Part shown: one piece after another, positions 1 to 64,000 of the stretch
Position numbering within the stretch: the stretch's first letter is position 1
How the letters are laid out: the number at the start of each line of letters is the position of its first letter
From: Prochlorothrix hollandica PCC 9006 = CALU 1027
GTDB lineage: Bacteria; Cyanobacteriota; Cyanobacteriia; Prochlorotrichales; Prochlorotrichaceae
NCBI RefSeq assembly: GCF_000332315.1
Contig: NZ_KB235939.1
Span: 109,136-173,135, forward strand
Reading direction: 5' to 3'
Length of the DNA stretch: 64,000 nt
Program-made: the position numbers and the translations under genes
Notes under the pieces: model-generated
Databases searched by the model: none
What the model saw: only the letters and a program-made list of their open reading frames with translations
Told to the model about the DNA's origin: nothing

Positions 1-40
1 GTGAGGGATGAAGAGCAAGTTGCCAAACTGGGATGCTCCC

Positions 41-2653
41 TTAACTAAGACTGAGGGGATCGACATCGATCGTGAGGGCCACCCCAGGACCACAGCGCTG
101 TTGCAGTTCCAGGGCGGGGAACCAGTCGAGACCGAGGCTGGGATCGCAGAGTTTGAGGAGCAAATGCCAGCGGAACCGCCGCGCCACCCGCAAAATGGGG
201 GCCGGGGCCGGTCCCAGCAACAGCACCGACTCCGGCAAGCGGGAAGTCAGGAACTGCCCCAGGGCTTCCGCGACCTGGGCCGTGCGATCGGCCTCCAGGC
301 TACTAATGCGCAATAACACTAACTGACTATAGGGGGGGTAGTGGAGGGGCGATCGCTGGGCCAATTCCTGGGCTAAATAGTCCCCGTAGCCCTGGCGCAC
401 CACGGCGGCGATGACCTCATGATCCGGCTTATAGGTTTGCAAAATCACCTGCCCCGGTTCCGCCCCCCGGCCCGCCCGCCCCGCCACCTGCAACAGGGTC
501 TGACAAGCCTGCTCCCCCGCCCGGAAGTCGGGTAAATGGAACAGTCCATCGGCGGCCATCACCCCCACCAGGGTCACCTGGGGCAGATCGATGCCCTTGG
601 TCAGCATTTGGGTCCCCACCAAAATATCCGCCTCTCCCTGGGCAAATTGGGTTAAAAGCGCCCGGTGTGCCCCTTTGGTGCGGGTGGTGTCGCTATCAAA
701 GCGGATCCAGCGTAAATCCGGTAAATGGCGCTCCAACTCCTGGGTTACCCGCTGGGTGCCACTGCCAAAAAACTTGAGGTAGGGGGAGCCGCAGTGGGGG
801 CACTGCTCCGGTTGAACGCTGGCATAGTGGCAGTAGTGGCAGCGCAGCAGCGATCGCGCCCCCCCATGGGGTTGGTGGTGGGACAGGGACACATCACAGT
901 GGGGACAGTCCAGGGCTTCGCCGCAACTGCGACAGGAGACAAAGGTACTGTGGCCCCTGCGGGGGACGAACAGTAACCCCTGTTGGCCGGTTTCCCGCAG
1001 GGTTTCCAGGGCATTGCGCAAAGAACGGCTAAAGATCGATCGATTGCCACAGTGGAACTCCTGGCGCATATCGATGACCCGGATTTGCGGCTGGGGACGA
1101 TCGTAGATGCGGCTGGGGAGGGACAGGTAATGACTGGGGGGCGGATGCCCCTCCCTGGGATCGCTGAAGGCTTGGTGCCAGGTTTCCAGGGCGGGGGTGG
1201 CGGAACCCAAAATCAGGGGACAGGGGGCCAACTGCGATCGCCACTGGGCCACGGTGCGGGCATGGTAACAGGGCTGGGGCTGGGACTGCTTAAAGCTGCT
1301 GTCATGTTCCTCATCCAAGATCACTAAACCTAGGTGGGGCAAGGGGGCAAACACCGCCGATCGGGTGCCAATGACCACCTGGGGATCCCCCTGGAGCATC
1401 TGCCGCCAGGTGTCGTAGCGTTCCCCGTCGGACAGGGCGCTGTGGTAAACACAGACCTGGGAGCCGAAGCGCTGGCGAAAGCGATCTGTCAACTGGGGCG
1501 TAAGGCCGATTTCCGGCACTAAGACCAGGGCCGACTGACCCCGCTGCAAGACTGGGGCAATGGCTTGGAGATAGACTTCGGTTTTGCCGGAGCCGGTGAC
1601 CCCATGGAGCAGCACGGTCTGGGCCTGGGTCAAACCCTGGATATAGGCCAGGGCAGCGGCTTGATGGGGGGAGAGGGCTTTAGGTTGATCGCGATCGAGG
1701 GGGTGTTCCGCCTCCGATCGCAGGTTTTCCCGCTCTTGTATGACCACAAAGCCTTTTTTGGCCAGGGTGGTGACGATGCTGGAACTGGCGTGGCACTGCT
1801 GCAACAGGTGACTAAGCCACAGATCGCCGCCACTGCGCCCCAGGCTGGCCAACAGTTGCCGCTGCCGTTCCGTTAGGGGTTCGGTGGGATCGGGCTGGCG
1901 CACCAGGGTCACGGCTTTTTGCTGTTTGGGGCGGGGGGGGCTGGGGGGTTCCAGGTAGCTACTGACCCAGCCCCGTTGCAGCAGGTCGGGCAGTCCCCGC
2001 TGGGCGGTGGGCATTTGCTGTTGCAAATAGCGCCATGAATATTCGCCGGTTTTGCTCTGGCGCAGTAGTTGCAGCAGTTGCAGGGCGGCGGGTCGCAGAA
2101 AGACTTCGGCATCGGGGGGGATGGCGGGGGCGTTGAGGCGGATGCGCCGCTGCGATCGCCCCAATAGTCCCGGCGGCAGGGCGGTGCGAATCACGGCCAT
2201 GATGGGGGTGCAGTAGTATTGGGCCACCTGGCGCAGAAGATCCCAGTAATGGCGGGGAAAGAAGCCTGGATTGACGATATCGATGACGGCTTTGATCTGG
2301 CTGGGGGACAGGTCTGGGGGTGGGGCGGAGGGCAGGGCGATGGCGATCGCCCCCAGTTGTTGGTGACCGAAGGGGACGGTGAGGATGTCTCCGATGGCGA
2401 CGGGGAGATGGGGGGGAATGGCGTAGGTGAACAGTCCCTGGATTTGGGGGCAGTCTACGAGGACTTCGACCCAGGGGTTAGGGCGATCGGGGTTAGGGCG
2501 ATCGGGGTTATAGTCTGCCCCTGGAGAGGCCGCTGGGGGTGGGGCTATGGTGTTTCCCGGTGCTGTGGCTTCGGGTACGGTGTCCCCCGGTGCTGTGTCC
2601 CCTGGTGTGCCATAGCCCACGGCGCTGTCCATGATGCGGCTGATTGTTGCCAT
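41..2653 (-). CDS. priA: Primosomal protein N' (replication restart helicase PriA)
   Basis: PriA is the 3'-5' superfamily 2 helicase that reloads the replisome at stalled forks. About 870 residues are encoded. A Walker A motif (GVTGSGKT) lies near residue 351, the DEEH box near 447, and eight zinc-ligand cysteines in four pairs between about 574 and 621 (CRSCG, CPHC, CHYC, CPHC); GSGTQRV follows. I chose the ATG at 2653 because an AGAGGAGA Shine-Dalgarno sits just upstream and a TATAAT box lies 29-34 bp before it. The frame stays open to 2734, but that part runs through the promoter. Residues 15-60 are low complexity with short repeats (NPDRP, GDTAPGDTV) and are probably a disordered extension. 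The promoter, ribosome site and first four codons are duplicated at 3571-3730. Identity is certain; the start is likely. Confidence 0.97.
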   Translation of the reverse strand: MATISRIMDSAVGYGTPGDTAPGDTVPEATAPGNTIAPPPAASPGADYNPDRPNPDRPNPWVEVLVDCPQIQGLFTYAIPPHLPVAIGDILTVPFGHQQLGAIAIALPSAPPPDLSPSQIKAVIDIVNPGFFPRHYWDLLRQVAQYYCTPIMAVIRTALPPGLLGRSQRRIRLNAPAIPPDAEVFLRPAALQLLQLLRQSKTGEYSWRYLQQQMPTAQRGLPDLLQRGWVSSYLEPPSPPRPKQQKAVTLVRQPDPTEPLTERQRQLLASLGRSGGDLWLSHLLQQCHASSSIVTTLAKKGFVVIQERENLRSEAEHPLDRDQPKALSPHQAAALAYIQGLTQAQTVLLHGVTGSGKTEVYLQAIAPVLQRGQSALVLVPEIGLTPQLTDRFRQRFGSQVCVYHSALSDGERYDTWRQMLQGDPQVVIGTRSAVFAPLPHLGLVILDEEHDSSFKQSQPQPCYHARTVAQWRSQLAPCPLILGSATPALETWHQAFSDPREGHPPPSHYLSLPSRIYDRPQPQIRVIDMRQEFHCGNRSIFSRSLRNALETLRETGQQGLLFVPRRGHSTFVSCRSCGEALDCPHCDVSLSHHQPHGGARSLLRCHYCHYASVQPEQCPHCGSPYLKFFGSGTQRVTQELERHLPDLRWIRFDSDTTRTKGAHRALLTQFAQGEADILVGTQMLTKGIDLPQVTLVGVMAADGLFHLPDFRAGEQACQTLLQVAGRAGRGAEPGQVILQTYKPDHEVIAAVVRQGYGDYLAQELAQRSPLHYPPYSQLVLLRISSLEADRTAQVAEALGQFLTSRLPESVLLLGPAPAPILRVARRFRWHLLLKLCDPSLGLDWFPALELQQRCGPGVALTIDVDPLSLS

Positions 2654-2802
2654 CTTTCTCCTCTGGAGCGACCCGGTTCTGATTATAAAGTCTGGGCCGC
2701 TGCCCATGTTCCCAAACCGGACGGGGCGCAACAATGCCTAGGGGGAGGGCTGGTGGTGGGGGTTAGGCGCGATCGTGAACAGACCGACACGCCCAGCGAT
2801 AC
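2643..2802. repeat. 160-bp direct repeat, copy 1 (priA promoter region)
   Basis: This segment matches 3571-3730 in the same orientation with an offset of exactly 928 bp and only three mismatches that I can see. It holds the priA -10 box, ribosome site and first codons. It also supplies the last 12 codons and the stop of the gene at 2763-3305. Matching ends abruptly after position 2802. Confidence 0.93.
2682..2687 (-). promoter_or_regulatory. priA: Candidate -10 box of priA promoter
   Basis: Read on the minus strand this is a perfect TATAAT, about 29 bp before the chosen priA start codon, with an AGAGGAGA ribosome site in between. No good -35 hexamer is seen at 16-18 bp spacing. An identical box lies in the duplicated copy at 3610-3615. 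Confidence 0.5.
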
Positions 2803-3305
2803 CCGGGTCCGATCGCCAGCACTTGCGCACTGGGCATCAACAAAACCCAGTGTTGTAGCTCATCTTCATCCCACAGATCAGGATAGAGAATGAGCGCGTG
2901 ATTCTCAGAAAAGGACAAGCTGGTTTCTAGGGTTTCGGGATCTAGGGTCAGATTCAGGAGGGTTTTGCCCTGGAGGGTGTCTCGGCTGAATCCCTTGGCT
3001 TGGGCAATCTCGCGATCGGTTTGGGGAGCATCAGAGTCCAGGAGAAGCTGCCGATCGCCATAAAGCTTCCAAGGGGTCGCACGGGTACAAAGCCCCCAGG
3101 TGCCCCGTTTGAGGTGGGTCAGTTGAGGATGCCCACAGGGAGATAGTGGCCCAAAGTCTAGGCAGAGTTCATCACCATGGCTAAAGTGAACCTGGGTGCA
3201 GGTTTCTCCCACAAGGGACTGGGTTAGGTGCTGAAATATGCCAGGAAGCAGGACTTTCTGGAGTTGCTCCGAATGCGCTAAGGTCTGGGATTTAAGCATC
3301 GTCAT
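2763..3305 (-). CDS. Hypothetical protein, possible immunity partner of the upstream toxin-like gene
   Basis: The protein is 180 residues, soluble and acidic, with no signal peptide or membrane segment; I do not recognise its family. It overlaps the upstream small gene (3292-3495) by 14 bp, so the two are probably co-translated. The last 12 residues (YRWACRSVHDRA) are read from repeat copy 1, and the same peptide could be read from copy 2. The native carboxy end therefore seems to have been replaced when the repeat arose. Base composition is less GC-rich than in flanking priA, which fits acquired DNA. An immunity role is inferred only from gene order and size. Confidence 0.6.
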   Translation of the reverse strand: MTMLKSQTLAHSEQLQKVLLPGIFQHLTQSLVGETCTQVHFSHGDELCLDFGPLSPCGHPQLTHLKRGTWGLCTRATPWKLYGDRQLLLDSDAPQTDREIAQAKGFSRDTLQGKTLLNLTLDPETLETSLSFSENHALILYPDLWDEDELQHWVLLMPSAQVLAIGPGYRWACRSVHDRA

Positions 3306-3495
3306 ACCCTAAGAATTCCTTTGCTTTTTGCTTGAGTTCTTCAAAGGTGAAGTCTCCTTTTGGATTAAGTGTCCCCTGGTTCCCCTCTAACTTTTCACTT
3401 TCTATAAAGTCGCCAAAGTCTCGACGCTGGATCTCATCCATGTGAAATAGCCGAGCAACGGCTTCAATTTGTTTAATGTCGCGTTTCTTGCCCAT
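3292..3495 (-). CDS. Small protein resembling a polymorphic-toxin C-terminal fragment
   Basis: The 67-residue product is charged and probably helical. It has the pattern DIKQIEAVAR, then RRDFGDFIE, then GDFTFEELKQKAKEFLG. From memory, similar stretches occur at the carboxy ends of secreted polymorphic or contact-dependent toxins; I cannot name the family and have not searched. The gene lacks any toxin delivery domain, so it may be an orphan tip, an antitoxin or an unrelated small protein. It overlaps the next gene by 14 bp. A duplicated priA promoter lies about 115 bp upstream and could drive the pair. Confidence 0.55.
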   Translation of the reverse strand: MGKKRDIKQIEAVARLFHMDEIQRRDFGDFIESEKLEGNQGTLNPKGDFTFEELKQKAKEFLGYDDA

Positions 3496-3570
3496 CGATC
3501 CAAGAAGTTAAAGGTTAAGACTGGGATATACGACAAACGCATACTCGGTGATAGGGGATGATAAGAAGGA

Positions 3571-3730
3571 ATTGTTGCCATCTTTCTCCTCTGGAGCGAC
3601 CCGGTTCTGATTATAAAGTCTGGGCCGCTGCCCATGTTCCAAAACCGGACGGGACGCAACAATGCCTAGGGGGAGGGCTGGTGGTGGGGGTTAGGCGCGA
3701 TCGTGAACGGACCGACACGCCCAGCGATAC
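3571..3730. repeat. 160-bp direct repeat, copy 2 (duplicated priA promoter)
   Basis: This is the partner of 2643-2802. It carries the same TATAAT box (3610-3615, minus strand), ribosome site and the codons for MATI, after which the frame departs from priA. It lies directly upstream of the two small minus-strand genes. On its right it abuts the 84-bp tandem palindromic repeat. Confidence 0.93.
3610..3615 (-). promoter_or_regulatory. Duplicated -10 box, candidate promoter of the 3495-2763 gene pair
   Basis: This is the exact copy of the priA TATAAT within repeat copy 2. It points toward the two small genes at 3495-2763, with an untranslated leader of about 110 nt. Confidence 0.4.
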
Positions 3731-3980
3731 ACCTCCCGACAAATCCATCGCCTGGGATCGTCGAGTTGTACTCGACCCAAAGCCGACTGCAAGTCGGCTC
3801 TCCCAGAGCAATACACCTGCCGACAAATCCATCGCCTGGGATCGTCGAGTTGTACTCGACCCGAAGCCGACTGCAAGTCGGCTCTCCCAGAGCGATACAC
3901 CTGCCGACAAATCCATCGCCTGGGATGGTCGAGTTGTACTCGACCCGAAGCCGACTGCAAGTCGGCTCTCCCAGGGGGAT
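3729..3980. repeat. Three tandem 84-bp units, each with two hairpins
   Basis: Units begin at 3729, 3813 and 3897 and are nearly identical. Each contains GTCGAG-TTGTA-CTCGAC and AGCCGACT-GCA-AGTCGGCT, two perfect palindromes in a fixed order, followed by CTCCCAG. The same hairpin pair recurs at 24535-24716. All three frames stay open across the repeat, so long open frames here are artefacts of the repeat. Confidence 0.9.
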
Positions 3981-4057
3981 ATGAACGGTTACTTTAGCCC
4001 ATAAAATCGGTTTGTTTAAATCCCAAAATTTTCCCCACACACCCGAATATTCCCGGT

Positions 4058-4226
4058 GTAGGGGCAGGTTTTCGAGACAATTTCGGATATCTACAAAAAA
4101 TTGAACTAAACCTGCCCTCTTTGGGGTTTTGGGGTACACAGGAGGGTTTTTGTTTTGAATAAAAGAGGGCGGGTTTTTGAGGTTTTGGGGTGGGTGACAA
4201 AGTTGTGGGGTTAAACCCGCCCCTAC
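4058..4226. repeat. 169-bp inverted-repeat-bounded element
   Basis: The left end reads GTAGGGGCAGGTTT and the right end AAACCCGCCCCTAC, imperfect inverted repeats of about 14 bp. The interior is AT-rich with internal AAACCTGCCC and GGGCGGGTTT copies and no convincing gene. This end sequence is common in cyanobacterial intergenic DNA and suggests a non-autonomous mobile repeat. It lies just beyond the 3' end of the NACHT gene. Confidence 0.6.
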
Positions 4227-4331
4227 GATCTGCTGTTACCTGGTACCGGATCGCTGAAAAGCTGATTATTCCGTCGATTTTTACGGTACAGAAAGTTTTT
4301 AGGATCGCCGGAAAAGCTTATAGGTTACACT

Positions 4332-6671
4332 TCACAAGTCTCGATGCGAGAGAAGAGACACTACTATTCCACGCCCCTTCCACTCCCCCCCCGGGAGGTG
4401 TCCCAGTACACCCGTACCACCCCACTCCAAATCTGAGTATCCCAGCCACCTATCGTTCACATGCCAGCCCACTTCTTTACCAAACGCTGTCCATAGTTTA
4501 TCACCGGGATAGCTCCCGTCTAGCTTGCCTCCACATTTTACATAGATTTCCTTTTGGATGCTGAAACCATAGCGGTTGTTGCTATAGTTTCGCCATAACC
4601 CATCGATCTTCAACAACTCCTCCCAGGGAAAGTTTAACAGTTCCTCTGGTTCAAACGCCTGCCCTTCTTCCTTCCCCACCGCCGTAATCATTAGCCGATA
4701 GGTCTCCCGATCCGCCTTTTGCCACTCCCCGTTTTTCAGGAAGTTCTCTAAATCCCTGAACCGAAACAGTTGGACTTGCTCCGCTAACTGGGCCAACTCC
4801 TGCTCCATGTCCGGCCCTAACTTCCGGGTCGATTCCTGCCAGATGGTATAGGCCAACTCCACCGCCATCTTGTCCCCAATACCGCACAATTTGCGGATCA
4901 ACCCAGCAGGGTTCCGCATTTGGGCACCATAGAGCAAAATCGGTTCCTTCCAGGCTGGTTTGTCGTAGCTTTGCAGCATCAGTTTTTCCTGCTGCGTCCG
5001 CTTCACCTCCAGCGCCGCCAAGTAGTTCTGGAAACTGAGGTGGGAAAACTCATACTCCTGGGCCTCCCGCTCCACCAGCAACTCACTGACCCGCACCACC
5101 GTCCGCAGAAACTCCGCCGGTTCCACCGCCACCCCCGGAGCCAGATCCAGCCCCGAATCCGCCCCCCTGTCCGTCTCCTGCTCCGTCTCCTGCTCCGTCT
5201 CCAAGCGCTGCAACATCTGCCCTAACAACCTCAACAACGGTTTTTCCGTCACCGTCCGCAACTCCTGCTTCACCATCGCCAGGGCCACCCCCTGCAACAC
5301 CTCCTGGATCTCCTCCCAGGGCAGGGGCATGGCCACCCGCTTGGCCAACGGTCGCGCCCCCAACTGCAACTTGCAAATCTCCTGGTACAGTTCCCCCCGG
5401 CGCTGGGGCAGTTCCTGACCGGGATAGAACCGATGGAAGGTACCGATCAGGTTCAACAACAGAGGATTTTTCGCCAAATCCTGCAACTCTGGCCGCTGAT
5501 TCAACTGCTCTAGTAATGTTTCGGCGCTTTTCTGGGCTTCTTGAACCACCTCCGGCGTTTTCCGCCCCCCCCGCACATAGCTTTCCTGGCACAAATACCA
5601 CTGGTGCAAAAATTTCGCCTGTTGTGCTTTGTTAAAGGGCTTCACAAACAGCGTCATCGTCGGCTGTGCCCCCGTGAACTGATCGTTATAAACCTCGTTA
5701 TAAGCATTGGGGCGACTGGTGATGATAAACACCGCTTCGGGGTAAGCTGCCATCTGCTGCCCCATCCACCGGGCCAAAGCGGGCCGATTTACCGCCTTTA
5801 CCTCATCCAACCCGTCCCACATCACCAAGGCCCGCCGCCGCGTTCCCCGCAGCACCTGTTCCGCCCACTCCTCCGGAGGCTGGAGCTTTGCCCCCGCAGG
5901 CAAGCGGGGGATGTGGTGCTGGGTAATCAACTGGGCCAAGTCTAGGGTTTTCAGATCATCCATTTCTCCCGGTAAAAGCTGAAAATTCCGCAAATAAATC
6001 AAAAACGGCATCATTGGGGCAGCAGGGTAGGCTTTTTGCGTCTGATCGCCATAAACAAAGGTCAAATTCCGCAATAACGTTGTTTTGCCATAGCCGCCCC
6101 ATGCCTTAATCGCCATGTGCCGATAGGCCGGAACCGTCTCCACCTCCTTCAGCAAGTCCCAAATACTCAGCCCCTCCCGTGCCGCCAGCTTCTCTAGTTG
6201 ATTGTCTTGTAGCTTCATCAGCCCCCGAAACACGGGCCACAGTTGCCCTTCCTGCCCCCGCACCGCCACATCACTCAACTCCAAAGGCACAAACACCTCC
6301 GACAGCATCGGCACAAAGGTAGACGCACTGCCCCCCTCCACTTGGTAATCCCGACACATCGCCGCCTGTGCCGCTAAATAGGCCATTTCAAATTCCGAAA
6401 GCTGATCCCGCCGCAACGTCTCCCGCACACCACTAAACAACTGCTCCACCGCTGCTACAGCACTATCCGCCCCGGCGCTGCCCTTATCCCGCATCACCTC
6501 ATCCAGCCGTTCCAGAAACGCTGCCGAATAGGCCGCCCAAGCCGTGCTGCCCGCCAACCACGGAAAGGTGAGCAAGGTCTGCACCCAATCCTGAGCTAGC
6601 ACCGCATTGCCCATCAGCGCAAAGCTCGCCCCAAAGGGCATCCAGCGGATCAACGTCTGTCGCACTTTCAT
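4332..6671 (-). CDS. NACHT-family STAND NTPase with C-terminal GUN4 domain
   Basis: The product is about 779 residues. The amino end has two hydrophobic segments within the first 50 residues (around WMPFGASFALMG and TLLTFPWLAG), suggesting membrane attachment. A NACHT core follows: Walker A GGYGKTTLL near residue 192, Walker B LVMWDGLDE near 282, and a sensor-like IITSRP near 316, then a helical region. The last 140 residues match GUN4 (FPWEELLKIDGLW, RYGFSIQ, GGKLDG, VGWHV), a tetrapyrrole-binding domain that stimulates Mg-chelatase in its single-domain form. NACHT proteins are NLR-like switches, and several bacterial ones act in antiphage defence; here the GUN4 end would be the sensor. The ATG at 6671 follows GGGGGATGGGTGAGG; upstream starts at 6689 and 6722 are possible. 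Architecture is clear, role is inference. Confidence 0.88.
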   Translation of the reverse strand: MKVRQTLIRWMPFGASFALMGNAVLAQDWVQTLLTFPWLAGSTAWAAYSAAFLERLDEVMRDKGSAGADSAVAAVEQLFSGVRETLRRDQLSEFEMAYLAAQAAMCRDYQVEGGSASTFVPMLSEVFVPLELSDVAVRGQEGQLWPVFRGLMKLQDNQLEKLAAREGLSIWDLLKEVETVPAYRHMAIKAWGGYGKTTLLRNLTFVYGDQTQKAYPAAPMMPFLIYLRNFQLLPGEMDDLKTLDLAQLITQHHIPRLPAGAKLQPPEEWAEQVLRGTRRRALVMWDGLDEVKAVNRPALARWMGQQMAAYPEAVFIITSRPNAYNEVYNDQFTGAQPTMTLFVKPFNKAQQAKFLHQWYLCQESYVRGGRKTPEVVQEAQKSAETLLEQLNQRPELQDLAKNPLLLNLIGTFHRFYPGQELPQRRGELYQEICKLQLGARPLAKRVAMPLPWEEIQEVLQGVALAMVKQELRTVTEKPLLRLLGQMLQRLETEQETEQETDRGADSGLDLAPGVAVEPAEFLRTVVRVSELLVEREAQEYEFSHLSFQNYLAALEVKRTQQEKLMLQSYDKPAWKEPILLYGAQMRNPAGLIRKLCGIGDKMAVELAYTIWQESTRKLGPDMEQELAQLAEQVQLFRFRDLENFLKNGEWQKADRETYRLMITAVGKEEGQAFEPEELLNFPWEELLKIDGLWRNYSNNRYGFSIQKEIYVKCGGKLDGSYPGDKLWTAFGKEVGWHVNDRWLGYSDLEWGGTGVLGHLPGGEWKGRGIVVSLLSHRDL

Positions 6672-6877
6672 CCTCACCCATCCCCCCATACTTGCCGAAA
6701 AATTGACAGCCAAGATGCCCAAGAGTGTACCGCAATTTCAATCAGCCCCGATCGACCCTAGGGAAGGGAATTCCCCGTAGGGCATAATGGGAGCGTTGAT
6801 CAGGCCAAACTGGCTCGATCGCCCATTCCCCGTTCCAGCCCCCCAGTCCCATCCACCCTAGCCAAGGAGTCAACTTC

Positions 6878-9442
6878 GTGGAGCCGAGCTATACCCCCGT
6901 CGAGATAGAGAAAAAATGGCAGCAGCACTGGGCCGAGCAGGGGCTAGATCGCACCATCGAGGATCCCAGCAAGCCCAAATTCTACGCCCTCTCCATGTTT
7001 CCCTATCCCTCCGGCACCCTGCACATGGGCCATGTGCGCAACTACACCATCACCGATGTCATTGCGCGGCTGCAACGGATGCGGGGCTATCGAGTGCTCC
7101 ACCCCATGGGCTGGGATGCCTTTGGCTTACCCGCAGAAAACGCCGCGATCGATCGCGGCATCCACCCCGCCACCTGGACCCACCAAAACATTGGCCAGAT
7201 GAAGCAGCAACTATCCCAACTGGGCCTGTCCTACGATTGGGACCGGGAACTGGCCACCTGTTCCCCCGACTACTACCGCTGGACCCAGTGGCTGTTTTTG
7301 GAGTTTTTCAACGCCGGACTGGCCTACCAAAAGGAATCCGCCGTTAACTGGGATCCCATCGATCAAACTGTTTTAGCTAACGAGCAAGTGGATGCAGCGG
7401 GGCGATCGTGGCGATCGGGAGCCTTAGTCGAGCGAAAACTCTTGCGTCAATGGTTTTTTAAGATTACCGACTACGCTGAACGCCTGTTGCAAGACCTCGA
7501 CGAACTAGCCGGATGGCCGGAGCGAGTACGCTTGATGCAGGAAAACTGGATCGGGAAATCCACAGGGGCGCGGGTTGTCTTCACCACCGAAGAGGGCCAA
7601 GAACTGCCCGTCTTCACCACCCGCCCCGATACCCTTTGGGGAGCCACCTTCCTAGTGCTGTCCCCCGAACATCCCCTAGTGCCCCAGATTACGACAGCGG
7701 CCCAACAAGAAGCCGTCAGCCAATACCAAACCGCCACCGCCGCCAAAAGCGACATCGATCGCACCGACGACACCCAGGAAAAAACGGGGGTCTGGACCGG
7801 CAGTTATGGCATTAATCCCGTCAATCAGGCCAAAATCCCCATTTGGATCGCCGATTACGTCCTCATGGGCTATGGAACCGGGGCAATCATGGCGGTTCCG
7901 GCCCATGATCAACGGGACTTTGACTTTGCCCAACGGTTTGGGTTGGAGATTAAAGTCGTGGTGCAGCCCCCAGACTGGGAACCGGGCCAAACCCTGACAG
8001 CCGCCTGGGCCGGGGAGGGCACCCTGGTCAACTCCGGCCTTTGGGACGGTCTAGCGGCGGGCAAAGGGGAAGGGCAGAGCGTCCCAGGGGCGATCGCCCA
8101 TCTGGAAGCCCAGGGCATCGGCCAGGGCCAAGTCACCTACCGGCTGCGGGACTGGCTCATTTCCCGCCAGCGCTATTGGGGCGTTCCCATTCCCGTCATC
8201 CACTGCGACACCTGCGGCCTGGTGGCGGTGCCGGAGGAGCAATTACCGGTGTTATTGCCCGATAATGTGGCCTTTTCGGGGCGAGGTCCCTCCCCCTTGG
8301 CCCAACTATCCGATTGGATTGCCGTAGACTGTCCCTGCTGTGGCCAACCGGCTCGCCGGGAAACCGACACCATGGACACCTTTATTGATTCCTCCTGGTA
8401 TTACCTGCGCTATGGGGATGCCCAAAACTCGCAACAGATCTTTGACCCCGCCAAGGTCAACGGTTGGTTACCGGTGGATCAATATGTGGGGGGCATTGAA
8501 CACGCCATTTTGCACCTGCTCTACTCCCGCTTTGTCACCAAGGTGCTCTACGATCGCGGACTCCTCCAGTTCCAGGAACCCTTCCAAAAACTCCTAACCC
8601 AGGGCATGGTGCAAGCTGCCACCTATAAAAACCCTGCCACGGGCAAATATATCCCCCCAGACCAGGTGAGCGATCGCACCAACCCCACAGATCCCGACAG
8701 CGGGGAGAAACTGGAGGTTTTTTACGAAAAAATGTCCAAATCCAAATACAACGGTGTCGATCCCCAAACTGTGGTGCAAAAATACGGGGCCGACACCGCC
8801 CGCATGTTTATCCTGTTCAAAGCCCCCCCCGAAAAGGATTTGGAGTGGGACGATGCCGACGTGGAAGGGCAGTTCCGCTTTTTGAACCGGGTCTGGCGAC
8901 TGGTGGCCACCTTTCAGCCCCAGGCGGTCAAAGATCTACCTAATCCTCTGCCCAAGGCCGAAAAAGACTTGCGCCGCGCCATCCACACCGCCATTGGAGC
9001 TATTACCGAGGATTTAGAGGGAGATTACCAGTTCAATACGGCGGTCTCTGAGTTGATGAAGCTGAGTAACGCCCTCCAGGACAGTAAACTCAGCGGCTCC
9101 CTGGTCTACCAGGAGGGCATCTTTACGTTGGTGAAGCTCCTGGCTCCCTTCGCCCCCCACCTCTGCGAGGAACTGTGGCAACGCTTGGGGCGATCGGGTT
9201 CGATCCATCAACAGCCCTGGCCCGTGGTCGATCCAGAAGCCCTGGTGGTGGATGAAATCACGTTGGTCATCCAGGTCATGGGCAAAACCAGGGGTACGAT
9301 CCAGGTGCCCGCCGGTTCCGATCAGGGAACCCTGGAACAGTTGGCCTTAGCCTCGGAGGTGGCCCAGCGCTACATTGACGGTAAAACCATCCGCAAGACG
9401 ATCGTTGTTCCTGGTAAGTTGGTGAACATTGTGGTGGGCTAG
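6878..9442 (+). CDS. leuS: Leucyl-tRNA synthetase
   Basis: This class I aminoacyl-tRNA synthetase charges tRNA-Leu in the cytoplasm. It is 854 residues, the usual bacterial length. The HIGH-type signature [15 protein letters not shown] is near residue 42, and KMSKSKYNG is near residue 618. The editing domain ([19 protein letters not shown]) lies between them, and the anticodon-binding and C-terminal domains are complete. The GTG start is preceded by AAGGAG at good spacing. The gene is divergent from the NACHT gene, with about 200 bp between them. Confidence 0.98.
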
Positions 9443-9629
9443 GGGGCTGGAGTCAGGGCGATCGGGTCGGGCGATCGCTCCGATCCTCTGGGGGCTAGGG
9501 TTCCGGCGATCGCCCCCCATCCCCCCGGCAAATAAACCCCTTGTTCAAGGGATACTGGCAAAACCCGGATATTGGTAACAAGAAAAAACTTTTGTCAAGG
9601 GGGTGACACCCCCCATACCCCTGTGCCAT

Positions 9630-9691
9630 AGTAATGACTGTAGATGCACCCTGATGATCGGGGGAGTCACCGAGTGGCTCTCCTTTTTTTT
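9630..9691 (+). ncRNA. Candidate small RNA or leuS 3' end with terminator
   Basis: Nothing in this stretch codes for protein, but a strong intrinsic terminator closes it at 9661-9691. It lies about 190-250 bp after the leuS stop. A perfect GGGGGT-GAC-ACCCCC hairpin sits just upstream at about 9600. Either leuS has a long 3' untranslated region or a short RNA starts here; no known family is recognised. Confidence 0.25.
9661..9691 (+). terminator. Intrinsic terminator downstream of leuS
   Basis: GGGGAGTCAC pairs over ten positions (two G-U) with GTGGCTCTCC across a CGA loop and is followed by eight T residues. Two further T-rich runs follow immediately. Confidence 0.8.
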
Positions 9692-9849
9692 GTCTTTTTG
9701 CCTTTTTGTCTTTTTGCCTGGATAGGCTCCTGGGTACAGATTTCAAACAGAACCCACCCAGCAGTCTACCCACGCTGGATCGAAGAGGCGTTAAGCCCAG
9801 GGGAATACCAGCGGCCACTGAACCGCCCCGATGGGTCCCAACCTTCCCC

Positions 9850-10044
9850 TTAATCCTTATCAAAAAACACCAGATAAATAAAGAGGATCACGGTAGCAGC
9901 AATAGCCGCTTCCTCTCCCCAATAACTCAAGCTTTGCAACATCCGCCCCAGGGCATAGAACAACTGCCCCACTGCCTTAAATAGCAGCAGGACTACCACC
10001 CCAGCACCCAGCGAAAGGGCGATCGCCTTTCCCGTTTTCGTCAT
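9850..10044 (-). CDS. Small conserved two-helix membrane protein
   Basis: The product is 64 residues with two predicted membrane helices (IALSLGAGVVVLLLF and AAIAATVILFIYLVFF) separated by a short loop, and a charged FFDKD tail. An AGGAGG ribosome site lies about seven bases before the ATG, which strongly supports translation. I do not recognise the family; small proteins of this shape are common and often unnamed in cyanobacteria. It lies downstream of tRNA-Glu on the same strand. No function can be assigned. Confidence 0.7.
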   Translation of the reverse strand: MTKTGKAIALSLGAGVVVLLLFKAVGQLFYALGRMLQSLSYWGEEAAIAATVILFIYLVFFDKD

Positions 10045-10114
10045 CTTTGGAGCCTCCTAAATAAAATTCTCCACCAACCTCTGAAATCAAGGTGGGTGGA
10101 GAATTTTTCAGCAA

Positions 10115-10187
10115 TACCCCCAGGGGAATTCGAATCCCCGTCGCCTCCGTGAAAGGGAGGTGTCCTAGGCCTCTAGACGATGGGGGC
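10115..10187 (-). tRNA. tRNA-Glu (anticodon UUC)
   Basis: Read on the minus strand, the 73-nt cloverleaf has the acceptor GCCCCCA paired with TGGGGGT, the anticodon stem CCTCC/GGAGG around CTTTCAC, and a T arm with GATTCGAAT. CCA is not encoded. In cyanobacteria tRNA-Glu also feeds tetrapyrrole synthesis. Confidence 0.96.
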
Positions 10188-10263
10188 GCGTTGCTGACAT
10201 TTGCAATCTTAGGACAGCCCAGAGGAATAAGTCAACCTTTTCTTTTAATTTACTTTTTCGACC

Positions 10264-10782
10264 TCACCCCTGGGCCAAATAAGCCTGGTATCCTAGCTGC
10301 TCCAGCTTGGCCTGCTTCTCGGTGACCTGGGTGGTGAGGCTTTGGCGGTAGGCTTGCACCTGGGCCAACAGATTCGGCTGCTGACAGGCCAGGATTTGCA
10401 CCGCCAGCAAGCCTGCGTTTTTGGCATTGCCAATGGCGACAGTGGCCACGGGGATCCCCCCTGGCATCTGGACAATGGAATAGAGGGAGTCCAGCCCTTG
10501 GAGGTGACGGGTGGCCACCGGTACCCCCACCACGGGCAGAGGGGTGAGGGCCGCCACCATACCCGGCAGGTGGGCCGCTCCCCCCGCCCCAGCAATGATG
10601 ACCTTGATACCCCGCCGGTGGGCCTGTTGGGCATAGTCCACCATGCGATCGGGGGTGCGGTGGGCCGAGACGATCGCCACCTCATGGGCAATACCGAACT
10701 CTTCGCAGACGGCGATCGCCGCCGCCATGGTGGGCAGGTCGGAATCGCTGCCCATAATAATGCCAATTTGGGGATCCATCAT
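10264..10782 (-). CDS. purE: 5-(carboxyamino)imidazole ribonucleotide mutase, PurE
   Basis: PurE converts N5-CAIR to CAIR in purine biosynthesis. The 172-residue product has the class I signature [13 protein letters not shown] near the start, SAHRTPDRM and [11 protein letters not shown]. Length is normal. It starts two bases after the stop of the VWA gene at 10785-11387, so it is probably the last gene of that minus-strand run. A second ATG three bases inside is equally possible. The coupling with VWA proteins is unusual and may be only positional. Confidence 0.97.
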
Positions 10783-10784
10783 GG

Positions 10785-11387
10785 TTAGTCCCCGATCGCA
10801 TTCATCAGGACTTCCATCAGGGGCACCTCAGCCATTTCGTCCATGGTGATGGCATCACAAATATCAAACTTAGCCCCCACTTCTTGCAGTTGGTCATCCA
10901 AGGCTTTAAGAAATTGGTACGCTCCGGCATCGTTGCCCACTTGGATAAAGGAAATGGCCAATTCTGCATCCTGATCCATGCGTTGGGTAGCCGCCACAAT
11001 GGTAGCGATGACTTCACGGCGATCGCTGGGTTCCCCATCGGTAATGACCAACAGGGTCTCCCCCTCTTTGGTAATTTGGCCCGCTGCTTTGCGCTGGAAA
11101 AAGTTATCCATGGCATCCTTGAGGGGAGGGGCTAAATTGGTTCCCCCCATGGGATCGTTCTCCAGGAAAATGGTTTCCACTTGGCCCGATGTCACATTGT
11201 CATAGCGCTTAAAACGGCTGGAAAAGGTATAAACCGTAATGCCATCAGGATCCAGTTGTTCACACTTGCGGGCCACCGCTAGGGTAGACTCCTGGGCGGA
11301 AACCCAACGGCTGACACCACCGGGTTGATCCGTCAGGGACATGCTGCCACTTTTGTCCAAAATTAGGGTGTAGTCACGATTTTTCAT
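10785..11387 (-). CDS. VWA-domain protein, paralog 1 (purE-proximal)
   Basis: This is one of four tandem paralogs, each exactly 200 residues from the conserved M(K/Q)NRDYTL start. The MIDAS metal site is visible as DKSGSMS near residue 10, a GGTNLAPPL stretch carrying the MIDAS threonine, and TDGEPSD. The fold is the small cytosolic VWA type seen in TerY-like proteins, which bind a divalent metal and usually scaffold complexes. There is no signal peptide or membrane helix. The frame stays open upstream to 11420, but the paralog alignment favours 11387. The gene ends two bases before purE. The partner is unknown. Confidence 0.88.
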
Positions 11388-11438
11388 GGTTAAGTCCAGG
11401 GTGTGTTCAGGGTCTATCAAGGGGAATTAGTCAGCTTG

Positions 11439-11546
11439 AGCCTAGTTTTCAGCCTAGTTTTCAGCTTGGTTTTTAGCCTAGAAACTAGCCTAGTTTTTAG
11501 CCCGGTTTTTAGCCTAGTTTTTAGCCTAGTTTCTAGCCTAATCTTC
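11439..11546. repeat. Nine tandem 12-bp units between VWA genes
   Basis: The unit is AGCCTAGTTTTT with small variations, repeated nine times in exact 12-bp phase. The last unit overlaps the 3' end of the gene at 11538-12140. Lacking internal stops, it forms a spurious plus-strand frame rich in LVFS. It looks like a slippage-prone intergenic minisatellite. Confidence 0.93.
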
Positions 11547-12140
11547 GATCGCGCTCATCAACACTTCCGCCAAGGACATCTCTGCCATATCATCCATGGT
11601 GATGGTGTCACAAATATCGAACTTAGCCCCCACTTCTTCCAGTTGATCGTCCAAGGCTTTGAGGAAGGTCTTAGCCCCTTGATCGTTACCCACTTGAATA
11701 AAGGAAATGGCTAGCTCTTCGTCCCGATCTAGGTGTTGGCTCACCGCCACAATCACATCAATGACCGATCGGCGATCGTTGGGTTCCCCATCGGTAATCA
11801 CTAAGATGGTTTCCCCCTCCTTATCCAGTTGGCCCGCTGCCTTGCGCTGGAGAAAATGGGTGGTGGCATCCCGCAAGACATCGGCTAAGTTGGTTAGTCC
11901 CATGGGATCATTTTCTAAAAAGATGGTTTCCACTTGGCTAGCGGTCACATTGTCATAGCGTTTGAAGCGAGTCGAAAAGACATACACAGTCATGCCATCG
12001 GGATCTAACTGCTCACACTTGCGGGCTACCGCTAAGGTGGATTCCTGGGCTGCAAGCCAGCGGCTCATGCCCCCCGGCTGATCGGTAGTGGACATACTGC
12101 CACTTTTATCGATAATTAAGGTGTAATCGCGGTTTTTCAT
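11538..12140 (-). CDS. VWA-domain protein, paralog 2
   Basis: This is a 200-residue paralog of the VWA proteins on either side. It has DKSGSMS near residue 10, MGLTNLADVL carrying the MIDAS threonine, and TDGEPND. The C-terminal stretch ([23 protein letters not shown]) is shared by the family. It starts with ATG at the conserved MKNRDYTL; no alternative is needed. The stop overlaps the 12-bp repeat that separates it from paralog 1. Function is unknown beyond metal-dependent protein binding expected of VWA domains. Confidence 0.88.
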   Translation of the reverse strand: MKNRDYTLIIDKSGSMSTTDQPGGMSRWLAAQESTLAVARKCEQLDPDGMTVYVFSTRFKRYDNVTASQVETIFLENDPMGLTNLADVLRDATTHFLQRKAAGQLDKEGETILVITDGEPNDRRSVIDVIVAVSQHLDRDEELAISFIQVGNDQGAKTFLKALDDQLEEVGAKFDICDTITMDDMAEMSLAEVLMSAIED

Positions 12141-12240
12141 CGTTTTGAGGGTTCTAAAAATTTGATGGGTCTACAACTATCAGGAGCTGGAGGATCAGAA
12201 GCTTGAGGCTCTGGGGAAAGTGACGGCCAGCCTTGCGGGC

Positions 12241-12843
12241 CTAATCGTCAATGGCAGCCATCAAGATTTCCGTTAAGCTCATGTCTAACATTTCATCTAA
12301 GGTAATGGTGTCACAAATATCGAATTTTGCCCCAATGTCTTGTAACTGATCATCCAAGGCTTTGAAATATTGACGGGCACCACTATCATCGCCAATTTGG
12401 ATAAAGGAAATGGCGAATTCTTCATCGCGATCGAGGTGCTTCGTGGTTTCCACGATAATTTCCACCACGGCCCGTTTATCATCGGGTTCCCCATCAATAA
12501 TAACAAAAAGGGTCTCCCCCTCTTTATCCAGGGTTCCGGCCTGTTTGCGCTGGAGAAAATTACGGGTTGCATCTTGAAGAACCATGGCTAAATTGGTGCG
12601 GCCCATGGGTTCATTTTCCAGGAAAATATCTTCTACTTTACTGGAGGTAACATTGTCATAGCGCTTAAAGCGGGAGGAAAAGAGATAGACCGTTAAACCA
12701 TCGGGATCCAACTGCTCACATTTGCGAGCTAGGGCCAATACCGACTCCTGGACTGCCTGCCAACGGGTCATGCCATCCCCTTGATCGGCTTTGGACATGC
12801 TGCCACTGCGATCGATGATTAAGGTGTAATCACGGTTTTTCAT
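12241..12843 (-). CDS. VWA-domain protein, paralog 3
   Basis: This is the third 200-residue paralog. MIDAS residues are present as DRSGSMS, GRTNLAMVL and DGEPDD. The usual ITDGEP reads IIDGEP here, which changes a neighbour of the metal-binding aspartate but not the ligand. It also carries LDEMLDMSL where the others have MDDMA or MDEMA, making it the most divergent copy. About 100 bp separate it from paralog 2. It could be diverging in partner choice. Confidence 0.88.
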   Translation of the reverse strand: MKNRDYTLIIDRSGSMSKADQGDGMTRWQAVQESVLALARKCEQLDPDGLTVYLFSSRFKRYDNVTSSKVEDIFLENEPMGRTNLAMVLQDATRNFLQRKQAGTLDKEGETLFVIIDGEPDDKRAVVEIIVETTKHLDRDEEFAISFIQIGDDSGARQYFKALDDQLQDIGAKFDICDTITLDEMLDMSLTEILMAAIDD

Positions 12844-12852
12844 GGTTGGGTT

Positions 12853-12891
12853 CCTAAAAGTTTTGCCTAAAAGTTTTGCCTAAAAGTTTCG
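12853..12891. repeat. Three tandem 13-bp units upstream of VWA paralog 3
   Basis: The unit CCTAAAAGTTTTG is repeated three times, with a degenerate fourth copy following. It lies just before the start of paralog 3, in its untranslated leader. A similar slippage-type repeat lies between paralogs 1 and 2. Confidence 0.75.
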
Positions 12892-13078
12892 GCTAAGAGT
12901 TCTTTCTAAGGCTTTCAGGGTTTCTGGAGACCCTATAACTGATCATGCTGGGGTGTGAGGGGAGATTGTCCCGCTGGAGCCAGGGAACTCCCTCGGTGGG
13001 TCAACTCACACAACGGATCAACGCTATTCATAGCCTACTTATCCCCTCATCCTCCGACTATCCGACTCCAACTATCCC

Positions 13079-13681
13079 CTAATCCTCAATGGCATTCATG
13101 AGGACTTCCACTAAACTCATATCTGCCATGTCATCCATGGTAATAGTGTCACAAATATCAAACTTAGCCCCCACTTCTTCCAGTTGGTCATCTAAGGCTT
13201 TAAGGAATTGACGGGCGCTGGGATCATTGCCCACTTGAATAAAGGAAATTCCCAACTCTTCATCCCGATCTAAGCGATGGGTTGTTTGTAAAATAACTTC
13301 AATGACGGCCCGCTGATCATCGGGTTCTCCATCGGTAATCACTAAAATGATTTCCCCTTCTTTATTCCAGCCGGGGGAATTTTTACGGTTCAGAAAATTT
13401 TGGGTGGCATCCTGCAAAACTGCTGCCAGATCCGTGCGGCCTACGGGATCATTTTCCAGAAAAATCTGCTCTACCTTGGCGGCAGTGACATTGTCATAGC
13501 GCTTGAAACGGGAGGAAAAGGTATAGACCGTAATGCCATCCGGATCTAACTGTTCACACTTGCGGGCCAGGGCCAGGGTAGACTCCTGGGCTGCTTGCCA
13601 CCGGGTTAAGCCCCCCCCCTGATCGGCCACGGACATACTGCCGCTTTTATCGATAATCAGGGTATAGTCGCGATTTTGCAT
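13079..13681 (-). CDS. VWA-domain protein, paralog 4 (first in the run)
   Basis: This is the promoter-proximal member of the four-gene VWA run, also exactly 200 residues from MQNRDYTL. MIDAS elements are DKSGSMS near residue 10, GRTDLAAVL and TDGEPDD. It has KNSPGWNKEGE where the others have KAAGQxxKEGE or KQAGTLDKEGE, a small loop change. The ATG at 13681 is chosen because AAGGAGC lies about ten bases upstream; the frame is open to 13708. It is separated from paralog 3 by 235 bp that I see no gene in. Confidence 0.88.
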   Translation of the reverse strand: MQNRDYTLIIDKSGSMSVADQGGGLTRWQAAQESTLALARKCEQLDPDGITVYTFSSRFKRYDNVTAAKVEQIFLENDPVGRTDLAAVLQDATQNFLNRKNSPGWNKEGEIILVITDGEPDDQRAVIEVILQTTHRLDRDEELGISFIQVGNDPSARQFLKALDDQLEEVGAKFDICDTITMDDMADMSLVEVLMNAIED

Positions 13682-13741
13682 GTTTAACTTGCTCCTTGCC
13701 TCAGTCATAACGACCTCAATCTGTTACAAAAATACAAAAAG

Positions 13742-13824
13742 GGGGTATCAACTTAAGCCGGGAGGGTGGGGCGATCCGCGTCCCACTGTCCCGTTAATCT
13801 TGTCCCGCTTTCAGCGGGAACCCC
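13742..13824. repeat. Dispersed palindromic repeat, family B (copy 1)
   Basis: This copy lies in the divergent gap between the VWA run and sqdB. Family B consists of CTTAAGCC(G/A)(G/A)GA, then a central palindrome around GGGGCG...CCCC with CACTGTCCCG, then CGTTAATCTTGTCCCGCTTT, and a short GTCCCGCTTTCAGCGGGAAC hairpin. It is about 80 bp and occurs at least seven times in this window in both orientations. Confidence 0.85.
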
Positions 13825-13844
13825 AAAAAGGATGAGTGATTTAG

Positions 13845-15107
<1,263 letters not shown>

Positions 15108-15215
15108 GACTCGATCGCCAGGATCTCCGGATCAGTGGCTGGGTTGGCTAGGGTGGGCGATGGCTAGCCTACCCTCGGTTACCCCGGACAGGTTGGGGTT
15201 CACGGGTGTTCCTCC

Positions 15216-15263
15216 ATTAGCCCTGGGGACAATTAGCCCTGGGGACAATTAGCCCTGGGGACA
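15216..15263. repeat. Three tandem 16-bp units between sqdB and sqdX
   Basis: The unit ATTAGCCCTGGGGACA is repeated three times exactly. The 458-bp gap between sqdB and sqdX otherwise shows no gene. Confidence 0.9.
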
Positions 15264-15565
15264 CCAAACCCTGACCAGAGGGGGACTCCAGGCTATTACC
15301 TCAATGTGGGCCGTCCAGGGATCCCCAGGGATCAGGTTCCCCTGAACCTTCGTTAAAATCGCGGCGGCTGTTCAAGGTATTCTTAAGGATGGCTTTACCT
15401 GGAGCCATGATCCTTTTGTGCTGTAATGGCTCCCTGGGGGTCTGCGATCGGGTCCCCATCCCCAGCGGGACAGAGACGCAGTCAACTAGGGGGCGATCGC
15501 TAGCCTGGGCAGTTCGGCTTGCCGGATCCCCCTGTTGCCCCTTTGATGGAATGGAATAGTCCCCC

Positions 15566-16696
15566 ATGAAAATCGCGCTTTTCACCGAAACCTTTTTACC
15601 CAAAGTCGATGGGATTGTCACCCGTCTGCGCCACACCGTCGAGCATCTACAGCGCCTCGGGGATCAGGTGATGGTCTTTTGCCCAGAGGGGGGTTTGACG
15701 GACTATAAAGGGGCACAAATCCAAGGGGTGACGGGGTTTCCCCTACCCCTTTATCCAGAACTGAAAATGGCCCTGCCTCGGCCTGCCATTGGTGAAGCCC
15801 TCGAAGCCTTTCAGCCGGATCTGATCCATGTGGTCAACCCCGCAGTCTTGGGATTGGGGGGCATTTACTATGCCAAGGCCATGCAAATTCCCCTGATGGC
15901 CTCCTATCACACCCACCTGCCCAAGTATTTGGAGCACTATAACCTGGGAATGTTGGAGGGGGTGCTGTGGGAACTGCTGAAGGCCATGCATAACCAGGCC
16001 AGCCTCAACCTCTGTACCTCAACGGCCATGGTGGAAGAACTGACCAGCCACGGCATTGAGCGCTGCGATCTCTGGCAGCGGGGGGTGGATACGGAGACCT
16101 TTCGGCCCCAGTTGGCCAGCCGAGAGATGCGCGATCGCCTCAGCCAGGGTCATCCTGAGGATCCCCTGCTCATTTATGTGGGGCGACTGTCCGCCGAAAA
16201 ACAGGTGGATCAGATCAAGGGGGTCTTGGAGGCAATTCCCAGCGCCCGTCTAGCGTTGGTGGGCAATGGTCCCCACCGGGAAGAACTGGAGTCCCATTTT
16301 GCAGGCACTAAAACCCACTTTGTGGGGTACCTCCATGGGGAAGACTTGGGTTCAGCCTATGCCTCTGCCGATGCCTTTATGTTCCCCTCCCGCACAGAAA
16401 CCCTGGGTCTAGTGCTGTTGGAAGCTATGGCGGCAGGCTGCCCCGTGATTGCGGCCAATGCGGGGGGAATCCCTGACATTGTGACCGATGGGGATAATGG
16501 CTTTTTGTTTGATCCCCAGGATGATCAGGGCTTGGTTAAAGCCACAGAACGACTGTTGGCAAACCAAATTGAACGGGAACGGCTCCGGCGCAACGCCCGC
16601 CAGGAAGCGGAACGGTGGGGCTGGGCAGCGGCCACTCGCCAACTCCAGGGGTTTTATGGCCAAGTCCTGAGTCAGTCCTTGCCCACCGCCGCTTAA
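15566..16696 (+). CDS. sqdX: Sulfolipid sulfoquinovosyltransferase, SqdX
   Basis: SqdX transfers sulfoquinovose from UDP-sulfoquinovose to diacylglycerol at the membrane, completing SQDG. The 376-residue product is a GT4 glycosyltransferase with GT-B fold. KVDGIVTRLRHT is near the start, YVGRLSAEK is in the second domain, and PSRTETLGLVLLEAMAAG forms the nucleotide-sugar site. Length matches the cyanobacterial family. Pairing with sqdB makes the assignment strong. Separate promoters are possible given the gap. Confidence 0.95.
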   Translation: MKIALFTETFLPKVDGIVTRLRHTVEHLQRLGDQVMVFCPEGGLTDYKGAQIQGVTGFPLPLYPELKMALPRPAIGEALEAFQPDLIHVVNPAVLGLGGIYYAKAMQIPLMASYHTHLPKYLEHYNLGMLEGVLWELLKAMHNQASLNLCTSTAMVEELTSHGIERCDLWQRGVDTETFRPQLASREMRDRLSQGHPEDPLLIYVGRLSAEKQVDQIKGVLEAIPSARLALVGNGPHREELESHFAGTKTHFVGYLHGEDLGSAYASADAFMFPSRTETLGLVLLEAMAAGCPVIAANAGGIPDIVTDGDNGFLFDPQDDQGLVKATERLLANQIERERLRRNARQEAERWGWAAATRQLQGFYGQVLSQSLPTAA

Positions 16697-16798
16697 GCCC
16701 TGGGGTAGTGATCCAAATGTAGTGAAGTCGTAACGGTACGACAAGGCTTACAGCCTGTCTTTTCCCCACCTAAACGGCACTACCAGCCCTGGGAACCT

Positions 16799-16834
16799 CG
16801 GTCTAAGCATCGGTCTAAGCATCGGTCTAAGCAT
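16799..16834. repeat. Three tandem 12-bp units downstream of sqdX
   Basis: CGGTCTAAGCAT is repeated three times and followed by CGGTTTAA, a partial fourth. The 875-bp gap to the next gene also holds a MITE copy at 17191-17294 and otherwise no convincing gene. Confidence 0.85.
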
Positions 16835-17190
16835 CGGTTTAATCTCTGGCCACCGGTACTAATCACAGTGGATGCTGACAACCCGACAACAATCGCTAAC
16901 CCCGCAAAAGCCGGTAGCAGTGCCTCTAGCTTGAACCTGAAGGCGTAGGGGTAACTCTAGGGGAATTCTCCGACCCATCCATGCCATTCCTTAAGCGACT
17001 TGGAATCTGGCGAGGGAGGAGTAGGGAAGCACCCTATACTGTAAAGATATCCGTAAAGATTATGGATTGTCGCTATAGGGGAGATCGCCCTAGGGGTGCC
17101 CCCTTGGTGCTGCGACCTGCCCCGACTATAACCCCCCTCTCTATCCTAGACTTGTATCTGTCTTCAGATTTATCCCCATTTAAGGTTATG

Positions 17191-17294
17191 TACAGCAGTC
17201 CGCAATGGGTCCTGTGGTGTGCGCCCTCCGGGGGCACACCATAACAAAGGGTTTCAGCCATCGAGATCCTGACAACTGATTTAGGATTGCTGTA
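17191..17294 (+). mobile_element. MITE-like element, family C (copy 1)
   Basis: This copy is 104 bp with ends TACAGCAGTCC and GATTGCTGTA. The core contains a palindrome around GTGCGCCCTCCGGGGGCACACC and the conserved stretch GGGTTTCAGCCATCGAGAT. Family C has imperfect terminal inverted repeats (CAGCAGTCCTAAAT against CAGCAACCCTAAAT) flanked by TA, as in IS630/Tc1-type MITEs. It encodes nothing. Confidence 0.8.
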
Positions 17295-17570
17295 TCTGTC
17301 TGAAAATCCAGAGACAGCACTGTTCACAACTGTTCACAGCAATGGCGGACAATACGGTAGTACCCCCGCCTCCGGCAGGGCACTACTGGTTCTCAACTAG
17401 ACTGAAACTTGCTGTAACATGCCCCCCCCATGGCGAAAACTGGTACATTTCTGGATGAGCCTAGGCAAGGGATAAATTTGAACTCTGGTTCCTTCTGGGG
17501 ATGTTGCTAAACGTCCCAGAATCCGTTCTAGCTCTGACAGACCCTCGATTCGGCCCGTTCCTCGTGACTG

Positions 17571-20222
17571 ATGCCCATGACATCCTCAGCACCCAAGCCC
17601 CAACGAGACTCTGATCACAGCGCTCAGACGACGATCGATGTCACTCCCATCCGGGAAGGACAGTCTACTCCTGCGCCTCAGCAGTCCAGCCAGTTAGCTC
17701 CCCGTCCTGCGGCCCAGTCCCAGGGCAGTGGTTTAGCCACCACCAAAGGTAACTTTTCGGCCTTTCTTGCGCCCCTGACCCAGGAGACCTTTAAAGAGGT
17801 GGTCACGGACGTTGAGCAAAAGCTCAAGGTGGTCAACCAAACCTTGTCCATGCTGGAGCTGGACACCCAAAGTTTTGAGGCGATCTTGCAGGAGATGCTG
17901 GATGCCATCACGGTGAAAACCCGTGAGTTGTTGGGGGCCGATCGCGCCACTATTTTTTTGTTGGATGAGGACAAGAACCAGCTTTGGTCGATCGTGGCTG
18001 AGGGGGATGATGGTAAGCCGCTGGAATTGCGGATACCGGCGGATAAGGGCATTGCCGGGGAAGTGGCCACCTTTAAAACGGTGATTAATCTTCCCTATGA
18101 TTTTTACGATGACCCGCGATCGGCCTTTGCCCAGATCCAGGACAAAAAGAATAACTATCGCACCTACTCCATGTTGACCTTGCCCCTCCTCAGCGAGGAT
18201 GAGTCCCTGGTGGCGGTGGTGCAGCTTATTAATAAACTCAAGCCCAATGTGGGGGTTGATGCTCCCCTGGCCGATCGGGTGGATACCATTGGTTTTCTGC
18301 CAGACGATGAGGTGGTCTTTGATGAATTTTCCCCCTCCATTCGCCTGATCTTGGAAAGTTCCCGGTCTTTCTATGTGGCCACCCAGAAACAGCGGGCTGC
18401 ATCGGCCTTGATGGATGCCATCCAGTCCCTCAGCAAGAGCAGCTTGGATCTGAAGGACACCCTGAAGCAGGTGATGGACGAGGCCAAAAAGTTAATGCAC
18501 GCCGATCGCAGTACCCTGTGGTTGCTGGATGACGATCGCAAAGATCTCTGGACCAAAATCACCTTGGCCCATGGGGAAGAACGGGAAATCCGGGTTCCCA
18601 TGGGGGTGGGCTTTGCGGGCCGGGTGGCGGAGCAGGGGGAAACCTTAAACATTGGCTTTGATCTCTATAACCATCCCCTGGCGGATAATGCCAAGAAAAC
18701 AGACCAGCAGACTGCCTATCGCACCTGTAGTTTGCTGTGTATGCCGGTGTTCAATGCCGATCATCAGTTGATTGGGGTGACCCAGTTAATCAACAAAAAG
18801 AAACAGGGAGAATTTCCCCCCTATGACCCGGAGACGTGGCCGGAGCCGCCGGAATGCTGGAAAGCCAGCTTCGATCGCACCGACACGGAATTCATGCACG
18901 CCTTTAATATCCAGGCGGGTGTGGCCCTGCAAAATGCCAAGCTGTTTGCCACGGTCAAGCAACAGGAACAGATGCAGCGGGACATTCTGCGAAGCCTCTC
19001 CAATGCGGTGATTTCCACCAACCATGAGGGGAATATCATCGCGGCTAACGAAAGTGCCCGTGCTTTGTTGGGGCGGGCAGCGGATGAGCGCCTAGAGGAC
19101 TTGTCGGTGCGGGATCTGATCCACATCAAGGAAGGGAACTTTGGCAAGTGGCTGCAAGCGGCTCTGGAGGGTACCAATAGTAAGGATCGCCAGCAATACT
19201 ACCCCGATCAAACCCTGATGTCGGGTCCAGAGGAACACAGCGTTCATCTGTCCATCAACTCCATTGCCAATGCTGCGGATCCCACCGATGTCTATGGGGC
19301 GTTGGTGGTGATGGATGACATTAGCGATGAGAAGCGCCTCAAGAGCACCATGTATCGCTACATGACCCAGGAACTGGCGGAGGAACTCCTGCGCTTGGGG
19401 GATACGAAACTAGGGGGCGATCGCAAGGAAGTTTCAGTGCTATTTTCCGATATTCGGGGCTATACCACCCTGACAGAGAGCATGGAAGCGGAAGATGTGG
19501 TGGGGATGCTCAACGAGTATTTCGAGTCCATGGTGGATGCCGTGTTCCAATATAAAGGCACCTTGGACAAATACATCGGAGATGCCATTATGGCGGTGTT
19601 TGGGTCGCCCCTGCCCCTCCTGGATCATGCTTGGATGTCGGTGCAAACGGCGATCGAAATGCGTCGCCGCCTCGTTGCGTTCAACGCTAAACGGGCTGAA
19701 ACCCTCCATGCCCCCATTCGCATTGGCATCGGCATTAACTCCGACAGTGTGATCAGTGGCAATATTGGTTCCAGTAAGCGCATGGAGTTTACGGCCATTG
19801 GCGACGGGGTGAACCTGGGTTCCCGGCTGGAGGGAGCCAGCAAGCAGTATGGCTGTGACATTGTTATTAGTGAGAGTACCTATCTCCCCTGTGCCGATCG
19901 CATCTGGGCGCGGGAACTGGACTACATTAAGGTCAAGGGCAAGACCCAACCGGTGGCGGTGTATGAATTAATCGGTATCCGTGACGGTGCCTTGGCGGAT
20001 CCCCTGCCTGATGTCACCCAACAGGTGATGGATCACTATGCCAAGGGTCGGGAACATTATTTGGCTCGGAAGTTTCCCCTGGCTATGGGCCAATTTGGTC
20101 AGGTGCTGGAGTTAGTCCATGATGATAAAGCCTCAGCATTGCACCTAGAGCGCTGTAATTACTGGCTCCAAAACCCACCGCCAGAGGATTGGGATGGTTC
20201 CTGGCAAATGACCCAGAAATAG
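17571..20222 (+). CDS. Adenylate cyclase, GAF-GAF-PAS-class III catalytic domain
   Basis: The 883-residue soluble protein makes a cyclic nucleotide, most likely cAMP. After a disordered first 70 residues come two GAF domains (about 100-250 and 285-455), a PAS domain (about 480-590) and a class III cyclase domain (about 610-800). Metal aspartates are in LFSDIRGYTTLTE and KYIGDAIMAVFG. The purine-selecting pair is Lys (DKYIGD) and Thr (FTAIGD), as in the cyanobacterial cAMP enzyme CyaB1, and the transition-state residues are in NLGSRLEG. A TPR-like tail of about 60 residues ends the protein. In relatives the GAF domains bind cyclic nucleotide and give feedback; that is family knowledge. A start two codons later is equally good. 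Confidence 0.93.
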   Translation: MPMTSSAPKPQRDSDHSAQTTIDVTPIREGQSTPAPQQSSQLAPRPAAQSQGSGLATTKGNFSAFLAPLTQETFKEVVTDVEQKLKVVNQTLSMLELDTQSFEAILQEMLDAITVKTRELLGADRATIFLLDEDKNQLWSIVAEGDDGKPLELRIPADKGIAGEVATFKTVINLPYDFYDDPRSAFAQIQDKKNNYRTYSMLTLPLLSEDESLVAVVQLINKLKPNVGVDAPLADRVDTIGFLPDDEVVFDEFSPSIRLILESSRSFYVATQKQRAASALMDAIQSLSKSSLDLKDTLKQVMDEAKKLMHADRSTLWLLDDDRKDLWTKITLAHGEEREIRVPMGVGFAGRVAEQGETLNIGFDLYNHPLADNAKKTDQQTAYRTCSLLCMPVFNADHQLIGVTQLINKKKQGEFPPYDPETWPEPPECWKASFDRTDTEFMHAFNIQAGVALQNAKLFATVKQQEQMQRDILRSLSNAVISTNHEGNIIAANESARALLGRAADERLEDLSVRDLIHIKEGNFGKWLQAALEGTNSKDRQQYYPDQTLMSGPEEHSVHLSINSIANAADPTDVYGALVVMDDISDEKRLKSTMYRYMTQELAEELLRLGDTKLGGDRKEVSVLFSDIRGYTTLTESMEAEDVVGMLNEYFESMVDAVFQYKGTLDKYIGDAIMAVFGSPLPLLDHAWMSVQTAIEMRRRLVAFNAKRAETLHAPIRIGIGINSDSVISGNIGSSKRMEFTAIGDGVNLGSRLEGASKQYGCDIVISESTYLPCADRIWARELDYIKVKGKTQPVAVYELIGIRDGALADPLPDVTQQVMDHYAKGREHYLARKFPLAMGQFGQVLELVHDDKASALHLERCNYWLQNPPPEDWDGSWQMTQK

Positions 20223-20242
20223 GCAGGGGGCCGCTTTGGCTG

Positions 20243-20389
20243 CCCTCACCCTAAATCCCTCTCCCAAACCAGAAGAGAAACGTTAACGTTCTGGCTCCCC
20301 GTCTCCCAGGGCGGGAAAAGGGGCTGGGGCTGAGGGTCTTGTAATCCTGCTCCCCTCGCCCCTGGTGGGAGAAGGGCTGGGGGTGAGGG
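20243..20389. repeat. 147-bp inverted-repeat element after the cyclase gene
   Basis: The left end CCCTCACCCTAAATCCCTCT and right end AGGGCTGGGGGTGAGGG are imperfect inverted repeats of about 24 bp. The interior has further CTCCC/GGGAG palindromes. This type of intergenic repeat is widespread in cyanobacteria. It fills the gap between two convergent genes and may also end transcription. Confidence 0.65.
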
Positions 20390-20390
20390 T

Positions 20391-21116
20391 CTATTGGGGT
20401 AACTTCAGGTTTTCAGCACCGCTAATGACGCGGGCAGATTTAATGGTATCGCCCTGCTTAATGCCATCGACGACATCCATGCCTTCCGTCACATAGCCAA
20501 ACACCGCGTAGTTGCCATCCAAAAAATTGGCATCCCCCAGGGTGATGTAGAACTGGGATGAGGCAGAGTCTGGGTATTGGGAGCGGGCCATGGCCACGGC
20601 CCCACGGCTATGTTGCAGCTTAGGTTTAGCGCCAATACCCGCCGCTGGGAAGGTGGTGCTATAGACCGGAGTCGTAGACCCTTCCGGTAGGATTTCCAGG
20701 GGAATATTGCGCTCTTGGCCATTACTGTCTTTGTAGCCGCCCCGTCCCAATTGGTTCAGGGGAACACTGGGGTTGGCACTGAGGGGATCACCGGCCTGGG
20801 CGACAAAGGGGCTGGGATCCCGGACAACCCGATGGAATGACAGTCCGTTGTAGAAATTCTTACTGACGAGATCGACAAAGTTGCCAGCGGTGATGGGGGC
20901 ATCATTCCCCGCGATTTCAATAATGATGGGGGAACCATTGACCATCAGTTCCACCGTGGCATTGCCCGTCAGACGGGGTAAGTTCTGAAAGGTGGCAGCG
21001 GTGTCGGTGGAGTCAGTAGGGCTGTTGGGGTTGCCATTGACTATGCCACAGCCGCTGAGCAAAAAAACGGCGGTCAAGACGCAGGTCCACACCAAGGGCT
21101 TGAGGGATTTAGCCAT
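20391..21116 (-). CDS. Cyclophilin-type peptidyl-prolyl isomerase, lipoprotein
   Basis: The product is 241 residues and catalyses cis-trans isomerisation of prolyl bonds, probably at the membrane facing the periplasm or lumen. A signal peptide ends in the lipobox LLSGCG, so it should be lipid-anchored. The cyclophilin core includes [13 protein letters not shown] and [12 protein letters not shown] near positions 105-200. The usual catalytic FHR arginine is present. It lies 71 bp downstream of ycf4 on the same strand and may share its transcript. The stop abuts a palindromic repeat. Confidence 0.94.
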
Positions 21117-21187
21117 AAAACATTAACGGGGGTAAATGGGGGTAGGGAGAGGGGTTTCCTGGAGATTGGCTGGCAATGGCCTAGAGC

Positions 21188-21754
21188 CTATAGCCCTTCC
21201 AGGGGTACACTCAAAAATCGGGCTAACTCGGCCCCTTGGCTCTCTAGTACAGCAATGGCTAAGGGTTGGCCGACACGGGTTAAGGGCAGTTCTCCCCGAC
21301 CTCTAATGCTGAGATACAGTGCCCGCTTAGGGCTTAAGCCATCTTTAATATCGAGGCGAACGCATTGCACCTCGGCCCAGTCATAAACTAGTTCAACCCG
21401 GCGATCGTCCCCCGGAAATCCCCAGCGAAAAATGGTGACTTTCTGGGTTTCTCGGTTAAATTCATTGTAACCGCCCCCCACATCCCAAGAAATGACCAGC
21501 CAGAGATAGACGGACAGCACCAAGGCCGCTACCCCATAGAACCCCATCACCAGACCTTGGGGCCGAAATACAAGTTGGGTTGGGTCTGAGAACAGCAGCA
21601 AATTGACTTGGAAATAGCTGGACAGACTTGAGAGAACAAACCCAATCCCTCCCAATAGGGTAACCACGGCCCAAAGATAGTTACTAGGACGGCGAGAACC
21701 CAGCACTGGGCGACGCAAAATCGTCTCGGATGAGAGGGGTACGGTCATAGTCAT
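21188..21754 (-). CDS. ycf4: Photosystem I assembly protein Ycf4
   Basis: Ycf4 is a thylakoid protein that helps assemble photosystem I. The product is about 188 residues with the family start VLGSRRPSNYLWA, two membrane helices (about 25-45 and 65-90) and a soluble C-terminal part with EFNRETQKVTIFRWGFPG and LYLSIRGRGELPLTRVGQ. I chose the ATG at 21754, which gives the normal length; the frame extends to 21841 but the added residues are not Ycf4-like. A second ATG two codons later is also possible. Confidence 0.96.
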   Translation of the reverse strand: MTMTVPLSSETILRRPVLGSRRPSNYLWAVVTLLGGIGFVLSSLSSYFQVNLLLFSDPTQLVFRPQGLVMGFYGVAALVLSVYLWLVISWDVGGGYNEFNRETQKVTIFRWGFPGDDRRVELVYDWAEVQCVRLDIKDGLSPKRALYLSIRGRGELPLTRVGQPLAIAVLESQGAELARFLSVPLEGL

Positions 21755-22065
21755 CAAATTGTCGGAATATGCCAGAGATGGAATACTTGACAGATCCCCC
21801 ACCGCAGGGTGCGGGGATTCTTGGATCATGGGGTGCCCCATGGCATTGCCCTCCCCAAGCTTCTACACGATCGGCCCGACCGCTGACAGGTTCCATGGCC
21901 TAGTACCACACCCCCAAGGGGGATGTGTGCCATCCTGTTGTTCTGACTTAGCCCTCTGATTCTATGCTATCGGGTGAACCTCTGGAACAGAACTACCGGG
22001 ATCCGGCCTTGGCCCTGGGAAATCGACCTAGGCCAGGGGAGATGATTTATCCCCATTCAAGGATC

Positions 22066-22575
22066 TTAAGCGAGCTTCAGCCAGCCCTTGGCAAATCCCC
22101 GATGGAGCGCCACAGCCCCCAGACCAAACAAAACGACGCTTTCCAGGCCATGGAACAGAAAGGAGACGGCGGCAGGACTGGGCCAGCGAAAAATATCGGG
22201 GTGATCCACCTGGGCCAAGGCCCGCACCAAGACAAAGGCAGCGACGGCCCCCGATCGCAGATGGGGATTGTGATCCCGGCGGATGGCATAGCGATAGGTG
22301 ACCCCAAACATGAACCCCGTCAGGGCGATCGCCCCCAGCCGCAAGCACCCACTCCAGCCCCAGACCGTTAAGGGGGGATCCAGGGCCAGGAGCAAGGGGG
22401 GAGAGAGGATCAGGGGCACCAGGGTTTGTCCGGCGATCGCGGTAGCCAGGGCAGTGAGGGCCGCCACGGTGCCCACCTTTAAGGATTCCAGGCGCTCTGA
22501 GACAGACAGATCAGGACCCAGGGCTGGGGCTGGGTTGGGGGACAAGGCGGGGCGAGATCGGTGGGAATGCTCCAT
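22066..22575 (-). CDS. Conserved cyanobacterial membrane protein, unknown function
   Basis: The protein is 169 residues with four likely membrane helices after a cytosolic amino end of about 30 residues. Recognisable stretches are FGVTYRYAIRRDHNPHLRSGAVAAF and FHGLESVVLFGLGAVALH. I recall related proteins in cyanobacteria and plastids, without a known role. The start at 22575 is the first ATG; a 13-bp minisatellite lies just upstream at 22596-22686. It is convergent with nothing close and has about 310 bp of open DNA toward ycf4. Confidence 0.75.
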   Translation of the reverse strand: MEHSHRSRPALSPNPAPALGPDLSVSERLESLKVGTVAALTALATAIAGQTLVPLILSPPLLLALDPPLTVWGWSGCLRLGAIALTGFMFGVTYRYAIRRDHNPHLRSGAVAAFVLVRALAQVDHPDIFRWPSPAAVSFLFHGLESVVLFGLGAVALHRGFAKGWLKLA

Positions 22576-22595
22576 GGATGGCGAGGGGAAGGGTA

Positions 22596-22686
22596 GGGGT
22601 AAAGAATCGGGCTAAAGAATCGGGGTAAAGAATCGGGGTAAAGAGTCGGGCTAAAGAATCGGGCTAAAGAATCGGGGTGAAGAATC
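22596..22686. repeat. Seven tandem 13-bp units
   Basis: The unit GGG(G/C)TAAAGAATC is repeated seven times in exact 13-bp phase. It sits immediately upstream of the minus-strand membrane-protein gene. The unit length is not a multiple of three, fitting an untranslated location. Confidence 0.92.
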
Positions 22687-22712
22687 AAGAATGGCTCTGG
22701 GAAGGCTATGGG

Positions 22713-22784
22713 GCTTACCGCTTCAAGGGGGACACGATTAACGGGATAGTGGAGCGCTCCGTCACTGTCCCGGCTTCAGGTGAT
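22713..22784. repeat. Dispersed palindromic repeat, family B (degenerate copy 2)
   Basis: The order is TTACCGCTTCAAGGGGGACA, GATTAACGGGATAGTGGAGCG, then CACTGTCCCGGCTTCAGGTGATA. This copy reads GGATAGTGGAG where most copies have GACAGTGGGG; the same variant matters for the nested MITE at 63844. Confidence 0.75.
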
Positions 22785-22924
22785 AGCCGGTGCAGGTCAT
22801 AACGTCACCGGATCCAGCCCTGGCAGGGGTAAACCAGACCTAACTCAGGCCGACACCAGACAGCAGGGGCATGACGGATTGCCGACAGCACACCCTTACA
22901 CAGTAGACCCTTCAAGGTCGTGGG

Positions 22925-22930
22925 TATAAT
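22925..22930 (+). promoter_or_regulatory. Candidate -10 box of the AGCS symporter gene
   Basis: A perfect TATAAT lies about 50 bp before the start codon at 22981. No strong -35 is seen. No glycine riboswitch is evident in the leader. Confidence 0.4.
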
Positions 22931-22980
22931 GCTAGCCACTGTGCTTGTAACGTTTCGTAAACCCCAGGAAATCTTTGTCT

Positions 22981-24417
22981 ATGTCCGTCCTCGATCGGCT
23001 TCAAGGCTATCTGAGCCTCCTGAGCACCCTCTTCACCCGCTTGGTCTTTGTGGAAATTGGACCCTTCCCTGTGGTGGTGCTATGGCTGCTGGGGGGTGCC
23101 CTGTTTGCCACCCTGCGCATGGGGTTAATCAACTTGCGGGGGATCCGCCATGCCCTCAATATTCTGCGGGGTCGTTACGACAGTGATGAAGAAGAAGGGG
23201 AAGTGTCCCATCTCCAAGCCCTGTCCACGGCCCTCTCTGCCACCGTGGGCTTGGGCAATATTGCTGGCGTGGCGATCGCCATCCGCCTGGGGGGACCGGG
23301 GGCGGTGCTCTGGATGACTCTGGGGGGCTTCCTGGGCATGAGTACAAAATTCATTGAATGCACCCTAGGGCAAAAATACCGGGTCATTCAGCCCGATGGC
23401 ACCGCCGTCGGGGGACCGATGTACTACCTCAGTGGCGGTTTAGCGGCCCTGGGTAAACCTCGCCTGGGACGGGTCTTAGCGGTCATCTTTGCCCTGTGCA
23501 GCGTTGGGGGCAGCTTAGGAGCCTCCAGCATGTTCCAGGTTAACCAGTCCTATGGGGCTGTGGCCCAGGTCTTGCCGATTCCCAACTGGCTCTATGGGCT
23601 GATCTTGATGCTGCTGGTGGCCCTGGTGCTGGTGGGGGGCATCCAACGGGTGGGACAGGTGGCCTCGTTGCTCGTGCCTGCCATGTGTTTGGTCTATGCC
23701 CTCGCGGCCCTCTGGATTGTAGGGTCCTATGGGGCGGATTTGCCCCAAGCCCTGGGGACGATTCTCCAAGGGTCTATCCATCCCCAAGCTGTGGTGGGGG
23801 GGGCTGTAGGAGTCATGGTGCAGGGGTTACGCCGCGCTGTCTTTGCCAGTGAGGCGGGCATTGGCTCAGCGGCGATCGCCCATGCCGCCGCCCGAACCCG
23901 TGAACCGGTGCGGGAAGGACTGGTGGCCATGTTGGAACCCTTGGTGGATTCTGGTCTGATTTGCACCCTGACGGCTTTGGTGCTGATCCTGACGGGAGCC
24001 TACACCGATCCCAGCCTCTTGGATCTCAGTGGATCGGAGTTAACGGCAGCGGCCTTTGCTTCGGTCATTCCCTGGTTCCCCGTGGTGCTAGCAGCTATTG
24101 TCTTCTGCTTTGCCTTTTCCACCATGATCGCAGCGGGCTACTACGGGGAATGCAGTTGGAACTACCTCTTTGAAAATGGCAACACAGCAGTCTATAAATC
24201 CCTGTTACTCGGTTCTATTTTTATTGGCTCCATTTCCACTGCCAAGGCTGTGGTTGATTTTAGCGATGGCATGTTTTTACTGATGGCTGTTCCCAATTTA
24301 CTGGGGGTTTACTTCCTGGCCAACGGTGTGGCCCGCGACTTGAAAGACTATTTTCAACGAATGCGATCGTGGCAATCTCCCCTTGTCCTAGACCCATCAT
24401 CCCAGGATCCCGTTTAA
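22981..24417 (+). CDS. Sodium:alanine/glycine symporter (AGCS family)
   Basis: This inner-membrane carrier imports alanine or glycine with sodium. The product is about 478 residues with 10-11 membrane helices. Family signatures are visible: FATLRMGLINLRGIRHAL, ATVGLGNIAGVAIAI and the region GGPGAVLWMTLGGFLGM followed by KFIECTLGQKYR. VFASEAGIGSAAIAHAAA is the later conserved motif. I chose ATG 22981; a TTG two codons upstream is also in frame. Exact substrate is not readable from sequence. Confidence 0.95.
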   Translation: MSVLDRLQGYLSLLSTLFTRLVFVEIGPFPVVVLWLLGGALFATLRMGLINLRGIRHALNILRGRYDSDEEEGEVSHLQALSTALSATVGLGNIAGVAIAIRLGGPGAVLWMTLGGFLGMSTKFIECTLGQKYRVIQPDGTAVGGPMYYLSGGLAALGKPRLGRVLAVIFALCSVGGSLGASSMFQVNQSYGAVAQVLPIPNWLYGLILMLLVALVLVGGIQRVGQVASLLVPAMCLVYALAALWIVGSYGADLPQALGTILQGSIHPQAVVGGAVGVMVQGLRRAVFASEAGIGSAAIAHAAARTREPVREGLVAMLEPLVDSGLICTLTALVLILTGAYTDPSLLDLSGSELTAAAFASVIPWFPVVLAAIVFCFAFSTMIAAGYYGECSWNYLFENGNTAVYKSLLLGSIFIGSISTAKAVVDFSDGMFLLMAVPNLLGVYFLANGVARDLKDYFQRMRSWQSPLVLDPSSQDPV

Positions 24418-24484
24418 GGCATTGCGGAGAGTTTCACTCAAATAATGCTGTGTGGGGATGGCGATCGCTAGCATCGGTTGGCCT

Positions 24485-24709
24485 GGGTCGTGATGCCTCA
24501 TCCCCTTGGCTGAACCCTGTCGAACGTTGAGATGGGATTGTCGAGTTGTACTCGACCCCTAAGCCGACTACAAGTCGGCTCTCCCAGGGGGATTTGGGTC
24601 GTGATGCCTCATCCCCTTGGCTGAACCCTGTCGAACGTTGAGATGGGATTGTCGAGTTGTACTCGACCCCTAAGCCGACTACAAGTCGGCTCTCCCAGGG
24701 GGATTGTGG
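24485..24709. repeat. Two tandem 111-bp units carrying the two-hairpin element
   Basis: Units start at 24485 and 24596 and are almost identical. Each ends in GTCGAG-TTGTA-CTCGAC and AAGCCGACT-ACA-AGTCGGCT followed by CTCCCAGGGGGATT, the hairpin pair also found three times at 3729-3980. A further partial tail (TCCCAGGGGGATTGTGGAG) repeats to about 24745. The frame at 24434-24841 on the minus strand is made of this repeat and is not called. Confidence 0.9.
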
Positions 24710-24893
24710 AGTTTCCCAGGGGGATTGTGGAGTTGTACTCGACATTACTGGAGTGAAGCTCTCGCATCCCGTTAAAGACAATTGGAGAACTGTCAACGAT
24801 CGCCCCAAACTCCCCGCCATCACCCCGTAGGCTAAAGCCAAGACCAGCCCCAGTCATTCCCCCCTGCTCCAGCGGCTGTTGTTCCTTCCTTGT

Positions 24894-24970
24894 GGGTTCC
24901 CGCTTAAAGCGGGACAAGATGACCGGGACAGTGGGGCGCGGATTGCCCCACGATCCCGGCTTAAGTTGAT
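24894..24970. repeat. Dispersed palindromic repeat, family B (copy 3)
   Basis: GGTTCCCGCTTAAAGCGGGA begins the copy, the central palindrome is GTGGGGCGCGGATTGCCCCAC, and it closes with CCCGGCTTAAGTTGAT. It lies just upstream of the acyltransferase gene. Confidence 0.85.
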
Positions 24971-25012
24971 CCCCTTCCTTATCCCACCGTTGTTATTACT
25001 GAGACTGTTTCC

Positions 25013-25765
25013 ATGCCCCTGTCCCTCTCTGCTTGGGTTGCCCCCCAGTTCCGTCAGCAGCGCCAACCCCCCATCCCCCATCCCTCTCCCAACCCCGGCA
25101 TTTGCCCCTGGCTGGCTCCTGTGGCTTACACCGTGGTCCACCACTGGGTTTTGCCGTTCCAGTTCCCCACCATTAAAGTCATGGGCCAAGATAACCTGCC
25201 CCGCAGTGGGGCAGTGCTGCTCACCCCCACCCATCGCTCCCGCTGGGATGGGCTGATTATTCCCTATGCCACGGGCCGCTGGGTGACGGGGAGGGATGCT
25301 TACTTTATGGTGTCTGCCAATGAAATGCGGGGACTCCAGGGGTGGAGTGTGGGGCGTTTGGGGGGGTTTCCGGTGGACACCGATCGGCCCGGACGATCCA
25401 GCGTTCGACGAGGGGTGGAACTGTTGCGGCAACAGCAGATGTTGGCGGTGTTTCCGGAGGGGAATATTTTTCAGGATGGCAGGGTCCATCCCCTCAAGGC
25501 GGGACCGGCTTACATGGCCTTGCAAGCCGCTAACGCAGAAAATCGGGACGTGCAAATCGTACCCATCGCCCTGCACTATAGTTGTGCCACGGTGAGCCGG
25601 GGGTGTACGGTAACGGTCAAAATTGACAAACCCCTCAGTACCCAGTCCTACGATCGCCGCCAGCTTAAGCAAGCCACCCAAGCCCTCACGGCGGACCTGG
25701 AACAGAGGTTAGTGACCTTAAATGATGATGTGCAAGGGGATCTTTATCAACCTACCGGGCATTAG
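25013..25765 (+). CDS. 1-acyl-glycerol-3-phosphate acyltransferase family protein (PlsC-like)
   Basis: This 250-residue membrane-associated enzyme likely transfers an acyl chain to a lysophospholipid or related glycerolipid. The catalytic HxxxxD motif is HRSRWD near residue 73, and the substrate motif FPEGNIF lies near 148. The start follows a family B repeat; ATG 25013 gives a normal length. A perfect terminator overlaps the stop codon. Whether it is the main PlsC or a specialised acyltransferase cannot be told from sequence. Confidence 0.9.
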   Translation: MPLSLSAWVAPQFRQQRQPPIPHPSPNPGICPWLAPVAYTVVHHWVLPFQFPTIKVMGQDNLPRSGAVLLTPTHRSRWDGLIIPYATGRWVTGRDAYFMVSANEMRGLQGWSVGRLGGFPVDTDRPGRSSVRRGVELLRQQQMLAVFPEGNIFQDGRVHPLKAGPAYMALQAANAENRDVQIVPIALHYSCATVSRGCTVTVKIDKPLSTQSYDRRQLKQATQALTADLEQRLVTLNDDVQGDLYQPTGH

Positions 25766-25780
25766 CCATAATGCCCTTTT
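25757..25780 (+). terminator. Intrinsic terminator overlapping the acyltransferase stop
   Basis: GGGCATTA and TAATGCCC form a perfect 8-bp stem around GCCA and are followed by TTTT. The stop codon is within the stem. Confidence 0.85.
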
Positions 25781-25789
25781 CCCATGGAA

Positions 25790-25810
25790 AACCCCCTAGG
25801 GTAGGGGGTT
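25790..25810. terminator. Hairpin between convergent genes
   Basis: AACCCCCTA and TAGGGGGTT form a perfect 9-bp stem with a GGG loop. It has no clear T-run but sits between the convergent acyltransferase and ycf23 genes, so it may stop reads from either side. Confidence 0.5.
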
Positions 25811-25834
25811 CTGGCAGATATTTGGGGCGAAGAA

Positions 25835-26584
25835 CTAGCAGCGCTGACCTTGGTAGGCCACCGTTTGCAGAGACTCCACCAGGCTTTGCACCACGGCGAT
25901 CATTTCCACCACACTGCCGAGGCGATTGACAGCGGAACCCACCCCCACCCCAGAGGCTCCGGCGGCGATCGCCAGGGGAGTGGTGACACTGGACAGACCA
26001 GAGGCACAGAGCACGGGCACTTCCACGACGCGGGAAATGGTGGACGCAGCGGCTAAGGTGGGGGCTGCTTTTTCAATGAGACCTAAGGTGCCCCCATGGT
26101 TGGGCTGGCTGCTGGTACCGCCTTCGGTTTGGATCAGGTCAGCCCCCGCTTCCACCAACGCTTCCGCTAGGTTGGCTTGTTCATCTAAGGGGAGAATGTG
26201 GGGAACGGTGACGGATAAGGTGATGTCCGGCAAGAGACTGCGGGTGCGACGGGTTAACGCTAGGACTTCCGGGGCTTCAAAACGGCGACCCTGGGCATAG
26301 AAAGCGTCAAAGTTACCGATTTCGATGAGGTCAGCTCCAGCGGCAACCGCAGCGATAAACTGCTCCGGTTCCACGGCAGACACACAGATGGGGAGTCGGG
26401 TCAGTTGGCGACAGAGGCGGACTAAGGCAGGATCAGCGGCAATGTCCACAAAGGTCGCCCCGCCGCGATCGGCGGCCTGCACCACCATGGCCACGCGATC
26501 GGCATCAAAATTAGTGAGACCACTGATGATTTTTAGGGCACGGCCTTCGGTTAGGGCGGATTCTAGGCTCCATAACATCGTCAT
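25835..26584 (-). CDS. ycf23: Ycf23-family protein (DUF561)
   Basis: This 249-residue soluble protein has a TIM-barrel-like pattern, with repeated GA(D/S)LI and VGVGSAV stretches near a phosphate-binding site. LKIISGLTNFDADRV is near the start and QTEGGTSSQPNHGGTLGLIEKAAPTL is mid-protein. These match the DUF561/Ycf23 family of cyanobacteria and red-algal plastids as I know it, whose biochemical role is not established. Two Met codons at the start (26584, 26578) are possible. Confidence 0.88.
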   Translation of the reverse strand: MTMLWSLESALTEGRALKIISGLTNFDADRVAMVVQAADRGGATFVDIAADPALVRLCRQLTRLPICVSAVEPEQFIAAVAAGADLIEIGNFDAFYAQGRRFEAPEVLALTRRTRSLLPDITLSVTVPHILPLDEQANLAEALVEAGADLIQTEGGTSSQPNHGGTLGLIEKAAPTLAAASTISRVVEVPVLCASGLSSVTTPLAIAAGASGVGVGSAVNRLGSVVEMIAVVQSLVESLQTVAYQGQRC

Positions 26585-26759
26585 ATATCAAACTCCTAAT
26601 CTGGATTCAGCCCCCATTGTGCCACCCGAAGGTCATGGTCTTGTCTATCTTGTGGCTGGGTTTCATAACATTCTGCTGTTCTTAACGCTGTATCCCAGAT
26701 GGCCATCTTACCCCCCAGTTTTAGGAAATCATGGCGGGGGCTGGGTTAGCTCGGTCTGC

Positions 26760-26861
26760 TACAGCAGTCCTAAATGGGTCGTGGGGTGTGCGTCCAGAGG
26801 GCGCACACCACCCAAGGGTTTCAGCCATCGAGATGCCTACAACTGATTTAGGGTTGCCATA
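26760..26861 (+). mobile_element. MITE-like element, family C (copy 2)
   Basis: TACAGCAGTCCTAAATGGGT opens the element and AACTGATTTAGGGTTGCCATA closes it. The core palindrome is GTGTGCGTCCAGAGGGCGCACACC. It is 102 bp and lies in the gap before the sulfotransferase-like gene. Confidence 0.82.
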
Positions 26862-26934
26862 CTAGCTCAGGCTAGTAGTAAAGTAACGTCAGTTCAGGTT
26901 CCCTCCCACCCCACCTTGGAGTTGCTCCTCTTCC

Positions 26935-27873
26935 ATGGGCCATCCTCTTCAGACCCGGTTGCGACAACTGCGCCAGGATCCCCAGCGCCTGATGCGGAAG
27001 CTGGTGCTGGTGGCGGATCATGGCCGCCAGGATCTGGGGCGCTGGCTGGGGCAACGGCAGCAATGGGCGCGGATTGTGAACCAGCGGGAAATTCGACTGG
27101 TGGGGATGCGACGCACGGGCAACCATGCCCTGAGCCAATGGCTCCAAGCCCAGATGGAGGGGACGGTGCTGTATTGCAACAATCTGGAAGTGCTGGAAAG
27201 CCCCTACCGCCATAAATACGAAGTCCTCCGGGATCATTTTTCCCAGCATCGCCAGGTGATGGAGCGCTTCCACCAGGAAAGTTTGGGGCACTTCAGCCCG
27301 AAAGATTGGTTGCTCTATAGCTACGAGGATCATGATCTGGGGCGGGTGGTGCATCCCTATTTCGAGGTTAAGCATGATCTCTATCTGGGGCGCAGCCAAA
27401 CCCGCCATGATGTTTTGGTGTTGCGGGATCCCTTTAATTTATTTGCCAGTCGCCTCAAAAGCCAAATGCAACCGGTGCGCAACCCCAGGCGTACCATGGT
27501 GGATCTGTGGTTGGCCTATGCCCGTGAGTTTGTGGGGGAAACTCGCTACTTGCGCCATAATCCCCGTTGCATTAGTTATAACCAGTGGGTGCAGGATCGG
27601 GACTATCGCCAAGGCATTGCCCAGGGGTTGGGTCTGGTGTTTTCCGATCGCGGTCTTCAACAGGTGAGTGGCTGTGGCAATGGCAGTTCTTTTGATGGCC
27701 AAGGGTTTCAAGGCAACGCCCAGGCCATGGCGGTGTTCGATCGCTGGCACCACTGCGCCGAGGATCCCCGCTTTCGGGCCTGTTTTCAGGATCCCGCAGT
27801 GTGGGCCTATAGCGATCGCATCTTTGGGGAAATGCCCGGTACCGAAGTGCTACGGCCTACAACCTGGATTTGA
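26935..27873 (+). CDS. Sulfotransferase-like protein
   Basis: The 312-residue soluble protein has a P-loop-like VGMRRTGNHALSQWL near residue 57 that fits the 5'-phosphosulfate loop of PAPS-dependent sulfotransferases, and VLRDPFNLFASRLK near 162 that fits the 3'-phosphate motif. The remainder is not recognised. The acceptor could be a glycan, lipid or protein; sulfated exopolysaccharides are common in cyanobacteria. It stands alone, with a hairpin (GAGGCGG/CCGCCTC, 27901-27923) after it. Family is fairly clear, substrate unknown. Confidence 0.7.
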   Translation: MGHPLQTRLRQLRQDPQRLMRKLVLVADHGRQDLGRWLGQRQQWARIVNQREIRLVGMRRTGNHALSQWLQAQMEGTVLYCNNLEVLESPYRHKYEVLRDHFSQHRQVMERFHQESLGHFSPKDWLLYSYEDHDLGRVVHPYFEVKHDLYLGRSQTRHDVLVLRDPFNLFASRLKSQMQPVRNPRRTMVDLWLAYAREFVGETRYLRHNPRCISYNQWVQDRDYRQGIAQGLGLVFSDRGLQQVSGCGNGSSFDGQGFQGNAQAMAVFDRWHHCAEDPRFRACFQDPAVWAYSDRIFGEMPGTEVLRPTTWI

Positions 27874-27951
27874 TCGGATATCAACGCAAGAATCAGGGCT
27901 GAGGCGGGAAGCTGCGCCGCCTCCCCCAACTCATGGCAGTGCCCTGGAGCA

Positions 27952-28866
27952 TTAGGAATCTGCGTCCCAAACCTCAAGGGTATCGGTGACCCAGACATGG
28001 CGGGCTTGCTGCACCTGGGTTTCCGTCAAGGTAACCAGGGCGAAATGGTGGCAAGTGCGGCCTTGGCGGGTTTGAATGCGGGGGGCACGGGCAGCGTTGA
28101 GGTAGAGGGTGCCCGTGTGAGCGTTGGTGACGATGGATCGCCGCAGTTGGGCTTTGGTGTGGCGGAGGTAGTGGTGCATGTGGCCAAAGGCCACCAGGGG
28201 AATGCTTGCCCCTTGGCGTTGCAGGTGGGCGATGGCGGCGGCGAAGTCGGGATCCCCCTGATCGCCCCCGATGGGGTTCCAGTCTTTGCCACAGGGATCC
28301 TCTGGCTGATCCCCCAGACCCGTGGGACCACAATGACCGATGAGGATCAGGCGATCGCCCGTGGCCGCTTGGGCTGCTTGGACAATGCGATCGGTGGATT
28401 CCGTAAAGCTATGAACCCCAAAGCGATCGCCGTAAAACGTCTGATCCCGCCACTGCGGACCCCCCCAACTAAAGGGACGGCTGCCTACCACACTTAAGTT
28501 GAACGCCGGTAGATTCAGGCAACCATAGCCCACATGGCTCTCCCCTAAGTGATCCAGTTGATCCTGAACCCAGTCTTCCTGGTGGGGATCGTAGGGGCGA
28601 TCTTTCTGCCCCCAGTCGGTCATGGTGTACCACGCATCATGGTTCCCCAAAATCACCGCCTTGGGCAGGGGCAGGGCAGCAATGGTGCCCACCAGATCCA
28701 CCGCCTCGTTGCCAATGTCCCCCACAAAGAGGGCTAAATCCACCCCCAGATGCACCAGGATCTCAGTATCAACGGCATCCCAATGGTGGTGAACATCGCC
28801 AATGACCGCGATGGTCAGGGCTGGGGGTGAGCTGGCGGGGGTAGGTATGGCAGGGGTAGGTGTCAC
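27952..28866 (-). CDS. Metallophosphoesterase, TIGR04168-type
   Basis: The 304-residue protein belongs to the calcineurin-like phosphoesterases, which use a two-metal centre. Metal motifs are GDVHHHWD near residue 22, VGDIGNE near 47, GNHDAWY near 74, GHCGP near 175 and FGHMHHYLRH near 237. The order and the GDVHHHWD variant match a cyanobacterial/plant family I know as TIGR04168, whose substrate is undefined. It lies 50 bp downstream of the usp gene on the same strand, so co-transcription is possible. Confidence 0.9.
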   Translation of the reverse strand: MTPTPAIPTPASSPPALTIAVIGDVHHHWDAVDTEILVHLGVDLALFVGDIGNEAVDLVGTIAALPLPKAVILGNHDAWYTMTDWGQKDRPYDPHQEDWVQDQLDHLGESHVGYGCLNLPAFNLSVVGSRPFSWGGPQWRDQTFYGDRFGVHSFTESTDRIVQAAQAATGDRLILIGHCGPTGLGDQPEDPCGKDWNPIGGDQGDPDFAAAIAHLQRQGASIPLVAFGHMHHYLRHTKAQLRRSIVTNAHTGTLYLNAARAPRIQTRQGRTCHHFALVTLTETQVQQARHVWVTDTLEVWDADS

Positions 28867-28916
28867 GATCGTCGGTCATGAGGTAGACATTGCAGGGTCG
28901 ATGGACAAGCCAGACC

Positions 28917-29321
28917 CTAGGGCACGATTAACACAGGACAGGGGGCCAAGTTAATCACCCGGTTGGTGACACTATCCGCCGCCCCTTCCTCCGTTAGGCC
29001 CGTACCCCGACAGCCCATGACAATGAGATCCGCTGGCACCTCATCGGCCACGTCACAAATAATAAAGGCCGGTTTGCCCGGTTTCTCAATGATTTCTGCC
29101 TTGAGTCCCTGATCTTCAAATAAGGTTTGTGCCGTCTTCAGTAATTCGGCAATGGCTTCCGCAGAGGCCATGGTGGGGCTATGGGCATCGTCTGGATCCT
29201 CCACCACTGACAGCAAAACAATGCGATCGCTGCCGTGAATTTTGGCCAACTGGATGACCACATCCGCCGCCTCACGGGACTCCCGACTTTGATCTAATGG
29301 AAAAAGGATGGTCTTAAACAT
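28917..29321 (-). CDS. Universal stress protein (UspA family)
   Basis: The 134-residue protein begins MFKTILFPLDQSRES and ends with the ATP-binding pattern MGCRGTGLTEEGAADSVTNRVI, so it is probably an ATP-binding Usp. I chose ATG 29321 because AGGGGGG lies just before it and the fold begins there. The frame is open to 29465 but that part is a degenerate 12-bp repeat rich in Ala, Gln and Ser codons. Usp proteins respond to stress and growth arrest; no specific partner is visible here. Confidence 0.93.
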   Translation of the reverse strand: MFKTILFPLDQSRESREAADVVIQLAKIHGSDRIVLLSVVEDPDDAHSPTMASAEAIAELLKTAQTLFEDQGLKAEIIEKPGKPAFIICDVADEVPADLIVMGCRGTGLTEEGAADSVTNRVINLAPCPVLIVP

Positions 29322-29371
29322 AAGCCCCCCTACATGCCTCAACACACAACGGAATCTTAAGGCCCGTTTTC

Positions 29372-29470
29372 GGGCTAACTGCTGGGCTAACCCTTGCAAC
29401 GGGTGGCTCTGGGCCGACTGCTCAGCCGATTTTTGGGCCAACTGCTGAGCCGACTGCTGGGCCAACTGTT
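29372..29470. repeat. Degenerate 12-bp repeat upstream of usp
   Basis: Variants of GGGC(C/T)AACTGCT are repeated about seven times with drift. The repeat lies 50-150 bp before the usp start codon on the minus strand, in its likely leader or promoter region. Confidence 0.6.
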
Positions 29471-29591
29471 AGAAAAGACCTGCAAGGGTTCCCAGGGGTA
29501 TAGTTTAGCGGGGTTCTGTCCCTAATAGTCTCTTCCCTGGGAAATCGTGACCTGTCTTGACACGGGTGCCCTGACCGAGACTGCGAAAACC

Positions 29592-29673
29592 GGGTATTAA
29601 CTTAAGCCGGGACAGTGGGGCGCGGAGTGCCCCACTGTCCCGTTAATCTTGTCCCGCTTTCAGCGGGAACCCC
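29592..29673. repeat. Dispersed palindromic repeat, family B (copy 4)
   Basis: GGGTATTAACTTAAGCCGGG begins the copy; the central palindrome is CAGTGGGGCGCGGAGTGCCCC; it ends TTCAGCGGGAACCCC. It lies in the divergent gap between usp and pgk. Confidence 0.88.
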
Positions 29674-29932
29674 GAAAACCTAAATTGACAGACGGGGATT
29701 CTGCATTGGGATTTGGGATGCTACCGCATTTGTTAGACAATAAGACCGGACAGGGCAACCATCCCCCAGGGCACCCCTCTGGATCCCAGGGTTGTTCCCG
29801 TGCCTATTTAATACTGCAACGGTACCAAAATCCAGGTCTAAACCCCTTAACCGTGGGTTCCCTGGTTAATTCCCTTGCACCCTTAGAATGCGCAGATCTA
29901 GTATTCCCAGACCAGTTTAGGAGACTCTTATT

Positions 29933-31138
29933 GTGGCCAAGAAATCCGTAGCCCAGTTAACTGCCCAAGATGTAGCCGGTAAGCGCGTTCTGGTGCGGGC
30001 CGACTTTAATGTGCCCCTGGATGATGCCGGTCAGATCACGGACGATACCCGTATTCGGGCCGCTCTGCCCACCATTCAAGACTTGGTGTCCAAGGGCGCA
30101 AAGGTAATCCTCAGCAGCCACTTTGGTCGCCCCAAAGGGAAAGTGGTGGACAGTATGCGCTTGACCCCCGTGGCTGAACGCCTCTCGGCCCTGTTGGGTA
30201 AACCGGTGATTAAAACCGATGATTGCATTGGTGAAGCCGTCAAGCATCAAGTGGATGCCATGGCTAATGGTCAGGTTATTCTCCTGGAAAATGTGCGCTT
30301 CCACAGCGAAGAAGAAGCCAATGATCCCGAATTTTCTAAGGCTTTGGCGGCCAATGCCGATATCTATGTTAACGATGCCTTTGGCACGGCCCACCGTGCC
30401 CATGCGTCCACGGCAGGGGTGACCCAATACCTGTCGCCCTCGGTGGCCGGTTATCTGATTGAAAAGGAACTGCAATATTTGCAAGCGGCGATCGAATCCC
30501 CCCAGCGTCCTTTGGCGGCGATCGTCGGCGGTTCTAAGGTGTCCAGCAAAATCGTTGTCATTGAAACCCTGCTGGATAAGGTGGACAAACTGTTCATCGG
30601 CGGCGGCATGATTTTCACCTTTTATAAGGCCCGTGGTTTAGCCGTGGGTAGCTCTTTGGTGGAAGAGGACAAACTGGAACTGGCTCAAGCCCTGGAAGCC
30701 AAGGCCAAGGAAAAAGGGGTGGAACTGTTGCTGCCCACAGATGTGGTGGTGGCCGATAAGTTTGCCGCTGATGCCAATGCCAAAACGGTGGCCGTGGATG
30801 CCATCCCCGATGGCTGGATGGGGTTAGACATTGGACCCGACTCTCTCAAAACCTTCCAAGAAGCCCTCAAGACCTGTAAGAGTGTGATTTGGAATGGTCC
30901 CATGGGGGTGTTTGAGTTTCCACAATTTGCAGCGGGTACGGAAGGGGTGGCCAAAACCTTGGCTAGCTTAACGCCCCAAGGTGTAACCACCATCATCGGT
31001 GGAGGGGATTCCGTGGCTGCGGTGGAGCAGGTGGGCTTGGCTGACCAAATGAGCCATATTTCCACCGGAGGCGGTGCGAGCCTGGAACTGCTGGAAGGTA
31101 AGGTTCTGCCCGGTATCGCTGCCCTCGACGAAGCCTAG
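29933..31138 (+). CDS. pgk: Phosphoglycerate kinase
   Basis: Pgk interconverts 1,3-bisphosphoglycerate and 3-phosphoglycerate, serving both the Calvin cycle and glycolysis. The 401-residue product is of normal length. [10 protein letters not shown] is near residue 24, SSHFGRPKG near 62, the hinge and nucleotide part has GGSKVSSKI near 200, and [11 protein letters not shown] lies near the end. The GTG start is preceded by AGGAG at nine bases. Upstream DNA (29674-29932) carries no gene; downstream is a palindromic repeat. Confidence 0.98.
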
Positions 31139-31194
31139 GGTTGATTCCCCGCGCTGGCTGCGGCAGTCTCAGAGTTCGATCGGTATTGAAGCCC

Positions 31195-31412
31195 AGATCC
31201 CCGGTTTCTGGGGCAGAGTTGTCCACTGGTCTGCGTTGTTCCAGAAGAAGCCAGGGATCTCGAAGATCCCTGGCCCGATCGCTGGTTTGTCTTCGACCCA
31301 GCCTCCTGCCCCAGCCTCCTGCCCCAGCCTCCAAAAGCCCCCAGCCTGATCCCCGGTTTTTTCTAGGCTGCAAACCGAAATCTTTAAATCTTGGCCCAAA
31401 AACCGGGGATCT
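31195..31412. repeat. Inverted-repeat element with internal perfect hairpin after pgk
   Basis: AGATCCCCGGTTT at 31195 and AAACCGGGGATCT at 31400 form a 13-bp perfect inverted repeat, with another GATCCCCGGTTTTT near 31348. Inside, GCCAGGGATCT-CGA-AGATCCCTGGC (31250-31274) is an 11-bp perfect hairpin that may help end pgk transcripts. Between is a short CAGCCTCCTGCC repeat; no gene is seen. Confidence 0.65.
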
Positions 31413-31594
31413 CCACTCCCAGACTCAACTCCCAGGGACAAAACTAGCTCCAGGCGTGCCTAAACCTTGCCTAAACCGATCTGGCTCACCTGGCTCCCCC
31501 AGCAAAGATATGTGTTTTAGCTTACAGTTGTCCCTGAAACTTGGCCTACAATGGGGATCCACTCCCTAAACCCTTGTACCCAGGAGGATGAACC

Positions 31595-31822
31595 ATGTTA
31601 GTCATCCTGATGGACAGTCAACTGATCAATCCTCATCAAGTTTGCCAAGCCTGCTTTTTTGCCACGACCCAAGGTCAACCCCGTTGGCATCAGGGGCATT
31701 TGGGCTGTGGCCATGCCATTCACTGCGCCACCCTTTCCAGTCGCAGTGCAGAGGATCAGCCCTCAGAGCAATATGAGTGTGCCATGGGTTTCCGCCTAGC
31801 CCATATTCCCTCGGCTTCTTAG
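31595..31822 (+). CDS. Small cysteine-rich conserved protein
   Basis: The product is 75 residues and begins MLVILMDSQLINPHQVCQAC. Cysteines occur as CQAC near residue 17 and as CGHAIHC near 38-44, a pattern that could bind zinc or an Fe-S cluster. A clear AGGAGG lies eight bases before the ATG, so translation is well supported although I do not know the family. The stop is immediately followed by a 16-bp minisatellite. No membrane segment is present. Confidence 0.72.
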   Translation: MLVILMDSQLINPHQVCQACFFATTQGQPRWHQGHLGCGHAIHCATLSSRSAEDQPSEQYECAMGFRLAHIPSAS

Positions 31823-31900
31823 GCCCATGGTTTTTTAGGCCCATGATTTTTTAGGCCCATGATTTTTTAGGCCCATGATTTTTTAGGCCCATGATTTTTT
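31821..31900. repeat. Five tandem 16-bp units
   Basis: AGGCCCATGATTTTTT is repeated five times exactly (first unit has GG for GA). It starts at the stop codon of the small cysteine-rich gene and ends about 80 bp before the next start codon. Confidence 0.95.
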
Positions 31901-31983
31901 AGGGTGTGGTCGTTATCCGTTTCGTTGTACCCGTTCGGCCTAGGAACCCTGTCCGGTTTTATTCCCCTCACTCCCCCTTATCC

Positions 31984-33105
31984 ATGACTGCATCCTGCGA
32001 TCGCTTCACCTTGCCGTCCCTCGCCATTGCCCCCGCCCAAATCCTGCGGGGAACCGCCATGGAAGAGTCCTTAGTGGAAGTTATCAGCCGATGGGGACCG
32101 CGATCCCTGGGGGTGGGGGGCGATCGTAGCTTGGCCCTCTGTCGCCAGCACTACCCTAGCCTGAGCCGTCTTGATTTGCATTGGGTGTCCAGTGCCCCGG
32201 ATTGTAGTGAGTCGGTGATCGATCGTCTGCGGATCAGCGCCCAGGATTGGGATCCCCAGGTCATTCTGGGGGTGGGGGGGGGCAAAGCCCTGGATACCGC
32301 CAAACTCCTGGCCCATCACTTGGGGTTGCCGGTGATCACCCTGCCCACCTCCGCCGCCACCTGTGCCGCCTGGACTGCCCTCTCCAATGTCTACTCAGAG
32401 TCCGGTGCCTTTCGCTACGATGTCGCCCTGACCCAATGTCCCCAAGCCCTTGTTTTGGACTATGACCTGATCCAAACCGCCCCCCGCCGTACCTTAGTGG
32501 CGGGCATTGGCGATGCCTTAGCCAAGTGGTATGAAGCCTCCGTCAGCAGCGGCCACAGTAACGAAACCTTGATTATTGGAGCAGTACAGCAGGCGCGGAT
32601 CCTGCGGGATATTTTGTTTCAGCAAGCTGGGATCGCCCTGGAGCAACCGGGCAGCGACCCCTGGCGGCAGGTGGTGGATGCGGTGGTCTTGATGGCGGGA
32701 GTCATTGGTGGCCTAGGGGGTGCCCAGTGTCGCACCGTAGCGGCCCATGCTGTCCACAACGGTTTGACCCAGTTAGCCCAATACCCCAAAACCCTCCATG
32801 GGGAAAAGGTGGCCTATGGCATTTTGGTGCAGTTGCGCCTAGAGGAAACCGTCCTGGGGAACCAACTGGCAGCGACGGCGCGGCAGCAACTGCTGAAGAT
32901 TTACCAGGACATGGGTTTGCCCTGCTCCCTGGCCGATTTGGGCTTAGGACAGTCTGCCCTGGCGGACTTGGAACAGGTGGCCACCTTTGCCTGTTTGCCG
33001 GGATCCGATATCCATCATCTGCCTTTTCCGGTGGATCCGACCCAATTGCTGGGAGCCATGGTGTCCACCACCGCCCCCGTTGTGGCTGCGATCGCGACCC
33101 CCTAA
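31984..33105 (+). CDS. Iron-containing alcohol dehydrogenase family protein (glycerol-dehydrogenase-like)
   Basis: The 373-residue protein resembles the glycerol dehydrogenase branch of group III metal-dependent dehydrogenases. VGGGKALDTAKLLAH is the NAD-binding glycine-rich motif near residue 96, and TLPTSAATCAAWT lies near 120. Metal ligands probably come from GDALAKWYEA near 178 and from two later histidines (AAHAVHNGL, LHGEKVAYG). A more upstream start (31906) is in frame, but the ATG at 31984 gives a normal length. Substrate is not determined. Confidence 0.85.
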   Translation: MTASCDRFTLPSLAIAPAQILRGTAMEESLVEVISRWGPRSLGVGGDRSLALCRQHYPSLSRLDLHWVSSAPDCSESVIDRLRISAQDWDPQVILGVGGGKALDTAKLLAHHLGLPVITLPTSAATCAAWTALSNVYSESGAFRYDVALTQCPQALVLDYDLIQTAPRRTLVAGIGDALAKWYEASVSSGHSNETLIIGAVQQARILRDILFQQAGIALEQPGSDPWRQVVDAVVLMAGVIGGLGGAQCRTVAAHAVHNGLTQLAQYPKTLHGEKVAYGILVQLRLEETVLGNQLAATARQQLLKIYQDMGLPCSLADLGLGQSALADLEQVATFACLPGSDIHHLPFPVDPTQLLGAMVSTTAPVVAAIATP

Positions 33106-33125
33106 CCCGGCCCCCTAAGGCGAAC

Positions 33126-33208
33126 GGGGGTTACCGCTGAAAGCGGGACACGATTAACGGGACAGTGGGGCGCGGAGTGCCCCCCTATCCCGGCTGAAGT
33201 TGAGACCC
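33126..33208. repeat. Dispersed palindromic repeat, family B (copy 5)
   Basis: The order is GGTTACCGCTGAAAGCGGGA, GATTAACGGGACAGTGGGGC, then CTATCCCGGCTGAAGTTGAG. It lies between convergent genes and ends eleven bases before the amylase stop. The right half reads TATCCC, the complement of the GGGATA variant. Confidence 0.85.
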
Positions 33209-33218
33209 GCTAACGACA

Positions 33219-35225
33219 CTACTTCAAAATAAAAACCTTAGCCTCATCAGGTTCCAAGCGCACTGGCAGTAAACCATCCAACACCACACCCCCCTGGCCT
33301 GTTTCCACCCGTTCCGCTGCGGTAATGCCCTCATCCAAGGACACCAGGAACTCACCGCCATGGGTGGAATAGGCATAAAGCACCTGGGGACAGGCGGGAT
33401 CCCAGTCCGCAGCGGTTTCGGCCTTGCGCACCATAAATACATCATCCTGGCTATTACTGCCCTTGGGTTGACCATAGGCTGTGGAGCCATAGCGCAGCAC
33501 GGGGCAGCGTTGGCGCAAATGGGCCATGGCGCGGGTCGTGTCATAAATCTCTGGTTTCCAACCGGGGGAGTTGGGCCAGGTCATCATGGGCCGGTTGAAC
33601 GGGTCGCCACCAATGCCAAACAGCCCTTCATGTTCCGGGTGATAGGGCACCCCAAGGCCCGTTTCCGTGCCATACATCACCAGGGGCACCCCTCGGGCAG
33701 TGAACTGATATTTGATTAAGCTGGCGTAGGATCGATCGCCGAGACCGGGATAAAAGCTAAACATGCGGGGCTGATCATGGTTCTCAATGAAGGTCACCCA
33801 GCCCTTGGCCTCCTCGTCGCTGATGGCATCCACCGCTTCCCGGGGCACTTCTAGGGTCTCCGCCGGGTTCATGATCCGGTGCCACAGTTGACCCAGGGGG
33901 TTGGCATTGTAGTAGCGGCCCTGATGCCCTTGGGTAATTTCCTGGAGCACATAGGTGCGGCCATCCCAGCCGCGATCGTGGGCGAAATAACGGCGGATGG
34001 CCTCACTGAAATTAAAGTCGTACTGGGTAATGTAGCGGGTGTTTTCGAGGAAGCGAATACTGGGTTCCAGGCGATAGCCGCCGCCGAAGAATTCCCCCAA
34101 CAACACGGCATTGGGGTTGATTTCATGAACCAAGTCTTCAAACTTGTTCCAGAAGGACACATTAACGTGTTTTACCGCATCCAGACGGAAACCCGCGATG
34201 GGATAGCTCTCCTGGTTAAAGGTGAGCCAAAACCGGGTCGCATCGAGGAAATACTGTTCCACCTGGGGAATAGACTGGTCTAAGTCCGGCATTCCGCCAC
34301 TGATTTGGCCATCTTCCAGTAATTCCTCCGTGGCCGTATCAAAGTCCCAAATAATTTGGGGGGGGTGGAACCAACCGTCGGGATCGCGATCGCCAGTGCG
34401 GGGGTCCCAATGTTGTCCCACCCGTTGACCATGGCGATACACATCCCCATTGTCCGCAAACCAAGACTCCCCAAACAGAAAGCCCCCTGCCCCCAACGCC
34501 GGCTTTTCCGTGGAAATGTGGCCGGGGGAGGTTTGGTTCATGGTTAAATCCAACACCACCCCGAGACCCCGTTGTCCCGCCTCATCCAGTAAGCGGCGGA
34601 AAACGCCATAGCGATCGCCGTCCTGATCGGTCCCGTTGCGCAGATGTTCGTCGATCTCAAACCAGTCCTTGGTCCAGTAGCCATGGTAGGCCGTGGAAAT
34701 GTGGCGGTAAAAGTCATCCGCTGGTTTGCCCCCCTTCTTGTCGTGGAGGTAGTTGCGAATATTGGGGTGATAAAAAAGGCCATTGGCATTGTCTTGAATC
34801 GGGGATAACACCAACTTGGTCACCCCCAGATCCTGGAGATAGTCCAGGCGCTGGATCACCCCTTCCAAATCCCCCCCCCAATACATACCCATGAAGCGGT
34901 GGCTGGGATCATACATGTGGCGCAGGAGCAGCCGGTTCATCTGGTTGTAGCGTTCCCCTGCGCTGTCTAGGTCTGGGGTGGATCCGGTAAAGGCAAAGTC
35001 AGGGATATTATTATCCGTTTCCCCATCCAGAAAGCGATCGACCACGATGTAATACAAGACATCGTTACCTAGGTTGCCTGCCACGGCAGGATGGGCAGCG
35101 GGGCGATCGGCAGCAGGAACCGCCCAGCCCGGTGCCATGGGCCACAACCCACCAAGGGCAAAGGCTACGGACAGCAGGAGTCCCAGGATGGCCCGGATCC
35201 AAGAATTTCGAGGTTGGTAGCCCAT
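33219..35225 (-). CDS. Secreted alpha-amylase family (GH13) protein
   Basis: The 668-residue protein should hydrolyse alpha-1,4 glucans outside the cytoplasm. A signal peptide is clear (WIRAILGLLLSVAFALGGLWPMAPGWA). The GH13 barrel has the nucleophile in GFRLDAVKHV near residue 348, the acid/base in LLGEFFGGG near 377 and the stabilising pair in ENHDQPRM near 481. The early motif VLDLTMNQTS replaces the usual VxDxVxNH. A beta-sandwich follows. The frame begins five codons earlier (35240); MGYQPRN is preferred. It is the first of four GH13-type genes in a 13-kb block. Confidence 0.93.
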   Translation of the reverse strand: MGYQPRNSWIRAILGLLLSVAFALGGLWPMAPGWAVPAADRPAAHPAVAGNLGNDVLYYIVVDRFLDGETDNNIPDFAFTGSTPDLDSAGERYNQMNRLLLRHMYDPSHRFMGMYWGGDLEGVIQRLDYLQDLGVTKLVLSPIQDNANGLFYHPNIRNYLHDKKGGKPADDFYRHISTAYHGYWTKDWFEIDEHLRNGTDQDGDRYGVFRRLLDEAGQRGLGVVLDLTMNQTSPGHISTEKPALGAGGFLFGESWFADNGDVYRHGQRVGQHWDPRTGDRDPDGWFHPPQIIWDFDTATEELLEDGQISGGMPDLDQSIPQVEQYFLDATRFWLTFNQESYPIAGFRLDAVKHVNVSFWNKFEDLVHEINPNAVLLGEFFGGGYRLEPSIRFLENTRYITQYDFNFSEAIRRYFAHDRGWDGRTYVLQEITQGHQGRYYNANPLGQLWHRIMNPAETLEVPREAVDAISDEEAKGWVTFIENHDQPRMFSFYPGLGDRSYASLIKYQFTARGVPLVMYGTETGLGVPYHPEHEGLFGIGGDPFNRPMMTWPNSPGWKPEIYDTTRAMAHLRQRCPVLRYGSTAYGQPKGSNSQDDVFMVRKAETAADWDPACPQVLYAYSTHGGEFLVSLDEGITAAERVETGQGGVVLDGLLPVRLEPDEAKVFILK

Positions 35226-35398
35226 TATCAGTAGTGACAAGATTTAGAGGTTATACCGACAGGTGCCCAGGTTGCCTTTCAACCCCAAGGCTAGGGGCGC
35301 GGGAAAGCAGCAAGATGGGGAGATTTATTATAGTTGGGGCTAACGACTCAGCCCAGCCTCAATCCCGCCCCCTCAAGAGCGGGATGGGTTCACGGGTT

Positions 35399-36664
35399 CT
35401 ATTGATCCCCAGGAATCTGAGGGGTTTGCAGAGCCACCTCTGCTCCACTGGGTAAGTCCTTAAGATAGAGATTAGCCCACGCCTCCGGGAAGCCCTGGAT
35501 AATGGTCTGGGAGGGGGGCAAAGGCTGGGAATCCATGGCCTGCTGCACCTGGGCCACCTGGGCCGGACTGAGGTGACCGGCCACTTGGAACAGGAGCTGA
35601 TCCATGCTATTGCCCAGGGAAAACAGGGTATGGGACCAACTGGGGGCCACCAGCACCACACAAATCACACCGCCCCCCGCCGATAGCAGCCAACGTAAGT
35701 TGAGACCATAGCGATCGCAGAACCCCAGCAGGGGTTGCAGTTGGGTGTACTTGAGGGTTTGGACGCTGCGATCGAGGGCTGCCAGCCCACGGCTGACCCC
35801 CCAGAACAGTTTGCTGCGCAGATCCTTGCCATCGGGTTCGATGACCTGGGCCTGTTGCCGTCCCCAGCGGGCGATGTACTCTTCCAATGCCGCTAGGCGG
35901 AAATAGAGCAGTTCCCCCAGGTTAAAGCCCAGAATATAGCCATAGGTGTTGACCACATAAAAGGTGAACATGGAGAAAAAGCTAAAGCCCACCAGCGGCT
36001 CCAAGGTCACCTGACCCGTCTGGGCATAGAACAGACCCACGGTGTAAAATGACCAACTGGCCACCAAGCCACCGTAGTCCACCACCGGCTTGAGGAAGAC
36101 TTGACGCAGGGGAGTATAGCTGCTGGTGACGTTGACATCTTCATGGAAATACTTGGATAGCAGCCGTTTGGCCAGATTAGGCCGTTGGCGAGGGGGTGGG
36201 GTGATGGGGCGGGCCTGAAAGGGGTTGAGGGCACCCTCGATCACCATGCGCCGTCCCACCAGGTAATAGAGAAAATATTGGATCACTGTGTAGGGCAAGA
36301 GACCCGACCAGGTGAAGGCCCGCTCCCAGGGACCGAGGGCATCGACAATCAGAAAGAACCCCAGGTCACAGCCAATTTTCCAGGACAGCAGTCCCAGGGT
36401 CTGCTCAAAGATTTTGGGGAAGTCCCCTTGCCAGCGTTGAACCGCAGGCCATTGTTGCAAACGTTGCAGCAGCTTCTGGGTGGCGGGCTGCTGGAGGAGA
36501 AACCCCTGAATCAAGAGATCGCGGATCAGAATGTAACCCAGCAGCGGCATCAGAATCTGGCAGAGCTTGCTGGCTCCATAGCGTAGACCCATGGAATTAA
36601 TGGAGAACAAGGCCAAGGGAAGGGGGGGAAGGTTCCCCAGCCCCCCCAGGATCTGCATGGTCAA
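35399..36664 (-). CDS. Polytopic membrane protein of unknown function, coupled to a GH13 gene
   Basis: The product is 421 residues with about seven hydrophobic segments (for example ILMPLLGYILIRDLLIQGF, GCDLGFFLIVDAL, TVIQYFLYYLVG and VVASWSFYTVGLF-type stretches) and a soluble C-terminal tail of about 90 residues. No family is recognised. Its ATG overlaps the stop of the upstream GH13 gene by four bases, a classic translational-coupling overlap. The pair probably acts together, for instance on an extracellular or exported glucan. That role is inference from gene order alone. Confidence 0.75.
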   Translation of the reverse strand: MTMQILGGLGNLPPLPLALFSINSMGLRYGASKLCQILMPLLGYILIRDLLIQGFLLQQPATQKLLQRLQQWPAVQRWQGDFPKIFEQTLGLLSWKIGCDLGFFLIVDALGPWERAFTWSGLLPYTVIQYFLYYLVGRRMVIEGALNPFQARPITPPPRQRPNLAKRLLSKYFHEDVNVTSSYTPLRQVFLKPVVDYGGLVASWSFYTVGLFYAQTGQVTLEPLVGFSFFSMFTFYVVNTYGYILGFNLGELLYFRLAALEEYIARWGRQQAQVIEPDGKDLRSKLFWGVSRGLAALDRSVQTLKYTQLQPLLGFCDRYGLNLRWLLSAGGGVICVVLVAPSWSHTLFSLGNSMDQLLFQVAGHLSPAQVAQVQQAMDSQPLPPSQTIIQGFPEAWANLYLKDLPSGAEVALQTPQIPGDQ

Positions 36665-38853
36665 CGTGCTGGCCCTCCTCGATAGTTCAACACCACTAGG
36701 CTTCTAGCGCCGATTTCTAAGCGTAACACTGCCGATCGATTGGAATATTGGCCCTGAACCGTTTGCAGCAGGGTGCCGGTGCCATAGCTGCGAGCCAAGG
36801 GAGTACTGGCGGCTTTGGCTAGGTCTGGGTTAGGACAGTCCCCATCAAAGAGTACCGCCCACGGGCCATCAAACCCTTCGGGGATTGGTACCTCGTAGGT
36901 CACCTCCCCTTTAAATACATTGGCTCCAAAGTTAAACACCACCAAGAGGGAATCCTCCACGAGGGAGGGGTTCAGGCGGAAGAGGCTGAGTAGGGAAGCA
37001 CCGGAGTCATGGTGGTTCATCTCAATGGTGACCAAGGGCTGATAGGTGGACTCATCCACCTTGGTGTAGCGGCGGAAAAGCCCCCGCAGGGTGACTAGAT
37101 CCTGGCGATGGTGTTGGTGTTGCCAGAGGATGTCCCGGCGATCGAGGCCCGTGGCCTCCCAGGCTTCCAGTTGACTGGGGGACACCCCCTTCCAAGCCAC
37201 TTTCCATTGATCTGGATCATCTAAGCAGCCCAGGCTCAGGGCATCGACACTGGGCACAAACATATAGCGTAAGTTGGCCAGGAACATGGTCAAGGCTTCG
37301 GCATTACGCACCGTGCGGCGCACAAACTCCAGTAACTGGGGCGGTTCCAACAAGCCCATGGCCACCAGTTCTTCCCCTTGGTTTTTGGCCAATTGGGCCG
37401 GGTTACCCCCATAGGCCCAGGGCACATAGGGGCGGCCTTGGACAATGTGCTGGCAATACCAGGTTTCGTCGTGGAGTTGGGCGTAATAGGCTTCCCGGCG
37501 TTTGGATTGCAACACCTGATGGGCATGGCCCGCCAGCACCTCCATGTTGGGGTATAGGGGCCGCTCCATCTGGGACGGGGGCTTGTACAGTTCCTCGACA
37601 ATGGTGAAGCCAATGGGGGCATAGAAGACATCAATGAAGTCTTGCACCGCTGGATTACCCGCCACCTCAAAGGTTTCCCCCAGGGTGACCACATCGGGAC
37701 AGTGTTGCCGCAGGGCCGCCTTTAACTCCCGGATAAATTCCTCTGCATAATTTTGGTTACGGTTGGAATACTGGAGAATCAGACCATCCACATAGTCAAT
37801 GCGCAGCACCTTGAGGTGATATTTCTGGGCAAAGGTGACCATTTTCTCCGCCAGCAGTTGACGGAAGTGGGGTTCTGCCAAGTTGAGCATCCAGGTGCCA
37901 TAATCCCGAAACAAAAAGGGATCGGGATCGACAAAGACCGCCATGCCACTGTGGGGATCTTGGATTTGATCCAGGGATCCCGCAAAAGGATTCCTGACTT
38001 GGTGGGCAAAAATAAGATCGGGAATGAGTTGGATTTGATAGCCATAAAAGCGATCGACCAGGCGCTTGAAGGCAGCAATGCCACCCACCTGCCAATCAAT
38101 TTCGATAAAGTTATAGGTCAGATAATTAAACTTAGGATCTAAATGGGATCGGTTGGCCACCGAGGCACAGACGGGAACCATCACTTCATCAATGTTCCAC
38201 GCGGCCAACTGACCCGGAATGTCGGTGGCGATCATGCGATCGGCAATGGATACCTGGCTCAATTCATCTAAGTCCCGCCCTGCAAACTTACCCCCCTTAT
38301 AGCCCGCCAATAATCCTTCCAGGGTGGTTTCCAACAAGACCTTGGCGTGGTCATAGCGGGGAGCCTGGTGTTCCCACTCATAGGTGAGACTGGGCACATA
38401 GGTGGTGCCATAGAGGGTTTCTAGGTCCGTCAGGGGAGCAAAGGCTTGCCAGACCCCTTGGCCGTCTCGATAGCGAAAGTGGATCGCACTGCCCTCCAGA
38501 ACCCGGTCTAATTGAGCACTCCAACACTTGTACTCGGCATGGGGAGCCGTCAGATCTTGCCAGGGACCATCTTCAACCCGCACTTGGACCCCAGAATCTT
38601 GGATTTGGGTGGGGTCGCCAATGCCTTTGCCACTGAGGCGGGGCCAGTAGACGCGCACAGCAATGTCCACACTGCCATCGCTATAGACTTGGCTGATGTG
38701 GGTCAGATAGTCCGGTTGGTAGCCCCCAAACCAGCTTTGGGGATGGCGAGGGGGAGCAGGGGGAGTGGTGGCGATGCCGGGGGCAGGGGCGTTTTTAGCC
38801 AGGGGGAAAAGCTGTTTTAGCGATCGCAATAGCTCAGACGGAATACTTGTCAT
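36661..38853 (-). CDS. Divergent GH13 alpha-amylase-family protein
   Basis: The protein is 730 residues with an N-terminal beta-sandwich (about 50-160, VRVYWPRLSGKG and WSAQLDRVLEGSAIHFRYRD) and a TIM barrel. Nucleophile aspartate is in VLRIDYVDG near residue 352 and acid/base glutamate in VVTLGETFEV near 392. The last catalytic region is LHDETW near 461, where the usual NHD appears as HDE. The early motif LIPDLIFAHQV replaces the canonical VxDxVxNH. No signal peptide is evident. It shares a four-base overlap with the following membrane-protein gene. Whether it is a hydrolase, a transferase or inactive cannot be told from sequence. Confidence 0.85.
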   Translation of the reverse strand: MTSIPSELLRSLKQLFPLAKNAPAPGIATTPPAPPRHPQSWFGGYQPDYLTHISQVYSDGSVDIAVRVYWPRLSGKGIGDPTQIQDSGVQVRVEDGPWQDLTAPHAEYKCWSAQLDRVLEGSAIHFRYRDGQGVWQAFAPLTDLETLYGTTYVPSLTYEWEHQAPRYDHAKVLLETTLEGLLAGYKGGKFAGRDLDELSQVSIADRMIATDIPGQLAAWNIDEVMVPVCASVANRSHLDPKFNYLTYNFIEIDWQVGGIAAFKRLVDRFYGYQIQLIPDLIFAHQVRNPFAGSLDQIQDPHSGMAVFVDPDPFLFRDYGTWMLNLAEPHFRQLLAEKMVTFAQKYHLKVLRIDYVDGLILQYSNRNQNYAEEFIRELKAALRQHCPDVVTLGETFEVAGNPAVQDFIDVFYAPIGFTIVEELYKPPSQMERPLYPNMEVLAGHAHQVLQSKRREAYYAQLHDETWYCQHIVQGRPYVPWAYGGNPAQLAKNQGEELVAMGLLEPPQLLEFVRRTVRNAEALTMFLANLRYMFVPSVDALSLGCLDDPDQWKVAWKGVSPSQLEAWEATGLDRRDILWQHQHHRQDLVTLRGLFRRYTKVDESTYQPLVTIEMNHHDSGASLLSLFRLNPSLVEDSLLVVFNFGANVFKGEVTYEVPIPEGFDGPWAVLFDGDCPNPDLAKAASTPLARSYGTGTLLQTVQGQYSNRSAVLRLEIGARSLVVLNYRGGPAR

Positions 38854-39145
38854 GGTCGATCGTCGGAACTCCGATGGACGGGATCTCTGGGGTTGGAATT
38901 GTTTCTGGGAATCTGATCAGGGGGACGGACTAGGGCACGGGGGGAGGGGATACGGTAGCCATAGTCTGGATCCACGGGTTGAGGCAGACAAATTCCCGCC
39001 TCCTATCCCCATCCTGAACCCCAGGAAAACTCGTCTGCTTACCCTAGAAGATATCGTTATGAGGGGGATTCAAACAAGTCGGGGGTTGGGTCGGGATCAG
39101 GGATGAACCGCTAAGATCCCTGGATAAATGCAGGGGATTGGCTAG

Positions 39146-39255
39146 CAAATGTTATGATTGATACCTTTTGAAAATTTTAGAAGACCAGAAAAAAACTTGA
39201 CGTAGTAGGTATATAAACGCATACTTAATATAATTTAATATTGTTTAACGTGGGT
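39146..39255. promoter_or_regulatory. AT-rich island in the divergent GH13 intergenic region
   Basis: This tract is far richer in A/T than anything around it, with CTTGACG and CATACTTAATATAATT. TTGACG lies 17 bp before CATACT, a plausible sigma-70 promoter pointing right. The 1.1-kb gap between divergent GH13 genes (38854-39957) also holds the tandem repeats at 39450-39511 and 39612-39650 and no convincing gene. Confidence 0.4.
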
Positions 39256-39449
39256 TGAGAACCTAACCATTTCCTTAGCCCCATCGTTCTCGGAGAGGAT
39301 CAGACCCCTGGCCTTTTGGTTCAGTCATCCGTCTTCTTCCTCCCCTGCCTAGCCTTAGGGTTGGTAGCCATAAGGGTTGGCACCGAGACAGGAAAACCCT
39401 GGCCATCCCTGATCCCACTTCCTTAGCCATCGGCCTGCCTGAACCATCT

Positions 39450-39511
39450 TTGGCCTAAGAGAGTCTACCTCTGGCCTAAGAGAGTCTACCTCTGGCCTAA
39501 GAGAGCCTACA
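39450..39511. repeat. Three tandem 21-bp units upstream of a GH13 gene
   Basis: TGGCCTAAGAGAGTCTACCT is repeated three times with one change in the last copy. A second short repeat of AGTCCCTGTTGCT (three copies) follows at 39612-39650. Confidence 0.88.
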
Positions 39512-39957
39512 GGGATTAGCGCTGGACCCGTGTCTCCCGTCACCCAAGCCATGCCCCTGGTGACAGGCTGCCGGTTTTGTCGTTCTAAGTTCACAACCTG
39601 TGGGAAGCCTTTAGTCCCTGTTGCTAGTCCCTGTTGCTAGTCCCTGTGACAGAGTGTCGTTCGTTTCCTGGGGGTAAGCTGGGTAGCTGACCGAACGTTG
39701 GATTCATGTTTGTACTGTGGAACGGCCATAGACCGATCGCAGACCGGTAGTAAAGGCAGGGTTAAGCCCCCCTTTGATCCCGTCTCTTCGACCCCTCTAG
39801 TGGGCCTGTTCAACCCTGGGTTCACCGGTTCCCACGGTAGTCACAGCCCCATGGGTAGGTCGGTTAAGTGGTTGATTTTCTCAGAGTTACGATTCATGGG
39901 TTCAGAGTTTAAGCGTCTGACCTAATAGTTCGTCTAGATTTTTGGGTCTTTTATAGC

Positions 39958-42519
39958 ATGAGTATTTTCGAGCTACTTTTAGCCTACAACTTGATGGTGA
40001 CGGCACCTGATGTTCAGGGCGCGTCTACCGCAGAGCAGCAATCCGAGCCTGCCCAAGTGGTGGTGGGGCAGCAAATTTCCTCCCTTGATCTGGGTGAATC
40101 GGGTACCGATCGGGGAACTTGGATCTCCAGCGTATTCGTGTCCCGCAACCAACAGCCTGACTCCTCCCTGTCGGGGGCTGGCCCAGGAGCAACGGGAACC
40201 GTTGTCGATATTGCGGCTGCTCCTGAAACCCTGACCCTAGAGGCTTCTGATAACTCCAACTCACTTCAGCAGGTTTGGTCCAACGTTCGGCAGCAGGTCA
40301 ACACCGGTCGCGATCTCCTCTCGCGGTATGTCAATCAGGTGTGGCAGTATCTGACCACTGCCAAGCCGGAAGCAGGCTATGGCGATCGCGATGTCATCGC
40401 CTTTGAAGCTGAAAATATTGCCTTAGACGCAAGGGATCCCGAACCCCTTCCAAAAATTCGCAGCCAGTATGTGGTTAGCCCCGATGTGGAGCAGTTGCAT
40501 TTGGCAGCGGTGGAACTGCTGGAACAGGAGCCTGAGTTGGATCCTGCCACCTTCCAGCCCGAAGCCGGCATTCGCTTCAATGACGATAATTCCCTGACCT
40601 TCCGGGTTTTGGTGGGCAACGATCGCGATCGCCTGAGCCTGATCGGCGACTTTAATAACTGGGGCCAGGATGTGGACTTAGGAGCCTACGAACTCCAGCC
40701 CACCGTCGAGAATGCCACGATTCACGAAGTCACCCTGCCCCCCGGCAACTATCACAAGATGCAGTATCGCCTCTTGGATCAGTATGGCAATCAGCGGTTG
40801 GATCTCAATGCTCCCCTGTTTTCCACACCGGCCTTTAACCGCCGCTTTTATGGCGATCGCCCCGATGAGAAAGCAATCAATGCCGTGATCTGGAAGCCGG
40901 AAGCCATTGCTGCCAGCGATCTAGCCCCTGTCATTGACCTGCGGGGTAAGCCCCTGTCCATTCTGGAAACGGACATTGTCTCCCTAGCCCTGAAATGGAC
41001 CTGCCAAAACCCCGACTCCCCCTTCTACGGCCAAATGGGTTCCCAGGCCATCGACCAGTTGTATAACTTTGTCGGGGAATGTGGTCTGCCTGAAAAATTG
41101 GCAGAGTTGGGCTACAACTCCATCCAATTCATGCCCCTAGACACCCATGTAGACTTCTGGGAGCCGGATGCGGAGTATTTCCCCGATTGGCGCTACAGCT
41201 ACCAAATCATCAACTACTACGGCAAGCACGCCGACTTCGGCAGCCCCGATGAACTGCGCCACATGATTAATGCCTTCCACCAGGCCGATGTGGGGGTGGT
41301 GTTGGATGTGGTCTATAGCCACTATTCCGACCACGGCAACAATGAGCCTCGGGACTTTGGTCCCTTGGGTTACTCCCAATACCACAGCCAAGATGGTTGG
41401 GAACTGTATGGGGGACCCTGGACAGAATGGGGCACCCGGCGCTTTACCTACTCGGACACGGTGCGTCGCAACATCATTGATGCAGCCCTCAATAACGTCC
41501 TCAACTACGGCTTTGATGGTCTCCGCATTGATAACGTCAACGGCATTGACTCCCAGCCCTACGGTCGGGAACTACTGCGGGAGATGACCGATGCCATCCA
41601 TGACTACCGTCCGGGAGCCGTGGTGGTGGGTGAAGGCTACTTTGGCGATCCCTACCTCAACCGAGCCAATGAATATGGCGGTGCCGGTTTGACCACCACC
41701 TATAGCGATCGCTTCTACCTCTGGTTCACCGAAGACTTGATGAAGCACACCGAGGAGATCGACTCCTGGCGCTTGAACTACATGCTGGAGCAAGACTGGC
41801 CCCGCGCCCTGCTCTATTACCCCGGTAACCATGACGAGTTTGCCAACCCCGGCAACCCCTTCCAGACCCGAGGTCGCTACCTGGTGGATGCCATCAACGG
41901 CGGTGATTACCACAACCGTAAGATTCAGTCTTGGTCTGCCCTGAACCTGTTTGCCAGCTCCTACTACCTGGATATGTTCCAGTTGTGGACGTTGCAAAAC
42001 GGTAACCTCAATGATAATGCCCCCATTGAGTGGCCTCGCCTCCAGAACAGCTTCCCCAACAGCAATGTGGAGCAAATCGTTAATCTACAGTCGGAAATGA
42101 AGGACTTCTTCATTAGCCAACCGGCCTTTGCTCCCCACAACATGCACCGCAACATGGTGCGCTGGATCGACCACGACAATAAGATTGTGGAATTTGAGCG
42201 CATCGACTTTGCCACCGGGCAGCGGGTCTATGCGGTGGTTAACCTGGGCGATCGCAGCTTCTCCGACTACAAAATAGCAGTCAGTCCCAAGGAAGCCACT
42301 TTCCGCCTTGGGGTGGATAGCGACAAGATCGCCTTTGGGGGCGGTGGCCATAACCCCGAATACATGGAATCCCAAGACAATCAACTCACCTTCCACTTGG
42401 GTTCCTACGGTGTTGTGGGCTTTGTCCAGGAAGATCGCATCGAACCCATCGATCTTTCCCCCACCGCCGCCGTTACTGTGGATTATGAGTTCACCAACTA
42501 TGGTCCCTACAACGACTAA
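39958..42519 (+). CDS. GH13 alpha-amylase/branching-enzyme-like protein
   Basis: The 853-residue product has a long amino-terminal region of about 190 residues, a CBM48-type beta-sandwich (about 200-300, DNSLTFRVLV and LSLIGDFNNWGQDV), then a GH13 barrel. Catalytic regions are VVLDVVYSHYSD, GLRIDNVNG (nucleophile near 524), VVGEGYF (acid/base near 557) and YPGNHDE near 622. The CBM48 plus PGNHDE pattern is typical of glucan branching enzymes, but the extension and sequence differ from the usual GlgB. The first 28 residues are weakly signal-like. It could branch or debranch a glucan. Confidence 0.88.
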   Translation: MSIFELLLAYNLMVTAPDVQGASTAEQQSEPAQVVVGQQISSLDLGESGTDRGTWISSVFVSRNQQPDSSLSGAGPGATGTVVDIAAAPETLTLEASDNSNSLQQVWSNVRQQVNTGRDLLSRYVNQVWQYLTTAKPEAGYGDRDVIAFEAENIALDARDPEPLPKIRSQYVVSPDVEQLHLAAVELLEQEPELDPATFQPEAGIRFNDDNSLTFRVLVGNDRDRLSLIGDFNNWGQDVDLGAYELQPTVENATIHEVTLPPGNYHKMQYRLLDQYGNQRLDLNAPLFSTPAFNRRFYGDRPDEKAINAVIWKPEAIAASDLAPVIDLRGKPLSILETDIVSLALKWTCQNPDSPFYGQMGSQAIDQLYNFVGECGLPEKLAELGYNSIQFMPLDTHVDFWEPDAEYFPDWRYSYQIINYYGKHADFGSPDELRHMINAFHQADVGVVLDVVYSHYSDHGNNEPRDFGPLGYSQYHSQDGWELYGGPWTEWGTRRFTYSDTVRRNIIDAALNNVLNYGFDGLRIDNVNGIDSQPYGRELLREMTDAIHDYRPGAVVVGEGYFGDPYLNRANEYGGAGLTTTYSDRFYLWFTEDLMKHTEEIDSWRLNYMLEQDWPRALLYYPGNHDEFANPGNPFQTRGRYLVDAINGGDYHNRKIQSWSALNLFASSYYLDMFQLWTLQNGNLNDNAPIEWPRLQNSFPNSNVEQIVNLQSEMKDFFISQPAFAPHNMHRNMVRWIDHDNKIVEFERIDFATGQRVYAVVNLGDRSFSDYKIAVSPKEATFRLGVDSDKIAFGGGGHNPEYMESQDNQLTFHLGSYGVVGFVQEDRIEPIDLSPTAAVTVDYEFTNYGPYND

Positions 42520-42602
42520 CCCTGAGCCAGGGCGATCGCGGCGATAATCCCCGCGATCGATGCGATCGATCCCAGAAACCCATTTACCCCAGCCATCCCC
42601 TG

Positions 42603-42722
42603 GGCCTAGACCAAGGGTCTCCCGCTCGGTCTAGGCCAGTCAACTAGCGAAGAGAGCAGATTGAGCCGAGTTCTGGTTCCCGTGTCCCCCAGATTATCAG
42701 CCACTGATCTGCTCTTCTTTTA
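42603..42722 (+). terminator. Two-hairpin terminator candidate
   Basis: GGCCTAGACC and GGTCTAGGCC form a perfect 10-bp inverted repeat (42603-42637). A second one, AGAGCAGAT and ATCTGCTCT (42653-42715), is followed by TCTTTT. Both lie about 100-200 bp after the GH13 stop. Confidence 0.5.
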
Positions 42723-42980
42723 TGGGAACTGGGGGGTCCCTCGATTAAGGGGAGGAGGTGGCGCAGCCGCCCGCTGCTACCCTCCTAACTCTCACCTTGG
42801 CATCTGGCCAACACGGGGCATTATTCAAGGTGACCTGTGATTCCTGGGGGTCTCATCCTAGAGATAGACTAAGGCTTGTCGCTGACTGACCCATGGCTAG
42901 GGACTAGATTTGGTGGTGGAGTTGCTTTACTATGCCCGCGCCAACCCCCTAAGCTCTTTCTGCACCTTACTCTTGTGGCA

Positions 42981-45900
42981 ATGAAGCCTTTATCCCCATC
43001 CCAAACCTATCCCACCTTAATTCGCCTTGTGAGTTTATCCCTATTGACCCTAGTGTTCTGGGGTTGGGTCATGGCCAGCGGACTCGCCGCCGACACAGCC
43101 TCTCAAGGTAATCTGCGCTGGGTCGGTAGTATGTTTCCCACCGGTCGTTCTAGTACGACGGTGGGGGTGAATCAGAGCTTTCGGGTGTTTACCCAGGTCT
43201 ACCAACGGGAGGGAACGGAGGCCACGGGCCAAGGCGATAACCTGGACTGTGCTTTGCTCTGGAGCGAGGTGGATCAGTTCGGGGGGATTTGGAAGGCAAC
43301 GGTAACCACGGCCATGGTCTACAGCGGTGACATTGGCAATAATGATGAATATCAGGGAGATATAGCCGCCTATACCGGTCTCTATGAATTCACCACCCGC
43401 TGCACCGATCGCCTGTCCGGGGATCAAGTGTGGCAACAGGACGGTAACGGCCAACTGGTGGTTAGTCCGTTGGTGGGGCGCACCCTGGATCACCGTGCCC
43501 TGTGGGTAGAGCAGTCTCGCATTGCTTGGAATAGTCCAGGGGGCCATAGCTATGAACTGCACTACAACCGCGATGGCAATTTGGTGATTCCGGTAACCAG
43601 TGGTTTGGGGTTGCCCCTACGGTTCGATCGCACCCTCGATCGCGATACCTATGACAAGTTTCCCAATGTGGCGGGCTACGATGCTTGGTATTTGTCCTCC
43701 ACCTATTGGGATCAGATTCCCAGCATTTTGCAAGGGGAAGTGGCGGTGGCATCCTACGATCGCTTCGGTAAACTCGTCGATGCCACAGCCTTGCAACTCC
43801 AGGGCGTATTGGATGATCTGTACACCTACCATGGGGAATTGGGGGTTATTTACAACGATAACGTCCCCACCCTTCGCCTTTGGTCGCCTACAGCCCAATC
43901 GGTTAAGCTATGGCGGTTTGCCGATGCTAACCCTGTCACTAAACCGATTATTGAACCCCTCAAATTCAATGCCAAAACAGGGGTCTGGGAAATTACCGGC
44001 GATCCCAGTTGGGATGGTCAATACTATCTCTATGCCGTCAAGGTTTACGTTCCCTACACTGGCGATATTGAAAATAACCTGGTGACGGATCCCTATGCCG
44101 TCAACCTCTCGGAAAACAGCCGCCGCAGCCAAATTTTAGATCTCTACAATGATCCCAGTCTTAAACCCGTGGGTTGGGACAATGTGCTCAAACCCCAGCT
44201 TATAGATCCTGAAGATATCTCCATCTATGAAGTTCACGTGCGGGACTTTAGCCGGGATGATCAAACTGTAGATCCCCGCGATCGAGGTAAATTTACCGCC
44301 TTTACCTACACGGGCCAGCCGGATCAGCCTGCCTTATCCAATGGCATGAACCACCTCAAAAATTTGGCTCAGGCAGGGTTAACCCATATTCATCTGCTCC
44401 CGGCCTTTGACTTTGCCTCCGTCGATGAAAATGCCCAAGCACGCATTGACCCCAAACCCAATAATCTGGGTAGTTTCCGTCCTGACTCCGTGGATCAGCA
44501 AGCCCTGGTGGGAGCCACCCGCGGGAATGACAGCTTTAACTGGGGTTACGACCCCTACCATTACGGTGTCCCTGAAGGCAGTTATGCGACCCAAAAGAAT
44601 GATGGAACCCGCATCTTAGAATTTCGCAAAATGGTGCAGTCCCTGAACCAAACGGGTCTGCGAGTGGTGATGGATATGGTCTATAACCACACCTTTGCCA
44701 ATGGTCTTTATACCCAGGCGGTGCTGGATAAGGTGGTGCCCGGTTACTATCACCGCTATGACAACTATGGGATTCCCCAAAGTGCCAGTTGTTGTGCTGA
44801 TACGGCCTCAGAATTTTCCATGATGGAAAAGCTGATGATCGACACCCTACGGCGCTGGGCAGTGGCCTATAAAGTAGATGGTTTCCGCTTTGATTTGATG
44901 AATTTCCACACCGTGGATAACATGGTTCGAGTCAAGGAATCTCTGGCAGCCTTAAAGCCTGAAACCGACGGGGTGGATGGTTCCCAAATTTACCTCTACG
45001 GTGAAGGCTGGGACTTCGGTTCAGCCAAAGATAAAGGACTCTACTACGCCAAGCAATACAATATGGGGGGCACTGGTATTGGCACCTTTAATGACAAAAT
45101 CCGTGATTCCATCCATGGTGGCTACTCCCAGAATTTAACCGACATTCATCGCCAAGGGTTTATTAATGGCCAAGCCTATGATTGGAATGGTTTCTTTTAT
45201 GACCAACGCTTTCGTAGTGATCTGCGCCACTCCATGGATCGCCTCCGGGTAGGCTTAGCGGGGAGCTTACGGGATTACGTTATTCTCGATCAAAATAATA
45301 ATTGGATTTCGGGACAACAGTTAAATGGTACGGGTTATGCCCTGGATCCCCAAGAAACGGTTAACTATGTCTCTAAGCACGACAACGAAACCCTCTATGA
45401 TTTGAACTTGCATAAGCTACCGTCGGGACAAAATGGCATGGCTAATACCACCATGGCCGATCGCGTCCGGGTTCAAAACCTAGCCCTCAGTCTCATTGGT
45501 TTTAGTCAAGGCGTTCCCTTTTTCCACCTCGGTAGCGATATGCTGCGATCGAAATCCCTCGATCGTAATAGCTATGATTCAGGGGATTGGTTTAATCGCG
45601 TTGATTTTACCTACCAGGATAATAACTTTGGCATTGGTTTGCCCCCAGCTTGGGACAATCAAAATCTCTGGTCAGAAATGGCCCCCCTCTTGCGCAATCC
45701 CAGCCTTAAGCCGAAGCCAGCAGATATTTTAGATGCGGTAACCCATCTTCAAGATGTTCTGAAAATTCGCAATAGTTCCAAACTATTTCGCTTGACGAAT
45801 GCTGAAGATATTAAGAAGCGGATCAAGTTTTACAATACCGGTTCCAATCAAATTGATGCCCTAATTGCCATGGCCATTAGTGACACAGTGGGGGCGGATC

Positions 45901-46136
45901 TGGATCCCGAACACGATCGCATTGTGGTGCTATTCAATGCAGACAAATTTGAAAAGTATGTGACCATTCCCGAATTTCAAAACACAACCATGGTTTTACA
46001 TCCCGTTCAGGTTGCCTCAGATGATACCCTCCTGAAAACGGCCACCTTTAATGGGCAGAACGGGGAGTTTAAGGTTCCCCCCCGCACCGCAGCCGTCTTT
46101 GTGCAGCCTCAGCTATCCCCAGGGGTTACCCCCTAG
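42981..46136 (+). CDS. Secreted pullulanase-type GH13 enzyme
   Basis: The product is 1051 residues. A signal peptide (LIRLVSLSLLTLVFWGWVMASGLAADTA) is followed by beta-sandwich modules, then a type I pullulanase barrel. YEVHVRDFS is the family motif near residue 415; VVMDMVYNHTF, GFRFDLMNF (nucleophile near 638), YGEGWDFG (acid/base near 674) and YVSKHDNET (near 800) are all intact. Such enzymes cut alpha-1,6 branches of pullulan, starch or glycogen. I chose ATG 42981 because the signal peptide begins there; the frame is open to 42876. Outside action on glucan is inferred from the signal peptide. Confidence 0.94.
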   Translation: MKPLSPSQTYPTLIRLVSLSLLTLVFWGWVMASGLAADTASQGNLRWVGSMFPTGRSSTTVGVNQSFRVFTQVYQREGTEATGQGDNLDCALLWSEVDQFGGIWKATVTTAMVYSGDIGNNDEYQGDIAAYTGLYEFTTRCTDRLSGDQVWQQDGNGQLVVSPLVGRTLDHRALWVEQSRIAWNSPGGHSYELHYNRDGNLVIPVTSGLGLPLRFDRTLDRDTYDKFPNVAGYDAWYLSSTYWDQIPSILQGEVAVASYDRFGKLVDATALQLQGVLDDLYTYHGELGVIYNDNVPTLRLWSPTAQSVKLWRFADANPVTKPIIEPLKFNAKTGVWEITGDPSWDGQYYLYAVKVYVPYTGDIENNLVTDPYAVNLSENSRRSQILDLYNDPSLKPVGWDNVLKPQLIDPEDISIYEVHVRDFSRDDQTVDPRDRGKFTAFTYTGQPDQPALSNGMNHLKNLAQAGLTHIHLLPAFDFASVDENAQARIDPKPNNLGSFRPDSVDQQALVGATRGNDSFNWGYDPYHYGVPEGSYATQKNDGTRILEFRKMVQSLNQTGLRVVMDMVYNHTFANGLYTQAVLDKVVPGYYHRYDNYGIPQSASCCADTASEFSMMEKLMIDTLRRWAVAYKVDGFRFDLMNFHTVDNMVRVKESLAALKPETDGVDGSQIYLYGEGWDFGSAKDKGLYYAKQYNMGGTGIGTFNDKIRDSIHGGYSQNLTDIHRQGFINGQAYDWNGFFYDQRFRSDLRHSMDRLRVGLAGSLRDYVILDQNNNWISGQQLNGTGYALDPQETVNYVSKHDNETLYDLNLHKLPSGQNGMANTTMADRVRVQNLALSLIGFSQGVPFFHLGSDMLRSKSLDRNSYDSGDWFNRVDFTYQDNNFGIGLPPAWDNQNLWSEMAPLLRNPSLKPKPADILDAVTHLQDVLKIRNSSKLFRLTNAEDIKKRIKFYNTGSNQIDALIAMAISDTVGADLDPEHDRIVVLFNADKFEKYVTIPEFQNTTMVLHPVQVASDDTLLKTATFNGQNGEFKVPPRTAAVFVQPQLSPGVTP

Positions 46137-46244
46137 CGGTCTGGACGGGGGGCGATCGCTGGGATGTTTTGGGCAATCCCGATGTGTTATCCCCCTGGAT
46201 CGGCCTGGGCAATGCTCCTTCTCCTTGTTCCATAACGCTGGTGC

Positions 46245-46325
46245 GGGTTACCGCTTAAAGCGGGACAAGATTAACGAGACAGTGGGGCGCTCCGCGCCCC
46301 ACTGTCTCGGCTTAAGTTGATACCC
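46245..46325. repeat. Dispersed palindromic repeat, family B (copy 6)
   Basis: GGGTTACCGCTTAAAGCGGG opens the copy, the central palindrome is GTGGGGCGCTCCGCGCCCCAC, and it ends GGCTTAAGTTGATACCC. It separates the pullulanase gene from the glycosyltransferase gene. Confidence 0.9.
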
Positions 46326-46345
46326 TAACGCTGGTGCCATATTTT

Positions 46346-47902
46346 ATGACTGGAAAAATCCTGGAAGCCCCTTTTTCTGCTTCCCAACCCCCTTCCAATT
46401 CCCAGGCCCACCCCTCCGATCCCCGGAACAACCTACCAAAACCCCCCTCTAGTTTTGAACGCTACAACTATTTGAACCCGCCCCGCTATTGGGCCTATTT
46501 GGGATTTGTCGCTTCCTGTCTCGTTTTGGTTTCCAGTTCCTGGTTCCTCTGGCGCACCCATTTCTGGATCTATGGCATCTATATTGTCCTAACGTCCGCT
46601 TGGACATTTCCCCACTTTTTGTTTGTTATTTTCAGTAAAAATTTTAATCCGGCTCACCACATTGCCATGGTTCAGCAGACCCTAGAAAAGGGTCATTATC
46701 CTGGGGTGGATGTGTTTATTCCCACCTGTGGTGAGAACATTGAGATCATTGAAAACACCCTGTACCATGCCTCAAAATTGGTCTATGACAATCTAAATAT
46801 TTATATTTTAGATGACGGTGCTAGTACAGAAGTAGAGCGCCTGACCCGGAAATATGCCTTTAACTATGTGTCGCGACCTAACCGGGGCCACATGAAAAAG
46901 GCAGGTAACTTGCTCTATGGCTATCACCGTTCCCAAGGGGACTATATCTTAGTTCTAGATGCTGATTTTGCCGTGGCTCCCTTAGGTCTCCAGCATTTGG
47001 TTCCGTGGATGGAACAAAACCCCAAAACTGCCATTGTTCAAACCCCCCAATACTTCAGCACCGATGCTAGTTTGGCTTGGTCTGCCCGGGGCGCTGCCTA
47101 CTGTCAGGAAGTGTTTTACCGCGTTATCCAACCTGCCCGCGATTATCTAGGTCAGTCGGCCATTTGTGTGGGCACCAATGCCCTGTATCGACGGCAAGCC
47201 TTGGCTGAAATCGGAGGCTTTTACCAAGTGGAGGCTTCAGAAGATGTCCACAATGGTGTGGCTCTGATTAGCAAAGGCTGGAACATTAAATACTTGCCCA
47301 TTTTAATTGCACGAGGTCTTTGTCCTGATACGGCCCAAGGGTTGTTCAAGCAGCATTACCGCTGGTGTAGTGGCAGTATGCGCCTAATCACCTCCAGTTT
47401 TTTCTGGAACAGTTCCATGGCGGTGTGGCAGAAACTGATTTACCTCTGTGGAGCTTGTTACTATCCCGCCACGGGCTTAAGTGTACCGGCTGCATTGTTG
47501 CAGTTGGGTGTGATGTTACTGTGGCTACAGGATGATGTGAAATGGTATGTGGCTTTCCTGTTTCTACCCAAAGTTCTCTTTGTTTATTTGATCATGCCCC
47601 TGTGGAATCAGTCTAACTGGGGTTTACATAGTATTAAGTCTGCCATTACCTTTGCTTGGGCCTATTTAATTGCCCTGGGGGATTTAGCGACTCAAAAAAC
47701 GGAAGGTTGGATTGCTACGGGTGCTTCCAAAACCTCAGCACGTTATCAGCTTTTCCGTCAACTGTTGAGCGTCTATTGTGTTTGCAATCTCTTGCTCTTG
47801 GTACCCACTTTTAATGAAGAGTGGTATAACTTTCTACCCATTGCGGCTAGCCATGGTTTCTCCCTTTATCTCAGTTGGGATTTACTGAACCACGATCGCT
47901 AA
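46346..47902 (+). CDS. Cellulose-synthase-like glycosyltransferase (GT2)
   Basis: The 518-residue membrane enzyme is a processive GT2 synthase. Two membrane helices lie near the start and about four near the end. Catalytic residues are ILDDGAS near 155, LDADF near 204, ASEDVHNG near 298 and QHYRWCSG near 335, the D,D,D,QxxRW set of cellulose and related beta-glucan synthases. It has no PilZ domain, so unlike BcsA it is not directly regulated by cyclic di-GMP. I prefer ATG 46346 to the GTG at 46334. The product polymer is unknown; no other bcs genes are seen. Confidence 0.92.
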   Translation: MTGKILEAPFSASQPPSNSQAHPSDPRNNLPKPPSSFERYNYLNPPRYWAYLGFVASCLVLVSSSWFLWRTHFWIYGIYIVLTSAWTFPHFLFVIFSKNFNPAHHIAMVQQTLEKGHYPGVDVFIPTCGENIEIIENTLYHASKLVYDNLNIYILDDGASTEVERLTRKYAFNYVSRPNRGHMKKAGNLLYGYHRSQGDYILVLDADFAVAPLGLQHLVPWMEQNPKTAIVQTPQYFSTDASLAWSARGAAYCQEVFYRVIQPARDYLGQSAICVGTNALYRRQALAEIGGFYQVEASEDVHNGVALISKGWNIKYLPILIARGLCPDTAQGLFKQHYRWCSGSMRLITSSFFWNSSMAVWQKLIYLCGACYYPATGLSVPAALLQLGVMLLWLQDDVKWYVAFLFLPKVLFVYLIMPLWNQSNWGLHSIKSAITFAWAYLIALGDLATQKTEGWIATGASKTSARYQLFRQLLSVYCVCNLLLLVPTFNEEWYNFLPIAASHGFSLYLSWDLLNHDR

Positions 47903-47926
47903 CTCCCAGAAACGCTTTCGATACCA

Positions 47927-48029
47927 TACAGCAGTCCGAAATGGGTCGTTTGGTCTGCGCTCGGAGGGCGCACACCACAGAAAGGGTTTCAGCCATCGAG
48001 ATTCTTATAACTGATTTAGGGTTGCTGTA
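47927..48029 (+). mobile_element. MITE-like element, family C (copy 3)
   Basis: TACAGCAGTCCGAAATGGGT opens the element and CTGATTTAGGGTTGCTGTA closes it, 103 bp in all. The core palindrome GCGCTCGGAGGGCGCACACC and GGGTTTCAGCCATCGAGAT are conserved. It lies directly after the glycosyltransferase gene. Confidence 0.86.
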
Positions 48030-48127
48030 TTGTATTTTTCATCTCCAAGAGAGTCGTAGGGAACTGATTTTCCATCACTAAAACAGCACGGCAACTAGGA
48101 GAAATCGAACCCCAGGGATTGCAACCG

Positions 48128-48299
48128 GGCGCATCTTGTCATTGGGGGGGCGGGATCGGATTGAAATCAGGGGAGGTCAATGCCCCCATTTTGGGTACGG
48201 GCGAAGCATGGGCGCAGGTATTCTCTGGGTGATCGTCCCAAATTTTGCCGCCCATGCTTCGCCCCTACGATGCACCCCCCCAACCCTGACATGCGCCCA
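48128..48299. repeat. 172-bp repeat, family D (copy 1), with internal palindrome
   Basis: This copy matches 50480-50651 with few changes. Inside, GGGCGAAGCATGGGCG and CGCCCATGCTTCGCCC form a 16-bp perfect inverted repeat. It lies just upstream of trmO. The frame at 48180-48389 is built on this repeat and is not called. Confidence 0.88.
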
Positions 48300-48381
48300 T
48301 TGCAACTCTTAGGGAGCCAAAATCAGATCGATCGCCCCCTGGACGATCGCCCCTTGATCCACCATCGCCGCCAAAGCTTCC

Positions 48382-48963
48382 ATGCCTAAACTACCCCCCA
48401 AAGACTACATCGACAGCGTAGAGTTTCCCCAGGCTCTCACCCTTCAGCCCATTGGCATCATCCATTCCCCCTACAAAGAACGCCACGGTACCCCTCGCCA
48501 ATCCCACCTACGATCGGCCCCCGCCAGCTATACCCCCGCCATCGCCCAAGTGGAACTCTTTCCCCAGCGGGTGCCCCCCATTGCCCTCCAGGATCTCAAC
48601 GGCTTCGATCGCATTTGGCTGATCACCTGGCTCCACCTCAATCACCACTGGAACCCCACCGTCAAACTGCCCCGAGGGAACCTCAAGGTTACCCATGGCA
48701 CCCTGGCCACCCGTGCCCCTCACCGCCCCAACCCCATCGGTCTCAGTGCCACCCGTCTCCTCGGGGTGGAAGGGCTAACCCTGACGGTGGAAGGCATTGA
48801 TCTATTGGATCAAACCCCAGTGCTAGATCTCAAACCCTACGTCACCTATTGCGATGCCTTTCCCCAGGCCCGCTGTGGCTATGTGGACACCATGGAAGAC
48901 CACCAAAGCCACGAGACCGATGTCTTTGGGGAACAACGCCCCCCCCTGGACCCTCCAGCCTAA
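48382..48963 (+). CDS. trmO: tRNA (N6-threonylcarbamoyladenosine-37) methyltransferase TrmO
   Basis: TrmO methylates t6A37 of tRNA to m6t6A37 using S-adenosylmethionine. The 193-residue protein has the family pattern PIGIIHSPYKER near the start, then LNGFDRIWLITWLH, THGTLATRAPHRPNPIGLSATRLL near residues 94-118, and DLKPYVTYCDAFP. The catalytic RxPxRPNPIG-like segment is intact. Length is near the short end of the family. The next gene on the opposite strand is tRNA-Arg, whose role here is coincidental. Confidence 0.93.
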   Translation: MPKLPPKDYIDSVEFPQALTLQPIGIIHSPYKERHGTPRQSHLRSAPASYTPAIAQVELFPQRVPPIALQDLNGFDRIWLITWLHLNHHWNPTVKLPRGNLKVTHGTLATRAPHRPNPIGLSATRLLGVEGLTLTVEGIDLLDQTPVLDLKPYVTYCDAFPQARCGYVDTMEDHQSHETDVFGEQRPPLDPPA

Positions 48964-49056
48964 AGGCAGCATCCCCCCCACCCCCCAAGGAGGGCAGAGG
49001 GGAGGTGAAGTCCCCCATGGAGGCTGATCTTGGGCCGGTGATCAGCCAAAATTGAA

Positions 49057-49129
49057 CGCCCCAGGTTGGATTTGAACCAACGACCGATCGCTTAGAAGGC
49101 GATTGCTCTATCCCCTGAGCTACTGGAGC
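49057..49129 (-). tRNA. tRNA-Arg (anticodon UCU)
   Basis: Read on the minus strand, the 73-nt cloverleaf has acceptor GCTCCAG paired with CTGGGGC, D arm GCTC/GAGC, anticodon loop CTTCTAA within ATCGC/GCGAT, and T arm GTTGG-TTCAAAT-CCAAC. CCA is not encoded. The 640 bp to its right (49140-49777) hold no gene that I can see. Confidence 0.96.
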
Positions 49130-49777
49130 TAGCATTGCATCCTGCAACGTACTACATTACTTCTATAATAACAAATCCCCATGGGCCAGGAATCTTCTAT
49201 CTTTCAACAAAGCATTACACTAGATCAGGCTTTGCCTTGACCTTAGTCTCCGGGAAACACTCAAGACTGATCCTTGCCAACCACCCCTAGAGTAAGTTAA
49301 AGATTTCTTAGCAAACGCCTACTCCACACCCCTCCAGAAGAGTCGGCGACCCTCTGTCGCTAACCGAGCCTTCCAGGGTCTTCCCTCCGATCCGTCCCCC
49401 AAACCCAGCTTCGCCCCCGCAGCGGGGATGCTCCTCGTCTCCCCCTGGATCGAGCGGCGATCGATTCGGTAGGCGATCGATTCGGTAACGGATGTTCTTC
49501 CGCCATCATTCCCCTAATCTAGACGGATAATCGGGTTGAGAGTCCTCAGATCCTAGGGAAACCCCCCAGCGATCGTCATCATCCCTGAAGGCTAAACCTC
49601 ACCTAAACTCCAGTGCCTTGAACCTGTGGGTCTATCCTGCAAATCATGCTGGGGGTTGGGGGTTCTTCAGGATTGCTCATGTAACCTAGGGTTCCATGCC
49701 TTCACTAAAATCCTGCAAGCCTGCACCAGCTTAGGGTGGTCGCTTAGCGTCTAACATCATCGTCAACCGGCAATGCC

Positions 49778-50446
49778 ATGTTTATCCTCAAACGACAGGA
49801 TGTTGAAATTTCAAATATTCAACACCCAAAGCGAGATCAAAAGATTCCGATCTTGAGTTATCAAGGGCAAACGTTCCGGCTGGTTAGTGTTTTCAGTGCA
49901 GCACAGGCTGATGAGGCGAGATCCTATTGGCGTGATCTCACGGACAATCAGGGTAAAGCCTGTGTGCTGCTGGAAGAGCCGGAGCGCTTCAGTATCTGGG
50001 GTAAGGTTGTCCTTGAAAACTTGCACGACGAGGGTGCTGACGGCGGCACCAAAGGTCTGTTCTTTATCCAGGCGGTGTTACTGCTGCTCCAAACCATCTA
50101 TTTCGACGTGGAGGATTTGCTGGGTAGTCGCCAAGTCAGTGCCTTCGAGAAGGACATCATTGATATTTTTAAACAGTGGCACTTTCCCCAAACTGACTCT
50201 AAAGAAGCGGTTAACCAGTTGCTGACCGTGGATCCCTTGGCAGCGACAACATTGCCGGAGTGGCAGGAACACCATCTCAACACCATGCTGCAAGAATTGC
50301 ATCGCATCGGGAAAGCCTACTTTGGTAACGAAAGTTTTGTAGAGCGGGCCATGGATGCCCTTCAGGATATGTCTGACTCTGAGCGCAGTCAGTTTGTAAC
50401 CTGGCTCAATCAGTCACCGCTAGGTAAGCTCTGGACTCCCCGCTAG
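49778..50446 (+). CDS. Conserved cyanobacterial protein, unknown function
   Basis: The 222-residue product is soluble and begins MFILKRQDVEISNIQHPKRD. Other conserved-looking stretches are YQGQTFRLVSVF, GKACVLLEEPERFSIWGKV and SEFVTWL-like residues near the end. I recall a cyanobacteria-restricted family with this start; I cannot give it a reliable name or role. No catalytic motif is visible. It has about 650 bp of unoccupied DNA upstream, so it probably has its own promoter. Confidence 0.78.
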   Translation: MFILKRQDVEISNIQHPKRDQKIPILSYQGQTFRLVSVFSAAQADEARSYWRDLTDNQGKACVLLEEPERFSIWGKVVLENLHDEGADGGTKGLFFIQAVLLLLQTIYFDVEDLLGSRQVSAFEKDIIDIFKQWHFPQTDSKEAVNQLLTVDPLAATTLPEWQEHHLNTMLQELHRIGKAYFGNESFVERAMDALQDMSDSERSQFVTWLNQSPLGKLWTPR

Positions 50447-50479
50447 GCGCGTGTTAAATCGGTAGACAGCATCAAAGGG

Positions 50480-50651
50480 GGCGCATCTCGTCATTGGGGG
50501 GGCGGGATCGGATTGAAATCAGGGGAGGTCAATGCCCCCATTTTGGGTACGGGCGAAGCATGGGCGCAGGTATTCTCTGGGTGATCGCCCCAAGTTTTGC
50601 CGCCCATACTTCGCCCCTACGATGCACCCCCCCAACCCTGACATGCGCCCC
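50480..50651. repeat. 172-bp repeat, family D (copy 2)
   Basis: This copy is in the same orientation as 48128-48299 and shares the 16-bp inverted repeat, here with one change (CATACTTCGCCC). It lies 34 bp after the stop of the unknown gene. Between it and the next gene (50652-51039) no gene is seen. Confidence 0.88.
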
Positions 50652-51039
50652 ATCAAAGGGAGGATGGGTTCGCGATCCCATGACCCATGGGGGCATTGGG
50701 TTTTGTCCCTCAAGCCAACCGACTCAGGTCTTATCTCCCATAAAACCCACCGCCTTAGATGGTCCCAGACTAGGGTTGTGTCCAGCAGCAGGGAATGTCA
50801 TGCTGGGGGCTGGGTTTGTATGAGCCAAGGCATCAACCTGCTAGGGTGTAGGGGATCTACCACGGACTGATCGATAACAATCATGAATTAGGCGTTTGCC
50901 AAGCCAGAGGTTACCCATCTGCGGGCAGCGGTGAACTGGGCAAAGGGTCTAAGGTGGAATCTACGTCTGATAAGGTTCTACCCAGTTGTTGGGAGAGGTC
51001 TATAGTATTGTCAGATTTCTTGACTATAGCGCTGAAATT

Positions 51040-51978
51040 ATGAATCGATCTGCCAAGACTTCGGAGTCTATTCCGATCCAAACCATCGTCATCATTTCGA
51101 TCACTTGGGCGATAGTCGCCCTGTTCTTTTATATGTTGTTTGGGGTGAGGGCCGAAGGGGAAGCCCGTCCCCTGTGGTACAGCATTTGTACTTATATATT
51201 TGAAAATGTGGGTTATATGGCGGCTTCTTTGCTCTGTTTCCGGAACTGGCAAAGTCGCCAAATGGTGAGTGGCAGACGGGTTTGGCTGCTGCTGGGTTTG
51301 GCGATGTTCTTCTTCTTCGTTGGTAACCTCTTTTTTGGAATCGGGGAATTGGTGTTTCAGTTGGATGCGGATGTTTCCCTTGGGGACATCTTTTACATCC
51401 CCTGCTATGGTTTTTTGGCCTGGGGTATGATCCTGGCGGTGATTCCCCGACGGCTGAACATGGAACTGTGGCAATGGGCAGTGTTGGGGGCCGTGGCCAT
51501 GGTGGGGATTGTGGTGACCTATGGTTTGGTGACCTATGCCGATAACACCGCTGAGTTAATGCTGGCCACTAACCCTGTGGCACTAGATGGAACCGAGTCT
51601 GACATCACGAATGCTCCTGCCTGGGCACTGTCCCTTAATGCGATGCTGTTGCCTTTTGCCAATGTGGTTAGCCAAATCTATATCGTGGGGGATGTGGCTT
51701 TGCTGATTGCAGCATCTACGTTGCTGTTGGCCTTTTGGGGGGGACGTTTTGCCCAATCTTGGCGCATGATTGCAGCGGCCATGTTCTGTTTTTATATTTC
51801 TGATATGTGGTATTACTACGCCGTGAATACCAACCCTGATTACCAAAGTGGAGAGCTGTTGGAGGTGGGCTGGGTGTTTAGTGCGGTGTTGGTGGCCATT
51901 GGTGCGGCTTTGGAATATGACATTTCCACCAAGTCACGGCGGGGTAGCGGGTCTCGGCGACGGGGGGGGGCTAGCTAG
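51040..51978 (+). CDS. Multi-pass membrane protein of unknown function
   Basis: The 312-residue protein has about eight membrane helices spread over the whole length. Stretches include WAIVALFFYMLFG, LLGLAMFFFFVGNLFFGIGELVF, IPCYGFLAWGMILAV and MIAAAMFCFYISDMWYYY. The carboxy end is basic (SRRGSGSRRRGG). I see no catalytic or transporter signature. I chose ATG 51040 because the first 18 residues of the longer frame are not hydrophobic. It may be a conserved cyanobacterial sensor-like domain on its own, but that is a guess. Confidence 0.72.
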   Translation: MNRSAKTSESIPIQTIVIISITWAIVALFFYMLFGVRAEGEARPLWYSICTYIFENVGYMAASLLCFRNWQSRQMVSGRRVWLLLGLAMFFFFVGNLFFGIGELVFQLDADVSLGDIFYIPCYGFLAWGMILAVIPRRLNMELWQWAVLGAVAMVGIVVTYGLVTYADNTAELMLATNPVALDGTESDITNAPAWALSLNAMLLPFANVVSQIYIVGDVALLIAASTLLLAFWGGRFAQSWRMIAAAMFCFYISDMWYYYAVNTNPDYQSGELLEVGWVFSAVLVAIGAALEYDISTKSRRGSGSRRRGGAS

Positions 51979-52007
51979 CTGGGTAGGCTGGGGTCGATCG
52001 CCAGGGT

Positions 52008-52508
52008 CTACAGCCTTCGCAGCATGATATCGCGATCGTTTTTCCGAAAGCCCAAGCGTTCATAAAGAGCTTGGGCTTTTATATTTTCGGGTCGGGCTTC
52101 CAAAAAGAGTAGGTGGATCCCTTGATCACAACAGGTTTGGATCACAAATTCCAGAGCTTGGGTGCCGAGACCTTGGCCCCGGTGGGCGGGGGGCAGGTAT
52201 AACTCATCTAACAAGGCTGTGCGGCCTTGGAACTCCAGACTGTAGCCATAGGTTAAAACCAGGTAACCCACGGGCTGGGCCTGGGGCTGGGCCGGGGAAC
52301 TGGGAACCGGCGGGGAGCCATCCCAAGCTGGAGCCAGGGGTTCAATCACATACACCTGTCCGTAACTGGGGGTTGCCAGTAAGGTTTCCAGGGCTGTGAT
52401 CACGCCAGCGTCGAGGGATAGTCCTTCATGGCTATAAAAATCCACCATGGCACGGTGGAGACGGGGCAAATCGGCGGGAGTTGCCGGGGAAAAGCAAGCC
52501 GGGATCAT
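52008..52508 (-). CDS. GNAT-family N-acetyltransferase
   Basis: The 166-residue protein has the acetyl-CoA pyrophosphate loop PAHRGQGLGTQAL near residue 112 and the later LEARPENIKAQALYERLGF motif typical of GNAT proteins. A proline-rich insert (PPVPSSPAQPQAQ, about 70-82) breaks the amino half. The substrate cannot be read from sequence. It ends 30 bp from the preceding membrane-protein gene in convergent orientation and starts 14 bp after the giant TpsA gene on the same strand, so it may share its transcript. Confidence 0.88.
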   Translation of the reverse strand: MIPACFSPATPADLPRLHRAMVDFYSHEGLSLDAGVITALETLLATPSYGQVYVIEPLAPAWDGSPPVPSSPAQPQAQPVGYLVLTYGYSLEFQGRTALLDELYLPPAHRGQGLGTQALEFVIQTCCDQGIHLLFLEARPENIKAQALYERLGFRKNDRDIMLRRL

Positions 52509-52521
52509 AAGGGTGGGGGTT

Positions 52522-55500
52522 CTAAACAGTAGCTGATCCTAACTTGATTTGGATGCCGTTCCCAAGGCGCAGAACTTTGTTGACCTCTAGATCCATTTCA
52601 GGCACCTCAAGGAAGGGGATCCCGGAAAATTCAATGCCCCCCGCTAGGCTGAAGGTGCCCAGGCGGATCTCGGTTATTTTCCCAGCTTCAATGGCAACTA
52701 AGGCTCCATTGATCACCAGTCCGAGGGAGATATTGACCTCAAAGGTGCCCACGGGGGTTTCCTGGAATTTGAGGTGAATGGATGGGGCTTGTTCTGCGAG
52801 GACTTCATGGTTGACCAAGGGAATCATCACAGAGCCATCGCTTTGGATATGGGCTAACAGATCCCGGTATTCCATTAGCTCAAAGGATTTACTCCAGGCG
52901 GTGCCTAGAATACCTGAGGCAATATCCACTTCCGAGAGAATTTCACCGATTTTCTCGATCGCCACCGCATAAATAGCATCCACCGCACCATCGGGAATGC
53001 CTGCGGCGGCGGCAGCTTCTTCAATTTTGGCCTTCACAGCAGCGATGGCATCGGGGTTAACCTTGGGGGCTTCAGCGGTGTTATCGGCCACGATCGCCCC
53101 CAAGCCACCCGCGTCCTGATCCGCAGCCTCGGCAGCGGCTGAGTCTTCCTCGTCTTCAACTTCCGCTTCACCCAGGCCAAACACCTCAGCTAAGGCGGGT
53201 AACTCGGACGGGTCGTCGGGTTCTCCAGCCGCATCCCAAGCCTCTTTTTCCCCTAAGGCCAAGGCACCTTCAGTGAGACTGGCTCCTCCCTCTTTGTTAA
53301 TGCTGAGATCAAAGTGGGGTTCAAATTCTGGCTCTAGGGCCACTCCCATCTGGGCCAATTGTTGCTGGGCTTGGCTGGCGGTGACAGCAGCGGCGGCAGC
53401 GGCGAGGGGGAATCCAGGACTTCCGGCTGCTCCAGCTCCCCCGGCTCCCCCGGCTCCAGATGCCCCCGCTAGGTTTTGAAGACTGCTGATCAGGTTTTGG
53501 GCGGCGGTACGGGTGGCTTGGGCAGCGCTGGCGGCGGTGCCCGTGGCGACAGCGGCGGCGGCTCCCCCTAGGGCAGCGAGACCGGCTAGGGCAGCGGCGA
53601 TCGCCAGCCCAGACCCAGAGCCAGATCCCTCCCCGGCGGCGGTGTCTCCCCCCAAGCCACTGGCTGAGGCTACGGCATTGGGATCAGGGGCAGCGTCAGC
53701 ACCCGATCCGTCGCTACCACTGGCGGCGGTGGGGTCAGGAACCTTAGCCTTTCCGTCGCTACCGTTGGCAGCGGTGGGGTCGGGAACCTTAGCCTCTCCG
53801 TCACTACCGTTGGCGGTGGTGGGGTCGGGACCACTGGCAGCAGATCCCGCAGATCCGCCGTTGCCCCCAGAATTGCTAGCCGTTGCCATCCCAGACCCTG
53901 ATCCTGGAGTCCCCGCCCCTGCTCCGGTGGCCGATCCTGCCCCAGCACTGGCTGCCGCTCCCGCTTGACTGCCTTGGGCCGTGGTGGGATCTGGCACGTT
54001 GGGGGATGCAGTGCCATTGGAGCCAGCCGGAGGAGTGGCATTCGTCCCATCGGAGTTTGCTGAGGTGGCGGTGGGCACCGTCGAACCCTGACCCACGGGG
54101 TCGCTAGTCTCAGGCGAAGCCAGAACCGGGTCTTCCGGCATTGACGCTACCGTTAGACTTTGAGCGCTGAGGTTACCCGTACTAATGGCTGCTTCATTAA
54201 TGGCCACTTCCCCTGGGGTCACGACTGGAACCGCAAAGGGATTGGCGGATAGATCCAACAGGCTGGCAAAGAGAACCCCATCAACTCCCGGCACAATGCT
54301 TTCCAGGTTGGCGTTATCGGTATATCCCCCAAAAAGCTGATCCATGCCGGCTCCCCCATCCAGTAATCCCTGCAAGCTGCCGTTAGCCAAGATAAAAACA
54401 TCATTTCCCAGGCCACCGGTTAGGGTCTCCACCCGCGCAAAGCCTTGGATACGATCGCGCAGAACCCCGGCATCGGCACCGGTAATAACGAAGGTCACCC
54501 CACTGTCGTCGGATATCAGGGTATCAAAACCACCTGCCCCATCAATCAAGCCCGCTAAACTGCCAGTACTGGCAATCAAGAAGGTATCGGTTTGGCTATT
54601 GCCCGTTAGGTTCTCAATATTGCTAAATCCGCCCAATACCCCCGTCACAGTACCCCCATTAGGAACCAGGACTATAAACTGGTTAGCCACAGTATCGCCC
54701 ACCATCAGATCATTGCCGCCGCCCCCGTCGAGGGTACCGGTGAGGGTAGTGGCACTGAGGAGGAAGGTGTCATCGCCAGCCCCTCCCTGGATATTTTCGA
54801 TGTTTTGCCAGCCAGCGACTTTTCCGCCATAGGTTCCGCCATCGGTGCCGGAAATATCAATGAATGCGCCGCTATCATCGGCAATGAGCAGGTCACTGCC
54901 CCCAGCCCCATCGATCGTGCCTTGGATGCTGCCAGCGGCGGTGAATTGGAAAATATCCCCTTGGGCGTTGCCCGTTAGGTTTTCCAGGTTTTGGAAGCCG
55001 TTGGCCACGCCGGTGAGGGTGCCGCTGTTGGTGCCGGTGATGCCAAAGGTGGTGGCCTGGTTGGGGGTGGTGAGGCTGTCGATGCCTGCGCCACCGTCGA
55101 TCGCGCCGCTTAAGGTGCCCCCGTTTAAGGTAAAGCTATCGTTCGCTGTGCCCCCGGTGAGGTTCTGAATACTTGTAAAACCGCCGGTTATGCCGGTCGC
55201 TGTGCCGCTATCGGTGCCGGTGACCACAAAATTGGTGGCTAGATTGCCAGCGGCGAGGGTGTTGCTGCCAGTGCCCCCGGCGATCGCCCCCGTCAGGGTG
55301 CCCCCGGCTAAGACAAACTCATCATCACCCGCATCACCGGCGATCGTCTCCACACTGGTAAAGGTCATCGATCCCACCGTGATTTGATCGGCTCCGGTGA
55401 GTTGGAAGCTGTCGTTGCCGATCGTTCCCTGGAGACTATCCCCCAAACTGCCACCCAAAAGGCTCGTAAAACCCTGAAAGCGGATGCCATTAATGGTGCC

Positions 55501-58500
55501 GCTATTGCTGCCCGTTAGAACCCACTGGTTACCGTCATTATCCCCGGCTCCCAGGTCGCTACCCCCCAGGAGATTAACCAACGCCGCCACACGGGCATCG
55601 ATGCCCAGGCCCACCCGCACAGAGCCAGTAGTGCCACCGACTACGCCAATATCGATGCTGCTGAAGGTGGGGGCGATGTTGTTCAGTTCTAGGGCGGTGA
55701 GCTTGAAATTGCCGGTCACATTGTCCCCTAAACCAATGCTGCTAGCGGGATCCAGGGGAGTCAGGGTTAAGAGACCCATGCCCCGAATATTGGCGGAATC
55801 TAAGGCTAAGGTGGGGGCAATGAGGGTAATGGTACCGCTGCCCGTGGCGCTACCCAGGCTGGCGTTGCTGAGCAGGGCAATGGCATCGCTCCGGGTGGCG
55901 GTGGGAACCTGTAACCGCAGGGTGCCCGTGCCGGTGGTGGCAACGGTGCTGCCAGTGATGACGATGCCTCGGTTGATGGGGTTGGTGCCATTGCGATTGC
56001 GGGTACCCGTGAGATCGATCGCCCCATCCACAGCGGTCACAGCAGCGCCCTTTAAGATTGAAAGGGCTGGGGGTGGAGTACTGCCACCACCACCGGTGGC
56101 GATGATGGTGATGGGGGCGGCGGTGGCTCCGGTGCCCGTAGAGGTAATGGCACTGCCACGCACCACAACACCAGTATTTGCAGAGCCGCCCGTACCACCT
56201 TTACCGTCAACGGTGATGGCTCCACTGGCAGAGGTCACCAAAGCGCGTGTATCTAGAAAGACACCGCGCTGGTTATCTAGGCCCGTTCCCCCCATCCCTT
56301 TGATGGTGATGGGGGCGGTGCCCGTGGACTGGATTTGTCCCCCCTTAATCTCAACCCCAGGGTTATTGGCTCCGGTGCCTCTGCCCCCAGTCCCATTGAG
56401 GAGGATGGCCCCGATCGCCGATTGCACCGTCCCCGCCAGCAAAATACCGCTGAGATCCGTGGTTCCTCTGCCGCCGATCCCAGTGAGACTGACGCTGCCA
56501 GTGCCGGTGGCTGTGATGGAACCGTCTAGCTGAATGCCCATGGAACCAGTGCCACTACCACTGCCCGTTCCCCTTAAAGAAATGGCACCTTCTGCCGATC
56601 GAATGCCAACATCTGGTGTTGCAACTCCGTTGACATTCCGAAGCACAACCCCATGGTTGAAATTAGTCCCTGCCCCCCCCACACCCACGAGAGTAATCTT
56701 GGCTGCATCTGCCCCCGTTCCCGTGGAGGTAATGAACGATCCTTGGGTTAAGCCAATGCCCGCATTAGAATCTGTAGCAGCATTACTTCCTCCGGTGCCC
56801 GTTAGGGTAATATCGCCTGATACAGAGTTAATTTGAGAGTTTGATAGGATAATTCCAACTTTCCCATTGGCACATCCAGAGCCGCCTTGGCCGGTTAGGG
56901 TAATGGCTCCACTGGTGGTATTAATGCTGGCTCCGGTCAGGCTGATGCCATCCGAAGAGGCCGTTGCAGTGCCAGCAAGGTTGGCTTCGAGGGTAATGTC
57001 ACCGCTGGTGCTGGTGATGCTAGATCCAGTGCTGAGGATAATGGATCGATCGGCCTGTAAGGTCAAGCCATTGACGCTAGTCCAGGCGATCGCCACACCC
57101 CCGTTGAGGATAATATTACCCGATCCGCCGGTGCCGCCAGAGGTGGTGATCGTTAAATCGCCGTTATTATTGAGGAAATTGGCGATCTTTGTAGCCCGAA
57201 GGGAAGTTACACCGGTGGGACTACTGGCGATCACTCCCACTGTGCCGGCCACGATCGTAATGTCGCTAGGATCCAGCAATAACTCACCGACACTGATGCG
57301 CTGATCCCAGTATTCACCCAAATCTAAGAACTGCTTACCAGAAACCTCGGCAAACCCACTATCACTAAACTCCGCCGCGCCCTTGGCCCGGAGAACCCCA
57401 TGGAACCGGGTTTTATCGTCAGACCACACAATCACAGTTCCCCCCAGGGCGTTGGGCAGATCTGAGGGGGGCACCGGGGATCCCGTAGGAGTCCAGCCTA
57501 AGCCCTCGGCCTTGAGGACAGACTGGGCATCGACGATCGTCTCCTGGGCCGTGGCTAAAGTCCCCGTACCCTGATAGTCGCCCCCCACATAAATCTGACC
57601 CCCCGCCACCCCGGAAGCGTCGATCGTAGCGCCCTGGAGTTCCACCCGATCGCCCAACACCTCCACCCGGCCCCCCAGCCCTTGGGCACTGGTCACCGTC
57701 ACCACACTGGCCCATAGCTGGCTAGCGCCCTGGGTTGCGTCCAGGTGAACGCTCCCCCCTGCCTGGGTGCCCGTGGCGGCGATCGCGCTATTTTGCACCG
57801 TTAGGGTGGGAGCCTTAATCCCCAACAACCCCCCAATACCCACCAAATTAGCCAAGTTCACCTGACTAGAGACCAGGGAAGCCTGATTCTGGGCCTGGAT
57901 CTGGATTTGACCCCCAGGGCCAGGGCGATCGGTCTGGGCAGCAAGGCGAGCGTCTAGGACTTGTACCCGATCGCCCTGGATCAAAATTTGGCCGGAACCC
58001 GTGGGACTGGACACTGTGACCGATCCCGTGACCACCGTCGATCCGGTGAGGGGATCAATGACCATCCCCGATCCCCTCAAATAGACGCGGCCATTCTCCA
58101 CCCGTAAATCAGTGGCATGGTCTACGGTACCGCCGGTTAATACCTTGGGCAAATTGGTGGGATTTTGGGTTAAATCGCCAGTGGTTAGGTGTTGTTGGTG
58201 CAGGCGATCGCCATCCACCTCCAGCCCCATCACCATGCCCTCCTGGGAAATGCGCACCGACTGGGATCCCTGTCCCGTGGGTGCCGACACCGTGGCCACC
58301 TGTCCCCCCGGTGCGGTGAGGGTGCCGGTGTTGATGACGGTGCTGCCCGTGAGACTGAGGTTTTTGCCCTGGTTTACGGCTAAATCGCCTTGGTTGACGA
58401 TCGCCCCCGTACTCCCCCCCTCAAAATTAAAACGGTTGGGGGCACCGGCTAAGTTTTGGTAGCTATTGCTGCCCGTGGCGGAGAATTCACCACCGCCAAT

Positions 58501-59055
58501 GCCGATGGAGTCCCCTGTTGTTCCATGGAACGATCCCGGCACATCCAAGCGGGCATCCTTCCCAAACACCATCCCCGCCGGGTTCATCAGGTACAGGTTG
58601 GCTTCGCTCCCCGTCACCTGCACCGTGCCATTAATCACGGAGGCATCCCCCCCCGTCACCCGCCCCAGCACATTGGCCGTCCCTGGATCCGTCTGGAAAT
58701 TGGCAGTTTGTTGAGATTCCAGCCCAAACTTCTCAAAACTATGGAACTGATTCGCCCCCGCCTGGGTGCCGCCGCTGATGTTGAACTGCTCCCCCTGTTG
58801 TTGCACTTGGGTGCCGGTGCCGTCGGGGGCAGCGGTGATGGGCTGGGCCTGGGCCTGGGACGTTCCGGTAACCCAAAGGCTCAACCCCAACACTAGGCTG
58901 GTGCGGCTTAGGGATCGGCGGGCCGATCGCCCCAGAAAACCCTGACCCAACGCTAGGAGAGGCGTTGCTGGCGATCGCTGCCCCTCTAAATCTAGATCGT
59001 GAGACCCTAGACAATGGCCTAGCTCATCGGGATGGGGGGGACGGGTATTAGACAT
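52522..59055 (-). CDS. Giant filamentous-haemagglutinin (TpsA-type) secreted protein
   Basis: The protein is about 2177 residues. A long signal peptide region (SLSRTSLVLGLSLWVTGTSQAQAQ) leads to a filamentous-haemagglutinin amino domain (about 50-300: NVLGRVTGGDASVINGTVQV, ANLYLMNPAGMVFGKDARL), as in two-partner secretion exoproteins. A beta-helical passenger follows, with about six 62-residue repeats (ENLTGNAQGD-type, about 1200-1620). Next come Gly/Ser/Thr-rich linkers with 15-residue PDPTAANGSDG repeats, an Ala-rich hydrophobic stretch (LAIAAALAGLAALGGAAAAV, about 1880), an acidic stretch and a compact final 190 residues that I do not recognise. No TpsB pore gene lies nearby. A TTG start at 59121 is possible. 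Confidence 0.88.
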   Translation of the reverse strand: MSNTRPPHPDELGHCLGSHDLDLEGQRSPATPLLALGQGFLGRSARRSLSRTSLVLGLSLWVTGTSQAQAQPITAAPDGTGTQVQQQGEQFNISGGTQAGANQFHSFEKFGLESQQTANFQTDPGTANVLGRVTGGDASVINGTVQVTGSEANLYLMNPAGMVFGKDARLDVPGSFHGTTGDSIGIGGGEFSATGSNSYQNLAGAPNRFNFEGGSTGAIVNQGDLAVNQGKNLSLTGSTVINTGTLTAPGGQVATVSAPTGQGSQSVRISQEGMVMGLEVDGDRLHQQHLTTGDLTQNPTNLPKVLTGGTVDHATDLRVENGRVYLRGSGMVIDPLTGSTVVTGSVTVSSPTGSGQILIQGDRVQVLDARLAAQTDRPGPGGQIQIQAQNQASLVSSQVNLANLVGIGGLLGIKAPTLTVQNSAIAATGTQAGGSVHLDATQGASQLWASVVTVTSAQGLGGRVEVLGDRVELQGATIDASGVAGGQIYVGGDYQGTGTLATAQETIVDAQSVLKAEGLGWTPTGSPVPPSDLPNALGGTVIVWSDDKTRFHGVLRAKGAAEFSDSGFAEVSGKQFLDLGEYWDQRISVGELLLDPSDITIVAGTVGVIASSPTGVTSLRATKIANFLNNNGDLTITTSGGTGGSGNIILNGGVAIAWTSVNGLTLQADRSIILSTGSSITSTSGDITLEANLAGTATASSDGISLTGASINTTSGAITLTGQGGSGCANGKVGIILSNSQINSVSGDITLTGTGGSNAATDSNAGIGLTQGSFITSTGTGADAAKITLVGVGGAGTNFNHGVVLRNVNGVATPDVGIRSAEGAISLRGTGSGSGTGSMGIQLDGSITATGTGSVSLTGIGGRGTTDLSGILLAGTVQSAIGAILLNGTGGRGTGANNPGVEIKGGQIQSTGTAPITIKGMGGTGLDNQRGVFLDTRALVTSASGAITVDGKGGTGGSANTGVVVRGSAITSTGTGATAAPITIIATGGGGSTPPPALSILKGAAVTAVDGAIDLTGTRNRNGTNPINRGIVITGSTVATTGTGTLRLQVPTATRSDAIALLSNASLGSATGSGTITLIAPTLALDSANIRGMGLLTLTPLDPASSIGLGDNVTGNFKLTALELNNIAPTFSSIDIGVVGGTTGSVRVGLGIDARVAALVNLLGGSDLGAGDNDGNQWVLTGSNSGTINGIRFQGFTSLLGGSLGDSLQGTIGNDSFQLTGADQITVGSMTFTSVETIAGDAGDDEFVLAGGTLTGAIAGGTGSNTLAAGNLATNFVVTGTDSGTATGITGGFTSIQNLTGGTANDSFTLNGGTLSGAIDGGAGIDSLTTPNQATTFGITGTNSGTLTGVANGFQNLENLTGNAQGDIFQFTAAGSIQGTIDGAGGSDLLIADDSGAFIDISGTDGGTYGGKVAGWQNIENIQGGAGDDTFLLSATTLTGTLDGGGGNDLMVGDTVANQFIVLVPNGGTVTGVLGGFSNIENLTGNSQTDTFLIASTGSLAGLIDGAGGFDTLISDDSGVTFVITGADAGVLRDRIQGFARVETLTGGLGNDVFILANGSLQGLLDGGAGMDQLFGGYTDNANLESIVPGVDGVLFASLLDLSANPFAVPVVTPGEVAINEAAISTGNLSAQSLTVASMPEDPVLASPETSDPVGQGSTVPTATSANSDGTNATPPAGSNGTASPNVPDPTTAQGSQAGAAASAGAGSATGAGAGTPGSGSGMATASNSGGNGGSAGSAASGPDPTTANGSDGEAKVPDPTAANGSDGKAKVPDPTAASGSDGSGADAAPDPNAVASASGLGGDTAAGEGSGSGSGLAIAAALAGLAALGGAAAAVATGTAASAAQATRTAAQNLISSLQNLAGASGAGGAGGAGAAGSPGFPLAAAAAAVTASQAQQQLAQMGVALEPEFEPHFDLSINKEGGASLTEGALALGEKEAWDAAGEPDDPSELPALAEVFGLGEAEVEDEEDSAAAEAADQDAGGLGAIVADNTAEAPKVNPDAIAAVKAKIEEAAAAAGIPDGAVDAIYAVAIEKIGEILSEVDIASGILGTAWSKSFELMEYRDLLAHIQSDGSVMIPLVNHEVLAEQAPSIHLKFQETPVGTFEVNISLGLVINGALVAIEAGKITEIRLGTFSLAGGIEFSGIPFLEVPEMDLEVNKVLRLGNGIQIKLGSATV

Positions 59056-59163
59056 TAGAAACAATGAGGTAGACGACAGCAATGGTGGAATATCTTTCCT
59101 AGGGGGAAATTCAGGGATCAAAACCCATCAGACCAACGACGATCGAGGAATCTCAACACCTTC

Positions 59164-59265
59164 TACAACAATCCTAAATCAGTTGTAAGGCTCTCGATGG
59201 CTGCAACCCTTGGTGTGGTGTGCTCCCGGAGGACGCGAACCACACAACCCCTCTCGGACTGCTGT
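59164..59265 (-). mobile_element. MITE-like element, family C (copy 4, inverted)
   Basis: Read on the plus strand, TACAACAATCCTAAATCAGT opens and CGGACTGCTGT closes, so this copy is inverted relative to the others. It is 102 bp and its final TA has decayed to TG. The core GTGTGCTCCCGGAGGACGCG palindrome is degenerate. Confidence 0.8.
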
Positions 59266-59330
59266 GCAGACACAAGCGTTGAAATTTGAACCATTATAAG
59301 ACTTATAGGTAACCGTCCCAGGCTCAGGTT

Positions 59331-59437
59331 TATAGTAGCGACTTCAGTCCCTCAGGTTTGTAGTAGCGACTTCAGTCCCTCAGGTTTGTAGCGTCCTGGA
59401 GAGGGAACGACTGAAGTCGTTATTACGAACGTAAGCG
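59331..59437. repeat. Palindromic repeat with tandem left arm
   Basis: GTAGCGACTTCAGTCCCTCAG occurs twice in tandem (about 59334 and 59364), and the right arm reads CGACTGAAGTCGTTATTACG. This GACTTCAGTC palindrome is a common cyanobacterial intergenic repeat. It lies between the MITE and the LysE gene. Confidence 0.7.
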
Positions 59438-59498
59438 TGAGGGAGCGCCCCTTTCCCCCCCTTAAATGGGTAGCCAGCCTAAGCAACGGGTCACTCCG

Positions 59499-60362
59499 TT
59501 ATTGCCCAAGGGCCACCAAGCCAAAGGCGATAATGGTGACCCCAGAGATCCGGTTGACCCATCCCAAGCGGGCAGGGGTGAAGTGGTGGCGGAGGCGGGC
59601 CGTACAGCCGCTGAGGCAGAGCCACCAGGTGGCAGAACCCAGGAAAATACCGCCAATCAGGGCTAGGGGTGCGGCGATCGCGGTAGTTCCCACCACTCCC
59701 AAACCAGCAAAAATGGCAGTAAAGGCTAAAATCGTGGCAGGGTTAGTCAAGGTGAGCAGCAAGGTAGTGCCATAGGCTATTAGTAATTTTTTCAGGGTAA
59801 TTTTCGGCGTATTGCTGGGAGGAGTTGGGGCGATCGTGGCCTTTGCGTCCGAGGAGGGGGATGCCGCCAAGGGTGCGGACGGTGCCAATCGATCGGAGCT
59901 AGAGGAATCAGAGCTTAAGGAATCAGAGCTTAAGGAATCAGAGCTTAAGGAATCAGAGCTTAAGGAATCAGAGCTTAAGGAATCAGAGCTTAAGGAATCG
60001 GAGCTTAAGGAATCGGAGCTTAAGGAATCAGAGCTTAAAGAATCAGAGCTTAAAGAATCAGAGCTTAAGGAATTGGAGGTGGGGGAACTTTGGAAGGTGC
60101 GCACCCCTAAATAACAGAGAAAGAGTCCCCCAACGGTGTGCAGCAGCCCTTGGGAGTCAGTCAAAAAACCACCCAGGGCCGATAGTCCTAGGCCGGCAAT
60201 GCAGCCATAGAGGGCATCAGCCGTGGCGGCTCCTAGGCCCGTAGCCAGCCCCATCCACCAGCCCTGGGCTAGGGTTTGGCGAATACACAGCACCCCGATC
60301 GGCCCCACCGGGGCAGCAATGGCCAATCCCAACACAAATCCTCGCCCCAGCGTTGTAACCAT
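59499..60362 (-). CDS. LysE/RhtB-family exporter with a SSDSL minisatellite insert
   Basis: The 287-residue protein is a small inner-membrane amino-acid exporter. The first half has helices with APVGPIGVLCIRQTL near residue 16 and GLATGLGAATADALYG near 37, the LysE family signature; helices return after residue 180. Between helices 3 and 4 the usual short cytosolic loop is replaced by about 12 copies of SSDSL plus a low-complexity spacer (residues about 93-175). The insert is coded by a 15-bp minisatellite on one strand. The frame is intact, so it is likely expressed, with an acidic, Ser-rich loop. Exported substrate is unknown. Confidence 0.86.
   Translation of the reverse strand: MVTTLGRGFVLGLAIAAPVGPIGVLCIRQTLAQGWWMGLATGLGAATADALYGCIAGLGLSALGGFLTDSQGLLHTVGGLFLCYLGVRTFQSSPTSNSLSSDSLSSDSLSSDSLSSDSLSSDSLSSDSLSSDSLSSDSLSSDSLSSDSLSSDSSSSDRLAPSAPLAASPSSDAKATIAPTPPSNTPKITLKKLLIAYGTTLLLTLTNPATILAFTAIFAGLGVVGTTAIAAPLALIGGIFLGSATWWLCLSGCTARLRHHFTPARLGWVNRISGVTIIAFGLVALGQ
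59896..60075. repeat. Twelve tandem 15-bp units inside the LysE gene
   Basis: GAATCAGAGCTTAAG (plus-strand view) is repeated in exact 15-bp phase; units start every 15 bp from 59896 to 60061, the first and last being degenerate. Because the unit is a multiple of three, copy-number change keeps the reading frame. Minor A/G changes mark a few units. Confidence 0.97.
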
Positions 60363-60460
60363 AAAGACCCCATGATTGCCTAGAATTATCTAGGAGGATA
60401 GGTTTTTTTTTCCCTTCTTGCCAGGGTTCATGGGCTTACTCTGATGGCTATTCACGGGAT

Positions 60461-60480
60461 ATACAGCAGTTCGCAATGGG
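60461..60480 (+). repeat. Truncated left end of a family C MITE
   Basis: TACAGCAGTTCGCAATGGGG matches the first 20 bp of family C elements, but nothing after it does. It lies about 60 bp before the CHASE2 cyclase start. Confidence 0.5.
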
Positions 60481-60543
60481 GATTGCCCCTAAAACTAGTG
60501 TCTTCGCTAAACTATCGCCTAAAACCCAAGGGGGGAAACGCAA

Positions 60544-62895
60544 ATGTGGCCTTGGCTCAAAAAACAAGCCTGGAATTGGCGGGTAGTGCTCATTGCTACC
60601 CCCGCCCTCGCTGGCACCGTGATTGTGCTGCGGTTGTTGGGGGCGTTGCAGGTGGGGGAATGGTTTTTCTATGACCAATTTATGCGCCTGCGCCCCGACT
60701 TAGCCCAGGACGATCGCATTGCCATCGTCGGGGTGGATGAAGGGGACTATCGCCTGTTGCAGATGGGTCAGTTGCCCGATGGAGCCTTGGCCGACGCGAT
60801 CGCCGCCATCCAGGCTCAGAATCCCCGCGCCATTGGCTTAGACTTTTACCGTAACCTGCCCGTGGAACCGGGCCACGATCGCCTGCTGGAGGTCTTTGCC
60901 AATAGCCCCAACTTAGTGGGCATTCGCAAGGTGGTGGGGGAAAGCGATCGGGAAACAGTCAGCGGTTCCGAGACCCTATCGGCCCTTAATCAATTGGGAT
61001 CCAACGATATTTTGGTGGATGGGGATAGCCGAGTGCGGCGGGGTCTGATTGCCGTGGGCGACAGCACCGGGGAATGGGTGGCCAGCTTCAGTGTGCTACT
61101 GGCGGATCTGTATTTAAGCGAGGAGGACAAGGGGGCTAACTTTATCCCGGTGGGAGAGTCGGACTGGCATCTGCAATTTGGAGACGTAACCTTACCGGAG
61201 TTTCAAGCCAACGATGGTGGCTATATCGGTGCAGATGCCGGCGGTAAACAGATTTTGATTAACTACCGGGCAGGCAGTCACACCTTTGAACTGGTGTCCC
61301 TGCGGCAGGTGCTGCAAGGGCAACTGCCCCCCGATTGGGCCAAGGATCGCATCATTCTTATCGGTCCCTACTCCGAAGCCGATAAAGACTATTTCTATGT
61401 GCCCCACAGTTCTGCCCTAGTGGGGGAGTCTACCCCCATGTATGGGGTGGAAATCCATGCCCAATTGACGAGCCAAATTCTCAGTGCTGTCCTCGACGAT
61501 CGCCCCTTGCTGGGAACCTGGCCGGAATGGGGCGAAAATCTATGGATTTTGGCCTGGTCTGGGGTGGGAGCCACCTCCGCATGGCTGTTGCGCCGGGGCA
61601 ATTCCAGCAGCCCGCTCCACCTGCTGAAGCATCTGGGAAGTAACCTGTTCCTGGTGGGTGCCCTGGTGGGGGGCAGCTTCTGGTTCTTTACGGAAAACTA
61701 CTGGATTCCGGTCTTGCCGCCCCTCCTGGCGGGTATGGTCTCCAGCTTAACGGTGGTGGGCTATGTGGCCCAAAGTGCGGGCAGTATTCGTAAAACCTTT
61801 GGCCGCTACCTCAGCGCCGAAATTGTCGAAACCCTGCTGGAAAGTCCAGAAGGGCTAAAAATGGGGGGAGAGCGGCGCAAAATCACCATTCTCACCTCAG
61901 ATCTGCGGGGGTTCACCGCCACTGCCGAACGCTTGCCCCCAGAGGAGGTGATCCGTATCCTCAATTTTTACCTGGGGCACATGGCCGATATCATCACCCA
62001 CTACCGGGGCACCATTGACGAGTTCATGGGGGATGGCATTTTGGTGCTGTTTGGGGCACCCACCACCTACGGCGATGAGGCGGAACGATCGGTGGCCTGT
62101 GCGATCGCCATGCAACAGATTATGGAGACCGTCAATGTCCAAATGGAGGAGTGGGGCTACTCTGACTTGGACATGGGCATCGGCATCAATACGGGGGAAG
62201 TGGTAGTGGGCAATATTGGCTCAGTTAAACGGACAAAATATGGTGTGGTGGGCAGTCAGGTCAATCTAACCTACCGTATTGAGTCTTACACCACGGGAGG
62301 CCAAGTATTATTGTCAGAAACCACCTACCAGGAGTTGCAAGCCGCCAAGGCGAACCTCAAAATTTTAGGCACGAAGGAAGTGCAACCGAAGGGGGTGAAG
62401 CGACCTATCCTCATCTACGATGTGGCAGGTATCGGCGCTCCCTATGACTTGGTTTTGCGGCGGGATGCGGAAGTGTACCAAGAACTGACCACGCCCTCAG
62501 CCATTCGTTACGCGGTGCTGTCGGGCAAGCATGTGGACGATCGCCTCTATCCCGCCCATCTGATCAGTCTGTCCCGCAAGCAAGCCTTGGTGAAACTGGA
62601 TCTGGGGTCCGATTTCCCCCCCGAGCTGGAACCCTTGGTGAACCTGAAGATCAATCTGGTTGATCCCGACACCACCGCTATGGACGGCCCTACCCCAGGG
62701 TCAACCCCAACCCTGACTCCTGGGGACCCTAGCCATGACGCTAACCTGGGCAACGTGAGTATTTACACGGAGGACATTTACGCTAAGGTATTGGAAGACC
62801 CAGCGCCGGAGGGATGTATTTATCTCTATTTCACCGCTAAGCCCCCGATCGTGGCCCAATATCTGAACCAACTCAGTCGTCGTGTCCCGGACTAA
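60544..62895 (+). CDS. CHASE2-sensor nucleotide cyclase, residues of guanylate-cyclase type
   Basis: The 783-residue membrane protein has one amino-terminal helix, an extracytoplasmic CHASE2 sensor (about 35-310, DDRIAIVGVDEGDY and AIGLDFYRNLPVEPG), three helices (about 320-410), a class III cyclase domain (about 440-620) and a further C-terminal region of about 160 residues that I do not recognise. Metal aspartates are in LTSDLRGFT and FMGDGILVLFG. The base-selecting position that is Lys in cAMP enzymes is Glu here (DEFMGDG, near 491), and the second is Gly (KYGVVGSQVN). That pairing, as I recall for Synechocystis Cya2, points to GTP. NLTYRIES keeps the transition-state Asn and Arg. Confidence 0.9.
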   Translation: MWPWLKKQAWNWRVVLIATPALAGTVIVLRLLGALQVGEWFFYDQFMRLRPDLAQDDRIAIVGVDEGDYRLLQMGQLPDGALADAIAAIQAQNPRAIGLDFYRNLPVEPGHDRLLEVFANSPNLVGIRKVVGESDRETVSGSETLSALNQLGSNDILVDGDSRVRRGLIAVGDSTGEWVASFSVLLADLYLSEEDKGANFIPVGESDWHLQFGDVTLPEFQANDGGYIGADAGGKQILINYRAGSHTFELVSLRQVLQGQLPPDWAKDRIILIGPYSEADKDYFYVPHSSALVGESTPMYGVEIHAQLTSQILSAVLDDRPLLGTWPEWGENLWILAWSGVGATSAWLLRRGNSSSPLHLLKHLGSNLFLVGALVGGSFWFFTENYWIPVLPPLLAGMVSSLTVVGYVAQSAGSIRKTFGRYLSAEIVETLLESPEGLKMGGERRKITILTSDLRGFTATAERLPPEEVIRILNFYLGHMADIITHYRGTIDEFMGDGILVLFGAPTTYGDEAERSVACAIAMQQIMETVNVQMEEWGYSDLDMGIGINTGEVVVGNIGSVKRTKYGVVGSQVNLTYRIESYTTGGQVLLSETTYQELQAAKANLKILGTKEVQPKGVKRPILIYDVAGIGAPYDLVLRRDAEVYQELTTPSAIRYAVLSGKHVDDRLYPAHLISLSRKQALVKLDLGSDFPPELEPLVNLKINLVDPDTTAMDGPTPGSTPTLTPGDPSHDANLGNVSIYTEDIYAKVLEDPAPEGCIYLYFTAKPPIVAQYLNQLSRRVPD

Positions 62896-63258
62896 TGCCA
62901 CCCTCGGTTTGGGTAACCCTGGGGGTTGCCCGGTCTGGAATTTTCGCCCCTGTTCCTGGTGCAATTCCCTGGATTGATCCGGACACCCTAGATTAATCTG
63001 TGGCGATATTGACATGCTCCCCCCTGCCATCAAAGCCAAAATGTGGCTCTGTGGCTATCAGCCCGGACCCAAGCCTAATGCCCAAGCGGACGGATTTCAG
63101 GGGTTTGGGCAGCGGGGACAGCGGTTCTACTTTTCCCGAAACCGGGTGACTACGGGCCATTGTCCGACGAATGCAACGGTGGCAGTGGGTTAACACAAAT
63201 CCTTCGCTAAAACTAGCCCGTCAAGCAGAATAATCCACCGATCGCAACAGCGTCAGTG

Positions 63259-63810
63259 TCAGTGCGATGACACCAAGAGGGGTTCAACCGCAGCGGCGAT
63301 CGCCGCTTTTTGTTCCGCATCATAGCCCCAACGTTCCAAAAATTCCCGGTATTCCCCATCCCCCTGGGCCAACGTTGTTTGGAGTTGCGCTAGCTTCGGC
63401 TGGGTGTTGTCCAGCTTTAGGGTTTGGATTAAGGTGGCCGATCGACGACTCACCCGTTGAGACTTTTGGGCAATGACAAAATCTTGATTGCGTTCATGGT
63501 ACAGGGCCATGGCCGTAGACATAGCCAGATTTTTGACCAACAAATCCCCCACCCCTTGGGGTTCGCCATAGAGACCCTTGTAAAGAGCCGGTTGGGGCTG
63601 ATCCGCCAGCGATCGCTCATCGGTGAGATAGACCACAAAAAAGCCCCGTGCCCCCTGGGTTGTTTGCACGAGGGCCGTGACGGTGGCGGTAATGTCGGCA
63701 TCGGACAACAGACCCGCAGCAAGGCGATCGAGGAAAATACGGCTAGCGGCGATCGCATCCTCAAAGGTGATATCAGGGGCAATGGGGGGAACGGGGGGAA
63801 TGGAATTCAT
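63259..63810 (-). CDS. Conserved protein of unknown function
   Basis: The 183-residue soluble protein begins MNSIPPVPPIAPDITFEDAI. Stretches such as GARGFFVVYLTDE, GVGDLLVKNLAMSTAMALYHERN and SQRVSRRSATLIQTL look conserved, and I recall similar cyanobacterial proteins without a role. No catalytic motif or membrane helix is visible. Its 5' side is a repeat cluster (family B interrupted by a MITE). The 360-bp gap to the cyclase gene contains only a weak 59-codon frame at 63014-63193. Confidence 0.75.
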   Translation of the reverse strand: MNSIPPVPPIAPDITFEDAIAASRIFLDRLAAGLLSDADITATVTALVQTTQGARGFFVVYLTDERSLADQPQPALYKGLYGEPQGVGDLLVKNLAMSTAMALYHERNQDFVIAQKSQRVSRRSATLIQTLKLDNTQPKLAQLQTTLAQGDGEYREFLERWGYDAEQKAAIAAAVEPLLVSSH

Positions 63811-63820
63811 GGTTCTTCAG

Positions 63821-64000
63821 GGGGGTATCAACTTAAGCCGAGATACAGCAGTCCTAAATGGGTCGTGTGGTGTGCCCCCGGAGGGGGCACACCACACCAA
63901 GGGTTTCAGCCATCGAGATGCCTACAACTGATTTAGGGTTGCTGTAGTGGAGATCGGATCGCCCCACTGTCCCGTTAATCCTGTCCCACTTTAAGGGGCA
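63821..64000. repeat. Family B repeat (copy 7) interrupted by a MITE; runs off the window
   Basis: GGGGGTATCAACTTAAGCCGAGA is cut at 63843 and resumes at 63947 as GTGGAGATCGGATCGCCCCAC, followed by TGTCCCGTTAATCCTGTCCC. Removing the MITE (and one TA) restores a family B repeat of the GATAGTGG variant seen at 22745. Confidence 0.85.
63844..63946 (+). mobile_element. MITE-like element, family C (copy 5), nested in a family B repeat
   Basis: TACAGCAGTCCTAAATGGGT opens and CTGATTTAGGGTTGCTGTA closes this 103-bp element. Its core palindrome GTGTGCCCCCGGAGGGGGCACACC is the best preserved of all copies. It splits a family B repeat, with TA at each end as expected for a TA target duplication. Confidence 0.9.

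Follow-up and report, generated by a model that had tools for sequence, protein, structure and literature searches.

Programmed hypermutation of bacterial sensors, where it is known, works by reverse transcription. In multicellular bacteria, diversity-generating retroelements (DGRs) act in this way on sensors of the NACHT, kinase and TIR kinds (PMC10907252, PMC7517822); they have a local target as well as remote ones, and a conserved 3′ site follows the variable C-terminal segment. Two groups of Y1 transposases also bear comparison with the locus described here: the IS200/IS605 elements, in which a Y1 HUH enzyme is accompanied by a small terminal hairpin, and the RAYT/TnpA-REP proteins, among which TnpA subclass 2.1 (RAYT group 1) is without REP flanks (PMC6006769). 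Bacterial NACHT proteins and antiviral STAND proteins of the NLR-like kind combine an N-terminal effector, a NACHT core and a C-terminal sensor. Fusions of GUN4 are likewise already known (PMC7159879, PMC8195603, PMC2853523, PMC1262709); the GUN4 passages of the first two deal with conflict proteins in which the domain is joined to kinases, caspases, TIR domains and STAND NTPases, and contain no mention of a hypervariable tail, a conserved element or a link to Y1. In the open-access literature searched, neither the element nor any hypervariation of GUN4 was found to be described.

The window, a stretch of 64,000 nucleotides from Prochlorothrix hollandica PCC 9006, carries a gene for a NACHT-GUN4 protein (Table 1). 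The preliminary description of this gene overlooked its last 19 codons (4332-4391), which comprise a hypervariable segment and the start of a conserved element. From comparison of sequences we consider it somewhat likely that a transposase-associated, junction-type diversity system for NLR-like, kinase and caspase sensors has this gene among its remote targets.

Table 1. Features of the NACHT-GUN4 gene and its 3′ end, in positions of the window.
Feature	Position	Strand	Basis or remark
Conserved element, ~121 bp, starts TCTTCTCTCGCATCGAGACTTGTGA	4236..4356	-	small hairpin TCTCG-CAT-CGAGA
NACHT-GUN4 protein, 779 aa	4332..6671	-	open frame, Pfam NACHT and GUN4, 41-member family alignment
GUN4 domain, residues 636-776, paralogue type	4344..4766	-	Pfam E 6.2e-32, residue comparison with 43 canonical GUN4s
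Hypervariable segment, 35 bp, GGGGGGGAGTGGAAGGGGCGTGGAATAGTAGTGTC	4357..4391	-	coding for GGEWKGRGIVV and a portion of the codon that follows
Conserved Gly-His-Leu-Pro codons, bounding the variable segment upstream	4392..4403	-	alignments
NACHT NTPase core, residues 193-358	5598..6095	-	Pfam PF05729 E 4.5e-9, invariant P-loop/Walker B, Foldseek NLRC4
N-terminal helices, residues 16-62 (predicted)	6486..6626	-	DSSP on low-confidence model part, hydropathy, TIR swap (L073)

The full NACHT NTPase of the preliminary description was borne out by a Pfam match, and the motifs quoted for it are invariant in 41 homologues, so that 4332-6671 is not a chance open reading frame. Residues G193, G195, K196, T198, D286, G287, D289 and E290 do not vary across these homologues, and nor do R320, P321, H544 and Q548 (P-loop, Walker B and winged-helix set). 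An AlphaFold model built on the family alignment has a mean pLDDT of 81; its best PDB match in Foldseek is NLRC4 (4kxf, E 2.7e-11), followed by NLRP3 and NOD2, and its last part matches GUN4 structures (7e2r, TMt 0.82). As in NLRs, the N-terminal part is exchangeable: most family members have weakly hydrophobic helices there, and in one, at locus L073, a TIR domain replaces the usual N-terminus. The fold matches and this exchange support the earlier proposal of an NLR-like switch, and the protein is NLR-like by sequence and by modelled fold. The likeness to bacterial NACHT and STAND proteins is one of sequence and fold, and the window protein differs from them in having a GUN4 scaffold with a hypervariable tail rather than repeats. 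Of the membrane-anchored amino end that had also been described, the helices are predicted (pLDDT mostly below 50) and the anchor is weak, with a best 19-residue hydropathy of 1.2 against a family median of 1.5. Since these helices are weakly hydrophobic and poorly modelled, an anchor is possible at most; they may occupy the effector position, and a membrane hairpin could lie there. The PADLOC match to PD-T4-6, a kinase defence protein, was rejected, as it spans residues 591-765, the GUN4 part only, without a kinase domain. No relative was seen in the phage records searched.

Relatives of the NACHT part occur in 146 of 390 cyanobacterial genomes, and the search for the domain pair across cyanobacteria that had been suggested earlier found the pair to recur, a C-terminal GUN4 being present in all of the 40 best NACHT loci taken with their flanks (L040-L079). 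GUN4 of the same type is also found at the end of caspases, kinases, TIR proteins and others. Five GUN4 genes are present in the window's genome, namely a canonical gun4, a caspase-GUN4, two kinase-GUN4 and the NACHT-GUN4 gene, the kinase and caspase parts being assigned by reading the sequence. Elsewhere, nine GUN4 genes form a tandem array in Arthrospira sp. PCC 9108 (L138:3538-18742); their GUN4 parts are closely similar, their tails differ and most of their N-termini are zinc-ribbon- or coiled-coil-like. In Scytonema sp. NIES-4073 (L150:8768-11530) three GUN4 domains and a caspase lie in one frame, in which the internal GUN4 copies have a variable segment and element-like DNA that is read through. 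At L148, L149 and L156, GUN4 is joined to what by eye are EAD1/CHAT-like and KAP-like NTPase parts, fusions that look like links of the GUN4 module to further conflict architectures.

The preliminary description suggested that the GUN4 domain senses tetrapyrroles and so controls the NACHT switch. PMC7159879 likewise puts forward tetrapyrrole sensing for the GUN4 domains of conflict systems, which differs from a reading in which the tail is the sensor. The GUN4 domain itself is confirmed by Pfam (Table 1) and by fold, which is in favour of a tetrapyrrole sensor, but the residues by which the ligand would be bound are not retained. In 43 canonical GUN4s, Phe196, Asn211, Arg214 and the Arg that precedes the pocket loop are strictly or almost strictly invariant (Synechocystis numbering; LxNxLR as bilin motif, Arg214 and Phe196 as porphyrin residues, from PMC10156173 and PMC8967248). 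These positions show no consensus among 92 NACHT fusions or among 39 other fusions. A tail of LxNxLR type is present in 41/43 canonical proteins, in 0/92 NACHT fusions and in 0/39 other fusions. Furthermore, the pocket loop site of canonical GUN4 is the exact position of the hypervariable segment in the fusions. At the level of sequence the bilin and porphyrin residues, whose absence had been named beforehand as speaking against the sensor, are thus lost from the fused domains, in agreement with the loss of the bilin motif reported for GUN4 paralogues (PMC10156173). The same paper shows that in Chlamydomonas GUN4 the Asn of the motif is needed for binding of bilin and not of porphyrin; mutation of this residue spares porphyrin binding, and therefore fused GUN4 domains could have kept some residual porphyrin binding. 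With the binding residues absent, a tetrapyrrole sensor was rejected as the main reading and we regard it as very unlikely; it is plausible that C-terminal sensing proceeds via the hypervariable peptide and not via the porphyrin pocket.

The segment begins directly after a conserved Gly-x-(Leu/Phe)-Pro, where the pocket loop would be. Its length has a median of 52 bp (5-95% range, 30-90), and for 155 elements after GUN4 the lengths modulo 3 are 51/59/45. The composition is G 37.5%, T 31%, A 18% and C 13%; G+T amounts to 0.69, against 0.46 in the 60 nt upstream, and we infer from the strand asymmetry of this excess that capture of random double-stranded DNA is unlikely. Stop codons, counted by a test that is independent of alignment, make up 5 of 2,784 codons in the coding frame, compared with 124 of 2,733 and 137 of 2,674 in the other two frames and 4.9% in shuffles. 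Since stops are scarce in the coding frame only, the segment is translated and under selection.

Near-identical copies of these genes, with flanks that are 85–97% identical, were compared in loci collected via anchors and with the upstream boundary called by motif. Of the 37 pairs that agree in at least 85% of the ~330 bp upstream, 36 have segments that could be aligned no better than shuffles, while in the same 37 pairs the mean identity was 86% for the 30 nt before the segment and 90% for the 30 nt after it; the difference in length was not a multiple of three in 24 of these pairs. Examples are two Trichodesmium MAGs with 93% identity over 1.3 kb, tandem Arthrospira copies with 96% identity, and two loci of Xenococcus PCC 7305 that share 100 identical bases downstream. 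One pair, L233/L266 (upstream identity 97.6%), has identical segments, so change of the segment is not constant. Near-identical strains were compared on plasmids, where the GUN4 genes are without the element. It is clear from these alignments and counts that the segment is hypervariable between fixed boundaries, free in its frame and selected for coding.

The element that follows has the start consensus TCTTCTCTCGC(A/G)(T/C)(C/A)(G/C)AGACTTGT, and the tail that it supplies to the window protein is LLSHRDL. All three frames of the element are first open and then stopped in 139 of 155 cases; the commonest stop distances, 12, 7 and 9 codons, give the tails SSLASRLV..., LLSHRDL and FSRIETC... A segment of any length therefore yields a complete protein. 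As judged by HMM, 155 of 162 distinct elements come after a GUN4 domain, the exceptions looking truncated or degenerate, and NACHT-, kinase-, caspase- and TIR-GUN4 genes are terminated by it alike. The element lies near the stop in 79/91 NACHT-GUN4 genes and 31/37 other fusions, and was found in none of 60 records of canonical gun4 loci. A class-wide pattern scan detected the anchor in 118 of 390 genomes, with no matches listed for the reversed control. Rfam returned no match to the element, and in single-strand folding of the whole element the small terminal hairpin alone recurs, with weak z-scores.

Sharp boundaries with a conserved 3′ flank are also seen in known cassette systems, and the tails might be swapped by gene conversion from silent cassettes, as in pilin variation. 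However, a 23-mer of the element (up to 3 mismatches) occurs at four sites in the window's genome, all of them at its four fused GUN4 genes, and no silent copies of the element are present there; one segment was searched by BLAST and no second copy of it was found, and segments match the flanks of other loci almost as well as their own (LCS 9.4 for other loci, 9.9 for their own). Such conversion is hardly credible as the source of the variation. Alternatively, a DGR could act in trans on the GUN4 tails, given that the window's genome has one at C9:102 kb (RT, accessory protein, template and two CLec/FGS targets) and that kinase, caspase and GUN4-like architectures are among the targets of DGRs in cyanobacteria (PMC7517822). 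But the four segments of this one genome differ in length (35, 43, 67 and 70 bp), none of the four anchor sites belongs to a template, no further copy of the tested segment was found, and the template and 3′ end of the resident DGR look unrelated to GUN4 tails. The RT is present in the genome with its own template and targets, and an action of this DGR on the tails was rejected as extremely unlikely. The resident locus (L312, G000:C9:102031-102672 region) is a textbook DGR, with an RT of 362 aa, a 116-aa accessory protein, an AAC-rich template repeat and two FGS/CLec targets.

Clustering of the neighbours at GUN4 3′ ends revealed one strongly recurrent gene, for a Y1/IS200-like transposase of ~255 aa (Pfam Y1_Tnp 1e-18), which is present in 24 of the 113 loci and always convergent. 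The motifs HUH, WEKRYH and YIHANP are invariant in it, and the best match of its model (mean pLDDT 66, with a better Y1 core) is 4er8, a RAYT-REP hairpin structure, with IS608 and ISDra2 also close. With TnpA subclass 2.1, that is RAYT group 1 (PMC6006769), Y1 has in common the NHVH, WE and YIHxNP motifs and likewise a length of ~250 aa, a C-terminal extension, low copy number and the fold of 4er8; its signature, assigned by motifs against the table of that paper, fits this subclass. Y1 differs from RAYT/TnpA-REP proteins in being linked not to REPs but to the ~121-bp element found with GUN4 genes, and the RAYT papers found describe no role in sensor variation. One Y1 model (m503f6f0a3be1, L354:3447-4229:-) also has a weak Foldseek match to Thg1 (E 8e-4), which probably reflects a shared ferredoxin-like core and not function.

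Among the 30 best Y1 homologues from 390 genomes, 29 are convergent to a GUN4 gene at a distance of 32-150 bp between the 3′ ends; the neighbourhood of the thirtieth is cut off by a contig end. The anchor is present in 53 of 64 genomes with Y1 (at least ~60% identity) versus 65 of 326 without it (Fisher p 8e-22, the counts being tallied by reading result tables). Comparison of the genomes thus demonstrates that Y1 is linked to GUN4 genes with the element. The window's genome has one Y1 (C9:411976-412728), beside the caspase-GUN4 gene, and on balance we would take the window's NACHT gene to be a remote target of the Y1 system.

Of 300 locus pairs, 249 show conserved DNA on the GUN4-facing side of Y1 and 4 on the far side. 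Since only one side is conserved, the locus is not an IS with two ends; it resembles IS200/IS605 in its Y1 HUH transposase and small terminal hairpin, but differs in having one conserved side, with no second end seen, and in being convergent with a host gene. It could still be argued that Y1 belongs to a selfish IS200-like element that favours the 3′ ends of GUN4 paralogues, the segment being debris of imprecise insertion, excision and drift in which only stops are selected against. Consistent with this, Y1 is transposase-like, degraded Y1 copies are common beside elements, and short copies of the flanks are occasionally present in segments. However, a selfish element does not account for the missing second end, for a strongly conserved Y1 subfamily whose members mostly occur once or in few copies, for elements without Y1 that keep the same sequence and boundary, for segments that are unrelated between such closely similar flanks, or for a strand-asymmetric G+T excess; we consider it unlikely, though a serious alternative. 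G+T of the segment is 0.78 beside an intact Y1 and 0.66 without Y1 (p 0.011, in a small post hoc test). It speaks against an action of Y1 on the segments that many elements have, within 1.2 kb, no Y1 at all or only a degraded one.

The system resembles DGRs in its local and remote targets, its conserved 3′ site and the NACHT, kinase, caspase and TIR sensors on which it is found. It differs from them in that there is no RT at the locus, no template repeat was found and the partner is a Y1 transposase; nor is there adenine-specific substitution, length and frame vary, and the scaffold is GUN4 and not a C-type lectin. Conservation limited to the GUN4-facing side, the failure to find a template and the variation in length mean that the GUN4-tail system is neither a DGR nor an ordinary IS.

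We infer that Y1 makes the variation, and the following account of how it would do so, and of what the tail would bind, is of the same kind. The fused GUN4 would be a scaffold with a hypervariable peptide in the place of its former tetrapyrrole loop, and in the window protein it would serve as the C-terminal sensor of an NLR-like NACHT switch. The DNA that codes for this peptide would be a short segment, enclosed by the GUN4 coding sequence on one side and the ~121-bp element on the other. A domesticated Y1/HUH transposase of RAYT type would recognise the element as single-stranded DNA, probably via the terminal hairpin, and nick at the junction, near TC/TCTTCTCTCG; repair, or biased and largely untemplated synthesis, would then leave a new G+T-rich stretch of arbitrary length. 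To our knowledge HUH transposases do not add random sequence, and so an additional polymerase must be assumed. Translation would select open segments, and the element, closed in three frames, would make any length usable. In the window's genome Y1 would act beside caspase-GUN4 and on three further targets elsewhere, the NACHT protein and two kinases. The diversified tail might detect or dock to variable partners, for example proteins of invaders, and the response would come from the attached NACHT, kinase, caspase or TIR unit.

Taken as a whole, the reading of a cyanobacterial diversity generator that uses a domesticated HUH transposase in place of an RT, places G+T-biased junctions of random length in the GUN4 loop of NLR-like, kinase, caspase and TIR sensors and closes them with a three-frame terminator is tentative, its chances being a little short of even. 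A tail linked to a transposase may be a means of sensor diversification that has so far not been described in bacteria; if the reading is true, it would be a second, independent solution, linked to a transposase and with insertions of free length. V(D)J diversity has a transposon-derived origin, to which the system would be a bacterial parallel, and also a prokaryotic counterpart of the junctional diversity of antigen receptors. It would explain why GUN4, a chlorophyll regulator, is a common C-terminal module of NLR-like, kinase and caspase proteins, as a scaffold for a variable loop and not as a pigment sensor, and it gives a domesticated transposase family of the RAYT group 1 type a candidate role.

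The surroundings of the gene lent no weight to the defence island that had been proposed, as PADLOC matches are no commoner next to NACHT-GUN4 than farther away (72 near vs 72 far neighbours). The adjacent toxin/immunity-like pair (2763-3305 and 3292-3495) has no match in Pfam, NCBIfam or PADLOC. Relatives of its 180-aa member occur in 22 of 291 cyanobacterial genomes; in genome G157 such a relative and NACHT-GUN4 lie ~590 kb apart on the same contig, and in G198 on different contigs. The 67/180-aa pair was accordingly rejected as a partner, belonging to no family and having relatives unlinked to NACHT-GUN4. Three tandem ~75-bp repeats (3703-3984) lie between the 67-aa gene and the NACHT-GUN4 gene, and other dispersed repeats of the window are found near 2650-2734, 3580-3662, 26800 and 63900. 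Farther along, the window contains four tandem vWA (TerF-like) paralogues of 200-211 aa (10785-13708) and what by eye is a LysE-like transporter with about ten SSDSL repeats in the middle of the protein (59499-60362).
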